Assembly (NCBI GenBank): GCA_016342345.1
Contig: JAEINO010000015.1
Span: 1-64,000 of the forward strand
Source of the DNA: Pseudodesulfovibrio sp.
Lineage (GTDB): Bacteria; Desulfobacterota; Desulfovibrionia; Desulfovibrionales; Desulfovibrionaceae
Length of the DNA: 64,000 bases
Reading direction: 5' to 3'
Shown here: one piece after another, positions 1 through 64,000 of the stretch
How the letters are laid out: each line of letters starts with the position of its first letter
Numbering within the stretch: the first letter of the stretch is position 1
Position numbers and translations under genes: made by a program
The notes under the pieces: model-generated
Database searches by the model: none
What the model saw: the letters and a program-made list of their open reading frames with translations, nothing else
Told to the model about the DNA's origin: nothing

Positions 1-132
1 GACTGGTACATGACGCCTTCAATCTTCTTCATTGTTCCCTCCTTGTTGGGGTGGATTGAAGACAAGTCGACCGGTGCGATGACCGGTGATGACTTTGGTG
101 TGCATCCTGACATTGGATACCCTCCTCGCTAA
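1..132 (+). CDS. C-terminal end of a CDS truncated by the window start; unknown product, possibly membrane protein
   Basis: Frame 1 is open from base 1 to TAA at 130-132 (DWYMTPSIFFIVPSLLGWIEDKSTGAMTGDDFGVHPDIGYPPR*). Confidence 0.55.
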   Translation, partial: DWYMTPSIFFIVPSLLGWIEDKSTGAMTGDDFGVHPDIGYPPR

Positions 133-309
133 TGCCGTATTCGCCGAAAGGGCTAAACGGAGTTAGCACAAAATTGAAAATAATAACACAATCAGGCTAC
201 TATTATAAAATAAATAGTCATGTCAAGGAGGGAAACATGGAAGACTCAGGAATTTGGATTCGGTGACGAAATGTGAATATTCTTCTTTTGAAGTGAATAA
301 TGAACTTCC

Positions 310-348
310 CCCTACCTTTATATTACGCGCGTAGGGTTTGCTTTTTTG
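310..348 (+). terminator. Probable Rho-independent terminator
   Basis: CCCTAC (310-315) pairs with GTAGGG (331-336), followed by TTTGCTTTTTT. Confidence 0.5.
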
Positions 349-390
349 TGAGAGTCGGAAATCGAGGTCGGGTCGTGTTTTATGTCTCTG

Positions 391-440
391 TTGACGGATG
401 TTCTGAATTGGTCTAATTGGATCAGTGGTCCAACCAATTG
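391..440 (+). promoter_or_regulatory. Sigma-70 promoter overlapped by two FadR/PdhR/LldR-type operator-like sites
   Basis: TTGACG (391-396) - 17 bp - TAATTG (414-419); TTGGTCTAATTGG and GTGGTCCAACCAATTG (contains TGGT-N3-ACCA) overlap the -10/+1 region. Confidence 0.5.
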
Positions 441-515
441 ATTCGGCTCGATGGTGTGCCTTCTGTGGCTCCAAGAGGTTGTCGGGCAAGGGGTTAAGGG
501 AAAAGGTGGTATGGA

Positions 516-1211
516 ATGAAGGTCAGGCCAGTGGCTAGAAAGGGTATTTATGAGGATATTGTCCTCCAGATTCGTGCCATGATCGACCGCGGCGAGTTGA
601 AACCTGGTGATCGGCTTTTGTCCGAGCGCAGCCTGGCAGAAATGTTCTCCGTGTCCCGTAATACCGTGCGTGAAGCGATCAAGGCATTGTCCGAGAATGG
701 TTTGCTGGAGAGTCGGCAGGGAGCCGGGACATTTGTGACGGAAATCGATGGTGATACTTTTGCAAATACTTTTGCCAAGGTCATTCTTCGAGGTCAGCCG
801 GAGGTGCGTGATGTTTTTGAAGTCCGCAAGCTCTTGGAACCGGAGATTGCGGCTTTGGCTGCCAGAAATGCCACATCGGCTGATGTTGCCTTGTTCGAGG
901 AGGTGCTGGCCGAGCAGGAGGCCGCAGTCGGAGTTGGACGTTCGGGCAGAAATTGTGATCAGCAATTTCATGAATTGCTGGCCGATGCCTCTGGCAATAC
1001 CGTGTTACGGGAAATGATTGGGGCCCTGCATGACCATTTGGCCGAAAGTCGATCCAGAGGACTGCAATCCCTGGAACGGCAAAAGGCATCGTTGTTGGCG
1101 CACAGAGCTATAGCCGAGGCTGTGAGGAACGGTCATGTCATGCAGGCCGAAAAGGCCATGCGTGACCATTTGGATGAGATAGAATCGATTGTTTTTTCAG
1201 GAAATATATAA
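516..1211 (+). CDS. FadR-subfamily GntR transcriptional regulator (LldR/PdhR-like)
   Basis: N-terminal wHTH (GDRLLSERSLAEMFSVSRNTVREAIKALSENGLLESRQGAGTFV) plus FCD-type C-terminus; adjacent to lactate genes. Confidence 0.9.
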   Translation: MKVRPVARKGIYEDIVLQIRAMIDRGELKPGDRLLSERSLAEMFSVSRNTVREAIKALSENGLLESRQGAGTFVTEIDGDTFANTFAKVILRGQPEVRDVFEVRKLLEPEIAALAARNATSADVALFEEVLAEQEAAVGVGRSGRNCDQQFHELLADASGNTVLREMIGALHDHLAESRSRGLQSLERQKASLLAHRAIAEAVRNGHVMQAEKAMRDHLDEIESIVFSGNI

Positions 1212-1236
1212 TTCATTTTTTTCAAAGGAAGGCAAC

Positions 1237-2256
1237 ATGAAGGAAATCAGAGAGAAAGCGCGTGGATTGATGAAGGGCTTCTGCCGTGTCTGCAAGGTTT
1301 GTGATGGCAAGGCTTGTGCCGGAGAAGTTCCAGGAATGGGGGGACTTGGTACGGCTTCGTCTTTTCTGAACAATGTTGAAGCCTTGGCATACGTCCGTCT
1401 TAACATGCGGCTTTTGCATGGTGTTACTGCCCCGGACACCAGGACATCGGTTCTCGGTTTTGATCTTGATATGCCTGTTCTGGCCGCGCCCATTGGTGGC
1501 GTGTCTTTCAACATGGGCGGCGGTGTCTCTGAAGAGGATTATATTGACGCCGTTGTTGGCGGGTGCCAGGCCCGAGGCGTCATCGGTTGCACCGGAGATG
1601 GTGTGCCTCCGGTTATTCATGAGGCTGGTTTTGCCGCCATCAAGAAGAACAATGGCTTGGGTATCCCGTTCATCAAGCCATGGGAAGGCGATGAACTGGA
1701 CGAGAAATTGGAAAAGGCCCGTGCCACTGGGTGTACTGTTTTTGGCATGGATGTGGATGCTGCCGGGTTGATTACTCTTCGGCAGATGGGCCGCCCGGTT
1801 GCTCCCAAGGGGCCGGAAGAGCTTGAGAAAATAATATCAAAAGTCCATGGATGGGGCGGGAAATTCCTGCTCAAGGGCATCATGACGCCGGACGAGGCAC
1901 AGCGTGCCGTGGACGTGGGAGCCGATGGCATTGTCATTTCCAACCATGGTGGGCGTGTGCTTGATCATACCCCCGGAACCGCCGAGGTCGTTCCTGAGAT
2001 TGCCGAGGCAATCAACGGGCAGATTTCCGTGCTGGTGGACGGAGGCGTGCGTACCGGCATTGATGTGTTGAAGATGATTGCACTGGGTGCGGATGCGGTC
2101 CTGATAGGTCGTCCTGTGTCAGTCGCTGCGGTCGGAGGATTGCAGGCTGGCGTGGAAACGTATCTGGAGACCATCAAGTCTCAACTGGTTCAGGGCATGG
2201 TCCTGACCGGTACCCAGGATATCGAATCCATCGATTCATTTGTCCTTTTCGATTAA
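1237..2256 (+). CDS. FMN-dependent alpha-hydroxy-acid dehydrogenase/oxidase family protein with Cys-rich N-terminus
   Basis: ATG at 1237 with AAGGAAGG SD (ORF called from 1189); FMN-barrel motifs GADGIVISNHGGRVLDHTPGT and VDGGVRTGIDVLKMIALGADAVLIGRP. Confidence 0.85.
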   Translation: MKEIREKARGLMKGFCRVCKVCDGKACAGEVPGMGGLGTASSFLNNVEALAYVRLNMRLLHGVTAPDTRTSVLGFDLDMPVLAAPIGGVSFNMGGGVSEEDYIDAVVGGCQARGVIGCTGDGVPPVIHEAGFAAIKKNNGLGIPFIKPWEGDELDEKLEKARATGCTVFGMDVDAAGLITLRQMGRPVAPKGPEELEKIISKVHGWGGKFLLKGIMTPDEAQRAVDVGADGIVISNHGGRVLDHTPGTAEVVPEIAEAINGQISVLVDGGVRTGIDVLKMIALGADAVLIGRPVSVAAVGGLQAGVETYLETIKSQLVQGMVLTGTQDIESIDSFVLFD

Positions 2257-2271
2257 CCCAGAATAGCAAAA

Positions 2272-2295
2272 GGCCCGCCTCGCATGAGGCGGGCC
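2272..2295. terminator. Perfect 10-bp hairpin; poly-U side is on the minus strand
   Basis: GGCCCGCCTC-GCAT-GAGGCGGGCC; preceded on + by AAAA, so U-tract only for - strand transcription. Confidence 0.5.
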
Positions 2296-2309
2296 GCAAA
2301 GATACTACA

Positions 2310-3110
2310 ATGCTGACAACATATCTTCTTTATATTGTCCTTGGTGCGTTTGCCGGATTGCTGGCCGGTCTTCTCGGCATTGGCGGCGGGTTGGTTATCG
2401 TGCCAATGCTGAACATTGCCTTTGAGTTGCAGAATTTCCCCGAAGTACATATTCAGCATGTGGCTCTCGGAACATCCCTGGCAACCATTATCTTTACATC
2501 GCTTTCCAGCATGCGTGCTCATCACAAGCGCGGGGCGATCAACTACACGGCATTCTGGCGGCTGACGCCCGGTATTGTCACTGGTACATATCTTGGTGCA
2601 TGGGTGGCTGCATTGATGCCTACCATGTTTCTCAAGGCGTTTTTCGGGTTTTTTCTTTTTTATGTTGCGACCCAGATGCTCATGCGGATCAAGGCCAAGA
2701 GTGCACGTGAATTGCCCGGCTTGCCTGGTACTTTTGCCGCAGGCAATGGCATCGGCATTTTTTCTGCGCTGGTCGGTATTGGCGGCGGCACCTTGACCGT
2801 GCCGTTTCTGTCGTGGTGCAACCAGACCATGCATACGGCCATTGCCACGGCTGCGGCTGTCGGATTGCCCATTGCATTGACAGGAACTGCGGGATTCATC
2901 ATCAACGGCATGGGGGTCGAAGGTATTCCTGGTCCGCATGTTGGCTATGTCTATATTCCGGCTTTCCTCGGCATCATTTCCATGAGTGTGCTGACCGCTC
3001 CGCTGGGTGCGAAGCTGGCTCATTCATTGCCTGTCGACAAGCTGAAGAGGATTTTTGCGGTCCTGTTGCTTGTCGTTGGCACCAAGATGTTGTGGAGCTC
3101 GTTCATGTAA
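2310..3110 (+). CDS. Sulfite exporter TauE/SafE family membrane permease
   Basis: Polytopic membrane protein with repeated GLLGIGGGLVIVPML / ALVGIGGGTLTVPFL motifs. Confidence 0.9.
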   Translation: MLTTYLLYIVLGAFAGLLAGLLGIGGGLVIVPMLNIAFELQNFPEVHIQHVALGTSLATIIFTSLSSMRAHHKRGAINYTAFWRLTPGIVTGTYLGAWVAALMPTMFLKAFFGFFLFYVATQMLMRIKAKSARELPGLPGTFAAGNGIGIFSALVGIGGGTLTVPFLSWCNQTMHTAIATAAAVGLPIALTGTAGFIINGMGVEGIPGPHVGYVYIPAFLGIISMSVLTAPLGAKLAHSLPVDKLKRIFAVLLLVVGTKMLWSSFM

Positions 3111-3293
3111 GTGATGTGTTCATTATCAAACAAGCAATCATTTTTTTTGGTTGTTCCATGGCTTGATCGTACTGGCATTGAAAATAATGGAGCTGATGGT
3201 TTGATTGTGCTGTTTAAGGGATCAGCTCTTGCATATGCCAAGAAGTGCCTGTTCTCAGTGATACTGCTGGGAATCGTTTAAGCCGAGGATGCC

Positions 3294-5933
3294 ATGCGAA
3301 CGTTGAAATTTTTGTTTTTCGTGTTCTGTCTTGTCTTTTTGCTGCCCCAGGCGGGTAATGCCGAAAAGGTCAAGAAGAATGTCCTTTATCTGAACTCGTA
3401 TCATCATGGGTATCAGTGGTCCGATTCCATACATGATGGCATTCGTTCTGTACTGGAGGAAAGTGAGTACAAGATCGATCTTCAGGTCGAGTACATGGAT
3501 GCCAAGAAGTACAATTATGATGACGTGACCGGCATGCTGCTTCGCTTGTACAAGGAGAAGTTTGACGGCGAACGTTTTGACGTGGTGCTGGTCTCGGACA
3601 ATGATGCATTCGCTTTTGTAAGACATTACCGGGACATACTGTTTCCGGGTGTTCCCCTGGTCTTTTGCGGTGTCAACGATATCAAGGATAGCGAGCTTGA
3701 TCAGGGTAATATTACTGGTGTGGTGGAGAATTTCGATCTCGTGCTGACTCTGGATGTGGCGATCAAGCTTCATCCTGACAAGCGGCGCATGGTTGTGGTC
3801 GGGGATGAATCCACGGCAGGGTTGGCCATCAAGCAGCAGGTCGAGGACGGCGTTCGTTTGTACAGGGATCGGCTTGAGGTTGAATATTGGACCCATATGT
3901 CACTTGGCGACATGCTGGACAGGGTAGAATTGTTGCCGTCTGACACATTTCTTTTTTTCATTCCGTATTACCAGCCTCTGGAAGGCAAGTTTTATACTGC
4001 CGAAGAGGTGATGGAAGCCATATATGCTCATTCCAACGTCCCCATTTACACGGCCTGGGAGTTTCTGCTCGGCCATGGGGCAGTAGGCGGTCGTCTTTTG
4101 TCGGGATTCAAGCATGGGCAGTCGGCAGCCTCCATGGTTTTGCAGATTCTGGGAGGAAAATCGGCTGGCGACATTCCGGTTTACCGTGAGCCGACTGGTC
4201 AGTATTCCTTTGATTACAATGTCATGAAACGGCTCAACATCAATGAAACCCTCTTGCCTGAGGGGAGCAGTATTATCAATGCTCCCAAGGCTTTCTACGA
4301 GTTGTCCAAGGAATTGTTCTGGACCATAATGACCAGTTTCGCGCTTTTGCTGGTGGCTATGGTCTTTCTGATAGTTGCCATGCTCGAGCGGCGCAAGGTG
4401 GAGCGAAAGATCAAGGATCAGCTCGCCTTTCAGGAAATTCTCATGGACACCATCCCTCAGCTTGTTTCGTGGAAGGACGCAAATGGATTCTATCTGGGAG
4501 CCAACCGAGCCTTTAACGAGTTTTTTGGTGTTTCCGACCATGAAAGTGTCATTGCCAGAACAACCATGGAGGTGGCCAGTGACAGCAATTACGGGAAATG
4601 GTCGACCGGAGAGGATTTGCTTATCATCAGGGGTGGAGTCCCTCTTCGCAAGGTGCGGAGAAAACTCGTGGATTCCAAAGGACAACAGGCCTGGATCGAA
4701 GTAAACAAGGTTGCTGTGCGCGATCAGTCCGGGCGTATCGTCGGTGTACTCAGCACAGTGGACAATGTGACTACGGAACGGAATCTGGAAAAGCAGCTTT
4801 TGCAATCCCAGAAGATGGAAGCCATTGGAACCTTGGCCGGTGGTATTGCACATGATTTCAATAACATACTGACTTCGATCATTAATTCTACGGAGTTGGC
4901 AGCGGGCGATGTGGAACCGGATTCCGTAACCCATAAGGATTTGAAGCGGGTACTCAAGGCTGCTCGTCGTGGCGGTTGGGTGGTCAAGCAGATTCTGGCG
5001 TTTAGCCGACCTTCCAAGGAAGGGTTACGCCCCATGGATATAGGTGCGGTTGTGACTGAAGTTCTGGGGTTGGTGGAGACGTCCATGCCGGGCAATATCG
5101 ACGTTCATTCCCAAGTGAAGGCTGATTTGGCGTGTGTGCGTGCCGATCCTACTCAGATTCATCAGGTAATCATGAATTTGTGTACCAATGCGTTTCAGGC
5201 ACTGCGTGACACCGGAGGTCTGATCGAAGTCCGTGTGGAGGATGCCTCGCTGGACAAAGATGCTGCCGAGATGCTGAATCTGGAGCCGGGTGAATTTGTG
5301 CGTATTGCTGTGGCCGATGATGGACCTGGAATTTCCATGGATATAGTGGACAAGATTTTTGATCCGTTCTTCACCACAAAGGACAAGACCGAAGGAACTG
5401 GGCTGGGGCTGGCCGTAGTGCATGGCATAATCAAGGGACACAGGGGAGGGATTCAGGTCGTTGGGAGGCCTGGCGGTGGAACTATTTTCGAAGTCTTTTT
5501 GCCCAAGGGAGATGAGGTCGGGCCTGTTTGTTCTCCATTGGATGGCGTGGATCATCCGGCGGGAGGCAATATCCTGTTTGTGGAAGATGACGAGGATCAA
5601 CTGCATACCACGCCGCGTCTGCTCAAGGCTATGGGCTATTCCGTGACTGCCATGGGCGAACCCGAGAAAGCTGCTCATATGGTGGAGAATATACCACATG
5701 GTTTTGATCTGATCATTTCCGATTATGACATGCCGGGCATGAGTGGCACGGAATTGGCCAAACGCGTAGCCGAAGTAGCTCCCATGCTTCCTGTCATACT
5801 GGTTTCAGGGCGCGAAGACGCAGTCGCGGCAGCTGCGCACTTGCCGAATATACGAAGGGTGGTTATCAAGCCCTATGACAAGAATGATCTGACCGCTGCC
5901 ATTGGCAGTGTTTTGAAAGAGGATATCCGGTAA
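3294..5933 (+). CDS. Hybrid sensor histidine kinase with N-terminal ABC substrate-binding-like domain, TM, PAS, HisKA/HATPase and REC domains
   Basis: Signal peptide; NVLYLNSYHHGYQWSDSIHDGIR (substrate-binding fold); GIAHDFNNIL H-box; VADDGPGISMDIVDKIFDPFFTTK; C-terminal receiver FVEDDEDQL...DYDMPGMSG. Confidence 0.92.
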   Translation: MRTLKFLFFVFCLVFLLPQAGNAEKVKKNVLYLNSYHHGYQWSDSIHDGIRSVLEESEYKIDLQVEYMDAKKYNYDDVTGMLLRLYKEKFDGERFDVVLVSDNDAFAFVRHYRDILFPGVPLVFCGVNDIKDSELDQGNITGVVENFDLVLTLDVAIKLHPDKRRMVVVGDESTAGLAIKQQVEDGVRLYRDRLEVEYWTHMSLGDMLDRVELLPSDTFLFFIPYYQPLEGKFYTAEEVMEAIYAHSNVPIYTAWEFLLGHGAVGGRLLSGFKHGQSAASMVLQILGGKSAGDIPVYREPTGQYSFDYNVMKRLNINETLLPEGSSIINAPKAFYELSKELFWTIMTSFALLLVAMVFLIVAMLERRKVERKIKDQLAFQEILMDTIPQLVSWKDANGFYLGANRAFNEFFGVSDHESVIARTTMEVASDSNYGKWSTGEDLLIIRGGVPLRKVRRKLVDSKGQQAWIEVNKVAVRDQSGRIVGVLSTVDNVTTERNLEKQLLQSQKMEAIGTLAGGIAHDFNNILTSIINSTELAAGDVEPDSVTHKDLKRVLKAARRGGWVVKQILAFSRPSKEGLRPMDIGAVVTEVLGLVETSMPGNIDVHSQVKADLACVRADPTQIHQVIMNLCTNAFQALRDTGGLIEVRVEDASLDKDAAEMLNLEPGEFVRIAVADDGPGISMDIVDKIFDPFFTTKDKTEGTGLGLAVVHGIIKGHRGGIQVVGRPGGGTIFEVFLPKGDEVGPVCSPLDGVDHPAGGNILFVEDDEDQLHTTPRLLKAMGYSVTAMGEPEKAAHMVENIPHGFDLIISDYDMPGMSGTELAKRVAEVAPMLPVILVSGREDAVAAAAHLPNIRRVVIKPYDKNDLTAAIGSVLKEDIR

Positions 5934-7375
5934 TGGCGCGAATCCTGATTATTGATGATGACATTGAAGTCTGCGAGACCATGGAAAGCCTGGTTTCGCG
6001 GCTGTCTCACGGATGTGATTTGGCGCAGACGCTGGAAAAGGGGATCGCCCTGGTCCGCAAGAATGAATATGATTTGATTTTTCTCGATGTCCGGTTGCCT
6101 GATGGCAACGGATTGGATCTGTTGCCTGAAATCATGGCACTTTCCAACCCGCCCGAAGTCATTATCCTTACTGGCAAGGGCGATCCTGACGGAGCGGAAC
6201 TTGCCATCAAGGGCGGAGTCTGGGATTATCTTCTCAAACCCTCCAGTGTGCGCGAGATTTCTCTTTCTCTGGGGCGTGCCCTGAAATACAGGGAAGAGAA
6301 GGCGGACAAGTCTGAGCGCGATGCCCTTGATTTTTCAAATGTGGTGGGCAACAGCCCCGGCATCAAGGCAAGCTTCAACCTGTTGTCCCAGGCTGCTCGC
6401 TCTGATTCCAATGTGTTGATCACAGGTAAAACTGGTACGGGCAAGGAGTTGTTTGCTTCCACCATTCATGGCAATTCCAAGCGCAAGAATGGTAATTTTG
6501 TTGTTGTGGACTGCGCAGGCATGACAGAATCGTTGATTGAATCAACTTTGTACGGGCATCGGAAAGGTGCCTTTACAGGTGCACAGTCCGATCGTATCGG
6601 TTTGGTCAAGCTGGCTGATGGAGGTACACTTTTTCTTGATGAGGTGGGAGAGCTTCCCCTTTCTCTTCAGAAGGCTTTTTTGCGTGTGCTTCAGGAGCGC
6701 ACCTTTCGGCCAGTTGGTGACACTCGCGAGCAGGTGAGCAATTTCCGGCTTGTTGCCGCCACCAATCGTGATCTCGAAGATATGGTGGACAAGGGTGAGT
6801 TCCGTTTGGACCTGCTGTATCGTATCAAGACCATGCATATTCACTTGCCGTCGCTCATCGAGAGAACAGAAGACATTCGAGAGCTGGCGAAGTTTCGGGT
6901 GAAGCGGCTTTGCGAGGAATATGGCATGGAACTCAAGGTCTTCGGGTCGAATTTTCATTCCACTCTTGAAAGTTATACCTGGCCCGGCAATATTCGTGAA
7001 TTGTTCAATATTCTTGAGCGTGCGGTTATTTCTGCCGGGGATGAGAAGACGCTGTATGCCATGCATCTGCCACGAAATCTCCGAATTCATGTCGCCAAGT
7101 CACAGATCGAGCGCATGACCGGGGCCCAGGTCTTGCCTGAAGCGACTGATGCCGATAGTTCCTTCAGCGTCCGGGAAATCGGACAAGGCATTTTTGAGGA
7201 CATTTTTGATCAGCAATTGCCGAACCTTCGCGACTTCAAGGGCATGGCTGAAAAGGTATACATTGGTGAGTTGATTCGTCAGTGTGGTGGCGATTTGGGA
7301 AAAATACTTACAGTTTCAAAGCTGTCGAGGTCGCATTTCTATTCACTGTTGAAAAAGTACGGGCTTTCTTTGTAA
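5933..7375 (+). CDS. lurR: Sigma-54-dependent response regulator, likely LurR-type activator of the lactate operon
   Basis: REC domain, AAA+ with GAFTGA (RKGAFTGAQSD), Walker motifs, C-terminal HTH; directly upstream of the por-lctP operon as in Desulfovibrio vulgaris. Confidence 0.85.
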   Translation: MARILIIDDDIEVCETMESLVSRLSHGCDLAQTLEKGIALVRKNEYDLIFLDVRLPDGNGLDLLPEIMALSNPPEVIILTGKGDPDGAELAIKGGVWDYLLKPSSVREISLSLGRALKYREEKADKSERDALDFSNVVGNSPGIKASFNLLSQAARSDSNVLITGKTGTGKELFASTIHGNSKRKNGNFVVVDCAGMTESLIESTLYGHRKGAFTGAQSDRIGLVKLADGGTLFLDEVGELPLSLQKAFLRVLQERTFRPVGDTREQVSNFRLVAATNRDLEDMVDKGEFRLDLLYRIKTMHIHLPSLIERTEDIRELAKFRVKRLCEEYGMELKVFGSNFHSTLESYTWPGNIRELFNILERAVISAGDEKTLYAMHLPRNLRIHVAKSQIERMTGAQVLPEATDADSSFSVREIGQGIFEDIFDQQLPNLRDFKGMAEKVYIGELIRQCGGDLGKILTVSKLSRSHFYSLLKKYGLSL

Positions 7376-7428
7376 AGCGGCATAAATCGGTCGACAAAAG
7401 TGGCCCAATGGTGGTTTTTCCGCATAAG

Positions 7429-7478
7429 GATCAAATTCAGGTGAGCTGTGACTCACGCTGAGCTTGATCTTTTTTTTT
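7429..7478 (+). terminator. Rho-independent terminator after the sigma-54 regulator
   Basis: GATCAAATTCAGGTGAG-CTGTGA-CTCACGCTGAGCTTGATC followed by a run of T. Confidence 0.85.
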
Positions 7479-7530
7479 GTTCTGTACCGAAATCCTTTTT
7501 TACAATTTGTCTCGCATGTCTTTTTTCTGA

Positions 7531-7672
7531 TTTGTCCACTTTTTCAGACAATTCATTTTTGGGATAGAGTATTTGAAAATGAGTCCTGTTTCCCTTTGAG
7601 AGCCCGCCAGTCTTGATGTTTTTTGTCTGGAATCCAGTCTTTGTTGAATGTTTTGTCTGTTTTTTCGGACTG
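7531..7672 (+). promoter_or_regulatory. Candidate upstream enhancer sites for the sigma-54 activator
   Basis: TTTGTCCACTTTTTCAGACA (7531-7550) and TTTGTCTGTTTTTTCGGACT (7652-7671), plus weaker TTTGTCTGGAATCCAGTC (~7622). Confidence 0.45.
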
Positions 7673-7757
7673 AAAACATTTGATTGCATCTGTTCCCCAA
7701 ATACTATTTTATATCTAAGTATATGTCTTTAAAGAATAAAAATTGACGTTTTGTTTT

Positions 7758-7772
7758 TGGCACGAATGTTGA
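7758..7772 (+). promoter_or_regulatory. Sigma-54 (-24/-12) promoter of the lactate operon
   Basis: TGGCACGAATGTTGA: GG at 7759-7760 and G at 7771 with N10 spacing (consensus TGGCAC-N5-TTGCW, final C is A here). Confidence 0.7.
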
Positions 7773-7834
7773 GATAGGGGTGTGTTGTTTCGAAATACAT
7801 ACATCCGCGATTCGCGGATTCATCGAGCAACTAA

Positions 7835-11461
<3,627 letters not shown>

Positions 11462-11473
11462 CGTTTGATGACC

Positions 11474-11530
11474 GCGCGGGGCGAAGGTGTTGCGGAGGCT
11501 TTCTGCCTGATCGACGCCCCGTGCTTTTCT
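11474..11530 (+). terminator. Partial terminator/attenuator between por and the lactate permease gene
   Basis: GCGCGGGGCG (11474-11483) pairs with CGCCCCGTGC (11515-11524), inner AGGC/GCCT stem, then TTTTCTT. Confidence 0.5.
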
Positions 11531-11586
11531 TATACTGTTGTGGGGTTTGTTACTAATTTCTTACTTTCAATGAGGAGAAGGGTACG

Positions 11587-13260
11587 ATGTACACTCTAAT
11601 GGCAATTGCGCCTATTCTAACGGTTTTCTTTTTCCTGGTAATTCTGCGCTGGCCTGCCAAAAAGGCCATGCCGTTGGCCCTGGTTGTGGCCACTGTCCTG
11701 TCGTATTTCGTCTGGCAGGTTTCCGGTACGATCATCGCTGCATCCATCGTTCAGGGTGTTGCCATTTGTTTGGCTATTTTGTGGATCGTTTTTGGCGCGC
11801 TACTCATGCTCAACACGCTAACCAACAGTGGAGCCATTGCAGCCATCCGCGCCGGTTTCATGGATATCACTCCTGATCGTCGCATCCAGGCCATGATCAT
11901 TGCATGGTGCTTCGGTGCCTTCATTGAGGGTGCAGCAGGCTTCGGTACTCCTGCCGCTGTTTGCGCTCCGCTGCTCATGGCATTGGGCTTTCCTGCCATG
12001 GGTGCTGTTACGGTTGCTCTGATCATTCAGTCCACCCCGGTAACTTTCGGTGCTGTCGGTACCCCCATCCTGCTCGGTGTCAAAACCGGCTTGGATAACC
12101 CGATAGTTCATGAAATTCTTGGCAGAAATGGCATCGCCTTCATGGATTACATCTATGAAATTGGTGCGACTGCTGCTTTGGTTCATGGTATCATCGGTAT
12201 CCTGATCCCGACCTTCCTGGCCGTCATCCTGACCCGCTTCTTCGGCAAGGAAAAATCTATCATGAAGGGCCTCGAAGTTCTGCCTTTCGGTATATTCGCA
12301 GGTCTGGCCTTTACTGTACCGTACTTTCTGGTTGCATGGTTCCTCGGACCAGAGTTCCCGTCATTGGTTGGTGGTCTTGTCGGTTTGACCTTGGTTACTC
12401 TTGCTGCCAAGCACAATTTCCTTACTCCCAAGACCACTTGGGATTTCGATGATCGCGAAAATTGGCCCAAGCATTGGATGGGCACTTGGGAACCGAAGTT
12501 TGCCAAGGCTCCCGAGCATATGACCCTGTTCAAGGCATGGTCTCCTTATATTCTGGTCGGCCTGTTTTTGGTCCTGTCCCGCAAGGTCGTCTGGATCAAG
12601 GCTGCTCTTACTTCCATTTCCATTCCTGTTACCGACGTGTTTGGTACCGGCATCGGGTATTCCATCAAGCCCCTGTATGTTCCCGGTTTCATTTTTGTAT
12701 GCGCCGTGGCATGCGCTTTCTTTATTCAGCGCATGAAGTTTGACGCACTCAAGGCTGCCGCTGGTAGTGCCTTCAAGACCACAGTGCAGGCTTCCTTTGC
12801 TCTTGGTTTTGCCATCCCGATGGTTCGTGTGTTCATCAACTCCGGTGAGAAGTTCAATACCTCTGGTTTGGCTTCCATGCCGCTCGAACTTGCCAACGGT
12901 GTCGCTGCTCTGGCTGGTACAGCCTGGACTGGGCTGGCTGCCGTTATTGGTGCCATGGGTGCCTTTATCGCTGGTTCGAACACCATCTCCAACATGATGT
13001 TCTCCCTGTTCCAGTTCGGTGTGGCTTCCCAGATCGATGTTCCGCAGTCCATCATCGTGGCCCTTCAGGCTGTTGGTGGTGCTGCAGGTAACATGATCAC
13101 CGTCCACAACGTCGTCGCCGCTGCTGCGGTTGTCGGTCTTATGGATCGTGAAGGCGAGATCATTCGCAAGACCCTTATTCCCCTGACGTACTATCTGATC
13201 ATGGCTGCCATCATTGGTGTAGTTCTGGTTGGTTCCGGTTGGGGAACTGTCCTTAAGTAG
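11587..13260 (+). CDS. lctP: L-lactate permease (LctP family)
   Basis: 557-aa polytopic protein; [30 protein letters not shown] and [18 protein letters not shown] signatures. Confidence 0.96.
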
Positions 13261-13346
13261 TCGTTAACTGAAGTTACGCGAAAGTATGATATCAAGGGGG
13301 GGGAGTTTGTTCTCCCCTCCCGATAAAAAAAGAAATTTCAAGGAGA

Positions 13347-14732
13347 ATGGAAATGGGTGCTGAAAAGCTCATCAAGGATTTCGAGGCCGCTGTTGGTGCC
13401 GACAATGTCATGACCAGCGAGACCGACCGACATGCATACTCTTATGATGCGGCAGTACTCGATTCCGTCATGCCCGCTATGGTGGTGCGCCCTGCAACCA
13501 GCGAAGCTCTGGGGCTGGCCACCAAACTGTGCAATGACAACGAACTGCCACTTACCGTGCGAGGTGCGGGTACTAATCTTTCCGGTGGGACCATTCCCCA
13601 TCCCGGTGGCGTTGTCGTTCTGACCAACGGTCTTAATCGTATTCTCGAAATCAATGAAGAAGACATGTATGCCGTGGTTGAACCCGGTGTGGTCACTGCA
13701 ACCTTTGCTGCCGAAGTTGCCAAGCGCGGTCTGTTCTACCCGCCCGATCCCGGTAGCCAGACCGTTTCCACGCTGGGTGGCAATGTGGCTGAAAACGCAG
13801 GCGGATTGCGCGGACTCAAATATGGGGTCACCAAGGACTATGTCATGGGCATGGATTTTTGGGATGTGAACGGTGAACTGATCAAGGCCGGTTCCAGAAC
13901 CGTCAAATGCGTTACCGGTTACAATCTGGCCGGGTTGATGATTGCCTCCGAAGGCACGCTTGGCGTGTTTGACAAGATCATCCTGAAGCTCATTCCTCCG
14001 GCACAGACTGCCAAGTCCATGATGGCGATTTTCCCGTCCATGAAGGCTGCTTCCGAGACGGTTGCCGCCATTATCGCCAACAAGATCGTTCCGGCCACTC
14101 TGGAGATGATGGACAATTTTACCATTCGTACTGTGGAGAATTTCAGGGGAGCCGGTTTGCCAGTTGATGCAGCGGCTCTGCTCCTTATCGAGGTGGATGG
14201 GCATCCTGGACAGGTTGCTGACGAGGCTGCCAAGGTCGAGGACATTTGCAGGAAGAACGGTGCGTCGGAAATCAAGGTTGCCAAGGATGCCGCGGAACGT
14301 GATGCGGTCTGGCAGGCTCGTCGTGACGCTCTGCCTGCCCTTGCCAAGCTCAGGCCGACATGTGTGCTTGAGGATGCAACCGTACCACGCTCCAAGATTC
14401 CGGCCATGATCGAGGTTCTGGATAATATCAGCAAGAAGTATGACCTGACCATTGGTACATTTGGTCACGCTGGCGATGGAAACCTGCATCCCACCATCCT
14501 GACTGACAAGCGAGACAAGAAGGAATGGGAACGTGTTGAACACGCCATTGACGAAATTTTCGATAGTGCGCTTGCACTGGGCGGAACCCTGTCCGGCGAG
14601 CATGGAATAGGCATTGCCAAGTCCAAGTATCTGGAAAAGGAAACCAGTCGTGCTACCATCGAATATTCCCGCCGCATGAAGTCTGTGCTTGATCCCAAGG
14701 GCATTCTCAATCCTGGCAAGATCATAGGATAG
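13347..14732 (+). CDS. FAD-linked oxidase, GlcD/D-lactate dehydrogenase type
   Basis: FAD_binding_4 motif (LTVRGAGTNLSGGTIPHPGGVVV) and C-terminal GTFGHAGDGNLHPTI...GTLSGEHGIG. Confidence 0.95.
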   Translation: MEMGAEKLIKDFEAAVGADNVMTSETDRHAYSYDAAVLDSVMPAMVVRPATSEALGLATKLCNDNELPLTVRGAGTNLSGGTIPHPGGVVVLTNGLNRILEINEEDMYAVVEPGVVTATFAAEVAKRGLFYPPDPGSQTVSTLGGNVAENAGGLRGLKYGVTKDYVMGMDFWDVNGELIKAGSRTVKCVTGYNLAGLMIASEGTLGVFDKIILKLIPPAQTAKSMMAIFPSMKAASETVAAIIANKIVPATLEMMDNFTIRTVENFRGAGLPVDAAALLLIEVDGHPGQVADEAAKVEDICRKNGASEIKVAKDAAERDAVWQARRDALPALAKLRPTCVLEDATVPRSKIPAMIEVLDNISKKYDLTIGTFGHAGDGNLHPTILTDKRDKKEWERVEHAIDEIFDSALALGGTLSGEHGIGIAKSKYLEKETSRATIEYSRRMKSVLDPKGILNPGKIIG

Positions 14733-16040
14733 GTGGCGAAAATGGCTGATCTCCACAAACTCGCAGAAATGTTAAAGGAACTGGATGACCTTCTGGTTGG
14801 TTGCATGCGTTGCGGCATGTGCCAGGCGGTTTGTCCGGTCTTCGGTCAAACAGGCCTGGAAACCGACGTCACTCGTGGTAAGCTCGCTTTGCTGGACGGG
14901 TTGGCCAAGGAAATGCTTAAGGACCCTGAAGGCGTTAACGAGAAGCTGAACCGTTGTCTGCTGTGCGGCACCTGTGAGGCCAACTGTCCCAGCGGCGTCA
15001 AGATCATGGATATATTCCTGAAGGGCCGGGCCATCATGACTGGCTACTTCGGATTGACTCCGGTCAAGCAGGTCATTTTCCGTGGCATGTTGTCCAATCC
15101 CAAGCTGTTCAACGCCCTTACGGGCATGGGGTCCAAGTTCCAGGGGTTGCTCACCAAGAAGGTGGACGACATGCTTGGTTCTTCCTGTGCACGCTTCAAT
15201 TCTCCTGTCATAGGAGACAGGCATTTCAGTACACTGGCAAAGAAGCCCTTGCACAAGATCGTGCCGGAGATGAATACCCCGGCAGGCAAGAGTGGCCTCA
15301 AGGTCGCTTTCTATACCGGTTGCGTTATCGACAAGATTTATCCTCATGTGGGTGAGGCTGTGCTGGACGTATTGAATCGCAAGGGTGTGGGCGTTTATAT
15401 GCCCGCAAATCAGGCTTGCTGCGGCATTCCGGCTTTGTCCAGTGGCGATACCGAGACCTTTGACAAATTGGTTGTCCATAACATGAAGCTGTTTGCCGAA
15501 GGGGATTTCGATTACCTGATTACGGCGTGTGCCACATGTACGGCCACTTTGAAGGAACTTTGGCCCCGTATGTTCTCCGGTGATTCCGCTGTCAAATACG
15601 ATATTGGGAAACTTGAGAAAAAAGTCATGGATATCAGTCAATTCCTTGTTGACGTGTTACATGTGGAACCCATTGAAAAGACGTCTTGCGAATCCGTGAC
15701 ATACCATGACCCGTGCCATTTGAAGAATTCTCTCGGAATCATTTCTCAGCCAAGGGCCATGATTGCGGCAGCGGGCTGTGAGTTCAAGGAGATGACCGAA
15801 GCCGGTGTCTGCTGCGGATGCGGCGGCAGTTTCAATATAGCCCATTATGACATCTCCAAGAAAATAGGGGTCCGCAAGGCCGAAAATATCATGAATTCCG
15901 GCGCACAGACGCTGGCTACCAGTTGTCCTGCCTGCATGCTCCAGATTACGGACATGCTTTCGCAGAAAAAAGCCGGGATTGAAGTAAAACATGTGATCGA
16001 ACTTTATGCCGACCAGTTGTCCGGTCAGGATTCGAAGTAA
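14733..16040 (+). CDS. GlcF-like (Fe-S)-binding protein, D-lactate dehydrogenase Fe-S subunit
   Basis: Two 4Fe-4S motifs (CMRCGMCQAVCPVF; CLLCGTCEANCPSG) and two CCG domains. Confidence 0.95.
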   Translation: MAKMADLHKLAEMLKELDDLLVGCMRCGMCQAVCPVFGQTGLETDVTRGKLALLDGLAKEMLKDPEGVNEKLNRCLLCGTCEANCPSGVKIMDIFLKGRAIMTGYFGLTPVKQVIFRGMLSNPKLFNALTGMGSKFQGLLTKKVDDMLGSSCARFNSPVIGDRHFSTLAKKPLHKIVPEMNTPAGKSGLKVAFYTGCVIDKIYPHVGEAVLDVLNRKGVGVYMPANQACCGIPALSSGDTETFDKLVVHNMKLFAEGDFDYLITACATCTATLKELWPRMFSGDSAVKYDIGKLEKKVMDISQFLVDVLHVEPIEKTSCESVTYHDPCHLKNSLGIISQPRAMIAAAGCEFKEMTEAGVCCGCGGSFNIAHYDISKKIGVRKAENIMNSGAQTLATSCPACMLQITDMLSQKKAGIEVKHVIELYADQLSGQDSK

Positions 16041-16052
16041 AAGGAAAGCGCA

Positions 16053-18170
16053 ATGTCCAAGAATCTGTATGTGACCGCAACGGAAGAGCGCAGCGGAAAA
16101 TCTGCTGTCGTGCTTGGTGTGTTGCAGATGATCCTGAGGGAACTGAATAACGTTGCCATCTTCCGGCCCATAATCAATGATCCGGGCGAAGGAAATAAGG
16201 ATCATGACATCGAGTTGATGGTCGAGCATTTCAAACTCGCCATTCCGTATGGCGATACGTATGCCTATACCCTCAAACAGGCTCGAGAACTGATCAATTC
16301 CGGCCAGCACGCGCTTCTTCTTGAGAATATTCTCAACAAGTACAAGAGCCTTGAAGCCGACCATGACTTTGTTCTGTGTGTGGGAACCGATTTTAAGGGC
16401 AAGGACCCTGCCTTTGAGTTCGATATCAATGCGGACATTGCCGCCAACCTTGGCGCGCCGGTCCTGATGGTTTCGTCCGGGCGGGACAAGACACCCGAGG
16501 AAGTTGTCGCCCTTTCCCAGACAACCATCGACACCCTCGAAGAGAAGGGCGTTGAGCTGGTGGCCTGCATTGTCAACCGGGCACCTGAAGGCGTCACCGA
16601 AGAGATGGCGAGCCATATTAAGTGCAAGGTTCATTGCAAGGAACCCATGCCTGTTTATACCATCCCGGAGAACGAAGCTCTGGGCAAGCCCACCATCGGC
16701 GATGTCAAACGTTGGCTGAATGCCGAGGTCTTGTACGGGCACAGCGGGTTGAACGGGTTGGTGGACAACTATGTGGTCGCGGCCATGCAGATCGGCAATT
16801 TCCTGGAATACATCAAAAAAGGGAGCCTGATCATCACTCCCGGAGATCGGTCCGATATCATCCTGTCGAGCCTCGCTTCCCGGTTGTCCAGTGCATACCC
16901 GGACATCTCCGGCATCGTGCTTACCGGTGGCCTGCCCTTGTCCGTTAATGTTCACAAACTCATCGAGGGGTGGACTGGTGTTCCCGTGCCCGTGCTGTCC
17001 ACCAAGGGGCACACCTATCAGACTGTGCAGGAACTCAATCTTCTCTATGGTCGCATCGAGACACATGACGATCAGCGTATTGCCACGGCTCTCGGAGGAT
17101 TTTCCAAGCACGTCAACGAACAGGAACTTCGTGACAGGGTCATCAAGCAGCGTTCCACTCGTGTCACGCCCAAGATGTTTGAATATTCCCTGGTGGAAAA
17201 GGCATCCCGCGAGAAACAGCGCATAGTCCTGCCCGAAGGCTCTGGCGAGCGAATCCTCCGCGCTGCCGATATCCTGCTGCGTCGCGGTGTGGCCGACATT
17301 ATATTGCTTGGTCGTAATGACGAAATTCGGGCCAAGGCTTCTGCGTTTGGTGTGGACATTGCGGGGGCGCAGATCATTGATCCTGCCGAGTCCGATTTGC
17401 TGGACGCATTTGCCGAAGAGTATCTTGAGTTGCGCAAGCACAAGGGCATGATTGCGGAAATGGCCTGGGATCGCATGGCTGATCCTACCTATTTCGGAAC
17501 CATGATGGTGCACAAGGGCTTTGCTGATGGCATGGTTTCCGGTTCGGTGACCACCACGGCCCAGACCATTCGTCCGGCTTTCGAGTTCGTGAAGACCAAA
17601 CCCGGATATTCCACTGTGTCATCCGTGTTCCTGATGTGCCTTAAGGACCGTGTTCTGGTGTATGGCGACTGTGCCGTGAATACCAACCCCGATGCCAATC
17701 AACTGGCGCAGATAGCCATTAGTTCCGCAGAGACGGCCCGTATCTTTGGTATTGAGCCACGTGTGGCCATGCTGAGTTATTCCACAGGGGCTTCCGGCAA
17801 GGGCGAGGATGTGGAAAAGGTCGTTGAGGCCACTGCCATTGCCCAGAGTTTGATCAAGGAGCGGGGATTGGATATTCCCCTTGAGGGACCGCTTCAGTAT
17901 GACGCTGCCGTGGACCCTGATGTGGCTGCGGTCAAGTTGCCCGGTTCGTCTGTGGCCGGACAGGCCACTGTGTTCATTTTCCCGGATCTCAATACAGGAA
18001 ACAATACCTACAAGGCAGTGCAGCGTGCTGCAAACGCTGTTGCCATCGGCCCTGTTCTTCAGGGTTTGAATAAACCTGTCAACGATCTCTCGCGCGGTTG
18101 CACCGTGCCTGACATCGTCAATACCGTTGCCATTACCGCCATTCAGGCGTTGGCTGACAAGGGCAAATAA
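16053..18170 (+). CDS. pta: Phosphate acetyltransferase (with N-terminal DRTGG/P-loop-type regulatory domain)
   Basis: 705 aa; PTA_PTB domain IVLPEGSGERILRAADILLRRGVADIILLG...; next to ackA. Confidence 0.97.
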   Translation: MSKNLYVTATEERSGKSAVVLGVLQMILRELNNVAIFRPIINDPGEGNKDHDIELMVEHFKLAIPYGDTYAYTLKQARELINSGQHALLLENILNKYKSLEADHDFVLCVGTDFKGKDPAFEFDINADIAANLGAPVLMVSSGRDKTPEEVVALSQTTIDTLEEKGVELVACIVNRAPEGVTEEMASHIKCKVHCKEPMPVYTIPENEALGKPTIGDVKRWLNAEVLYGHSGLNGLVDNYVVAAMQIGNFLEYIKKGSLIITPGDRSDIILSSLASRLSSAYPDISGIVLTGGLPLSVNVHKLIEGWTGVPVPVLSTKGHTYQTVQELNLLYGRIETHDDQRIATALGGFSKHVNEQELRDRVIKQRSTRVTPKMFEYSLVEKASREKQRIVLPEGSGERILRAADILLRRGVADIILLGRNDEIRAKASAFGVDIAGAQIIDPAESDLLDAFAEEYLELRKHKGMIAEMAWDRMADPTYFGTMMVHKGFADGMVSGSVTTTAQTIRPAFEFVKTKPGYSTVSSVFLMCLKDRVLVYGDCAVNTNPDANQLAQIAISSAETARIFGIEPRVAMLSYSTGASGKGEDVEKVVEATAIAQSLIKERGLDIPLEGPLQYDAAVDPDVAAVKLPGSSVAGQATVFIFPDLNTGNNTYKAVQRAANAVAIGPVLQGLNKPVNDLSRGCTVPDIVNTVAITAIQALADKGK

Positions 18171-18172
18171 AC

Positions 18173-19384
18173 ATGAAAGTTCTGGTTATCAATTCCGGTA
18201 GTTCGTCCATCAAGTATCAACTGATCGACACGAAAACCGAGACTGTAATAGTCAATGGTCTGGTGGAGCGTATCGGTGAAGAAAAGGGCATCCTGACCAA
18301 CAAGACCTTTCCTGATACCGATGCGCAAACCGTCACCAAGATGGAGAAAACCATTGCGGATCATAACGCCGGAATGCGGTTGGCCATTGACCTGATCGTT
18401 GACCCGGAAAAGGGCGTGATCAAGGACAAGTCCGAGATCGACGCCGTGGGACATCGTGTCGTGCATGGAGGCGAGGGTTTTAGCGAACCGATCCTGATTA
18501 CGTCCGAGGTGATTTCGGCCATTGAGGACACCGTTCCTTTGGCACCTTTGCACAATCCAGGCAATCTGGATGGGATTCGCGTATCCATGGAGCTTTTTCC
18601 GGGAGTGCCGCAGGTGGTCGTTTTTGATACGGCCTTTCATCAGACCTTGCCTCCTCATGCCTATATGTATGCATTACCGTATGAACTGTACGAGAAGTAT
18701 CGTGTGCGCCGTTACGGTTTTCATGGCACTTCTCACAAGTTCGTGGCTAGTGAGTGTGCTCGCGTTATGGATAGGAATTTTGAGGAATTCAATTGTATCA
18801 CGATTCATCTTGGGAACGGGTGTTCCATGGCTGCCGTGGAAAACGGAAAAAGTGTGGACACCTCTTTTGGCCTGACACCTCTCGAAGGGCTTGTCATGGG
18901 CACCCGCTCTGGTGATGTTGACCCGGCGGTCTGCGCCTTCCTGCATCGCAACAAGGGCATGAGCGTCGAGGAAATCGATACCATGTTGAATAAGGAATCC
19001 GGTCTCAAGGGACTGTGCGGCATGAATGATATGCGTGACATTCACGCCGGGATCGCCAATGGCAACGAACGGGCCAAGCTCGCTTTGGATGTGCAGACCT
19101 ATCGCACCCGCAAATACATTGGTTCCTACATGGCCGTGCTTGGTCGTGTGGATGCCATTGTTTTTACGGCTGGTATCGGTGAAAATGACGATGTTGTCCG
19201 TCGTAAATCGGTCAAGGGGTTGGAATGCTTTGGCGTGAAGATTGATGAAGTGGTCAACGCACAACGTGTCAAGGAGCCCCTCAGAGTCAGCACTGACGAC
19301 AGTAGTGTGCAGATTTGGGTTATCCCGACTAATGAGGAGCTCGCCATTGCGCGTGCGACCAAATCTATCTTGAGTGAAAAATAA
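18173..19384 (+). CDS. ackA: Acetate kinase
   Basis: MKVLVINSGSSSIKYQL; GFHGTSHKFV; FTAGIGENDD. Confidence 0.98.
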   Translation: MKVLVINSGSSSIKYQLIDTKTETVIVNGLVERIGEEKGILTNKTFPDTDAQTVTKMEKTIADHNAGMRLAIDLIVDPEKGVIKDKSEIDAVGHRVVHGGEGFSEPILITSEVISAIEDTVPLAPLHNPGNLDGIRVSMELFPGVPQVVVFDTAFHQTLPPHAYMYALPYELYEKYRVRRYGFHGTSHKFVASECARVMDRNFEEFNCITIHLGNGCSMAAVENGKSVDTSFGLTPLEGLVMGTRSGDVDPAVCAFLHRNKGMSVEEIDTMLNKESGLKGLCGMNDMRDIHAGIANGNERAKLALDVQTYRTRKYIGSYMAVLGRVDAIVFTAGIGENDDVVRRKSVKGLECFGVKIDEVVNAQRVKEPLRVSTDDSSVQIWVIPTNEELAIARATKSILSEK

Positions 19385-19440
19385 TAAGTTTCAATAGTTT
19401 TTTGTCCTCATGATTAAATACAACTAGCGGAGGTCGCAGT

Positions 19441-20067
19441 ATGTCTTCCAAAGAATCATTAAGTCAGACGTTTACCGAAAAAGCCAAGCTTGTCTCGGCG
19501 TTTGTGACTGAAATAGCAAGTGAAGAAGAGGCGTTGAGTCATGTTCTTGATTTGTGCGGAAAAAAGGAAGCATGTCAGCTTCTCGTTTCCGGGTGTGAAC
19601 GGGATTTGTCTGAAAAGGCAGAAAATCTGTGCGACGCCAAACAGTCCAAGATCATTGCCGCGCCCGGATTGAAAAAGGATTTGTACAAGAAGCTGGAAGC
19701 CAAGTGCAAGAAGTCCGGTTTCGAGTGTATTGATTCGGGATTGCGTGACCATCTGGCCGGGGTTGATATCGGGTTTACCTTTGCCGACTACGGCATTGCC
19801 GAAACCGGTACACTGATGATCGACTGTCCAAGTGAGGATTTGAGATTGGCGACCATGGTCAGTGAATATCATATATGCATCCTGCCCAAGTCCAAGATAA
19901 GGAAGGACAGTTACTCCATTGAAAAAATGATGCTCACCCGTATGAACAAGACACCAGATTACATGGCGTATGTAACGGGTGCGAGCCGGACTGCCGACAT
20001 TGAACGAGTCCTTGCCCTTGGCGTACATGGTCCGCTTGAATTGCACATATTGCTCCTGGAGGATTAG
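19441..20067 (+). CDS. LUD-domain lactate utilization protein (LutC/LldG-like)
   Basis: GIAETGTLMIDCPSEDLRLATMVSEYHICILPKSKI LUD signature. Confidence 0.88.
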   Translation: MSSKESLSQTFTEKAKLVSAFVTEIASEEEALSHVLDLCGKKEACQLLVSGCERDLSEKAENLCDAKQSKIIAAPGLKKDLYKKLEAKCKKSGFECIDSGLRDHLAGVDIGFTFADYGIAETGTLMIDCPSEDLRLATMVSEYHICILPKSKIRKDSYSIEKMMLTRMNKTPDYMAYVTGASRTADIERVLALGVHGPLELHILLLED

Positions 20068-20069
20068 TC

Positions 20070-22217
20070 ATGCAGAAAGCCAAGAATCTGAAAGAATATC
20101 GCGAGGAACTGCACGAGTCGCTGGACAATGATTTTCTGCGTACCACTCTTGATAATTTTGCCGTGGCCTATCGGGCCGGACGCGCCAATGCCTTCAAGGA
20201 CATTGACGTCAGGGCCTTGATTCGCGAAATAGCGGATTCCAAGGACGATGCGACCGCCCGGTTTGATGAACTGTACAAGCAGTTCAAGGCCAATGCCGAG
20301 GCTTCAGGTGCCCATGTTCATTTTGCCAAGGACGCAGATGAGGCCAATGCCATTATTGCCGGTATAGCCAAGGCCAGTGATTGCAAGAAGATCGTCAAGT
20401 CCAAGTCCATGACCGCTGAGGAAACGTTGCTCAATCACGCCCTTGAAGACGAGGGGCTGGAAGTGGTCGAGACTGATCTTGGCGAGTGGATTATTCAGCT
20501 TCGTCATGAAGGCCCGTCCCATATGGTCATGCCAGCCATTCATCTGTCCCGCTATCAGGTGGGAGATCTTTTTTCGGAAGTCACCGGCAAGAAGCAGGAC
20601 GCCGAGATCGAGAAGCTGGTCAAGGTGGCCCGCCGCGAACTGCGTCAGAAGTATGTCGAGGCTGACATGGGCATTACCGGAGCCAACTTTGCTGTGGCCG
20701 AGACCGGTGGTATCGGTCTGGTTACCAATGAGGGCAACGCCCGTCTGGTGACAACGCTGCCTCGCGTTCACGTTGCTCTCATGGGTATGGACAAAATCAT
20801 TCCCTCGTTGCATGACGCCCTGCGTATCCTGAAGGTTCTTCCTCGCAACGCGACAGGGCAGGCCATAACGTCCTATGTTACCTGGATTACCGGGGCCAAC
20901 GAATGTGCCACAGGAACGGACGGCAAGAAGGAAATTCATTACGTCATCATGGATAACGGGCGTAGCGAAATGTCCAAGGACCCGTTGTTCTCTCAGGTGA
21001 ACCGGTGTGTCCGTTGTGGTGCCTGTGCCAATGTCTGTCCTGTCTACCGATTGGTGGGCGGCCACAAGATGGGCCATATCTACATCGGTGCCATCGGGCT
21101 GATCCTGACATATTTCTTCCATGGCAAGGACAAGGCCAGGAATCTTATTCAGAACTGCATTAATTGTGAGGCATGCAAGGACGTTTGCGCTGGTGGTATT
21201 GATCTGCCGCGCCTGATCAAGGAAATTCACGCCAGAATTCAGGACGAGGAAGGGCATCCTCTGCCAAGCCTGCTGCTTTCCAAGGTGCTCAAGAATCGCA
21301 AGCTTTTCCATACGTTGCTCAGAACTGCCAAGTGGGCGCAGAAACCGGTTGAAAGTGAAGGTTTTATCCGTCATCTGCCCATGATTCTTGGCAAGGAGCA
21401 TGGTTTCAAGGCTCTGCCCGCCATTGCCGAGAAGCCGTTCCGTGACAGGTGGCCGGATATCCGTCCGAACATAGCCAATCCCAAGCATCGGGTGGCCTTG
21501 TTTTCCGGTTGTGTGCAGGATTTCGTCTATCCCGAGCAGATGGAAGCTGCGGTCAGGGTCTTTGAGGCCAACGACGTGTCCATGGAATATCCCATGGAGC
21601 AGTCCTGTTGCGGCCTTCCTGTTCAGATGATGGGTGAGATGAAGGCATCCCGTGATGTGGCCGTACAGAATCTCCGTGCTTTTGAAACAGGTGATTACGA
21701 CTATGTCATTACCTTGTGCGCTTCCTGTGCCGCGCATCTTAAGCATAACTATCCGAAATTGATGAAGGATAGTCCGAGTCTCACTCTCAAGGCTCAGCAG
21801 TTTGCGGACAAGGTCATAGATTATAGCTCTTTTGTGCATGATGTGCTCAAGGTGAAGGCTGAAGACTTCAAGAAGACGGATATCAAGGCGACCTATCATG
21901 CGCCGTGTCATCTTTGCCGCGGGCTGGATGTTCATGATGCTCCACGCGAACTTATCGAGACCGGTGGCATGGAATACGTCGAGTGCGACGAGGAAGAAGT
22001 CTGTTGCGGATTTGGCGGAACCTTTTCCATGAAATTCCCGGAATTGTCTTCCGAGCTTTTGCGCAAGAAGCTTGATAATGTGGAGGCAACCGGTGCCGAA
22101 GTGCTCCTGACTGATTGCCCTGGTTGTATCATGCAACTGCGCGGTGGTCTGAAGACCAAGGGGTCTTCCATTCAGGTTCGCCATGTGGCCGAGGTCCTGG
22201 CTGATAACAAAAAATAA
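20070..22217 (+). CDS. Fused LutB/LutA-like L-lactate dehydrogenase Fe-S subunit (LldH type)
   Basis: N-terminal LUD domain (ITGANFAVAETGGIGLVTNEGNARLVTTLPR), two ferredoxin motifs (CVRCGACANVCPVY; CINCEACKDVCAGG), C-terminal two CCG domains. Confidence 0.92.
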   Translation: MQKAKNLKEYREELHESLDNDFLRTTLDNFAVAYRAGRANAFKDIDVRALIREIADSKDDATARFDELYKQFKANAEASGAHVHFAKDADEANAIIAGIAKASDCKKIVKSKSMTAEETLLNHALEDEGLEVVETDLGEWIIQLRHEGPSHMVMPAIHLSRYQVGDLFSEVTGKKQDAEIEKLVKVARRELRQKYVEADMGITGANFAVAETGGIGLVTNEGNARLVTTLPRVHVALMGMDKIIPSLHDALRILKVLPRNATGQAITSYVTWITGANECATGTDGKKEIHYVIMDNGRSEMSKDPLFSQVNRCVRCGACANVCPVYRLVGGHKMGHIYIGAIGLILTYFFHGKDKARNLIQNCINCEACKDVCAGGIDLPRLIKEIHARIQDEEGHPLPSLLLSKVLKNRKLFHTLLRTAKWAQKPVESEGFIRHLPMILGKEHGFKALPAIAEKPFRDRWPDIRPNIANPKHRVALFSGCVQDFVYPEQMEAAVRVFEANDVSMEYPMEQSCCGLPVQMMGEMKASRDVAVQNLRAFETGDYDYVITLCASCAAHLKHNYPKLMKDSPSLTLKAQQFADKVIDYSSFVHDVLKVKAEDFKKTDIKATYHAPCHLCRGLDVHDAPRELIETGGMEYVECDEEEVCCGFGGTFSMKFPELSSELLRKKLDNVEATGAEVLLTDCPGCIMQLRGGLKTKGSSIQVRHVAEVLADNKK

Positions 22218-22311
22218 GCCCTTACCCCAGTTTGCATGAGGCTCTCAAGGTTGGACCGCAATCCCCACGAAGTACTCACCATGCTTCTTCCAAGAGAACA
22301 TGCCTCATGCA

Positions 22312-22346
22312 GGTTCTCCGTCCCGAAAGGGACGGAGAACCTTTTT
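22312..22346 (+). terminator. Rho-independent terminator of the lactate operon
   Basis: GGTTCTCCGTCCC-GAAA-GGGACGGAGAACC-TTTTT (perfect stem). Confidence 0.93.
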
Positions 22347-22396
22347 GAAAGTTTTTGATTTCAAATGGATGAAGACAACCCCAGGGAGGGGTAGAA

Positions 22397-22699
22397 ATGA
22401 TCAAGCATATAGTCATGTGGACACTCAAGGATGAAGTTGACGGATCAATCGCCAAGAACAATGCGGCACGGATGAAGGAAATGCTCGAAACCCTGAATGG
22501 GCGTATCACGGGTTTGAGGCATATTGAAGTCAGTTTCAATATTGTGGCTGCTGACCCCGAAGTTCACATCATTCTCCAGTCGGAGCATGATGACGCAACT
22601 GCCCTGGATTTCTACCAGAATCATCCTGAGCATCAGGCTTGCATTTCTTTCGCAAAAAAAGTGGTCACCAGTCGCAAGGTCGTGGATTACGAGATCTAG
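22397..22699 (+). CDS. Dabb (stress-responsive alpha/beta barrel) family protein
   Basis: MIKHIVMWTLKDEV...HIILQSEHDDATALDFYQNHPEHQ. Confidence 0.85.
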   Translation: MIKHIVMWTLKDEVDGSIAKNNAARMKEMLETLNGRITGLRHIEVSFNIVAADPEVHIILQSEHDDATALDFYQNHPEHQACISFAKKVVTSRKVVDYEI

Positions 22700-22857
22700 G
22701 GAAGTGCTGCATAATTGCCCTCTGGCTTCGTTGCTGCAAAAAAAATCAAACCCTAGCGTGCAGGAAGCACGCGTCAGCCTTGACTTTTTTGCGCGCCTTG
22801 CCAGCGAACAATTCTACAGCACTTCCTAAAAATTGAATTAATCAGTACTTCCCTAGA
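22695..22857. repeat. Long imperfect palindromic element (MITE/REP-like or long RNA hairpin)
   Basis: GGAAGTGCTGCATAATTGCCCTCTGGC (22700-) vs reverse complement of right end GGAAGTGCTGTAGAATTGTTCGCTGGC (-22826); central GCGTGC-AGGAA-GCACGC; second outer arm TCTAGGGAAGTGCT (22695-22708)/AGTACTTCCCTAGA (22844-22857). Confidence 0.8.
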
Positions 22858-22932
22858 CCCGGCTTGACGGGAATTCCTGAGAATTTACGCGTTTCGTATG
22901 CCTCGTCATAAGGATGCCGCGCGAAGGAGAAA

Positions 22933-23304
22933 ATGATGTCACTGCGTTACGACGAGAATCGGCAGCGGATAATATGCTGCTGGGAAGAGCCGAGACATGT
23001 TGTGATGAACAAGAAGAAAGGCGTTATCAGACGAGCCCGCATGATTACCGTCAAGGTGAACAACAACGGCAAGCTGAATAACAAGGATATACGGCGACAC
23101 GAGGATCATCCCATGTTTTCGTATATCAGCCGGTTCAATTCCATGCTCAACAGGATCAAGTCACTTTCCTGTCATGAAGACGGCCACAAGTGCGCCGTGT
23201 GTGGTGCAAAGGAAGGCGTCAGCCCGTATTATGATGTTCGTACCCAGTCCATAATCTGGTTGTGCTGGGAGCATCTCGACGATTCGCCCTTGGTGGCTGC
23301 CTGA
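22933..23304 (+). CDS. Small hypothetical protein with CxxC zinc-binding-like motif
   Basis: 123 aa with CAVCGAKEG...IIWLCWEHLDD and a GAAGGAG SD. Confidence 0.6.
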   Translation: MMSLRYDENRQRIICCWEEPRHVVMNKKKGVIRRARMITVKVNNNGKLNNKDIRRHEDHPMFSYISRFNSMLNRIKSLSCHEDGHKCAVCGAKEGVSPYYDVRTQSIIWLCWEHLDDSPLVAA

Positions 23305-23358
23305 TCTGCGGGTGTTTCAATTTCCTTTGGCAACAAAACATTTTTTAAGTTTGAAACG

Positions 23359-23399
23359 CCGCAAAGTGGTCCGACTTATTCGGGCAACTTTGCGGTTTT
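23359..23399. terminator. Rho-independent terminator between convergent genes
   Basis: CCGCAAAGT...ACTTTGCGG followed by TTTTG. Confidence 0.75.
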
Positions 23400-23400
23400 G

Positions 23401-26400
23401 TTATGCCTGTGTCCGGATATCGCTGCCTCGTTTCACAATGTCAGGGGTCCATTCATAGCCCGTGAATTTCTGTTTGAAGAACAGGGAGTAGAGGACCGGG
23501 CACAGCACCAGAGTCAGTATGGTGGCGAACAGGAGGCCGGACATGATGCAGTTCGCCATGGGACGCCACATTTCTCCCCCTTGCAGAGAGAGAGGAACCA
23601 TGCCGATGATGGTGGTGGTCGCTGTCATGATGATGGGCCTGGATCGTTCCATGGCCGACAGCACTATGGCGTCTGCCAGCTCTATGCCCCGTTTGCGTTG
23701 GAGTTCGATGCGGTCAATGAGCATGATGGCATTGTTCACGATGATGCCCAATAGGGAAATCATGCCGAGCATGGGCATGAACCCGAAGGGTGAGTTGGTG
23801 CCCAGCATGCCTGCGGTTATGCCGACCATCATGGGCGGTAGTGTCAGAATGATGATCAAGGGGCGACGAAGGGAGTTGAATTGGAATATCAGCACGAGCA
23901 CGAGCAACCCCATGGCCAGCGGCATGTTGGCATTGATGGCTTCCTGCGATTCGACGCTTTTTTCAAATTCGCCGCCGTATTCGATGGTGTAGCCGATGGG
24001 CCAATCCTTTCCCTTCATGAGAGCCGCGATCTGAGGTTTGATCTGATCAAGTATGGTCAGGGCAAAATATCCGTCGGCCACGTTCGCCTTGACGGTCATG
24101 GTGCGGGTCTGGTCACGGCGACGGATGTCTGATGGCTGCCAGTCAAGCCTGGCTGTGGCAATTTGGCTTAGGGATACGCTGGTGCCACGGTCAAACGAAT
24201 AGACGTTCAGGCTGTCGATCTTGTCCAGGCGATCACGGAATGACTCGTCGTTGCGCAAGATGATCGGGATAACCGTGTCCCCTTCGCGATAATTGGAAGC
24301 ATGCATGCCGCTCATGCTGGTTTGCAGGCTGAGGGCTACGTCATAACTGGACAACCCGGCTTCACGGGCCTTGTCCTGATCAATGTCGATCATTAATTTT
24401 TTGGTCCATTGCCCCCAATCATCCCAGACCCGTGTGATGCCTTGTTGTTGCTCGATTATTTCGGCAATGCTTTCTCGTAATGTATAGAGCGGCTTGATTT
24501 CCGGGCCTGATATCCTGATTTGCAGCGGGGCACCAACAGGCGGGCCGTTCATGAGTTTGTTGAGGCTGAAGTCGGCGTCAGGGAAGTTGTTTTCCAGATT
24601 CGTGCGAGTCCGTTTGATCACGTCATTTACGGATTCGACGGATTTTGTGTTGACTATGAAAGTTGCAAGGTTGTCATTTTTCTGCTCCAGGTTCAAGGGG
24701 AGGTACCAGCGCGGACCGCCATGTCCAACAAAGGTTCCAATGCTGTCCACGTCCTTGTCGGCCAGCAGGAAATTCTCCAGCTTGGCTGCCCTGTCCCTGG
24801 TCTCGGTGATGTCCGTGCCTGATGGTTGCCAGAAATCAATGGTGAACTGGGCTCGTTCGTTGGGTGGAAAGAACATTTTGGGAACGAATTTGAAACCCCA
24901 TATTGCCACGCCACAAGCCAGCAGCACCGAGGCAAGGAAAAGTGTTCTGTTGCGCAGGCAGAATAGCAGAAACGAGCGGTATCCTCGATAAAGTCTGTTT
25001 GAGTAGCTCTGTACCGAGATTTTTGGTTTGAGGACGTAGAAACACATCATGGGCACCATGCTCATGGACAGTCCCCATGAACAGAGCAGGGTCAGGGTCA
25101 CCACCACGAACAGGGAATAGCAGAATTCACCCGTGGCATTTTCGGCCAACGGGATGGGCAGGAATGCGAATATGGTGGTCAGCGAGGCGGCCAGAAGGGG
25201 CATCCACAATTCCGAGACAGCCTCGGTCACGGCCTTCATGCGGTCTTCTCCAGAAGCAAGGCGTACGAGAATTGCTTCGGATACGACCACGCCGTTATCC
25301 ACGAGGATTCCGAGTGAAATAATGAGTGAAGCAATGGAGATACGTTGCAGGGCTACATCGAAATAAGGCATCAGCCCAACGCAGCCGAGCATGGCCATGG
25401 GGACCAGTGATCCTGCAATGAGACCTGTTCTGAATCCGGCGAAAAACAGGATGACAATGACAACAAAGCCAAAGGATTCAAGCAGATTGATCATGAACTC
25501 AGAGATGGCAGTGTCCACATATTGGGGCTGGTAGACCAGAATGTTGCATTCAAGGCCGTGGTACATATCCCTTCTGAGTTCATCCAGTCGTTTGGTAACC
25601 CGTTTGCCGAGTTCGGTGATGCTGTCGCCTTCCGCCATTGAAACCGCCAGCATCAGGGCTGGAGTGCCGTTGTAGCGGGCCAGGGTGGAAGGCGGATCGG
25701 AAAAGCCTCTGGTAATGGTTGTGACATCGGCCAGTCGGACGGAGTCCTTTTTACCGGGAGGGCGGATGGCCAGACTGTATATGTCTTCTTCATCCTGAAA
25801 TTCTCCGGTCGGTTCAATTATGATGCGTTCCGGGCCTATCTTGGTACTGCCGCTTGGTTGAATGGTGTTTTGATGGTCGATGATCTGGGCAAGGGCGAAC
25901 GGACTGATTCCTGCCGATGCCATGCGGGAGTTGGAGAATTCCACGAAGATTCGTTCTTCCTGAATGCCCCACCGATCAACTTTTCCAACGCCGTCGATCT
26001 TGAGCAGTTGGTCTCGCAGGTCATCGGCAGCATCTTTGAGTTCGCGATATGAAAATCCGTCTCCGGTCAAGGCGATGAGGATGCCGTACACATCGCCGAA
26101 TTCATCGTTTATAATTGGTGTCATTGCCTCGGGCGGCAGAGTCGGGGCGGCGTCCGAGATTTTGTTGCGTAATTTTTGCCAGACAGGCCCCACGTCCTTG
26201 ACCCGGTCGAACAGCTCTACGTCAATGATGGAAAGGCCTGCCATGGACTGCGATTTGACGACTTTGACATCGCTTATCTCACGTATTTTTTCCTCAAGTT
26301 TGTCCGTGACCAGTTCTTCCACCCGCTTGGGGGCAGCTCCGGGGAACTGGGTTATGACAATGGCGTGGCGGATGGTGAAGTCAGGGTCTTCATCCTTGGG

Positions 26401-26496
26401 AATGGAGACAAAGGTCATCAGCCCGCCAAGAGCGATAATCAGAAAAAGGGCAATGGACGTGCGGTTGTTTTCGATGCACCACCTGGCAAGATTCAC
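23401..26496 (-). CDS. RND (AcrB-family) multidrug efflux permease
   Basis: 1031 aa, two-fold RND topology; AEGDSITELGKRV, GILVDNGVVVSEAI, FNSLRRPLIIILTLPPMMVGI. Confidence 0.95.
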   Translation of the reverse strand: MNLARWCIENNRTSIALFLIIALGGLMTFVSIPKDEDPDFTIRHAIVITQFPGAAPKRVEELVTDKLEEKIREISDVKVVKSQSMAGLSIIDVELFDRVKDVGPVWQKLRNKISDAAPTLPPEAMTPIINDEFGDVYGILIALTGDGFSYRELKDAADDLRDQLLKIDGVGKVDRWGIQEERIFVEFSNSRMASAGISPFALAQIIDHQNTIQPSGSTKIGPERIIIEPTGEFQDEEDIYSLAIRPPGKKDSVRLADVTTITRGFSDPPSTLARYNGTPALMLAVSMAEGDSITELGKRVTKRLDELRRDMYHGLECNILVYQPQYVDTAISEFMINLLESFGFVVIVILFFAGFRTGLIAGSLVPMAMLGCVGLMPYFDVALQRISIASLIISLGILVDNGVVVSEAILVRLASGEDRMKAVTEAVSELWMPLLAASLTTIFAFLPIPLAENATGEFCYSLFVVVTLTLLCSWGLSMSMVPMMCFYVLKPKISVQSYSNRLYRGYRSFLLFCLRNRTLFLASVLLACGVAIWGFKFVPKMFFPPNERAQFTIDFWQPSGTDITETRDRAAKLENFLLADKDVDSIGTFVGHGGPRWYLPLNLEQKNDNLATFIVNTKSVESVNDVIKRTRTNLENNFPDADFSLNKLMNGPPVGAPLQIRISGPEIKPLYTLRESIAEIIEQQQGITRVWDDWGQWTKKLMIDIDQDKAREAGLSSYDVALSLQTSMSGMHASNYREGDTVIPIILRNDESFRDRLDKIDSLNVYSFDRGTSVSLSQIATARLDWQPSDIRRRDQTRTMTVKANVADGYFALTILDQIKPQIAALMKGKDWPIGYTIEYGGEFEKSVESQEAINANMPLAMGLLVLVLIFQFNSLRRPLIIILTLPPMMVGITAGMLGTNSPFGFMPMLGMISLLGIIVNNAIMLIDRIELQRKRGIELADAIVLSAMERSRPIIMTATTTIIGMVPLSLQGGEMWRPMANCIMSGLLFATILTLVLCPVLYSLFFKQKFTGYEWTPDIVKRGSDIRTQA

Positions 26497-26498
26497 GG

Positions 26499-27590
26499 TT
26501 ATCCCTCCATTCCGTTCTTGTGGAATCGAACCTTGAGGCCTTCCTTGAGGTGGTTCACGCCGCGTATGACGACCATGTCTCCGGGTTTGACGCCAGCAAG
26601 TATTTCAATGCCATGGACCGTGAGTGTGCCGAGAGATACAGGGTGACTCGTGACCGTTGATTTTTCGACATCGACCAACCAGACGGACCGGACGCCGTTG
26701 GAGGCACTGGTAACAGCTGCCGGTGGAAGGAATATTCCGTCATTACCATTGGTATGCCCGATAAATTTCACCTGCCCGGACATGCCGCTGCGGATGGCCT
26801 TGTCCGTGTTGTCCAGATAGACCTTGACCGGATAGGTTGATCCCTGATTCGAGCCAATGCTGATTTCCATGACCTTGCCGTTCATGATTCGGCCAGGCAG
26901 GGCGTCAAAACTTACGTCAACATCTCCGCCTTCCCGTATTTGGGATATCAGGGTGTCTGGAACCGAGACGTACATTTTCATCTGAAGGCCAGCGTTGAAT
27001 GAAATGATTCCCTGACCGGACTGGACGTTCTGGTGGATATTGGTCTTGACGTTGCCGACCCATCCATCAAACGGTGCATACAGGGTCGTGTAATTCAGAT
27101 GTTTGCGGGCGATGTCCAGTTTCTTGGACGATGCGCTGAGTTGGGCCTCGTACGATTTGAAGTCCGCTTCAGACTGATCCAATTCACTGCGGGATATGAC
27201 CTTGCGATCAAAGAGCTGGCGAATCCGTTTTACGTCTGCTTCGGCGCGTATGTAGTTGGCGCGTATCTGCTGAAGATTTGCATCGGCCTGTCTGAGTTCC
27301 AGGTCGTAATCGGCAGGATCAAGGCGAGCAAGAATTTGCCCTTTGGAAAATCTGCGGCCAATCTGGTCTGCCGGGAAATCGACAATCTTGCCAGCGACAC
27401 GGAAGGAAAGGTCGGTTTCCAATGCATCTTCGGCAGTGCCGGCAAATGTCCACTGCTTGTCGGCATTCTGTTGTCCGACTACGATTGTTTTTACAGGGCG
27501 CAGGATCGCCTGGGGAGGGGCCGGCTCTCCGCTGCATCCATGAATCAGGAGGATTGTTGTCAGTACAATATAAATGGGAAAACGTTTCAT
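26499..27590 (-). CDS. RND efflux periplasmic adaptor (membrane fusion) lipoprotein
   Basis: Lipobox-like LLIHGCSG; MFP barrel-sandwich motifs; start adjusted to MKRFPIYIVL at 27590 (ORF called to 27674). Confidence 0.93.
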   Translation of the reverse strand: MKRFPIYIVLTTILLIHGCSGEPAPPQAILRPVKTIVVGQQNADKQWTFAGTAEDALETDLSFRVAGKIVDFPADQIGRRFSKGQILARLDPADYDLELRQADANLQQIRANYIRAEADVKRIRQLFDRKVISRSELDQSEADFKSYEAQLSASSKKLDIARKHLNYTTLYAPFDGWVGNVKTNIHQNVQSGQGIISFNAGLQMKMYVSVPDTLISQIREGGDVDVSFDALPGRIMNGKVMEISIGSNQGSTYPVKVYLDNTDKAIRSGMSGQVKFIGHTNGNDGIFLPPAAVTSASNGVRSVWLVDVEKSTVTSHPVSLGTLTVHGIEILAGVKPGDMVVIRGVNHLKEGLKVRFHKNGMEG

Positions 27591-27594
27591 TCTG

Positions 27595-28275
27595 CTACTC
27601 CATGGGAAGGCCGAGAAAGCCTCTTGTTCTTTTGCTGAGCACTTTTGCAATTTTTGAGATGCCGGTTTCGTCATATTCTTCCCAGCCGAGTCGTTTGATG
27701 ATCAATCTGTGGTCTTCAAGAAATTTGACACACATGGCGATGATGGCGTGGCCAGTCATGACCTGTTCTTCATAGTCTGTTTCTTCAGGCAGGACTCCGG
27801 AAACAAGGGCGTGTAGAGAATGAAACGAAGGAGTGAAGAATTCCTTTTCAAGCAGCGGGAAAAGTTCTGTTGGCTGGGCAAGTTCGCGGGATATGATAAA
27901 GCTTGTCCATATATGTTCCTTGCGATCAAGAAATCCGTGAATCAGCATGGTTATGTACCATGAAACGACTTTGCCCATTTCCTGCTGGTCATGGCCTGCA
28001 CGTTCAAGCCTTTTGAACACTTCTTCTGTGGCAGGAGATACGGTGTGCCGTCTGTCTATGAAAAAGCGAATGATCGCTTCATAGAGTCCGAATTTGCCGC
28101 CGAAATGGTAGCTGACAGTGGAGAGATTGACACCTGCTTCACCAACCAGTTCCCGCATGCTCACAGCATGAAAGCCATGCATGGCAAACAGTCTGGCGCC
28201 GGTTTTCATGAGAATCTGGCGGGTCTCTTCGCCCTGATCCTTTCTGTTGAGGTTCTTGGCTTTTTTGGGTGGCAT
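27595..28275 (-). CDS. TetR family transcriptional regulator
   Basis: TRQILMKTGARLFAMHGFHAVSMRELVGEAGVNLSTVSYHFGGKFGLYEAII; first gene of the efflux operon. Confidence 0.93.
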   Translation of the reverse strand: MPPKKAKNLNRKDQGEETRQILMKTGARLFAMHGFHAVSMRELVGEAGVNLSTVSYHFGGKFGLYEAIIRFFIDRRHTVSPATEEVFKRLERAGHDQQEMGKVVSWYITMLIHGFLDRKEHIWTSFIISRELAQPTELFPLLEKEFFTPSFHSLHALVSGVLPEETDYEEQVMTGHAIIAMCVKFLEDHRLIIKRLGWEEYDETGISKIAKVLSKRTRGFLGLPME

Positions 28276-28371
28276 GAGTAACTCCTGGCATCACGATAGG
28301 TCTGTTGGACTTCAAAAAACGCGTGAGATTTCATCAACTGCACAAGCCCTTTTACTCAGTGCCATGCTCTA

Positions 28372-28388
28372 AGTCAAACGTTTGTTTT
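28372..28388. promoter_or_regulatory. Candidate TetR operator
   Basis: Perfect palindrome CAAACGTTTG (28375-28384) in AGTCAAACGTTTGTTTT, upstream of the TetR start. Confidence 0.35.
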
Positions 28389-28452
28389 GTATGAATGCTG
28401 TTTAATTCAAGGCAGGTATGTGTGGAGGTGTATTAAAATGTTTTTTTTATAT

Positions 28453-28487
28453 AAAAAAATGGCACCGAACAGGATGTTCGGTGCCAT
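28453..28487 (-). terminator. Rho-independent terminator of the molybdo-enzyme cluster
   Basis: Minus strand: ATGGCACCGAAC-ATCCT-GTTCGGTGCCAT-TTTTTT. Confidence 0.9.
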
Positions 28488-28598
28488 GGAGGGGATATCT
28501 TGGGGACATTTCGGTTTGATACGAGTGCCGGAGGTCATCCGGCTATCCGGATTTCAATTCCCGTTGCGCAGTTTTTTGGGATTTGCTGTTTTGTTTGC

Positions 28599-30257
28599 CT
28601 ATTTGCCAAAAGAGCATTTGGGGAATGTGCAGGTCTTGCATTCGTGGCAGAGTCCGCCTTCTCCCAGTTCTGCGAGGTCGGATCGTGTTATGCATACATC
28701 GGCCAGCAATCTTGGCAGCAGCAGATCAAGGCTTGTGGTCTTGTGGAACAGGGCGCAGGCCGGAACGCCCAGAACCTGTACCAGTCCCAGATGGCCCAGT
28801 AGGCTCATGGCTCCGGGCAGCACTGGCATGCCATACAGCATTTCCGTGACCCCGGCATCCTGAAGTCCTTTTCTGGTAACATCGTCCGGGTCAACGGACA
28901 GTCCCGCAGTGGTGATTATCAGGTCGCATTTTTCGTTAACAAGGTCTTTGATGGCACTGCAGATGTCTTCTGCGTTGTCCGGTGCCTTGATGGTCTTGAT
29001 AACCGTGCTGCCATAATGGGCCACCTTGGCGGAAATGACGGGCTCGAATTTGTCTTCCACAAGCCCGGAGAAGACTTCGGTTCCGGTGATCAACACACCG
29101 ACACGTGCCTTTCGTAGCGGGCGGATCGAGAAGAGCGGTTCTTCGTCCAGAACCTGAAGTGCTGCCTCGAAATCCTTGGTCGGAAGATAGAGCGGAATGG
29201 CGCGGGTTCCGGCTATCTGGGTGCCTTTTTGCACGATGGAATACGATTGACGTGAAGCACACATGACGCCAGGGACATGATTGAATTGCTTCAGCCTGGT
29301 CGAGTCCACGAAAAGCAAGCCGTCTTGATCTGCCACGAGTTTTGATTTTCCTTCACGAGGGTCACCCAGCACGGTGACGCCTGGGCCGGACATGAGCTTT
29401 CCGAAAGCTGTTGCAGCCTTGTTCTCGTGGACCCATTCGATTCCAGGGTCCTGATCGTCAAGATAGATACGGCTTCGACCCATGCGTTGTAGGCGACAGA
29501 CATCACCACCGGTCAGGAGTTGGCCGTGTTTGAATTCAGGCCCCTTGCTCACTCCGGGTTCTATGCGCGTCATGTCGTGAAGAGGGTGTCCTCCCACGGC
29601 TTTTTCCACTGGCGTTGCGGTCAGTATTGGCTCGCGAATCAATTCTGCGCCAGGACCGTCCATGTACGGGGATTCTCCCTGGCAAGATCGGCAGATCGCT
29701 CCGAATTGAGCAGGGAAGGCCTCGCCGCAGATCGGGCAGGCGATAATAGTGCCCTTGCTGCGCTTGATGAGTTGCTCGGGCCTGACTTGCACATCGCGCA
29801 TGGAGCAGATGCTGGCACCAGCTTCGAGGATCTGGCGACGCAGTAGCGGGGAGTCCTGCTCCTGTTTCGGCTTGCTTTTCATGAGCCATGTGCGGATTTC
29901 TGAATCAGGATCGATTTTGTCCAGATCAAGCCACAGGCGTACACCTTTGCCGGTAAATTTGTCATAAAGGCAAACTGAATACAGGCCGAGATTCAGGATT
30001 TTCAGCCAGCCGTTGCCAACAGAGCAGGGGGAAAGCATCTGTACTGCATCAGGCAGACACCACGATGTTTCACTGATCGCGTCGAAAAGGATGTCATCGG
30101 GCAGAGCCTTGATGGCCGCATCCACCATGAATCCGCCAAGAACGAGGCCTGGTGCTGCATATCCGTGAAACTGGGTAGCGGCTTCAATGAACTGATCGAT
30201 GGAGTAAGGGCCTATGGTGTCGGACGGTAAAAGGAGGTGTGAGTAGTCGGTAGTCAT
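28599..30257 (-). CDS. FmdE-like N-terminal domain + zinc ribbon + MogA/MoaB-like molybdopterin-binding C-terminal domain
   Basis: N-terminal FmdE-like FHGYAAPGLVLGGFMVDAAI; CPICGEAFPAQFGAICRSCQGE ribbon; GVLITGTEVFSGLVEDKF...DLIITTAGLSVDPDDVTRKGL MoCF signature; Cys-rich tail CHECKTCTFPKC. Confidence 0.8.
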   Translation of the reverse strand: MTTDYSHLLLPSDTIGPYSIDQFIEAATQFHGYAAPGLVLGGFMVDAAIKALPDDILFDAISETSWCLPDAVQMLSPCSVGNGWLKILNLGLYSVCLYDKFTGKGVRLWLDLDKIDPDSEIRTWLMKSKPKQEQDSPLLRRQILEAGASICSMRDVQVRPEQLIKRSKGTIIACPICGEAFPAQFGAICRSCQGESPYMDGPGAELIREPILTATPVEKAVGGHPLHDMTRIEPGVSKGPEFKHGQLLTGGDVCRLQRMGRSRIYLDDQDPGIEWVHENKAATAFGKLMSGPGVTVLGDPREGKSKLVADQDGLLFVDSTRLKQFNHVPGVMCASRQSYSIVQKGTQIAGTRAIPLYLPTKDFEAALQVLDEEPLFSIRPLRKARVGVLITGTEVFSGLVEDKFEPVISAKVAHYGSTVIKTIKAPDNAEDICSAIKDLVNEKCDLIITTAGLSVDPDDVTRKGLQDAGVTEMLYGMPVLPGAMSLLGHLGLVQVLGVPACALFHKTTSLDLLLPRLLADVCITRSDLAELGEGGLCHECKTCTFPKCSFGK

Positions 30258-30286
30258 GATGTCCTTGGCGGCAAATGGTTGAAAAG

Positions 30287-30316
30287 GGATCGGCCGACAT
30301 GAGTGCCGACCGATCC
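30287..30316 (-). terminator. Hairpin between Fe-S subunit and FmdE/MogA-like gene (attenuator or weak terminator)
   Basis: GGATCGGYCG...CGRCCGATCC arms followed on minus by CTTTTC. Confidence 0.5.
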
Positions 30317-30326
30317 GTTTGGTTTG

Positions 30327-30881
30327 TTATGGTGTCTTGACGTAGATGATTGACTGAGTGCTCATTTTCTTGATTACCTGCTTGCCCTTGGCTTCGGCCT
30401 GCATGAGAAGGATTTCCTTCTCGCCAAAGCTTAAGGCCTCAGTCAGGCAGACATCCACGCATATCGGGTCGAGACCGTGTGTTACGCGCTCGTAGCACAT
30501 GTTGCATTTGTGCGCGTAATTGTCCACTTTATTGAATTGGATGACGTGGTACGGACATTTTTCAATGCACTCGCCGCAACCTGTACATTTTTCCTGGTCA
30601 AAGAGCACGATGCCGGTTTGTTCGTCTTTGGTGATGGCATCGTATTCGCACGCTTTGGCGCAGGGAGTTTTTTTGCAGTGCTGGCACATGACCACCCAAG
30701 AATCTTCCTTCAGATTAGGAAAGACACCTTCAGTCTTGCTTTCCACCCTGATGTAATTCGCCATCTGGCCGGGTTGATCGTTTTCGTGGTCTATTAGTCC
30801 GTGGTGGTTGCGACAGGCCACGATGCAGGTCTTGCATCCGATGCAGCGGTCGAGATCCACCATTATGCTGAGTTGTCTCAT
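30327..30881 (-). CDS. 4Fe-4S dicluster ferredoxin-like subunit (DmsB/PhsB family)
   Basis: CIGCKTCIVACRNHHG, CQHCKKTPCAKACEYDAI, CTGCGECIEKCPY, CNMCYERV. Confidence 0.92.
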   Translation of the reverse strand: MRQLSIMVDLDRCIGCKTCIVACRNHHGLIDHENDQPGQMANYIRVESKTEGVFPNLKEDSWVVMCQHCKKTPCAKACEYDAITKDEQTGIVLFDQEKCTGCGECIEKCPYHVIQFNKVDNYAHKCNMCYERVTHGLDPICVDVCLTEALSFGEKEILLMQAEAKGKQVIKKMSTQSIIYVKTP

Positions 30882-30893
30882 TTCATCCTCCTG

Positions 30894-33029
30894 TTATTTG
30901 TAGATCTTGACCCGGGTCGAAACGTGAGCTTCGCCGCCACGCATGTCCTGCTCATCCAACGTGGAACCGGCATCGGCAATAAGTTCATTGTCGCTTGACC
31001 AGTTGCCTCGGGACGCAACCTTTCCCATGGTGTGTCCAAAGCCGTGAATGATGCCTGCACAACCGGGAATGATCTTTTCCGTAAGCTTGATCGGGATTTC
31101 TATTTTGCCGGTGCTTGATTCCATGGTGACCATGTCGCCCTCTTCGAGGCCGAGTTTTTTGGCATCAATGGGATTAATGAGACACGGGTTGGCATCAAGT
31201 CCAGAGATGGGATCGCGAAGCTGGGCGTTGTTCTGGGACCAGGCTCCGGTATTGTTCAGGAAGATGGTTCTGAAGTTGACCAGTATGAACGGGAATTCCT
31301 CTTCGCCGCGACGGTACTCCAGAGGCAGTTCAGGGCTGGGCCATTCCTGGCCTGCATCCTTGTACATCTGCCATTGAAGCTCGATTTTGCCAGAAGGTGT
31401 GTTGAACTTGCCATTGTCTTCATATTTGCGGAATCCGGCAGCTCCGGGGGACCAGAGGCCTCCGTTTTCCTGAAGCTTTTTCACGGACATGCCCACGCCG
31501 GCCAGTTCGATGTCGTAATATTCAACGTCATCCTTGAATGCAAAGTATTCCGGGAACATGCGCTTGCCAAGATCAATGAAGACACTGTTAGCGTGTCTGG
31601 ATTCACCAATGGGTTTGACCACGGGCTGGCACAGGGCCGCGCCATGAGCAAAGTTGTACCACCAGGGCATGTACAGCAATTCCCAGCGTTCATAGTTGGT
31701 CTGGTCAGGCAACACGAGGTCGGCCCATTTCATGGTTTCCGAGGGCATGATTTCGGTAACAACGAGCAGTTCCAGCTTGTAGCTTCCGTCCTCGTTCTTC
31801 ATGGTAACGGCCTTGCGCCATTCGTTTGAACCCATTTCGGACATTGCAGGGTTGCACTCGGTTGCAATGAAGACTTTGAGGGCATCTTCCTTGATGGCCT
31901 GGGCTGCGTACCAGGTCGGTTGCAGGAAGAAGTTGTAGTTGTCGAATTTTTCACGGTCCTTGCCTGTGCGATGGTAGCCAAGCTCCGCGAGGTCAGGAGC
32001 GGGTGGCACAGGTTCGACTGGTGCCATGGGAGCGATATCAGGCAAGGGCTGCCCGCCGGGATTGTCCAGATTGCCTGTGATGACCAGGAAGATGGTCCAG
32101 GCATGACCCCAATCCATGGCATTACCATACATGATGGACTTGAAGGCATCGATGCAGGCACTGGGTGCTTCCGCGACCATTTTAGCCAGTTTCACGATGT
32201 CAGTTGCCGGAACTTCGCAAATCTTGCTCATTGCTTCCGGGGTTTTGTCCTTGATATATGCCTTGAGGTTGTCCATGTCGCCTTCACGGACCCATTTGTC
32301 ACAGAACGGCACGTTATGCAGGTCGTTTTCCAGAAGGTAGTTGCAAACGCCCAGGAACAGGGATGCGTCTCCGCCCGGCTTGATGGGAATCCACCAGTCG
32401 GCCTTGGAGGCTTCCGTGCGGTAGAGGGGATCGATGACGATGAGCTTGGCTCCGCGATCCTTGGCGTCGAGAATGTGTTTTGGAACACATGCATCATCCA
32501 GACAGCCGAAGGGATGACGACCGGACAGGATCATCAGGCCGCCCTTGGGCACGGTGTTGTACATGGGGGCGATGTGATGGTTGGGGAAGCAGCCGAACGT
32601 ATGAATCATCGCCATGATCTTGCCGGAGTCGCAATGCGGCAGGCCTGTGGATATGAATCCTCCGCAGGCGTTGACGAAACGCCATTTGGGGTCGGTCACG
32701 GAGTGGGGGAACATGGAGTAGGTGAACTTGTGGGCTTCGCCACGATCACGAAGCTCGGTCAGCTTTGTTTCCATGATCTCCATGGCTTCGTCCCAGGTAA
32801 TGCGTTCGAAGTTTCCGCTGCCGCGTTCGCCTACGCGTTTCATGGGAAATTTGAGCCGTTCAGAGGAATACAGCGAGGTTATACCGGCCATGCCCTTGAC
32901 GCAGACCTTGCCGCGACCTCGGGGGTTGCCTTTCACTTCCTTGACGACACCATTTTCCACGCGAGCCAGAATTGCACATTCGGCCTTGCACTGATAGCAA
33001 ATGGTTGGAATCCACCCATCTTCATACAT
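30894..33029 (-). CDS. Molybdopterin-dependent oxidoreductase catalytic subunit (DMSO reductase family), no Tat signal
   Basis: N-terminal Mo4Fe4S motif (CYQCKAEC...GKVCVKG), MPT binding domain, C-terminal NTPSGKIEL/molydop_binding domain; ~711 aa. Confidence 0.92.
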   Translation of the reverse strand: MYEDGWIPTICYQCKAECAILARVENGVVKEVKGNPRGRGKVCVKGMAGITSLYSSERLKFPMKRVGERGSGNFERITWDEAMEIMETKLTELRDRGEAHKFTYSMFPHSVTDPKWRFVNACGGFISTGLPHCDSGKIMAMIHTFGCFPNHHIAPMYNTVPKGGLMILSGRHPFGCLDDACVPKHILDAKDRGAKLIVIDPLYRTEASKADWWIPIKPGGDASLFLGVCNYLLENDLHNVPFCDKWVREGDMDNLKAYIKDKTPEAMSKICEVPATDIVKLAKMVAEAPSACIDAFKSIMYGNAMDWGHAWTIFLVITGNLDNPGGQPLPDIAPMAPVEPVPPAPDLAELGYHRTGKDREKFDNYNFFLQPTWYAAQAIKEDALKVFIATECNPAMSEMGSNEWRKAVTMKNEDGSYKLELLVVTEIMPSETMKWADLVLPDQTNYERWELLYMPWWYNFAHGAALCQPVVKPIGESRHANSVFIDLGKRMFPEYFAFKDDVEYYDIELAGVGMSVKKLQENGGLWSPGAAGFRKYEDNGKFNTPSGKIELQWQMYKDAGQEWPSPELPLEYRRGEEEFPFILVNFRTIFLNNTGAWSQNNAQLRDPISGLDANPCLINPIDAKKLGLEEGDMVTMESSTGKIEIPIKLTEKIIPGCAGIIHGFGHTMGKVASRGNWSSDNELIADAGSTLDEQDMRGGEAHVSTRVKIYK

Positions 33030-33068
33030 ATCGTACTCCTATGTTTGTTCGGTAGCCTGAAAACTGAA

Positions 33069-33203
33069 TTATTCGCCTTGTCGCTCTTTGTCACTTAAAC
33101 GATATTTTTTTCGGTATGTGTTTCCGATGATTCCGATGATCACCCATGCGCCGATAAAGATACCCCAGATGACAGGATTTAACGGGTTGTAATCGTAGTT
33201 CAT
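33069..33203 (-). CDS. Uncalled 44-aa single-TM microprotein between FNT channel and molybdo-enzyme
   Basis: ATG at 33203-33201 overlaps the FNT stop (ATGA); MNYDYNPLNPVIWGIFIGAWVIIGIIGNTYRKKYRLSDKERQGE*, stop at 33069-33071. Confidence 0.75.
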   Translation of the reverse strand: MNYDYNPLNPVIWGIFIGAWVIIGIIGNTYRKKYRLSDKERQGE

Positions 33204-34102
33204 CCACACTCCTTACGGGTTTTGTCCGTTACAATCTGGTCCCGACGTGTGCGGTACATTTCCTTGAGCTTGAGAGGATCGGCCACAAGCTGAAATACCA
33301 CCGCAACAAAAAGAGTTCCGCCAATGAGATTTCCCATGACAGTAAACAACTGATTGTGTGCCCACCCGAATTTTCCGAAGCCCCAATGCATCAGCACGGG
33401 AGTTATATTGTTCATACCGGTAACCGCCTCAAGCCAGAGATCCTGTTGGAAAAGCGGTACTGCCAGAAATCCGATGTTTGCGATGCAATGTTCATTCATG
33501 CCAGCCACAAATGCAAGAGGGCCGTAGGCGGTAAGCATGATCTTGCTCATGTCGTCATTGGTCTTCATGAAAAGGATGGCAGCAGACTGGAGCGTCCATG
33601 TACAGATGATGCCCATGACGAAAATCTCCATGGAGGTTTCACCTGTCTTTGCCAAACCGATGTCGTGTGCCCGCATGAGCCAGGGAAGTGCATGGTAGCC
33701 GCCCCCTTTGCTCATAATCCACATGAATGACATGGACCCGATGAAGTTGCCGATGTAGCCCACCAAGACGCCTAGAAAGAACTGTTTCCACGAAATGCGA
33801 TTGTTAAACACACCCACAAGGCCATAGGCCATGTCTGCGGTTACGAGAGTCATCCCGCTGAACATGATGATTACAAGTGAGAACATGAACACCAATCCCA
33901 TGAGCAGATTGGCCAATCCAGGGGCCAGATTCTCGGACACTCCAGCTGATACGGACAGAGCCAGCATGGCACCGAAACAGACAAACGCACCGCCTGCAAA
34001 TGCTGAGATCAGAAAAGCCATGGGGCGTTTGTTGAGCATCCCCCATTTCTTGTCACAGAGGTCTGCTACCTCAATAATATGTTCCTCGGAATTCAATGGC
34101 AT
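33200..34102 (-). CDS. Formate/nitrite transporter (FNT) family channel
   Basis: Six-TM protein with FVAGMNEHCIANIGFLAVP (FNT EHxxAN motif); AGGAGA SD before ATG 34102 (ORF called from TTG 34105). Confidence 0.9.
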   Translation of the reverse strand: MPLNSEEHIIEVADLCDKKWGMLNKRPMAFLISAFAGGAFVCFGAMLALSVSAGVSENLAPGLANLLMGLVFMFSLVIIMFSGMTLVTADMAYGLVGVFNNRISWKQFFLGVLVGYIGNFIGSMSFMWIMSKGGGYHALPWLMRAHDIGLAKTGETSMEIFVMGIICTWTLQSAAILFMKTNDDMSKIMLTAYGPLAFVAGMNEHCIANIGFLAVPLFQQDLWLEAVTGMNNITPVLMHWGFGKFGWAHNQLFTVMGNLIGGTLFVAVVFQLVADPLKLKEMYRTRRDQIVTDKTRKECG

Positions 34103-34393
34103 CAAATTCTCCTGCTAAAACGCTGGGTGCCCTGTCAGTTGTGAGGGCATAAACATTTTGCTTCTCCCGCAATGGGTTGCATGTTTGTTTTCAATTCCAT
34201 TGTACGGCGCGGTGCACTGCGCGCAGGCTGTTTTTCAACGCCTACAGAATAAAGAGCCATGGCGATCTGAAAAGGTTACCTGTCTGGAGAAAAAAAATGA
34301 AAATCTTGAATTGTATGAGGGAGGCGAATGTCTCTTTTGAAGGGATGATCCTGGTTTGATGCGATCAGGACTTGGATGGCGACGATAAATTTA

Positions 34394-35794
34394 TCAGCAA
34401 AATTCGTTGCATACGAAGTCGTCAAGATTGCAGGTGCGGGACAAGACTCCACTGGCCACGGCAAGTCGCATGAACTCGGCCATCCTGCTTTTGTCCGGTC
34501 TCAAGTTGTCAAAAGTAATGATTTTTTCTTCAAGCACTCGCGCGGCAAGGCTGCTCGAAACTCCTGTGTACATGGCCTGGGTCGCGGCACAGTAATCAAT
34601 GTCGGTATGCAGTTTATCCCTCGCCTGGAGCAGGATCTGGACATAGTCGCTGACACGATCGGGATGGGCCTGATAAAAATCTTCGCGTACCGCTACAACG
34701 CAACAGATATGTCCTGGAGCCATTTCCTTGGAGCGGATAATCTGGTTTGCATCTCCATCGAATACGCATTTGGTGCTCCATGGTTCCGCACAGAAAAATG
34801 CGTCGATAGTCTGCTTTTTCAAGGAATTGATGGCATAGGACGGGTTGGTGTCGGCAATGCTGATATTGTCCCATAGATTTGGATATTCATGGGCCAGCTT
34901 GCTCAGAATTACCCGATGTGTAGAAAACTGGCCTGGAACGCCTACGAGTTTGCCTTGAAGCTTGATGGCTGAAGTGGCAAGCGCGCTTCCGTCATGGTGG
35001 CCGTCCATGATGTATTTGAGGCGTGTCCCGGAATTGCAAAGTTGCATGGCAAGCGGAGCCATGATGAAGGCTGCGTCAATGCGTCCCTGTTTCAAGGCCT
35101 CGGAAAGCGCGCTCCATGACAGAAAACGTTTCATGTGGCTTCGAGAATTCCGTTCTTTTCCAAGCCTATGGGCGACCATGCCCAAAAGATGATCTGAAAT
35201 GGGAAGATACCCGACTCGAATGGAGGATTTGTCAAGTTGTCCGGCAAGCATTTCGGCCAGCAAAGGGTGAGCACTGTGCAGACGTTTGCGCACGGTCCCT
35301 GGCTTCAGAGCAAGTTTGTCAGCGATTTCCTCGATGGAATGACCTGATGCAAAATACAGGTGGCAGACGTCTCGAAGAGGGGCTGACAATTGTGAAAATG
35401 CATTGTTGACCGCAGCCCGGAAGCAAAGTTGTTCATAGCTTGCTGCCGGGTCCATGGATTTTGGGGCCAGAGGCTCGTAGTGCTCCAGTCCATCGAGTGA
35501 TACTTCCCGGCCTCGTTTGCGCAGATGTCGGTAACACTGTGATTTGACGATGGTTTTTAGCCATGGTGCAAAACTTTCAATATTCCGAAGCTGGTCAAGT
35601 TTGGAGAGCGAAATAAGAAGAGATTCCTGCACAACGTCCTGAGCATCTTCATTTGAACGAAGGATATGATTTGCCTGGGCGATAATTACAGGCATCAGAT
35701 CGGAAATCAGCCCACTTAGTTGGCGTGGTTCTTCTCTGGTTTCCGGGTGATTCAATTGCGTATTTTGCAAGTCTGATTTCATGAATTGGGCCAT
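34394..35794 (-). CDS. ECF-type RNA polymerase sigma factor fused to a cytoplasmic NrtA/SsuA/CmpA-like substrate-binding domain
   Basis: Sigma2 (NEDAQDVVQESLLISLSKL...FAPWLKTIVKSQCYRHLRKR), sigma4 (LSAPLRDVCHLYFASGHSIEEIADKLALKPGTVRKRLHSA), then IRVGYLPISDHLLGMVAHRLG...ALKQGRIDAAFIMAPLAMQL...AINSLKKQTIDAFFCAEPW. Confidence 0.88.
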   Translation of the reverse strand: MAQFMKSDLQNTQLNHPETREEPRQLSGLISDLMPVIIAQANHILRSNEDAQDVVQESLLISLSKLDQLRNIESFAPWLKTIVKSQCYRHLRKRGREVSLDGLEHYEPLAPKSMDPAASYEQLCFRAAVNNAFSQLSAPLRDVCHLYFASGHSIEEIADKLALKPGTVRKRLHSAHPLLAEMLAGQLDKSSIRVGYLPISDHLLGMVAHRLGKERNSRSHMKRFLSWSALSEALKQGRIDAAFIMAPLAMQLCNSGTRLKYIMDGHHDGSALATSAIKLQGKLVGVPGQFSTHRVILSKLAHEYPNLWDNISIADTNPSYAINSLKKQTIDAFFCAEPWSTKCVFDGDANQIIRSKEMAPGHICCVVAVREDFYQAHPDRVSDYVQILLQARDKLHTDIDYCAATQAMYTGVSSSLAARVLEEKIITFDNLRPDKSRMAEFMRLAVASGVLSRTCNLDDFVCNEFC

Positions 35795-36225
35795 GAACCA
35801 CCAATTGAGAACCCATTGTAGAATGAAGTAAAAGAGGAAACCATCACTATTGTTTGGATAGTCATTTTAGAATATATGGTTGTTGTTTTTGTCTCAACAA
35901 CATTGCATTGCATGGCTGCGGTGTATCAAACATGCTCAACAACGTGTTGTGTTCGATTCTTATGCAACTTTCCTTTTGAACAATATATCATAATGCTTTT
36001 TAGTTTACAATTGGCTATCTCGCTAATTCGTCATGAATCGGTTGAGCCATGCGCTGCCATGTCTGAACCCGTTTGTGGAAGTTCGAAAACGGGCAATAGG
36101 GTTGATGGATGGTTGAATTAAAAGAATAATCACGAGAGCATGATTCATATGAATCGTCTGCTTTGTTACATTTGATGTTGTTTATGGAGACATAGTCTGC
36201 CCAGGGCAAGGGAAGATGTAACAAA

Positions 36226-36254
36226 TGAAAAGGGGCACTCTTGAGAGTGCCCCT
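36226..36254 (-). terminator. Terminator of the glycerol ABC importer operon
   Basis: AGGGGCACTCT-TG-AGAGTGCCCCT; minus strand continues TTTTCAT. Confidence 0.8.
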
Positions 36255-36279
36255 GATGTTCATGTGTCGAGGATGAAGG

Positions 36280-38007
36280 CTATTTAACCTTGCCAGCCTG
36301 CCATGCCTTGATCAGCTTGTCGTAGTCGACTGTTTCGCCCTGAGGCTTTTCGTTGGCCAGTTTGGCCTTCGGGGAACCGGGCTGGTTCAACCAGTAGGAC
36401 TCTTCGCGGGGCTTGTTCAGCTTGGGACCGCATTCGCCCAGGATGCCTGCACGTTCGAGACGCATCATGATCTTGTCCTGTTCTGCGGCGAGATTGTCCA
36501 TGGCTTTGTCAACGGTGACTTCACCGGCAACAGCTTCACCAATGTTCTGCCACCAGAGTTGAGACAGCTTTGGGTATTCGGGAACGTTGGTGCCAGTGGG
36601 GGTCCAGGCAACGCGAGCCGGGCTGCGATAGAATTCCACCAGGCCACCCAGCTTGGGAGCACGTTCGGTGAAGGACTTGTCGCGGATGTCGGAATCGCGA
36701 ATGGGGGTCAGACCAACGTGGGCCTTCTTCAGGGAGGTGGTCTTGGCAACGCAGAACTGTGCGAACAGCCATGCGGCCTGACGACGTTTGAGCGGAGTGG
36801 ATTTGAGCAGGGTCCAGGAACCGCAGTCCTGATAACCGAGCTTCTGGCCTTCTACCCAGTAGGGACCGTGCGGGGACGGAGCCATGCGCCATTTGGGTGT
36901 GCCGTCAGCGTTGACAACTGGTGTGCCTATTTCAACCATGGAAGCGGTGAAAGCGGTGTACCAGAAGATCTGCTGGGCAACGTTGCCCTTGGCCAGGCTG
37001 GGGAGGGACTGATAGAAGTCCATGCCCAAAGCACCAGGAGGCGCGTACTTACGCAGCCATTCCATGTACTTACGTAATGCATACTTGGCGGCAGGGCCGT
37101 TTGTGGCGCCACCACGGGAAACAGAGGAACCGACAGGTCTGCAACCTTCGACACGGATGCCCCATTCATCGACAGGCTTGCCGTTGGGGATACCCTTGTC
37201 GCCAGCACCGGCCATGGACAGCCATGCATCGGTGAAACGCCAGCCGAGGTCCGGAGCTTTCTTGCCGTAATCCATGTGTCCGTAAATGGCCTTGCCGTCG
37301 ATTTCCTTGACGTCTTCACTGAAGAATTCGGCAATGTCTTCGTATGCGGACCAGTTGACCGGCACACCCAGTTCATAGCCGTACTTGGCTTTGAAGGCTT
37401 TTTTCAATTCAGGTTTCTGGAACCAGTCATAGCGGAACCAGTATAGGTTCGCGAACTGTTGGTCAGGCAACTGATAGAGCTTGCCGTCAGGGCCGGTGGT
37501 AAAGGATTTTCCCATGAAATCGTCGATGTCGAGAGTCGGCAGGGTGACGGATTTGCCTTCGCCGGTCATCCAGTCGGTCAGGTTGACCACATGGCCGGAA
37601 CGGAAGTGGGTACCGATCAGGTCGGAGTCGTTGATGTAGGCATCAAAGACGTTTTCGCCTGACTGGAATTGCACCTGCAACTTTTCGATGACGTCACCTT
37701 CCTGAATCAGGTCGTGGGTGACCTCGACGCCGGTGATTTCATAGAAGGCCTTGGCAAGCACCTTGGATTCGTACTCGTGAGTGGGGATGGTCTCGGAGAC
37801 GACCTTGATTTTCATGCCCTTGAAGGGAGCAGCGGCCTTGATGAACCACTCCATTTCCTCCATCTGCTGGGCTTTGGTCAACGTGGAAGGTTGAAACTCG
37901 TTGTCGATCCATTTCTTTGCAGCCTCTTTGTCGGCAAAACCGACACTGGCAAGGCTGAGGCATGCTACTGTGAGCACTCCTGTCATTAATAAACGCCGCA
38001 ACTTCAT
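36280..38007 (-). CDS. glpV: Extracellular solute-binding protein of a glycerol-type ABC importer (GlpV-like)
   Basis: Signal peptide MKLRRLLMTGVLTVACLSLASVGFA; family 1 SBP; gene order SBP-DUF2160-two permeases-two ATPases beside glpK/glpAB; start adjusted from 38037. Confidence 0.85.
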   Translation of the reverse strand: MKLRRLLMTGVLTVACLSLASVGFADKEAAKKWIDNEFQPSTLTKAQQMEEMEWFIKAAAPFKGMKIKVVSETIPTHEYESKVLAKAFYEITGVEVTHDLIQEGDVIEKLQVQFQSGENVFDAYINDSDLIGTHFRSGHVVNLTDWMTGEGKSVTLPTLDIDDFMGKSFTTGPDGKLYQLPDQQFANLYWFRYDWFQKPELKKAFKAKYGYELGVPVNWSAYEDIAEFFSEDVKEIDGKAIYGHMDYGKKAPDLGWRFTDAWLSMAGAGDKGIPNGKPVDEWGIRVEGCRPVGSSVSRGGATNGPAAKYALRKYMEWLRKYAPPGALGMDFYQSLPSLAKGNVAQQIFWYTAFTASMVEIGTPVVNADGTPKWRMAPSPHGPYWVEGQKLGYQDCGSWTLLKSTPLKRRQAAWLFAQFCVAKTTSLKKAHVGLTPIRDSDIRDKSFTERAPKLGGLVEFYRSPARVAWTPTGTNVPEYPKLSQLWWQNIGEAVAGEVTVDKAMDNLAAEQDKIMMRLERAGILGECGPKLNKPREESYWLNQPGSPKAKLANEKPQGETVDYDKLIKAWQAGKVK

Positions 38008-38107
38008 ACGTACCTCCGTATGCTGATTAAAAAACACCTCTACCTCTAGTATCTTTTACAGCCCATCGGCTTTCCCTGTCCCTGTTCGGGATGTCGCATG
38101 GTTCGGG

Positions 38108-38386
38108 TTATCCCCAGCGCATGAGTACAATGAGAAAACAAATGGATATTACCGTTGCAATCCATAGGCTTAAATCAGTCAGTCCCACCCAGGTCAGGTG
38201 GATGTAGGCACTCCCCAGCAGGCCGATGAAAAGGCGATCTCCACGGGTTGTTGTCAATGGCAGTAAACCTCGCCGGGCCACGCAAGGAGAAACGACTTCC
38301 CACACTGTCATGCCGATGAGGATCAGGGCGATGACGCAGAAGAATCCCGCCGTTACCGGTGTCCAAGCCATCCATTCCAGAGTCAT
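38108..38386 (-). CDS. DUF2160 small membrane protein (GlpU-like)
   Basis: 92-aa membrane protein WMAWTPVTAGFFCVIALILIGMTVWEVVSPC...RGDRLFIGLLGSAYIHLTWVGLTDL in the importer operon. Confidence 0.8.
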   Translation of the reverse strand: MTLEWMAWTPVTAGFFCVIALILIGMTVWEVVSPCVARRGLLPLTTTRGDRLFIGLLGSAYIHLTWVGLTDLSLWIATVISICFLIVLMRWG

Positions 38387-38404
38387 ATTCGTATCCTTCT
38401 TGGC

Positions 38405-39208
38405 TTAGACCCGACCAAGGGCAAATCCCTTGGCAAGGTGGTTACGTACAAACCAGATGACCAGTGCGCCCGGAACAATGGTCAGGATGCCGGCAGCAGC
38501 CAGCAGACCCCAGTCCAGACCGGTGGCACTTACCGTGCGGGTCATGGTTGCCGCGATGGGCTTGGCTGCAGTGGTTGTCAATGTCCTGGCCAGGAGCAGT
38601 TCCACCCAGCTGAACATGAAACAGAAGAAGGCTGTTACGCCAATTCCGGCGCGGATGAGCGGGATGAATACCCTGATGAAGAAACGCGGGAAACTGTAAC
38701 CGTCAATGAAGGCTGTTTCATCGATCTCCCTTGGGACGCCTGACATGAATCCTTCGAGAATCCAGACTGACAGCGGAACGTTGAACAGACAGTGTGCCAG
38801 GGCAACCGCAATATGCGTGTCGATCAGGTTGAATGTCGAATACAACTGGAAGAACGGCAGCAGGAAAACCGCAGGCGGAGCCATCCGGTTGGTCAGCAAC
38901 CAGAAGAAGATGTGTTTGTCTCCGATAAAGCGGTACCGGGAAAAGGCATATGCCGCAGGGAGTGCTGCCAGCAGCGAAATGACGGTGTTGATGGTCACGT
39001 AGATGATCGAGTTGATGTACCCGGAATACCATGATGAATCAGTGAAGATTTTCATGTAGTTGGCAATGGTCGGATCAGCCGGATACCATGCGAAGGTTCC
39101 CATGATGTCAGCGTTGGTGCGAAGCGACATGTTGAGCATCCAGTAAATCGGCAGGAACAGCAGACCCAGATACAGGATAAGGCCTATGGTTCTTTTGCGT
39201 ATTATCAT
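38405..39208 (-). CDS. glpQ: ABC permease (GlpQ-like)
   Basis: Start MIIRKRTIGLILYLGLLFLPIYWM at 39208 overlapping upstream stop (ATGA); EAA-like EIDETAFIDGYSFPRFFIRVFIPL; ORF called to 39598 includes antisense-like N-terminus. Confidence 0.85.
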   Translation of the reverse strand: MIIRKRTIGLILYLGLLFLPIYWMLNMSLRTNADIMGTFAWYPADPTIANYMKIFTDSSWYSGYINSIIYVTINTVISLLAALPAAYAFSRYRFIGDKHIFFWLLTNRMAPPAVFLLPFFQLYSTFNLIDTHIAVALAHCLFNVPLSVWILEGFMSGVPREIDETAFIDGYSFPRFFIRVFIPLIRAGIGVTAFFCFMFSWVELLLARTLTTTAAKPIAATMTRTVSATGLDWGLLAAAGILTIVPGALVIWFVRNHLAKGFALGRV

Positions 39209-40080
39209 GATTTTTCTCCTGTCCCGACGGCCTGGAGAGCCTGGTAGAACAACCAGCAGAACAACAGGATGATGAGGAAGTAGATCAACGAGAAGGCCGC
39301 AGCCGGACCGAGATCGAACTGACCCACGGCAATTTTGACGAGATAGATGGACAGGAATGTGGTTGCGTTGCCAGGTCCCCCGCCTGTGAGCACAAAGGGC
39401 TCGGCATAGATCAGGAAGCTGTCCATGAACCGCAGCAGAAGGGCGATGGTCAGCACGCCGCGCATTTTTGGCAGTTGGATGAATCGGAATATGGCCCAGG
39501 AAGAGGCTCCGTCGATCTTGGCTGCCTGATAGTATGCTTCGGGGATGGCTCGGAGACCTGCATAGGCCAGAAGGACCACCAGCGGAGTCCAATGCCATAC
39601 TTCCATGAGCATGAGCGTTATCCAGGCGTCAACGGCATTGGCCGTGTGGTCAAAGGCTATTCCGGCACTGTTGACCAGTGCGCCGAACAGACCGATGTCC
39701 GGCCTGGTGAAGATAATCCAGATTGTTCCGATGACGTTCCAGGGGATCAAGAGCGGCAGGGCCAGAATGACCAGACTCGCAGAGGCGGCCCATCCTTTTT
39801 TCGGCATCATCAGAGCGATGCCTATGCCAAGTGGCATTTCGATGAGCAGGACCAGGCCTGAGAATGCCAATTGTCGCCACAGGGCTTCATGCAATCTGCC
39901 ATCAAGCAGGACTTCCTTGAACCATTCCACGCCGACGAACAGTCGTTGCCCCGGACCGAAAATATCCTGTACGGAATAGTTGACAACGGTCATCAGCGGA
40001 ATGATCGCACTGAAGGACACGATGACAAGGACCGGGAGAATGAAAAACCATGCCTTGTTGTTATCCCATTTATTCATCAT
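39205..40080 (-). CDS. glpP: ABC permease (GlpP-like)
   Basis: Six-TM MalF-type permease, EAYYQAAKIDGASSWAIFRFIQLPKM. Confidence 0.88.
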   Translation of the reverse strand: MMNKWDNNKAWFFILPVLVIVSFSAIIPLMTVVNYSVQDIFGPGQRLFVGVEWFKEVLLDGRLHEALWRQLAFSGLVLLIEMPLGIGIALMMPKKGWAASASLVILALPLLIPWNVIGTIWIIFTRPDIGLFGALVNSAGIAFDHTANAVDAWITLMLMEVWHWTPLVVLLAYAGLRAIPEAYYQAAKIDGASSWAIFRFIQLPKMRGVLTIALLLRFMDSFLIYAEPFVLTGGGPGNATTFLSIYLVKIAVGQFDLGPAAAFSLIYFLIILLFCWLFYQALQAVGTGEKS

Positions 40081-40089
40081 AGCCTCCCG

Positions 40090-41175
40090 TTACCTGACCA
40101 GTCTTTCGTCGCTGTAGAGTTTTGTTTTATCCGGCGGGAAGGTCAGCCAGCATTGTCCGTCCGGAATGCTTCGAGTGTCCTTGACTCTGGTCTTGATTTC
40201 GTGATTGCCGAATCGTGCGGTGACAATTCGACAGAATCCCTGATCTTCGACGCCGACAACCTTGGCGGCAATGGAGTCATCAACCTTCTCGTGATGGATG
40301 CCAACGTACATGGGGCGGATTCCGATCTTGAGTTTTCCGCCTGACAGCATGGCTTTCTCGCCATAGGAATTGGCAAGAGGGATGGCAACGTCATCAACCA
40401 GAGCAGCCGTGCCATCCACCGTACATTCGATGAAGTTCATGCCCGGACTTCCTATGAAATATCCGACAAATGTATGCTCGGGAGTTTCGAACAGTTCTTC
40501 CGGGGTGCCGGTCTGGACAATCTCGCCTTCATACATGACCACGACCTTGTCGGCGAAGGTCATCGCCTCGACCTGGTCATGGGTGACGTAGATCATGGTC
40601 AGCTTGAATTCCTTGTGTATTTCCTTGAGCTTGCGGCGCAAATCCCATTTCAGATGCGGATCAATGACCGTGAGTGGTTCATCAAAGAGGATGGCGGCGA
40701 CATCGCTTCTGACCAGCCCCCGGCCAAGGGAAATCTTCTGTTTTGCATCAGCGGAAAGTCCTGCGGCCCGTTTGTGGAGGTCCTGTTTCAGGTCGAGGGC
40801 CTCGGCTATTTCGTCAACACGCTTGTTGATTTCAGTCTTTGGAACGCCCCGGTTCTTTAATGGGAATGCAAGATTCTGGTAGACCGTCATTGTGTCGTAG
40901 AGAACCGGGAACTGGAAGACCTGGGCGATATTTCGCTGCTCCGGTTGCATTGGGGATACGTCTTCGTCGTCATACAGGATTCTGCCATGGGATGGCTTCA
41001 ACAATCCCGATATGATGTTCAGCATTGTGGTTTTCCCGCAACCTGAAGGGCCGAGCAATGCATAGGCACCGCCATCTTCCCATACCGTTTGAATCTGCTT
41101 CAGGGCAAAATCATTTTCGCCCGACGGATTGGGGAGGTAGCTGTGCTTGATTCCATTGAGTTCAATGCGCGCCAT
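40090..41175 (-). CDS. glpT: ABC ATPase (GlpT-like)
   Basis: Walker A LLGPSGCGKTTMLN, Walker B AILFDEPLTVID, C-terminal TOBE. Confidence 0.9.
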   Translation of the reverse strand: MARIELNGIKHSYLPNPSGENDFALKQIQTVWEDGGAYALLGPSGCGKTTMLNIISGLLKPSHGRILYDDEDVSPMQPEQRNIAQVFQFPVLYDTMTVYQNLAFPLKNRGVPKTEINKRVDEIAEALDLKQDLHKRAAGLSADAKQKISLGRGLVRSDVAAILFDEPLTVIDPHLKWDLRRKLKEIHKEFKLTMIYVTHDQVEAMTFADKVVVMYEGEIVQTGTPEELFETPEHTFVGYFIGSPGMNFIECTVDGTAALVDDVAIPLANSYGEKAMLSGGKLKIGIRPMYVGIHHEKVDDSIAAKVVGVEDQGFCRIVTARFGNHEIKTRVKDTRSIPDGQCWLTFPPDKTKLYSDERLVR

Positions 41176-41187
41176 GTTTTCTCCCGG

Positions 41188-42267
41188 CTAGTCATTCTCA
41201 GGCGAGATAAGAAGATTTCCCGCTGAGTTGAATACGTAAAAGTTGCGGGGGTGGACATAAACTGAAACCGTGTTGCCAACCCGATGCATGTGGACACCGT
41301 CGTCCTGAACGACGAGCAGTTCGTTGCCATGTTTGAAATGGATGAAGGTTTCCGAACCATTGATTTCAGACAGGCCGACTTCTCCGACAATGCAGGCGTG
41401 ATCGTCGCTTCCGCAGGTCATGCTCAATCTGTTGGAACGAATTCCGAACGTGTAGTGTCCGGGTTCCAGATTATTCATTGCTGTAGTGATTGAGAAATTC
41501 AGGCCACTTTTCATTCGGACTTGGCTATCCGTGATTTCGCCATCCATGAAGTTGATGGGAGGATCGCTGAAAACTTCGGCAACCCTTGTGGTGGAAGGGT
41601 TCTGATAGACTTCGGCAGTCGGTCCGACTTGGAGTACACGTCCTTCATCCATGACAATGACGCTTCCACCGAGCATGAGTGCTTCGGTCGGTTCGGTGGT
41701 GGTGTAGACGACCACTGAATCTCGCTGGATGAAAATCTTTTGCAATTCGTCCCGCAACTCTTCGCGTAACTTGTAGTCGAGGTTGACGAGGGGTTCATCC
41801 AGAAGCAGCAAATTGACATTCTTGACCAGTGCCCTGGCAATGGCGGTGCGTTGTTGCTGGCCGCCTGACAATTCGACTGGAAGTCTGTCCAGAAGGTGCT
41901 CAATGTGCAGCATGGACGCTGCTTCCATGACCCTCTTGTTGATTTCGTCCTTGTGTAATCCGTGAATTTTCAGGGGCGAGGCGATGTTTTCGTAAATGGT
42001 CTGGGACGGGTAGTTGATGAATTGCTGATAGACCATGGCAATGCTGCGTTTGCGCACCGAAACGCCTGTGACGTCCTGTCCCTCAGCGAAAATGGAACCC
42101 GAAGAAGGGCGGTCAAGCCCTGCCATTATTCTCAGTAATGACGTTTTCCCAGCCAGAGTCCGTCCCAGAACAACATAGCGGGAACTCGATTCGAATTCCA
42201 GATTGATGTCTTTGAGGTGGACGTCATGTCCAACCAATTTGGTGATGTCTTTGAGTTTTAAACTCAT
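41188..42267 (-). CDS. glpS: ABC ATPase (GlpS-like)
   Basis: LGRTLAGKTSLLRIMAG Walker A, LSGGQQQRTAIARALVKNVNLLLLDEPLVNLD. Confidence 0.9.
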   Translation of the reverse strand: MSLKLKDITKLVGHDVHLKDINLEFESSSRYVVLGRTLAGKTSLLRIMAGLDRPSSGSIFAEGQDVTGVSVRKRSIAMVYQQFINYPSQTIYENIASPLKIHGLHKDEINKRVMEAASMLHIEHLLDRLPVELSGGQQQRTAIARALVKNVNLLLLDEPLVNLDYKLREELRDELQKIFIQRDSVVVYTTTEPTEALMLGGSVIVMDEGRVLQVGPTAEVYQNPSTTRVAEVFSDPPINFMDGEITDSQVRMKSGLNFSITTAMNNLEPGHYTFGIRSNRLSMTCGSDDHACIVGEVGLSEINGSETFIHFKHGNELLVVQDDGVHMHRVGNTVSVYVHPRNFYVFNSAGNLLISPEND

Positions 42268-42343
42268 GCGTGGGTCTCCCAGTGGTCATATCCGCTCAAT
42301 AATCCGTCAATTAATCGCATTTTTACATAGCACTGTCATAAAA

Positions 42344-42360
42344 TGTTCGCAAGCGAAAAC
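42344..42360. promoter_or_regulatory. Candidate DeoR/GlpR operator upstream of the ABC importer operon
   Basis: TGTTCGCAAGCGAAAAC, matches TGTTCGTAAGTGAAAAA upstream of glpA/DeoR. Confidence 0.5.
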
Positions 42361-42415
42361 GGAAAAATCATTGCTCCTATGGCTTTTTTTAGGATTGTGC
42401 GGTGTGCCGAGTAGA

Positions 42416-43228
42416 CTACTCGGCGACATGAAGCTCCACTTCATTGTGTTTCATGACTTCCACCAATTCAGGCGAAGGCATCTTGTCTGTGAACATGGCA
42501 TCTATTTCCTGGATGTTGCCGAGTCGGACCATGGCGTTCCTGCCGAATTTGGAATGGTCGGTCACCAGGAAGACCTTTCGGGAATTGTCCATGATCGATC
42601 GAGCTGCGGTTACTTCGCGGTAGTCGAAATCGAGCAGAGTGCCGTCTTTGTCAACGCCGCTGATGCCGATGATGCCATAGTCCACTTTGAACTGTCGGAT
42701 GAAATCAATGGCTGCTTCCCCCACGATTCCGCAGTCCTTGTGCCGGACGAGACCTCCGGTAACAATGACTTCTATATTACTGTTTGCGTTTAGGATTCTT
42801 GCTACATTCAAGCTGTTGGTGATCACTCTGAGACGTTCGTGATGAATGAGAGCCTTGGCGACTTCCTCTGTGGTTGTCCCTATGTTGATGAAGAGTGACG
42901 ACCGGGAAGGAATCTTTTTTGCCACCAGTTTGGCGATGATTTGTTTCTCGTGCAGGCAGAGAATCTTGCGGTCGGTGTAATCAACATTTTCCGTGCTGAG
43001 TATGGGGCCTGCTCCGCCGTGGTGCCGTTGAAGAAGCCCCAGGTTGCAGAGATTGTTGATATCTCTGCGCACGGTTTGCGGTGTGACGTTGAATCGTTCG
43101 GCCAGGGTGCCTATGGCGACAAATCCTTGTTCCCTGACCATTTTGACTATTTTGTCGTGGCGAGTCCGAACTGATGCGTGTTTACCGCATGTGTCCGGCG
43201 TTATTTTCTTCTCTCTGTTTGACATCAA
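42416..43228 (-). CDS. DeoR family transcriptional regulator (GlpR-like)
   Basis: HTH RHDKIVKMVREQGFVAIGTLAERFNVTPQTVRRDINNLCNLGLLQRHHGGA, DeoRC sensor domain; divergent from glpA. Confidence 0.92.
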   Translation of the reverse strand: MMSNREKKITPDTCGKHASVRTRHDKIVKMVREQGFVAIGTLAERFNVTPQTVRRDINNLCNLGLLQRHHGGAGPILSTENVDYTDRKILCLHEKQIIAKLVAKKIPSRSSLFINIGTTTEEVAKALIHHERLRVITNSLNVARILNANSNIEVIVTGGLVRHKDCGIVGEAAIDFIRQFKVDYGIIGISGVDKDGTLLDFDYREVTAARSIMDNSRKVFLVTDHSKFGRNAMVRLGNIQEIDAMFTDKMPSPELVEVMKHNEVELHVAE

Positions 43229-43250
43229 GTTTCCTTAAAAACAGTAATAA

Positions 43251-43438
43251 GTTCATTTGTGAAAATAAAAATGTGGTGTTTTGTGTTCGTAAGTGAAAAA
43301 AACAATGACGCATTCCTGGTTTTTTGCTAGTCTAATTACAAAATTTAGTCTTGGTGAGGCTTATAAATTTGTTTTTTGTTCATAACATGTTCACTTTTTT
43401 GCTACAAGAGAAAATGATTGTTAATTCGGTGAACCGAA
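43251..43438. promoter_or_regulatory. Divergent glpR-like/glpA control region with several DeoR-like operator sites
   Basis: GTTCATTTGTGAAAATAA (43251), TGTTCGTAAGTGAAAAA (43284), TGTTCATAACATGTTCAC (43377), TTCGGTGAACCGAA (43425). Confidence 0.5.
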
Positions 43439-43483
43439 CAGCGGATGAATGATACGTGTCCATCCGTCTCAAGGATTGTCGTG

Positions 43484-45073
43484 ATGAAAAGACTTCAGAC
43501 CCGTGTCCTCATATTGGGAGGAGGAGCCACTGGTACAGGATTGGCCAGAGATCTGGCCCTGCGTGGTGTGCAGTGCCTTCTTGCGGAACGACGGGACATA
43601 AATGCAGGAGCTTCCGGTGGTAATCACGGACTGCTTCACAGCGGGGCACGGTATGTGGCTTCCGATGTCGAGGCTGCCGTGGAATGTCGGGAAGAAGGGG
43701 CCATTATCAAGAGGATTGCTCCACAATGTGTTGATGATTCCGGGGGGATTTTTGTCGCGGTGCAAGGTGATGACGAGCGGTATGTTGCCGATTTCGAAAG
43801 AATGTGCGCAAAAAGTCAGGTCCCGGTTCGGGAGCTTGATGTTCTTGCTGCACGGGAAATGGAGCCAACACTTTCCGATTCATTGATTGCTGCTTATGCA
43901 GTCGAGGATGCGTCTGTTGATCCGTTCATGCTTTCTCTCGACAATATGGCACAGGCATTGTCTTTGGGCGCGCGCTATCTGCGAAATTCGAAAGTGGTGG
44001 GGTTTGTCAGAGATGGTGGGCGGATTCAGTTTACCCGTTTTAATGATGAGACCACAGGCGAATTTTTTGAGGTTGAGGCGGAAATTGTCGTCAATGCCAC
44101 TGGAGCATGGGCCGGACTCGTTGCTGCCATGGCCGGAGCCCATATCAACATTCTCTATTCGTCGGGAAGCCTTCTGGTTACTCAGGATCGCATAACCAGA
44201 CGTGTTGTCAACCGATTGCGCAAGGCAGCAGATTCCGACATTCTGGTTCCCGGCGGAACCGTATCCATTCTGGGCACGACCTCTGTTACCATTAATTCCC
44301 CGGATGATTGCCGTCCGACCGTGGCGGAAACGAATCTGATCATTGACGATGCGCGGGCCATGATTCCGGTTCTGGAAACGACTCGCTATATTCGCGCATA
44401 TTCCGGCGTGCGTCCGCTCGTTATTTCCGGGGATGGCAGCGATGCCCGAAGTGTCAGTCGGGGCTTTTCCCTTATTGATCATGCGCAGGACAATGTTGGT
44501 AATTTCATTACGATCACAGGCGGTAAGCTGACGACATACAGACTCATGGCCGAGAAAACAGCAGATGTTGTCTGCGAAAAACTTGGCGTGGACGCTCCCT
44601 GTCTGACCCGAACCGAACCGCTTCCCGCATCGTCCATGGGCAAGTGGACAGAGCCGGGGCGGGCACCGAAATCATGGATTCAGAATAGGGACGCAGATGA
44701 TCTGATCCTGTGCGAATGTGAAATGGTGTCAAAAAACGCCATTGATTCCATCATCGGAAATATGGTCGGCATGCGGGGCAATTCAATGCTCAAGGCGATT
44801 GGTCTTCGCAGTCGGGTGGGCAAGGGGCCGTGTCAGGGTGGTTTCTGTGGTCTCAGGATAACCGGACATCTGTATGATCAGGGGCATGTTCAGGGCGGCC
44901 ATGGCATTACGGAACTCAAGTCGTTTGTGGGCAGCCGTTGGCGAGGTTTTTCACCCATTTTGTGGGGACTTCCTCTGGTACAGGCCGATCTTCAGGAAGC
45001 CCTGTACTGTGGTGCTCTTGATATGGAATTGGATCACAATACAGAATATTTTTCGTGCGAGGATGATGAATGA
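43484..45073 (+). CDS. glpA: Anaerobic glycerol-3-phosphate dehydrogenase subunit A
   Basis: MKRLQTRVLILGGGATGTGLARDLALRG FAD motif; GASGGNHGLLHSGARYV; C-terminal BFD-like Fe-S domain; start 43484 with AGGA SD (ORF called from 43445). Confidence 0.94.
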   Translation: MKRLQTRVLILGGGATGTGLARDLALRGVQCLLAERRDINAGASGGNHGLLHSGARYVASDVEAAVECREEGAIIKRIAPQCVDDSGGIFVAVQGDDERYVADFERMCAKSQVPVRELDVLAAREMEPTLSDSLIAAYAVEDASVDPFMLSLDNMAQALSLGARYLRNSKVVGFVRDGGRIQFTRFNDETTGEFFEVEAEIVVNATGAWAGLVAAMAGAHINILYSSGSLLVTQDRITRRVVNRLRKAADSDILVPGGTVSILGTTSVTINSPDDCRPTVAETNLIIDDARAMIPVLETTRYIRAYSGVRPLVISGDGSDARSVSRGFSLIDHAQDNVGNFITITGGKLTTYRLMAEKTADVVCEKLGVDAPCLTRTEPLPASSMGKWTEPGRAPKSWIQNRDADDLILCECEMVSKNAIDSIIGNMVGMRGNSMLKAIGLRSRVGKGPCQGGFCGLRITGHLYDQGHVQGGHGITELKSFVGSRWRGFSPILWGLPLVQADLQEALYCGALDMELDHNTEYFSCEDDE

Positions 45074-46338
45074 CCAGAGATGACGCCATATATGATGTCA
45101 TGGTCATAGGAGCTGGATTTGCAGGGATGGCCGCTGCGCTCTTCGCTTCTGCCCAAGGACTCAGGGTTGTTCAGGCCGGAGCTACAGGGGGTATTGATTT
45201 CAGTACCGGGTTTATCGATCTCATGGGCGTGCATCCCGTTGAAGAGGGGCATCGCTGGAATAATCCCTGGTCTGCCATCAAGGCGGTTGTGCGTGATTGT
45301 CCGAAGCACCCATATGGTTTGCTTGAGCGAAGGGAAATCGAAGAATCGCTTGATATTTTTACAGGTTTTCTCACCGAACAGGGGCTGGAATATGTGGGCC
45401 GCAAGGAACGGAATACCTGCGCCATCACTCCGGCAGGGACCATCAAACGCACCTATCGGGTCCCACGGACGGCGTGGAATGGTTCGGTCGCCCTGGGGAA
45501 AAAGGCTCCTGCTCTTATTGTCGATTTTCATGGATTGAAGGGGTTCAGCGGCAAGCAGCTTGTCGAGACCCAGCAGCATAACTGGCCTGAGCTGCGATCC
45601 GTTCGGATAGATTTTCCCGGTGGCAGGGGGGAGCTTTACCCGGAACATCTTGCCTGGGCCTTGGCTGATCCGCTCATTCGGGAAAGATTGGTCGCATCGA
45701 TTGCCCCTCATGCAGCGGATGTCGAGTATGTGGGATTTCCCGCCGTGCTTGGGCTGAATGATCCGCAGAAAGTAGTGACACATCTTGAAGAGTTGTTCGG
45801 CAAACGTATTTTTGAAATCCCGACCTTGCCGCCGTCCATTGCTGGTCCTCGCCTTCGTGCGGTTTTTGATCGCGGACTTCCATCCCAAGGAGTTCGCACA
45901 CTCTCTCAGAAACTCGTTACACAGGTGCGGAAAATGGACGGCGGCATGTTTCAATTCGATGTCGGGTCAGGGGCTGCCAGGGTCACGGTTGTCGCGAAAG
46001 CCGCAATCCTGGCAACCGGGCGTTTTTTTGGCAAGGGTCTCTGGGCAGATCGGGAGAAGTTGACGGAGTCGGTTTTCGGTCTGCCGGTTGTGCAGCCGGA
46101 GAATCGGGAAGGGTGGCATCGATCGGAATTCTTTGATCCCAAGGGACATCCTGCGAATACCGCTGGCATAGAAGTGGACTCGCGGTTTCGGCCTCTTGGC
46201 ACATCCGGGCTACCCGCATATGAAAATCTGTTTGCGGCAGGGGCAATTTTGGCTCACCAGGACTGGATGCGTATGAAATGTGGCGCAGGGTTGGCCATTG
46301 CCACGGCCTACAAGGCTGTTGAAGAGCTGAATAAATAA
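45070..46338 (+). CDS. glpB: Anaerobic glycerol-3-phosphate dehydrogenase subunit B
   Basis: YDVMVIGAGFAGMAAALFASAQGLRV...; overlaps glpA stop. Confidence 0.93.
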   Translation: MTRDDAIYDVMVIGAGFAGMAAALFASAQGLRVVQAGATGGIDFSTGFIDLMGVHPVEEGHRWNNPWSAIKAVVRDCPKHPYGLLERREIEESLDIFTGFLTEQGLEYVGRKERNTCAITPAGTIKRTYRVPRTAWNGSVALGKKAPALIVDFHGLKGFSGKQLVETQQHNWPELRSVRIDFPGGRGELYPEHLAWALADPLIRERLVASIAPHAADVEYVGFPAVLGLNDPQKVVTHLEELFGKRIFEIPTLPPSIAGPRLRAVFDRGLPSQGVRTLSQKLVTQVRKMDGGMFQFDVGSGAARVTVVAKAAILATGRFFGKGLWADREKLTESVFGLPVVQPENREGWHRSEFFDPKGHPANTAGIEVDSRFRPLGTSGLPAYENLFAAGAILAHQDWMRMKCGAGLAIATAYKAVEELNK

Positions 46339-46386
46339 TGGTGTCTTGAGGAAGGAGCTACGCAGGCTGTTGCAGAAGGAAGGGGT

Positions 46387-48045
46387 ATGGATTTCTTTGA
46401 TATCGGTCTGACTTTGGCTTTGATCATCTGCACGATCGGGGTTGTCTGGCGTGTTTCCAGATGGTTTGGGAAATGGGGTGGCGAAGCAACGCATCCGCCT
46501 TTCGATAGTCCTGTGTTATCCTGGTATCTGCTGGTTGCCCGTGGTGTCTGGACCTTTTTTCTTGATGTCGTCTTGCTTGCCCGTACCGGTCGAACCAGTC
46601 GATTGCGTTGGTTGGCTCATTGTCTCGTTTTGTATGGATTCATGGGATTGTTGCTGTTTCACGCCATGGACGAGACCATAACCGCCAATGTGTTCTCGGC
46701 ATATGAACCGACCCTTGACCCGTGGCAATTCCTGCGAAATCTGTTTGGAGCCATGACACTGGTTGGTCTTGCGCTCATGACATGGCGCAGGGTGACGCTT
46801 CGCAAACTTCGCGCCATGACCCTGTTCCAGGACTGGGCCGCGATTTTGATAGTTGCCGCCATCATCGTTTCCGGTTTTCTTCTTGAAGCATCGAAAATCA
46901 TTTCCCCGGCAGTTTTTGATCGTATGGTGTACGAGTATCTTGTCCCGGAAGACGGATCGGATGTGACAGCCCTGAAAGTCTATTGGGCTGACGAGTACGG
47001 CCTTGTTGTTTCGGAGCGAATTCCCACCAATCAAGCCGTTTTGGAGAAAGGGGCACTTCTCAATGAAGAGAGTTGCGTTGATTGCCACTCCGATACGTCT
47101 TCGGCCTTTGCTTCCAGACCATTGTCCAAGGCTTTCGGTCCGTTGACTTCGGCCTTGAACACGAGTCGGGCCGATGAGGCGTTCTGGTATTTTCATCTGA
47201 TTTTCTGTTTCATCGCTTTGGCGGCATTTCCGTTCGGGAAATTTTTTCATCCATTTTCAACTCCCGTGAACATGGTTTCCAGACTCGGCCGTCGTGATGG
47301 TGCGGCTGTTTCTCAGCCAGCAGAATTGCCTCGCGGGCTGGGAATGGACGCCTGCACCAGATGCGGTGAATGCAGTTTGCATTGCAGTGTTGCTCCATCT
47401 TTTTCGGTTCTGGGCAATCCCAATATACTCCCTTCTGAAAAACTCGTTTCGCTCAGGCAATTTCAGACGGAAAAGTCGCTGTCCGGCCATCCTCTCGATG
47501 CCTTTGCCGAAGGCAGCCGTATCTGCACGGAATGTCTGCGGTGTACGGATATCTGCCCTTCAGGAATAAACCTTCATGATTTGTGGACGTCTTCACGTAC
47601 GCGTCTTTCCGAGCAAGTCCTTGATCCCAACGATGTCATTCGTCAAAAAACAGCCTCCCATTGGTCCCGGTTTTTCGATGAGGCAGACGGAGGCTCTGCG
47701 ATACTTCCGCCTGTGGCTGGTCTGGCGGATAATTCCCAGTCCTATTGGGCCTGTGTGCAATGCACGACCTGTACGAGTGTGTGTCCGGTTGTGGCCGTCA
47801 GCGAAGATCCTTCAAGGGATCTTGATCTCACACCGCAGCAGATCATGAACCTGTTGCGTATGGGATTGAAGGATCAGACCCTTGGGGCGCGCATGGTGTG
47901 GAGTTGTACCACTTGCTATAAATGTCAGGAGCATTGCCCGCAGAATATTCGCGTGGCCGACGTTCTGTACGAGTTGAGAAACACGGTTGCCGCCCGTTTG
48001 AGGGATACGAAAAAGACCAACTGCGGGAATGGAGAAACCAAGTGA
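46387..48045 (+). CDS. Membrane cytochrome b (HdrE/NarI-like) + CxxCH heme c + ferredoxin fusion, electron-transfer partner of GlpAB
   Basis: TM helices at N-term, NEESCVDCHSDTSS heme-c motif between TM segments, CTRCGECSLHC / CTECLRCTDICPSG / CVQCTTCTSVCPV / CTTCYKCQEHCPQ Fe-S motifs. Confidence 0.85.
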   Translation: MDFFDIGLTLALIICTIGVVWRVSRWFGKWGGEATHPPFDSPVLSWYLLVARGVWTFFLDVVLLARTGRTSRLRWLAHCLVLYGFMGLLLFHAMDETITANVFSAYEPTLDPWQFLRNLFGAMTLVGLALMTWRRVTLRKLRAMTLFQDWAAILIVAAIIVSGFLLEASKIISPAVFDRMVYEYLVPEDGSDVTALKVYWADEYGLVVSERIPTNQAVLEKGALLNEESCVDCHSDTSSAFASRPLSKAFGPLTSALNTSRADEAFWYFHLIFCFIALAAFPFGKFFHPFSTPVNMVSRLGRRDGAAVSQPAELPRGLGMDACTRCGECSLHCSVAPSFSVLGNPNILPSEKLVSLRQFQTEKSLSGHPLDAFAEGSRICTECLRCTDICPSGINLHDLWTSSRTRLSEQVLDPNDVIRQKTASHWSRFFDEADGGSAILPPVAGLADNSQSYWACVQCTTCTSVCPVVAVSEDPSRDLDLTPQQIMNLLRMGLKDQTLGARMVWSCTTCYKCQEHCPQNIRVADVLYELRNTVAARLRDTKKTNCGNGETK

Positions 48046-48899
48046 AGTATGCCTATTTCCCGGGATGCAAGATCCCTCATCATCTCCCGGAGTATGGTGC
48101 GTCTGTCGAGGCTGTCTGCGAAACTCTGGGTGTCGGTCTGGTCAAGCTCGAATTCAATTGTTGTGGCTGGCCCGTGCGTCATGAGAACGAATTGGCTTCC
48201 ATATATTCGGCGGTTCGCAATTTCGCTTTGGCCGAGGAAGCGGGCTTGCCGATTTTTACGCCGTGCAAGTGCTGTTTTGGAAATTTGAAGTATGCCGCGT
48301 CCCGTTTGGAAGAAGATGGAAAACTTTTCGTACTTGTGGACAGACTGTTGGCGCAGGACGGTTTGTCCATGCCCAAGTCCATGAAGGTTTCACACCTTTT
48401 GACCGTTCTTGACGAGCACGTCGGGGTCGAATTCATTGAGTTGCACGCCGTAACACCTCTTGCAGGGGTGAAAGTGGCTTGTCATTACGGCTGTCACGCC
48501 CTTCGTCCGAGCAATGTCACCGGGTTTGATGATCCTCTGGCTCCGACTGTATTCGAGCGGATCATGCAATCCATCGGGGCCGAGACTGTTGATTGGGATT
48601 TGCGTCTGGAATGTTGCGGCTATCCTTTGCGTGGTCGTGACAACGTTATTTCCGAAGCATTGATGCGCAAGAAACTGGAGGATGCAGCCTCCGCTGGTGC
48701 CGATGTTATTGCCACTGCCTGCACCTATTGTCAGCTTCAGTTTGACAGGGAACGGGATGCTCTGCCTTTCAGGGATTCTCTTCGCAAGGCACCGCCTTCG
48801 GTTCTTGTCAGTCAGCTTGTGGGGATTGCCATGGGATTGGATTCGAGCGTGCTTGGCATGGATAAAAACCTCATTCCCTGGCACGGCCCTGGTTTTTAG
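48042..48899 (+). CDS. HdrB-like CCG-domain protein
   Basis: GTG start at 48042 overlapping upstream TGA; CCGWPVRHENE and CCGYPLRGRDN CCG motifs; ORF called from 47922. Confidence 0.87.
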   Translation: MKYAYFPGCKIPHHLPEYGASVEAVCETLGVGLVKLEFNCCGWPVRHENELASIYSAVRNFALAEEAGLPIFTPCKCCFGNLKYAASRLEEDGKLFVLVDRLLAQDGLSMPKSMKVSHLLTVLDEHVGVEFIELHAVTPLAGVKVACHYGCHALRPSNVTGFDDPLAPTVFERIMQSIGAETVDWDLRLECCGYPLRGRDNVISEALMRKKLEDAASAGADVIATACTYCQLQFDRERDALPFRDSLRKAPPSVLVSQLVGIAMGLDSSVLGMDKNLIPWHGPGF

Positions 48900-48974
48900 G
48901 GGCGCGTCTTTGTGCTAGGAACATGGAACATGGCAACATGAATAGCCTGATCGGGATGGAATAAGGAGAGTGTT

Positions 48975-50492
48975 ATGGGCAAGAAAAAATATGTCGGAGC
49001 CATTGATTCGGGAACCACGAGCAGCCGGTTCATAATTTTTGATGAACGTGGGCGCATAGTGGGTCTTGACCAGAAAGAACATGAACAGATTTATCCGAAG
49101 CCGGGTTGGGTCGAGCACGACCCCATGGAAATATGGAATAATACCAAGGAAGTCATCAAGGGAGCTTTGACCAAATCAGGCATCAAGGGGTCTGAATTGG
49201 CAGCCCTTGGCATCACCAATCAGCGTGAGACCACGGTTGTCTGGGATCGGTATACCGGAAAGCCGTTTTGCAATGCCATTGTCTGGCAATGTACCCGTAC
49301 CCATGAAATCTGCAAGGAACTCATTGCTGACGGAGGTCAGGATCGCTTTCGGGAAAAAACAGGCCTGCCCATTGCCACGTATTTTTCAGGTCCCAAGATC
49401 AAGTGGATTCTGGATAATGTGCCCGAGGCCGCAGCCGCTTCCAAACGGGGCGATGCCATGTTCGGGACCATTGAAACATGGATTATCTGGTGGCTTACAG
49501 GTGGTCCTCGGGGCGGTGCTCATGTCACGGATGTGACCAATGCCAGTCGGACCATGCTCATGGGACTTCAGTCCCTTGAATGGGACGAGGAAATCATGAA
49601 GATAATGGGTATTCCCGCCGAAGGGTTGCCCAGAATTGTTCCGTCTTCGGACGAAGAGACCTGGGGACCGACCTCGGAAAGCGGTCCCTTTGGTGCTCGT
49701 GTTCCGGTCTGTGGTGCTGTCGGTGATCAGCAGGCGGCTCTGGTCGGGCAGACCTGTTTTGCACCGGGGCAGGCAAAGAATACCTATGGCACCGGTTGCT
49801 TTCTGCTCATGCACACCGGTCACGAACCCATCCAGTCAAAGCACGGTTTGATTACCACGTTGGCGTATCAGTTCAGCGGGCGCAAACCTTCATATTGTCT
49901 GGAAGGCTCAATTGCCATTGCGGGCGCGTTGGTCCAGTGGTTGCGGGACAACCTTCAGATGTTCGAGTCCGCTCCTGAAATCGAGGCCCTAGCAAGAAAG
50001 GTGGAAGACACTGGCGGCATGTATATCGTGCCAGCCTTTTCCGGTCTGTATGCTCCGTATTGGCGGCCTGATGCGCGTGGTGTCATGGTCGGTTTGACCC
50101 GTTACATCAACCGGAATCACATTGCCAGAGCCGTGCTCGAAGCCACCGCCTATCAGACCAAGGATATTGTCGAGGCCATGAACAAGGATTCCGGCGTGGA
50201 ACTCAAGACCCTCAAGGCCGATGGTGGCATGGTCTTCAACGAATTACTGATGCAGTTTCAGTCCGATATCCTCAATGTGCCGGTTGTTCGTCCAAAGGTG
50301 GCCGAGACAACCTGTCTCGGTGCGGCCTATGCGGCAGGGATTGCCGTGGGGTTCTGGTCCGGGCGCGAAGAGTTGTACAACAACTGGGAAGAGGACAAGA
50401 CATGGCAACCGGATATGCCCGAAGAGGTCCGTACCAGAGGCTACGATGGATGGAAAAAAGCTGTTGAGCGGACATATGACTGGGTGGAGTAA
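48975..50492 (+). CDS. glpK: Glycerol kinase
   Basis: [39 protein letters not shown] signature regions; 505 aa. Confidence 0.97.
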
Positions 50493-50605
50493 GGCTGTGG
50501 CTAACATGCAATGATTTCGGGTGGTCGTCTGTGACCGTCTTTGCTGTCTTGGCAATCAGGAGGTTTGGCGTGCAGAATTGTGTTTCTTCGGCGAGACGTG
50601 TCCCC

Positions 50606-51718
50606 ATGCTTGATGTTGCCCGTTTTTTTGGAATGATACTTGTCTATTATGGACATATCATCGAGCGAATCATGTATCTTGAAAACCCGGTTGCCACAAC
50701 ACAGTACAAATTCATTTACTCATTCCACATGCCCTTTTTCTTTCTTCTGGCAGGATTTACCATTGCCCCGGAGAAAACGCTTCTGCCCATAGGGAAATAT
50801 TTCAAGAAACTGGCCGCATCCCGATTGGTTCCCTATTTCGTCTTCACTTTGCTGCTGGTCATTCTGAGCCTGTTTTTCGTGGGGCATTTCGTGATCTTGG
50901 ACCTCTCGACATCTGCTGGTTATCTGAACGGGGCCATAGCCACTCTGATGGGCTTTCCCGTATTCAACATACCTCTCTGGTTCATGGCCTGTCTCGTTTC
51001 GGTTGAGATTTTGCATTTTCTGGTAGGCCGATTCCTAGACACAACCATCAAGCTTGCCGGTGCTGTGGTATTTTTTTATGTGGGCGGCTACTATCTGACC
51101 CTGAAAGTCCAGTTCATCCCCGGCCCGAATTTCTGGCTCGTTCACGAAGCTCTGGTGGTGTACGCCTTTTATCTGGTGGGTGTGATTTGTCGGCGAAACG
51201 AGATATTGCTCGGCATACAGGCCCGGTGGAGGCTGCTGCTTGCAACCGGTGTTTGCCTGCTCATAGTGGTATTTACCTACGACATGAATACCGGTCCGTT
51301 TCGTTTGTTCGATGCTGTGGTTATCGTGTTGTCCGGGCATGGCAATGTCATTTTGTTTCCGCTCACTGCCCTGGCCGGAAGCATCATGCTTCTGCTATTT
51401 GCCAAAAGTGCCGGAGCAAGTCGCTTTCTGATGTTCATGGGTGAAAACGCACTTATCCTCTTTTGTTTGAACGGCGTTTTCTATCATTTTCTCAACGGTC
51501 CTTTCGCGGCCTGGTTTGTCAAGACGTTCCCGGGACACTGGATGGCCGTCACAGGCGCAGGCATTGCCTTTACTCTTGTCAGTCTTGTCTGCTGTATCCC
51601 CTGCGTGATCATGCTCAACAGGTTTGTCCCGCAACTCGTTGGCAAACCCGCGAAGCACGGTCCTTTTTTGCCGAGATTCGTGCGGCAGGAGGTCCCGGTG
51701 GTTTTGTCCGAGAGGTAG
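50606..51718 (+). CDS. Acyltransferase family 3-like multispanning membrane protein
   Basis: PMLDVARFFGMILVYYGHI...SFHMPFFFLLAGF; ~10 TM; start 50606 or upstream GTG 50531. Confidence 0.8.
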   Translation: MLDVARFFGMILVYYGHIIERIMYLENPVATTQYKFIYSFHMPFFFLLAGFTIAPEKTLLPIGKYFKKLAASRLVPYFVFTLLLVILSLFFVGHFVILDLSTSAGYLNGAIATLMGFPVFNIPLWFMACLVSVEILHFLVGRFLDTTIKLAGAVVFFYVGGYYLTLKVQFIPGPNFWLVHEALVVYAFYLVGVICRRNEILLGIQARWRLLLATGVCLLIVVFTYDMNTGPFRLFDAVVIVLSGHGNVILFPLTALAGSIMLLLFAKSAGASRFLMFMGENALILFCLNGVFYHFLNGPFAAWFVKTFPGHWMAVTGAGIAFTLVSLVCCIPCVIMLNRFVPQLVGKPAKHGPFLPRFVRQEVPVVLSER

Positions 51719-51733
51719 GGTTCAGGGTTCCTG

Positions 51734-51770
51734 AAAAAAATGAGGGCCGTGACAATGTCACGGCCCTCAT
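51734..51770 (-). terminator. Rho-independent terminator of the Fe-ADH gene
   Basis: ATGAGGGCCGTGAC-AAT-GTCACGGCCCTCAT perfect stem, minus-strand T7 tract. Confidence 0.9.
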
Positions 51771-51799
51771 CGTTCTGGGTCTTGTATTTCAGTTCTTGT

Positions 51800-52954
51800 T
51801 TAAAATGCCATTTCGAGAATTTTGATCAGTTCTTCCTTGTGCAGTTTTACGGGATTTCCCTTCATGCTGCTGGTGTTGGCTGTTTTTTCGACCAGTCCGG
51901 CGAAATCTTCTTTTTTGACTCCCATTTCCTTTAATCCGGGAATTTGCAGGTCCTGGCACAGGTCCTTGACCCAGGAGACGCAGTCCTCGATATCAGCTTC
52001 AATATCGCCGGTCAGAATTATGGTTATTTCCGCATAGGCATGCAGTGCTTCGGAGTGGGGATCACGTTCCTTGAGAGCCTTGACGTTCATCTCCATCACG
52101 TGTGGCAGAAGACACGCGCATACAGCCCCATGGGGTGCCTTGAATTCCCCGCCCAGAGGAGCGGCAAAGCCATGTACGGCCCCAAGCTTGGCATTGGCCA
52201 GAACGATCCCGGAAAGCAGGCTGGCAAGAGCCATGTCTTCCCGCGCCGTGAGGTCTGTGCCGTCTGCATGGGCTGGTCGGATCGATCCGGCAGCGCGCAT
52301 CATGCCCTCGCGGCAGAGGGAATCCGTTATGGGGTTGGCCCTGTTGGAAACGAACGCTTCAATGAGTTGTGTCAATGCGTCCATGCCTGTGGTAGCGGTT
52401 ACGGCAGGCGGTACGGACAGGGTCAGTTCTGGGTCGATTACGGCAATATTCGGGATCATGTCAGCAGAGCGCATACTGACTTTCATGCCATGTTTCGGAG
52501 AGAGAAGAACGGCGTTGGAGGTGACTTCGGAACCGGTGCCTGCCGTGGTGGGAACGGCAATGAACGGTGCGGGTTTTTGGGTGAGCGGAAGTCCCTTGCC
52601 AACGATCTCAAGGTACTCGAAAAGATCGGATTGGTTGGTCAGAAGCGCGGCCAGGGCTTTGCCTGCATCCAGCACGCTACCGCCGCCTATGGCCACGACC
52701 ACGTCACACCCGGCTTGCCGGACGCCGTCGGTTGCCTGTGAGATTGTATCGGTGTCGGGTTCTCCGCTTATGGTCACGACATGCGGAGACAGACCTTTTG
52801 TGGTCAATGAGTCAATGGCCCACCGTGCACGTTCTGGTGACCCGCCAATGACGAGGCAGACCTTGTTGCCCAGTTGTGCCGTTAATTCAGGGATTTTTTC
52901 GGAAGATCCTGAACCGAAAATTATTTTGGAAGCGGTAGCGAATTCAAATTGCAT
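51800..52954 (-). CDS. Iron-containing (group III) alcohol dehydrogenase
   Basis: MQFEFATASKIIFGSGSSEKIPEL; GGGSVLDAGKALA; VPTTAGTGSEVT; start adjusted from 52975. Confidence 0.94.
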   Translation of the reverse strand: MQFEFATASKIIFGSGSSEKIPELTAQLGNKVCLVIGGSPERARWAIDSLTTKGLSPHVVTISGEPDTDTISQATDGVRQAGCDVVVAIGGGSVLDAGKALAALLTNQSDLFEYLEIVGKGLPLTQKPAPFIAVPTTAGTGSEVTSNAVLLSPKHGMKVSMRSADMIPNIAVIDPELTLSVPPAVTATTGMDALTQLIEAFVSNRANPITDSLCREGMMRAAGSIRPAHADGTDLTAREDMALASLLSGIVLANAKLGAVHGFAAPLGGEFKAPHGAVCACLLPHVMEMNVKALKERDPHSEALHAYAEITIILTGDIEADIEDCVSWVKDLCQDLQIPGLKEMGVKKEDFAGLVEKTANTSSMKGNPVKLHKEELIKILEMAF

Positions 52955-53049
52955 GAAATGATCCTTTGAAATCAATGTGTGTCAATGCTTTCCGGTTGAC
53001 ATAGCATCTCGAATGAACTGCTTCAAGAGTGCAGGATGCGTGATGCTGG

Positions 53050-54369
53050 CTAGTATTCCTGATCTGTCAGAATAATGCCGAGTTTGTCCCATTGGGTTTT
53101 GGCCTCGGTGTCTGCCTTGGCTGCCAGATGGTCGGGCAGAGGTTCTATGACCAATGCCTCGGCCACCAGTTGCCAGAGATATTTTACCTCGAATTCGCAT
53201 CCCTCGAAATACTTGGGAATACGTTTCATGATCTGGTCGCGGCAGTTGGAGCAACCAACCACGACTACGTCTGCACCGCTTTGTCTGATCTGTTCATGCT
53301 TGTATCGTGCATGCCAGGCAGATTGATCTTCAAAGGGCATGGGCCACATGCCTCCACCTGCGCCGCAGCAGTAGTTCTTTTCGCGGTTGGGGGTCAATTC
53401 CACAAAGTTATCGACACATTGCTGCATGATCCAGCGCGGTTCATCAAAATACCCTTTGCCGAAGTTGCGTTCCAGTTCCCGCCCATGTTTGCAGGAGTCG
53501 TGAAAGGTGAAGCTTTTTCCGGCGTGAACGGATTTGTCGAGCTTGATTCGGCCTTCCTTGATCAATTCCATCAGATAATCATAAAGGTACAGGAAATCGA
53601 TCGTGTTATCAGGGTCGTATTCGACGAGTTTGGACATGCCCTTGCGACAGCCGTATGAACCGCCGCCGCAGTCTGGCATGATCATGCGTTTGATACCGAA
53701 TTCCTTCATGTACGAGATTTTGCGGCGAGCCAGTTCTTTGTTTCCGGCATCGTCTCCGGTAAAAAGGGCCCAGTCCACGGCTTCCCAATTGTCACTGGGA
53801 ACAGTCCAGTTTTCTCTGGCCGCGTAGAATATTTTCCACCACCATAACTGGTCTTCAAAATCTCCGTATACTTCCTTGGAATTGGGAAAAAAGAGAATGT
53901 CAGCTTTCTGTCTGTCTACAGGGACATAAAATCCGGGGCACTCTTCGGCCAGTTCTTCGCTCAGTTCGGCCATGCCTTCCAGATAATCCTCTCTGGAAAT
54001 GGCAAGGTTGTTGCCGGTTTCAAGATTGTTGACCATGCCTTTGTGCAGGGAGCCCGGTACGTCTTTACGCGGTCTGAGGCTTTTCAGGTGGGTCATGATG
54101 GATGGTATGTCTATACCGCCGGGACATGAATTGGCACAACGGCCGCAACCGGTACACATCCATGGAAAATTTGAGTCGATAACAGCATCGATCAGCCCGT
54201 TGGCCAGTAGTCGCATGACTTTTCTGGTGTCCCATCCTGCCGTGCCTGGTGCGCCGGTTGTGGGGCAGCCATTGGAGCAGGACCCACAGACAACGCAATT
54301 GGAAAAATCATACTTGTTAAAGCAATCCAAGTCGTTGTCTTTCAAGCTATTTAATGTTGCGTGGTTCAT
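53050..54369 (-). CDS. HdrD-like (Fe-S)-binding heterodisulfide reductase-related protein
   Basis: CVVCGSCSNGCPTTG, CTGCGRCANSCPGG, CCGAGGGMWP and CSNCRDQIMKR motifs. Confidence 0.9.
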   Translation of the reverse strand: MNHATLNSLKDNDLDCFNKYDFSNCVVCGSCSNGCPTTGAPGTAGWDTRKVMRLLANGLIDAVIDSNFPWMCTGCGRCANSCPGGIDIPSIMTHLKSLRPRKDVPGSLHKGMVNNLETGNNLAISREDYLEGMAELSEELAEECPGFYVPVDRQKADILFFPNSKEVYGDFEDQLWWWKIFYAARENWTVPSDNWEAVDWALFTGDDAGNKELARRKISYMKEFGIKRMIMPDCGGGSYGCRKGMSKLVEYDPDNTIDFLYLYDYLMELIKEGRIKLDKSVHAGKSFTFHDSCKHGRELERNFGKGYFDEPRWIMQQCVDNFVELTPNREKNYCCGAGGGMWPMPFEDQSAWHARYKHEQIRQSGADVVVVGCSNCRDQIMKRIPKYFEGCEFEVKYLWQLVAEALVIEPLPDHLAAKADTEAKTQWDKLGIILTDQEY

Positions 54370-54895
54370 CGCGCATGTTCCTGATGGTGCCGTGATTGCC
54401 AGGGGCAGGGGCTGGCCGTTTTTGTCTGTTGTGGTGAAAGGTCCGTGAAAAATGACATCATGGCCTTTTCTGCTTTGTTACAAAATTGTTTCAAGCAGGG
54501 CGTCCTACATAAGAATTTGCATTAGGTCAAAGCCTTGAATTGAAGCCGAGTTTTGCAAGGTCAGTTGCGTTTTTAATGAGTAACATGGTGGAAAGAAAGC
54601 AGAAGGTTTGATGAAAATTGAAAATGCATGGACTTGTTTGGCGTATGGGAGGGGTAAAACTTTTCATTATGAGAAACAGGCCGTGAAGAGCATGAGTTCG
54701 ATTATTGTTGTTTTACGCCTGTCGCGAAGTAGATGTGCCGGGCATGAATGGTTTCAGGGTGTTTAGATATGGAAAAGAGCGGAGAGCATTGTCTGGCAGA
54801 TATTTTGATAAGCGGCCCGTTCCAGTGAAAGGAGGAACGGGCGCACATTTTCGTAGCGAGGCCCTGTAGTCGGGTCTTTATTGTTCGGGTGCAGT

Positions 54896-56602
54896 TCAGC
54901 TTCCGGACGGTTTTCTTTTTCTGCGTCGTCTGCGAGGTCTGGGCTTGGACTCATTGTCTGAAGATCCGGTAGATCTGGGAGCTGCTTTATTGGGAGCCGG
55001 CTCAACTCGTTCGGGCTCGGGAGAGACCTCTCGCTCTACGATTTTTTGTTCGCGAACTTCAGGCTCGTGTTGAGGTTTGTCGGCTTTTCTTTCCAGCTGC
55101 TTTGGCTTGTCTCTCTGATTATCGTCGCGAGGACCGTTGCTCTTTTCTCTTGGTTTGCGTTCTCTCGGTTGGATTTTACCGGGATTTGTTTTCTTTGGTG
55201 TATCCGTTTTGGCTGCGGGTTCCACTGGTTTGCCGTGCAGGGTGGGCTGATAAATTTCGTCGAGCAGCATGGTCAGCAGTCCCAGGGTTTCCTCGTCTGC
55301 GGCGTATTTTTTTGCCAGAGGCAGGAAGCGGGAGACTCGTTCGCGCTGAATGTTGGTCAGCTTGCGATATTTCTTTTCAAGCAGGGCGGTGAGTCGTTCT
55401 TCGATGATGGCGGAAACGTCTTCCTCTGTCGGGTCCTTGATTTCTTCGAATTTGATCTTGAACCGTGTGGCAATACGCTCCAGTTCCATTTTTTGGATGA
55501 CATCCACCATGGTGATGGCAGTTCCGGTCGCTCCGGCCCGGCCCGTGCGTCCAGCTCTGTGGACATAGGATTCGGGGTCTTCCGGCGGTTCCATCATGAA
55601 GACGTGGGAGAGTTCCGGGATATCGATGCCTCGTGCTGCCACGTCTGTGGCCACCAGAAAGCGCAATTTGCCTTCCTTGATTTTGGCCATGAGGTGTTCG
55701 CGTTTGTTTTGGGTCAGGTCCGAGGTCAGTCCCTCGGCATCGAATCCGAACTGGGAGAGCAAGGCTGCGGTGAATTCGACATTGCGCTTGGTGTTGCAAA
55801 AGATGAGGGCAGACGTCGGGTTTTCCAACTCGATGAATTTGATGAGTTTGCGTTCCTTGCCCATGGCCTCTACTTCGACGAATTGGTGGGCGATGGCCGA
55901 GACATTCTCCTCGTCGCTGGAAAGACTGAGGATTTCAGGTTCATGCATGAACTCCTCGGCCAGTCGCAGTACGCTCTGAGGGAAGGTGGCCGAGAACATG
56001 AAAGAGCCGACCAGATTGCGCGGCAGGTAGCGTTTGACCTCCACCATGTCCGGGTAGAATCCCACGGAGAGCATGCGGTCGGCCTCGTCGAATATGAGTA
56101 CCTTGAGATTGTCGAGTATCAGGTTGCGGCGAACGAGATGGTCGAGGATACGACCGGGCGTGCCGACCACGAGCTGTGCGCCATCGCGGAAGGCATCAAG
56201 CTGTTCCTTGTATCCGACACCACCGTAAACGGCGACGACCTTGATGCCGTCCGTGCCTGCCAGAACGCGGGCTTCTTCGGCAACCTGGCGAGCCAGTTCG
56301 CGGGTGGGGACCATTATCAGGGTTTGGCATTGGGGCTTTCTCGGATCGAGTTTCTCGATAAGCGGCAGGATGAATGCACCGGTTTTGCCGGAGCCGGTTC
56401 GGGCCTGGACCATGACGTCCTTTCCGGCCATGAGATAGGGCATGGCTTTTTGCTGGACAGGCATGAGATCGTTCCATCCGGCGCGGTCGCAGGCATCTTT
56501 CAAGTCGTCTGACAAGTCTTCGAATGTTATTTCGACAGGCGTATCGTTTGTTTTGGGTTCCTCGTTTCCGGATTCGGGACGGGAAGTGTTTTCATTTTCC
56601 AT
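54896..56602 (-). CDS. DEAD-box ATP-dependent RNA helicase
   Basis: ARTGSGKTGAF, IFDEADRML, SATFPQ, HRAGRTGRAG; charged C-terminal tail. Confidence 0.97.
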   Translation of the reverse strand: MENENTSRPESGNEEPKTNDTPVEITFEDLSDDLKDACDRAGWNDLMPVQQKAMPYLMAGKDVMVQARTGSGKTGAFILPLIEKLDPRKPQCQTLIMVPTRELARQVAEEARVLAGTDGIKVVAVYGGVGYKEQLDAFRDGAQLVVGTPGRILDHLVRRNLILDNLKVLIFDEADRMLSVGFYPDMVEVKRYLPRNLVGSFMFSATFPQSVLRLAEEFMHEPEILSLSSDEENVSAIAHQFVEVEAMGKERKLIKFIELENPTSALIFCNTKRNVEFTAALLSQFGFDAEGLTSDLTQNKREHLMAKIKEGKLRFLVATDVAARGIDIPELSHVFMMEPPEDPESYVHRAGRTGRAGATGTAITMVDVIQKMELERIATRFKIKFEEIKDPTEEDVSAIIEERLTALLEKKYRKLTNIQRERVSRFLPLAKKYAADEETLGLLTMLLDEIYQPTLHGKPVEPAAKTDTPKKTNPGKIQPRERKPREKSNGPRDDNQRDKPKQLERKADKPQHEPEVREQKIVEREVSPEPERVEPAPNKAAPRSTGSSDNESKPRPRRRRRKRKPSGS

Positions 56603-56765
56603 AAATACCTTCAGATTCTAATGTGAATTCCAGCCGGTTGTTTTTTGAATTGTGGGGCCGGAATGTGAAATTTGTTTTGAAATCGAGGCACAGTATACCT
56701 TTCCTCAGGAATTGTACAATAGGGGAGAGGTAAAAGATACTGTGTGGGCCTCTGGTTCTGTTTGC

Positions 56766-57563
56766 CTAGTGGACGAATTGTTCGTTGAATATTCTCTCTT
56801 CAAGGGAATGATCCGGGTCGAACAGGATGCAGGCCGGGCGCGATATGTCTTCAGTTACGGTAACATGGGCAACATCGCGGACTTCGAATGAATCGGCTGC
56901 CGCACTGACCGGGCGATGGTCCGGGTCGAGAATTATAAATTCGACAGTGGCGGTGTGCGGGAGGAGTGCGCCGCTCCAGCGTCGCGGCCTGAACGGGCTG
57001 ACCGGTGTGAGAGCCAGGACATTTGAGGCCAGCGGAATGATCGGGCCGTGGGCAGACAGGTTGTAGGCCGTGCTTCCTGCCGGAGTGGCGACCATGATGC
57101 CATCGCAGACAAGATTGTCCAGCCGTTCCTTGCCGTTGATGAGCACCTGGATGTTGGCGGATTGCCTGGAATGGCGCAACAGGGCGACCTCGTTGAAGGC
57201 CTTGGCCGTGAACTCCTGGCCGGACATGGTCGTGGCCGTCATCAGGAGCGGGTAGAGAGTATGGCGTTGTGCCATGTTGAGCCGTTCAATGAGATCATTC
57301 ACATCGAATTTGTTGAGCAGGAAGCCCACGGTACCCCGATTCATTCCATAGATGGGCAGGCCTGAATGGAGGTGGTCGTGCATGGTTTGAAGCAGGAATC
57401 CGTCCCCGCCCAAGGCTATGATTGCATCCGCCTGGTTCTCAGGGACTATTTTGTATCGTTCTGAAAGCATGGCAAGCCCTTGTCTGGCTTTGGGCGTTTC
57501 TGATGCGACACAGGTGATCCTTTCGATCTTTACATCGCTCATCACGTTGTTTTGCTTGAACAT
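56766..57563 (-). CDS. nadK: NAD(+)/NADH kinase
   Basis: IIALGGDGFLLQTMHDH, YGMNRGTVGFLLN, VCDGIMVATPAGSTAYNLSAHGPI. Confidence 0.93.
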   Translation of the reverse strand: MFKQNNVMSDVKIERITCVASETPKARQGLAMLSERYKIVPENQADAIIALGGDGFLLQTMHDHLHSGLPIYGMNRGTVGFLLNKFDVNDLIERLNMAQRHTLYPLLMTATTMSGQEFTAKAFNEVALLRHSRQSANIQVLINGKERLDNLVCDGIMVATPAGSTAYNLSAHGPIIPLASNVLALTPVSPFRPRRWSGALLPHTATVEFIILDPDHRPVSAAADSFEVRDVAHVTVTEDISRPACILFDPDHSLEERIFNEQFVH

Positions 57564-57572
57564 GCAGAGGTC

Positions 57573-58880
57573 TTACTTGCGCTCTTCGATGGGCACGTAG
57601 TGGCGAGTTGATTCGCCCATGTATATCTGGCGCGGACGATGGATTCTGGTTGTGCCATCGGTGTTTGTTTCGTTCCAATGGGCTATCCAACCCGGCATGC
57701 GCCCAATGGCGAACATGACCGGGAACATGTCCACGGGGATGCCGAGTGCGCGCAGGATAATGCCGGAGTAAAAGTCGACATTGGGATAGAGTTTGCGCTC
57801 GATGAAATAATCGTCGGACAGGGCTGCATCTGCCAATTCCAGAGCGATGTCGAGCAAGGGGTCATCGTATCCGGTAGACTCAAGCATGTCATGGGTGGCC
57901 TGACGCAGTATTTTGGCACGAGGGTCGAAGCTTTTGTATATTCTATGACCGAAACCCATGAGTCGGAATTCTTTCCGTTTCACTCGTTCTAGGTAGTCGG
58001 GGATGGTGGCATCGCCATCGTGTATTTCTTCAAGCATCTTGATGACGCCCGCATTGGCACCACCATGCAGACGGCCCCACAGGGCGCAGATGCCTGCTGA
58101 AACGGATGCAAACAGGTTTGCTTCGGTGGACTGGACCATGCGCACTGTGGAGCAGGAGCAGTTTTGCTCATGATCGGCGTGCAGCAGGAAGAAAAGGGAC
58201 AATGCCCTGACTTGTTCGTCCGTGGGTTCAAAGTATCTGTGCGGGATGGAGTGCATCATGTGCAGGAAGTTCCGGCAATAGGACAGCTTCGGGTCCGGGT
58301 ACATGAACGGCAGCCCGTGCGCCTTGCGATAGGACCATGCCGCAATGGTGCGAACCTTGGAGATGATTTTGGCTGCGGCGCGGAGGAATTCATCCTCGTT
58401 CTCGATCTGGAGCAGATCGGGATAATAACAACCAAGAGAGTTGATGACCGCAGAAAGAATTGCCATGGGGTGCCCATTGGATGGGACACCTTCAAAATGG
58501 TGGCGCAGGTCTTCGTGTAGCAGTTCCTGGTCACAGAGCAGTTCTCGGAATTCCCTGCGTTGGGTGCTGGTCGGAAGTTCTCCGAAAATGAGCATATAGG
58601 TGGTTTCGATGAAAGTTCCGTTGATGGCTAATTCCTCTATGGGATAGCCGCGATAGCGTAGAATGCCCTTTTCTCCGTCCACGAAGGTGATGGCACTGCT
58701 ACAGGAGCCAGTGTTGCCGTAGCCTGGATCGAACGTGATGTATCCTGTCTCACGGCGTAATTTCGTGATATCGAGAGCGTGCTCGTTTTCGGTGCCGACG
58801 ATGACTGGCAATTCGTAAGTGGTGCCATCAAGAATAAGATAGGCTGTTTTGCCTTTGGCGTCCCTGCTTTCCTTTAACAT
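57573..58880 (-). CDS. gltA: Citrate synthase
   Basis: FVDGEKGILRYRGYPIEELA; GRLHGGANAGVIKMLEEI; FGHRIYKSFDPRAKIL; start adjusted from 58901. Confidence 0.96.
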   Translation of the reverse strand: MLKESRDAKGKTAYLILDGTTYELPVIVGTENEHALDITKLRRETGYITFDPGYGNTGSCSSAITFVDGEKGILRYRGYPIEELAINGTFIETTYMLIFGELPTSTQRREFRELLCDQELLHEDLRHHFEGVPSNGHPMAILSAVINSLGCYYPDLLQIENEDEFLRAAAKIISKVRTIAAWSYRKAHGLPFMYPDPKLSYCRNFLHMMHSIPHRYFEPTDEQVRALSLFFLLHADHEQNCSCSTVRMVQSTEANLFASVSAGICALWGRLHGGANAGVIKMLEEIHDGDATIPDYLERVKRKEFRLMGFGHRIYKSFDPRAKILRQATHDMLESTGYDDPLLDIALELADAALSDDYFIERKLYPNVDFYSGIILRALGIPVDMFPVMFAIGRMPGWIAHWNETNTDGTTRIHRPRQIYMGESTRHYVPIEERK

Positions 58881-59195
58881 GTCATTTCCTCTCAAAGTCA
58901 TAAATGGAGCCCCCCGAGCTGGGTCGGGTGCAGAATATTGTTTGGCTGGCGGCCTGTGGCCGGAGTGGTCATTTTGTGAATGACCGATGATGCGAATTGT
59001 GCATCAAATGAGGTGCGGGCTCATGATCTCAGCGTGTTGAACTATAACAAAACACGGCCTAATGTCAATTGTCGCAATGGGAAGGAATTGTGAAAAAGTA
59101 ATAATGTTCTTTTTTTTCAAGTGTGACGATGCTTTAAAAATCAGTGTTTTTCATAGTACACACGGGGGGTGCGTCTGGTGTTTTCATTTGTGTGG

Positions 59196-59227
59196 TTGAC
59201 AATGGAAATAATACCCCTATAGGGTAT
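59196..59227 (+). promoter_or_regulatory. Promoter with overlapping CsoR/CstR-family-like operator
   Basis: TTGACA (59196-59201), TATAGG (59218-59223); palindrome ATACCC-CTATA-GGGTAT (59211-59227). Confidence 0.5.
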
Positions 59228-59298
59228 ATTGGCGGCGCGGAGAAGAGAACTGATGCGTCAGTCAATCAGTTAAAAAAAATGCGAGGTTTTGAAGCGTT

Positions 59299-60324
59299 AT
59301 GGCAAATGAAAAGAAGATAATGACCGGCGTGAGTCGGCGTGGTTTTCTGAAAGCGTTGAGTGTGGGCGGAGCCGGGATGCTTATTCCCTCCGGTGTTTCG
59401 GCAGTGCAAGAGCGAGTTCCGATGCCTTCAGATGGCGAGCTTGCCACGCTGCTTGATTTGTCCAAGTGCATAGGGTGTGGAGAGTGCGTCAGAGCTTGCC
59501 GCGAATCCAATGCAGCCAAGTTCCCTGAGCCGAAAAAACCATTTCCTGATCTTGTTCCGGCCAGTCGAGCCAGGGCCGAGGATTGGTCCGACAATCGAGA
59601 TGTTGACGATCGGCTTACTCCGTATAATTGGCTTTTTCTCCAGAATGCTCAAGTTGAGTACGAGGGAGAGTCCTACGACATTAATATTCCGCGTCGGTGC
59701 ATGCACTGCCAGAATCCTCCGTGTGCCAATCTGTGTCCGTTCGGTGCGGCCAACAAGCAAACCAATGGCATTACGAAGATCAGTGATTCTCTTTGTATGG
59801 GCGGGGCCAAATGCCGCAAGGTCTGTCCGTGGCACATTCCCCAACGTCAGTCCGGTGTCGGGCTGTATCTGGATATCATGCCGAGATTTGCGGGTAACGG
59901 CGTCATGTACAAGTGTGATCGTTGCTACCAGTTGCTTGACAAGGGTGAATTGCCAGCCTGTATTTCCGCTTGTCCTGAAGACGTCCAGACCATCGGGCCG
60001 CGTCACGAGATAGTTGCCCGGGCCAAAGCTCTGGCCAAGGAGATGAATGGCTTTATCTATGGTCTTGATGAAAACGGCGGGACCAATACTATATATGTAT
60101 CACCTGTCCCATTCAAACTGCTGAACAAGGCGGTTGACAAGGGTAAGGGGAAGCCGCACATGAAGCCGGTGATCGATGTCATGGCGGACGAGACCAATCT
60201 TGCAACGGCCACGTTGCTGGCTCCCTTGGCCGGTGTGGCTGCGGGATTTCTCGGGTTTGGTTCAAAGCTTCTGAAACTTGGTGAATCAGGCAATGAGACC
60301 AATGGAGGCAGCGATGAAAGTTAG
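59299..60324 (+). CDS. Tat-exported 4Fe-4S ferredoxin-type protein
   Basis: SRRGFLKALSVGGAGMLIPSGVSA Tat signal; CIGCGECVRACRES, CMHCQNPPCANLCPFGA, CMGGAKCRKVCPW, CDRCYQLLDKGELPACISACP. Confidence 0.92.
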   Translation: MANEKKIMTGVSRRGFLKALSVGGAGMLIPSGVSAVQERVPMPSDGELATLLDLSKCIGCGECVRACRESNAAKFPEPKKPFPDLVPASRARAEDWSDNRDVDDRLTPYNWLFLQNAQVEYEGESYDINIPRRCMHCQNPPCANLCPFGAANKQTNGITKISDSLCMGGAKCRKVCPWHIPQRQSGVGLYLDIMPRFAGNGVMYKCDRCYQLLDKGELPACISACPEDVQTIGPRHEIVARAKALAKEMNGFIYGLDENGGTNTIYVSPVPFKLLNKAVDKGKGKPHMKPVIDVMADETNLATATLLAPLAGVAAGFLGFGSKLLKLGESGNETNGGSDES

Positions 60325-60775
60325 ACCTTATCCGGCCTGGATAACACGGTTGTATGTTTTTGCCATGGCTGCCCTTGCCGCCACTGGCATGATGCAGATG
60401 CCGCTTACAAAACGCTATTTCATTTCGGATATTCCCGGCATGGCCTGGACTTCTGATTTCTTTCTCGTCCACAAGGTCCACTACCTGCTGGCCGCTTTGC
60501 TCCTGTTCGTGATTGCCCTTGTTGCTGTTCATTGGTTCCGATATTGGTATGAGCGGCTTGTGCTGACGCCCATGGGTATGGCGCGGGTTGTGATTTTGGG
60601 CGGGCTTGTGGTCAGCGGTTGTTTGCGGGTTTACCGCAACCTGCCGGATGTGTCGCTTGATCCATCCATTATTCTCGCTATCGAATGGGTGCATCTGGTG
60701 CTGACCATGGTCATGGGGGGGGTGGCGTTGGCCGCGCTCCTGATGAAGTGTTCCGCTTACGCCAAAAGAGGATAA
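60314..60775 (+). CDS. Cytochrome b561/thiosulfate reductase cytochrome b-like membrane subunit
   Basis: Four-TM protein, overlaps the Tat Fe-S gene; DFFLVHKVHYLLAALLLFVIALVAVHWFRYWYERLVLTPMG; start adjusted from 60278. Confidence 0.8.
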   Translation: MKVRPYPAWITRLYVFAMAALAATGMMQMPLTKRYFISDIPGMAWTSDFFLVHKVHYLLAALLLFVIALVAVHWFRYWYERLVLTPMGMARVVILGGLVVSGCLRVYRNLPDVSLDPSIILAIEWVHLVLTMVMGGVALAALLMKCSAYAKRG

Positions 60776-60810
60776 AAACGGTCGTCATATTCCATTTCAA
60801 TAGAATAATG

Positions 60811-60838
60811 GGGGAGCCTTTGGGTTCCCCTTTTTTTG
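60811..60838 (+). terminator. Rho-independent terminator
   Basis: GGGGAGCC-TTT-GGGTTCCCC-TTTTTTT. Confidence 0.85.
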
Positions 60839-60884
60839 TGCTTGAATTTTGTGGTAAGAAATTGTTCACAATCTGGAGGATTAT

Positions 60885-61220
60885 ATGAAAACAATAGATT
60901 GGAATGAATTTGAACAGGTTGAATTGCGGGCTGGAACCATTGTCAGGGTCGAGGAATTCCCCGAAGCGCTGAGTCCTGCCTACAAGGTGTGGGTGGATTT
61001 TGGCGAGGAGCTCGGAGAAAGAAAATCGAGTGCGCAGATTACGCATCATTATACGATTGATGAACTTGTTGGTCGGCAGATAATAGCGGTGGTGAATTTT
61101 CCGGTTAAGCAGATCGGGCCGATGAAGTCGGAGTGTTTGATTACTGGTTTTTACAGGGATGACGGGGTTGTTTTGGCGGTGCCGGATAAGGTGGTGCCGA
61201 ATGGGGTGAAGTTGGGGTGA
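60885..61220 (+). CDS. csaA: tRNA-binding-domain chaperone CsaA
   Basis: [44 protein letters not shown]...[19 protein letters not shown]. Confidence 0.95.
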
Positions 61221-61260
61221 TGGTTTTGGAATGGAAGGGAATGGAGTGGGAGGGGAAGAG

Positions 61261-62106
61261 AAGAGGAAGAGAGAGCCGGTCGAACCTGCGGTTCTCGCTC
61301 CGAGTTTGGAAATGCCCTTCCGGCGGAGGTACTTTCTTTTAGAGGCCGAAAAGAAAGTACCCAAAGAAACGGCCTTTACTAGCTTGGCCGCTACGCTCAC
61401 TGGCGTAAGAATCTGATCCAATCGGGCTGTTCGCCCTCTTGGTCAGATTCTAAGCCGACTGAGCGGTTAATGCTGGCGGGTGGTTTTTGATGGCGAGGTT
61501 GGAAGAGGGGTGAGGGTGAAGTTGAAAGTTGTCTGGTTTTGTTAGGTTTGTGGGGGAAAGAAGAGGAAGAGAGAGCCGGTCGAACCTGCGGTTCTCGCTC
61601 CGAGTTTGGAAATGCCCTTCCGGCGGAGGTACTTTCTTTTAGAGGTCGAAAAGAAAGTACCCAAAGAAACGGCCTTTACTAGCTTGGCCGCTGCGCTCAC
61701 TGGCGTAAGAATCTGATCCAATCGGGCTGTTCGCCCTCTTGGTCAGTTTCTAAGCCGACTGAGCGGTTAATGCTGGCGGGTGGTTTTTGATGGTTAGGTT
61801 GGAAGAGGGGTGAGGGTGAAGTTGAAAGTTGTCTGGTTTTGTTAGGTTTGTGGGGGAAAGAAGAGGAAGAGAGAGCCGGTCGAACCTGCGGTTCTCGCTC
61901 CGAGTTTGGAAATGCCCTTCCGGCGGAGGTACTTTCTTTTAGAGGTCGAAAAGAAAGTACCCAAAGAAACGGCCTTTACTAGCTTGGCCGCTGCGCTCAC
62001 TGGCGTAAGAATCTGATCCAATCGGGCTGTTCGCCCTCTTGGTCAGTTTCTAAGCCGACTGAGCGGTTAATGCTGGCGGGTGGTTTTTGATGGCGAGGTT
62101 GGAAGA
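61261..62106. repeat. Tandem repeat, exact 300-bp period, ~2.8 copies (units start 61261, 61561, 61861)
   Basis: AAGAGGAAGAGAGAGCCGGTCGAACCTGCGG... repeats at identical offsets 300 bp apart with only a few substitutions; each unit has hairpin GGTACTTTCTTTT-N8-AAAAGAAAGTACC (61328-61361, 61628-61661, 61928-61961). Confidence 0.97.
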
Positions 62107-62283
62107 AGCTAATTTGATTGATTTTCATTGTTTTTAATTTGTAGTTTTCTCTAGCGTTAAGCCATTCAAGGCTTAGAAGCTGACAAAGCGGAGGAGGCGG
62201 CTTCGCGTGGTGGGCCGATATGATTTTGTTGAATAGGCATTGTACGGGGAGGGAGAACATAGACTTTTCATGGGTTGGAGCCG

Positions 62284-62470
62284 ACCCGCTTTGATCAGAT
62301 TCTTGACTTGAACGGCATGCGGCCAAGTTGGAAAGGCGAGTTTTTTTGGTTCTTTTTTGGGGCGGCTCAGCCAAAAAAGAACCCCGCCGGGAGGGCAATT
62401 CCAAAGATTGGAAGCCATGCCGCAGGCGTTGCTGGCTTTTTCTTCCTTTCCTTTCTTCTCTTTCTTTTCC
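62284..62470 (-). repeat. Diverged inverted copy of the 300-bp repeat family
   Basis: Reverse complement shares ordered blocks with the tandem unit (CCTGCGG, TTTGGAA-TGCCCT-CCGGCGG, GCCTTT, CTTGGCCGC, AAGAATCTGATC); hairpin GGTTCTTTTTTGG-N10-CCAAAAAAGAACC at 62348-62383. Confidence 0.8.
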
Positions 62471-62538
62471 CCATCCCAAAAGAGAAAAGCCGCTCCAAAG
62501 AGCGGCCTTCATTATTTCTTATTATCCCAAACGAGCAA

Positions 62539-64000
62539 TTACCCCAATCCAACCCCCACCTTCATGACCTGACCTGTCAAATCAACATCATACCCGCCGA
62601 GTGTTCCGATCTTCGTCTTCACTTCGTCCGAACGAATCAAGGCAAGCAATGTCCTGATGCGTTCATCCTCCATGTATTCCGTGGGAATGACCAGATCATA
62701 CCGCTCATGGGCCAACGGCACAAAGTCGAGATCCAACGCCTTGGCAGCGGCATAGATTCCCAGTCCGCAATTGGCTGCGCCGGTCAACACGTTCACGGCC
62801 ACGGCCATGTGCGTGAATTCCTCATTGTCGTAGCCTTGTACAGCTTGGGGATTGATCCCAGCTGTTTTCAGGTGATGGTCGAGCAGGATGCGTGTCCCGG
62901 CTCCGCGCTGGCGGTTGATGAAAACCACGTCTTCGCGGGCCAGATCGTTCACTCCCTTGATGTTGAGCGGGTTGCCTTTGGTCACGATAAGTCCCTGATG
63001 GCGGATGGCGAGATTGACCACGGTCACATCAAGTTCTTTGAGATAGCGGTCTATGAACGGGAAATTGAAATCATTGGTTTCCGGGTCGAACAGATGCGCG
63101 CCTGCAAACAGGGCTGATCCTGCCTTGAGAGCGGTCAATCCTCCCATGCTCCCGGCGTGGCTGGACACCAGCCGCATCGGTTCTGACAATCCCATGAGCT
63201 CGTTGGCGAGCAGGTCCAGAGTGTTGTCATGGCTGCCCACATGGACAAGTACCCGGTCCAGTTCCGATTTGGGAACAAGCAGTTCAGCGGTCAGGGTTTC
63301 GCCTTGTTCCGCGCCTTCCACATCTTCGGAAATGTAGGCCACGGCCTGGGCCTTGGTCATGGTGGTGATCATTCCCGCGCCTCGTGCCAGTGGCGCTGCC
63401 ACGATCTGATCGCCGATGCGTCCTGCTGCCAGTCGCAATGCTTCACGCATACCGGGTTTGGATGGCGTCTTGCGGGCGAGGATGACATCCGTGGTGACTC
63501 GTTCCGGGGCTGATTTGCCCATGAGCCATGCGACTATCGGGGCCAGGATTTTCTCGTGGCAGACAACCGCGCTGACAGGATAGCCCGGCGCGCCAACAAG
63601 CAGTCGGCCCGGAAAGCCGCTCCGTTCGTCCGAGATTGCGATGAGCGTGGGTTTGCCCGGCATGACACTGATGCCGTGTACCAGCACTTTGCCGATGGAT
63701 TCAAAGACGCGCTTTGAATAATCCTTGCTGCCTGCGCTGGAGCCTGCCCCAACCACGACCATGTGATTGCCGTTTTTCAAGCCATCCATGACTGCCGTGC
63801 GCAAGGTGTCTTCATTGTCGGGAACCGGAGTGGACCATGCTGCCGAGACACCCCATGAATCGGCATACGCCTTGAATACCTGCGAGTTGGATTCGATGAC
63901 TTGTCCGGCCTGGGGTGTTGGTTTGTCCAGAAAATCCAGCACTTCGTCGCCAGTGGGCAGGAACACTGTTTTGAGCTTTTCATGCACTTCGATTTCGTAG
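62539..64000 (-). CDS. moeA: Molybdopterin biosynthesis MoeA C-terminal region fused to a PBP-like domain (5' end beyond window)
   Basis: MVVVGAGSSAGSKDYSKRVFESIGKVLVHGISVMPGKPTLIA...GAPGYPVSAVVCHE MoeA signature; C-terminal LGSHDNTLDLLANEL...NRQRGAGTRILLDHHLKTAGI PBP_like; frame open to base 64000. Confidence 0.9.
   Translation of the reverse strand, partial: YEIEVHEKLKTVFLPTGDEVLDFLDKPTPQAGQVIESNSQVFKAYADSWGVSAAWSTPVPDNEDTLRTAVMDGLKNGNHMVVVGAGSSAGSKDYSKRVFESIGKVLVHGISVMPGKPTLIAISDERSGFPGRLLVGAPGYPVSAVVCHEKILAPIVAWLMGKSAPERVTTDVILARKTPSKPGMREALRLAAGRIGDQIVAAPLARGAGMITTMTKAQAVAYISEDVEGAEQGETLTAELLVPKSELDRVLVHVGSHDNTLDLLANELMGLSEPMRLVSSHAGSMGGLTALKAGSALFAGAHLFDPETNDFNFPFIDRYLKELDVTVVNLAIRHQGLIVTKGNPLNIKGVNDLAREDVVFINRQRGAGTRILLDHHLKTAGINPQAVQGYDNEEFTHMAVAVNVLTGAANCGLGIYAAAKALDLDFVPLAHERYDLVIPTEYMEDERIRTLLALIRSDEVKTKIGTLGGYDVDLTGQVMKVGVGLG

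Follow-up and report, generated by a model that had tools for sequence, protein, structure and literature searches.

An ECF sigma factor fused to a solute-binding domain: a putative cytoplasmic one-component regulator of a molybdenum oxidoreductase operon in Desulfovibrionia

ECF sigma factors are usually restrained by anti-sigma factors, and few of them carry on-board sensors. C-terminal extensions can act as such on-board regulators (PMC8999054, PMC9023288), and metal-binding tails, SnoaL-like domains and TPR domains are the on-board sensors described in reviews. The protein analyzed here is encoded in a 64,000-nucleotide stretch of DNA from Pseudodesulfovibrio sp. (contig JAEINO010000015.1, hereafter the window). 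It resembles the extension-regulated ECF sigma factors in its sigma2–sigma4 core, in the lack of an anti-sigma gene and in its C-terminal, here predicted, regulatory domain in the same chain; unlike them, it carries as its tail a full solute-binding fold of about 280 residues, which was not described in the literature cited. We failed to find any report of a sigma–NMT1 or sigma–periplasmic-binding fusion; the main ECF classification (10.1093/nar/gkaa1229) lay outside the search, and the fusion is possibly already listed there as an ECF group.

NasS is a cytoplasmic sensor of nitrate and nitrite (PMC3795266). Like the fusion, it is a cytoplasmic sensor built from an ABC solute-binding fold and controls a molybdenum-enzyme operon; however, it is a separate protein sequestering an RNA-binding antiterminator, whereas the receptor of the fusion is covalently attached to the sigma factor and has the pocket motifs of the 3un6 group. 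By analogy, the fusion would work like a fused NasS, yet it is not NasS; no linked NasT (ANTAR protein) was found, only operon genes being conserved beside the fusion. The C-terminal domain of CmpC/NrtC, which is a fold match, is also a cytoplasmic regulatory solute-binding fold, but its target is a transporter ATPase and not transcription. Proteins of the 3un6 type, including that of the NitT/TauT ABC system encoded beside clade B Ni-CODH, have the motifs GYLPIT, FxSW, GHxxG, STH, AEP and CC in common with the fusion; they are, however, exported and accompanied by genes of ABC permeases and ATPases, both of which the fusion lacks. REC-NMT1_2-CheW (CheV-like) proteins use the same binding-domain family as a cytoplasmic signalling module, but they form a separate clade, and their output is chemotaxis coupling rather than transcription.

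The fusion was encoded by an ORF of 466 codons on the minus strand (34394–35794) with an ATG start and without a single internal stop, as originally predicted; the precise start codon is uncertain. Its assignment was based on Pfam, PDB sequence matches, an AlphaFold model and conservation of the fusion. Sigma region 2 (residues 29–96, 35507–35710, minus strand; PF04542 Sigma70_r2, E = 1.9e-12) and sigma region 4 (residues 129–174, 35273–35410, minus strand; PF08281 Sigma70_r4_2, E = 6e-6) were both above the curated Pfam cut-offs, while regions 1 and 3 were absent according to Pfam. Regions 2 and 4, without region 1 or 3, make up an ECF sigma factor, and the NCBIfam sigma70-ECF profile matched the fusion with 70.6 bits (cut-off of 42.9). 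The extension following sigma4, about 280 residues with a two-lobed solute-binding fold, was an NMT1_2/SsuA-type domain (residues 189–466, 34397–35230, minus strand) recognized by PF13379, by the fold match to 3un6 and by conservation in 31 fusions. The PF13379 (NMT1_2) match covered residues 187–394 (E = 5e-21, 76.1 bits vs a curated cut-off of 24.7); SsuA_fam (TIGR01728) gave 77.4 bits, not reaching its curated cut-off of 163.5, and the match to the NrtA profile was weak (1.8e-7).

A PDB sequence search retrieved the solute-binding protein 3un6 (1.1e-16) and ECF sigma factors. The AlphaFold model had a mean pLDDT of 73.6, with values of about 90 in sigma4, mostly 75–95 in the binding domain, and the lowest ones at the N-terminus and in the sigma2–sigma4 linker. 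In the fold search with this model, 3un6 from S. aureus was at the top (E = 3.8e-19, TM 0.86 by target length), followed by TauA, SsuA, NrtA, the CmpC regulatory domain and CmpA. The predicted order of sigma2, sigma4 and a solute-binding fold was thus borne out by the Pfam HMMs, the model and the fold search. Of the NrtA/SsuA/CmpA-like character proposed for the domain, the solute-binding fold held, but the closest solved relative is 3un6 and not NrtA or CmpA. The nitrate, bicarbonate and sulfonate ligands suggested along with it stay at the level of candidates, since the solved member of the subfamily nearest to the domain is a zinc-bound protein. Neither a membrane segment nor an export signal was found: the maximum mean Kyte–Doolittle value over 19 residues was 1.15 for the fusion and at most 1.75 for 31 homologues, and the N-terminus is sigma2. 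Lacking a hydrophobic stretch, the binding domain should be cytoplasmic, which agrees with the predicted absence of a signal peptide and TM segment.

Regarding distribution, the fusion, which a lack of conservation in related genomes would have refuted, was present in a single frame in 32 of the 348 genomes of the class Desulfovibrionia; alignment, tree and locus comparisons were made with 31 distinct fusions. When each locus was oriented on the sigma strand, every one with enough sequence contained genes of a molybdenum oxidoreductase, a 4Fe-4S protein and exactly one FNT or HPP channel downstream on the same strand. Among the 37 genomes of the class bearing the molybdenum enzyme, 31 also had the fusion. 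No upstream neighbour was conserved across the fusion loci and, therefore, no conserved anti-sigma gene, in line with the absence of an adjoining one that had been noted in the window. ABC permease and ATPase genes were absent from the conserved neighbours (channel, molybdenum enzyme and 4Fe-4S protein).

In the window, the operon began with an FNT (formate/nitrite-type) anion channel of 301 aa (33200–34105, minus strand; PF01226, E = 1.7e-43), for which NirC was the nearest PDB entry (5e-13), although the scores of NirC, HSC and FocA were close together. Formate and hydrosulfide are transported by the FNT family too. The alternative channel, HPP (Pfam TM_HPP), is unrelated to FNT; mapping on the fusion tree gave three or more exchanges between the two, with the invariant residues of the binding domain unchanged. 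The next gene encoded a PsrA/PhsA-like molybdopterin oxidoreductase of 711 aa (30894–33029, minus strand), assigned by Pfam, PDB match and alignment; 2vpw was by far its nearest PDB entry (6.4e-63), and the PhsA equivalog gave 227.6 bits vs a cut-off of 694. Its active-site segment PHCDS was unusual and invariant. The active site of formate dehydrogenase is a Sec/Cys-His pair; this identity was rejected for the operon enzyme, since the invariant C133-D134-S135 was found instead of Cys-His. A 4Fe-4S electron-transfer subunit of 184 aa followed (30327–30881, minus strand; Fer4_11, E = 2.8e-28). A further protein, of 552 aa (28599–30257, minus strand; FmdE, 2.2e-32; MoCF_biosynth, 3.9e-19), carried an FmdE domain, a treble-clef zinc finger and a MoCF-binding domain on a single chain. 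It is a variable part of the operon, present in some loci only and split or shorter in relatives, and is a probable cofactor accessory for the molybdenum enzyme.

Directly 3' of the sigma stop codon, each of the 31 loci had a conserved ECF-type motif, GGTAAC-N19-TCT. A GGAAC-like -35 element near its own gene is typical of an ECF sigma factor, and the promoter type thus agrees with the domain content; the -35 element occurred as GGTAAC, GGGAAC or CCGAAC with a T-rich tail, followed by a 19 nt spacer and TCT. In the window, the predicted promoter of the downstream operon was GGTAACCTTTTC-N10-GGCTCTT (34252–34280, minus strand), about 110 nt beyond the sigma stop codon; no other site in the part of the locus that was scanned scored higher. 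The motifs were trained leave-clade-out, and whole loci were scanned on both strands: the top site within 330 nt past the sigma stop ranked first locus-wide in 29 of the 31 loci, and second and third in the remaining two. The 400 nt preceding the sigma gene contained no comparable site and gave no sign of autoregulation. The same operon occurred without the sigma factor in six genomes, with both kinds of channel, and the promoter was absent from all six loci. In the genome of the window (4.15 Mb), the site at 34252–34280 was the sole exact match, the next one having three mismatches. The presence of the motif in 31 of 31 loci, its absence without the fusion and the single genomic match strongly support the view that the sigma factor and its predicted promoter travel as a pair, and point to a regulon of one operon. 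A loose motif applied to 16 genomes returned many palindromic, terminator-like repeats; for this reason we do not claim a wider regulon.

The binding domain had 32 invariant residues out of 202 among the 31 fusions, sigma2 had 5 of 68, and sigma4 had 3 of 48. The invariant residues clustered in the motifs DHLL, SW, AP, DxHHxGS, STH, CxEPW and HxCC; the conserved motifs are presumed to be loops of the cleft. These pocket motifs were mostly common to 3un6 and to exported binding proteins encoded beside CooS (assigned by TIGR01702) or Mrp-like genes (judged by eye). Residues D201, H202, D264, H266, H267, H293, C335, E337, H362, C364 and C365 were conserved in at least 95% of the fusions. This pattern fits a domain that would still bind a ligand, one that does not differ between operons with FNT and those with HPP.

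In three other loci, L130 (7501–10424), L132 and L138, binding proteins having these pocket motifs adjoined a Prismane/CODH-type gene and ABC genes; the CODH-type gene was CooS by TIGR01702 in L130, and its counterparts in L132 and L138 were judged by eye. These systems represent the transporter linked to clade B CODH (PMC6344411). In other Desulfobacterota, REC-NMT1_2-CheW proteins were encoded in L141 (7388–9343), L142 (7197–9206) and L136 (8820–10856), the last of which also contained a stand-alone NMT1_2 protein with no evident signal peptide adjoining a CheX gene. The CheV-like proteins are an apparent second use of the binding fold as an intracellular signalling module, and such reuse would suggest that ABC binding proteins gave rise to a broader range of receptors inside cells.

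Our preferred interpretation, to which we give a probability of roughly 70%, is that the fusion is a one-component regulator dedicated to a single operon, in which a cytoplasmic ECF sigma factor would sense a small ligand through its C-terminal solute-binding domain. A small ligand inside the cell would be captured by this domain and close its two lobes, altering their contact with the sigma2/sigma4 core; the sigma factor would then be able to bind core RNA polymerase and initiate transcription from a single promoter some 110 nt beyond the sigma stop, so that the FNT or HPP channel, the PsrA/PhsA-like Mo/W oxidoreductase and the accompanying 4Fe-4S protein would be expressed. The sequence comparisons support well the fusion itself, its single origin, the operon linkage and the sigma–promoter pairing; ligand gating is inferred from the pocket with its 32 invariant residues, and activation as the direction of control is assumed from substrate-induction logic. 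That a small molecule directly gates a sigma factor specific for a single operon, by way of a class II solute-binding domain, seems to us somewhat more probable than not. The original prediction of a ligand-gated one-component sigma factor is, on the whole, supported by the operon linkage, the promoter in 31 of 31 loci and a pocket in which conservation is stricter than in the sigma core. On the other side, control in the opposite direction is possible, as in OrbS, where the ligand inhibits (PMC9023288); the domain could answer a protein partner; and six genomes run the operon without the sigma factor, so that the enzyme does not need it.

If the preferred interpretation is true, one protein takes a chemical signal and directs RNA polymerase to a single operon, and this gives a lead to the function of the uncharacterised molybdenum oxidoreductase and of the FNT and HPP channels that replace one another. 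Having only one predicted promoter in its genome, the fusion is a simple system whose ligand binding, conformational change and promoter activation are testable with purified parts, and it is a possible modular biosensor.

The ligand is most likely a substrate or product of the channel or the enzyme. Three kinds of candidates remain: a small anion carried by the channel, with nitrite or nitrate as the known substrate common to the FNT and HPP families and NasS as a precedent; reduced sulfur species, because PsrA/PhsA are the closest relatives of the enzyme and hydrosulfide channels occur within FNT; and a metal or metalloid, because of the His/Cys-rich set of residues, the zinc in 3un6 and the metal-import hypothesis of PMC6344411. 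With nitrate or nitrite as the ligand, the fusion would be a NasS-like sensor (PMC3795266) on a sigma factor that governs a nitrite channel together with a cytoplasmic molybdenum enzyme acting on nitrogen oxyanions. The interchangeable channels are unrelated, yet both families have nitrite transporters, which occur within HPP as well (PMC7438415, PMC4137279), and NirC is the nearest solved FNT. However, the C-D-S site is unlike those of nitrate reductases, the nearest enzyme being PsrA/PhsA, and the wider range of FNT substrates together with the close scores of NirC, HSC and FocA weakens the argument from the channel. A nitrite role also gains nothing from NrfA: by a manual count it occurred in 18 of 32 genomes with the fusion vs 195 of 316 without it, which is no association, and the genome of the window itself yielded no NrfA. 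We regard this assignment as tentative, with the odds against it.

Sensing of a metal or metalloid, in which a metal site would be built from the conserved His and Cys residues and the acidic ones, and the operon would answer metal or metalloid stress, is slightly more doubtful. It draws on the zinc-bound state of 3un6, the nearest solved structure, and on the residue set conserved in at least 95% of the fusions, several members of which are common to 3un6 and the CooS-adjacent binding proteins. Metal import was hypothesised for the clade B Ni-CODH-linked ABC transporters, whose binding protein is 3UN6-like (PMC6344411); the distantly similar SaoX family was placed near heavy-metal handling, and metals are sensed by other ECF extensions (CorE, OrbS). 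Against it, the operon products are an anion channel and a molybdenum oxidoreductase, with neither a metal efflux system nor a metal chaperone among them, and the zinc of 3un6 may stem from crystallisation.

The binding domain could also act as an on-board anti-sigma factor that reads a protein partner, for example an unassembled Mo or 4Fe-4S subunit, and no small ligand. The TPR extensions of ECF42 presumably respond to protein partners (PMC8999054), and the fusion almost always adjoins the molybdenum enzyme. A scaffold, however, would not need the invariant residues, which sit in motifs of the transport relatives as expected for a cleft, and the same subfamily was reused in CheV-like signalling proteins; we consider this reading improbable.

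In the binding-domain tree, all 31 distinct fusions formed one clade with a support of 100/100. The homologues were about 33–74% identical to the protein of the window, and several came from finished, single-contig genomes. Pseudodesulfovibrio, Nitratidesulfovibrio and Desulfovibrio were the genera among the retrieved records, plus one Desulfobacterales MAG; beyond the class, no fusion was found in a sampled search of the phylum. A single origin and long retention of the fusion are well supported by these comparisons. Joining of two genes by a sequencing or assembly artefact, or by the frameshift considered in the original prediction, is ruled out for practical purposes: the source is a draft assembly of 149 contigs, but the same open frame was conserved in 31 distinct homologues, finished single-contig genomes included.

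Among the operon copies without the fusion, those of L146, L147 and L148 belonged to three genomes of another family and had the order HPP, molybdenum enzyme and 4Fe-4S protein. These three loci retained, ahead of HPP, the PilZ gene that precedes the sigma gene in relatives, but no remnant of a sigma gene was found in them; this suggests that the sigma gene was lost there together with its promoter. Genome G024 contained a second copy of the molybdenum operon (L144, 5335–11033), 87% identical, without the sigma factor and promoter. Two ORFs directly upstream of this copy resembled, as judged by eye, a transposase pair of the IS3 type.
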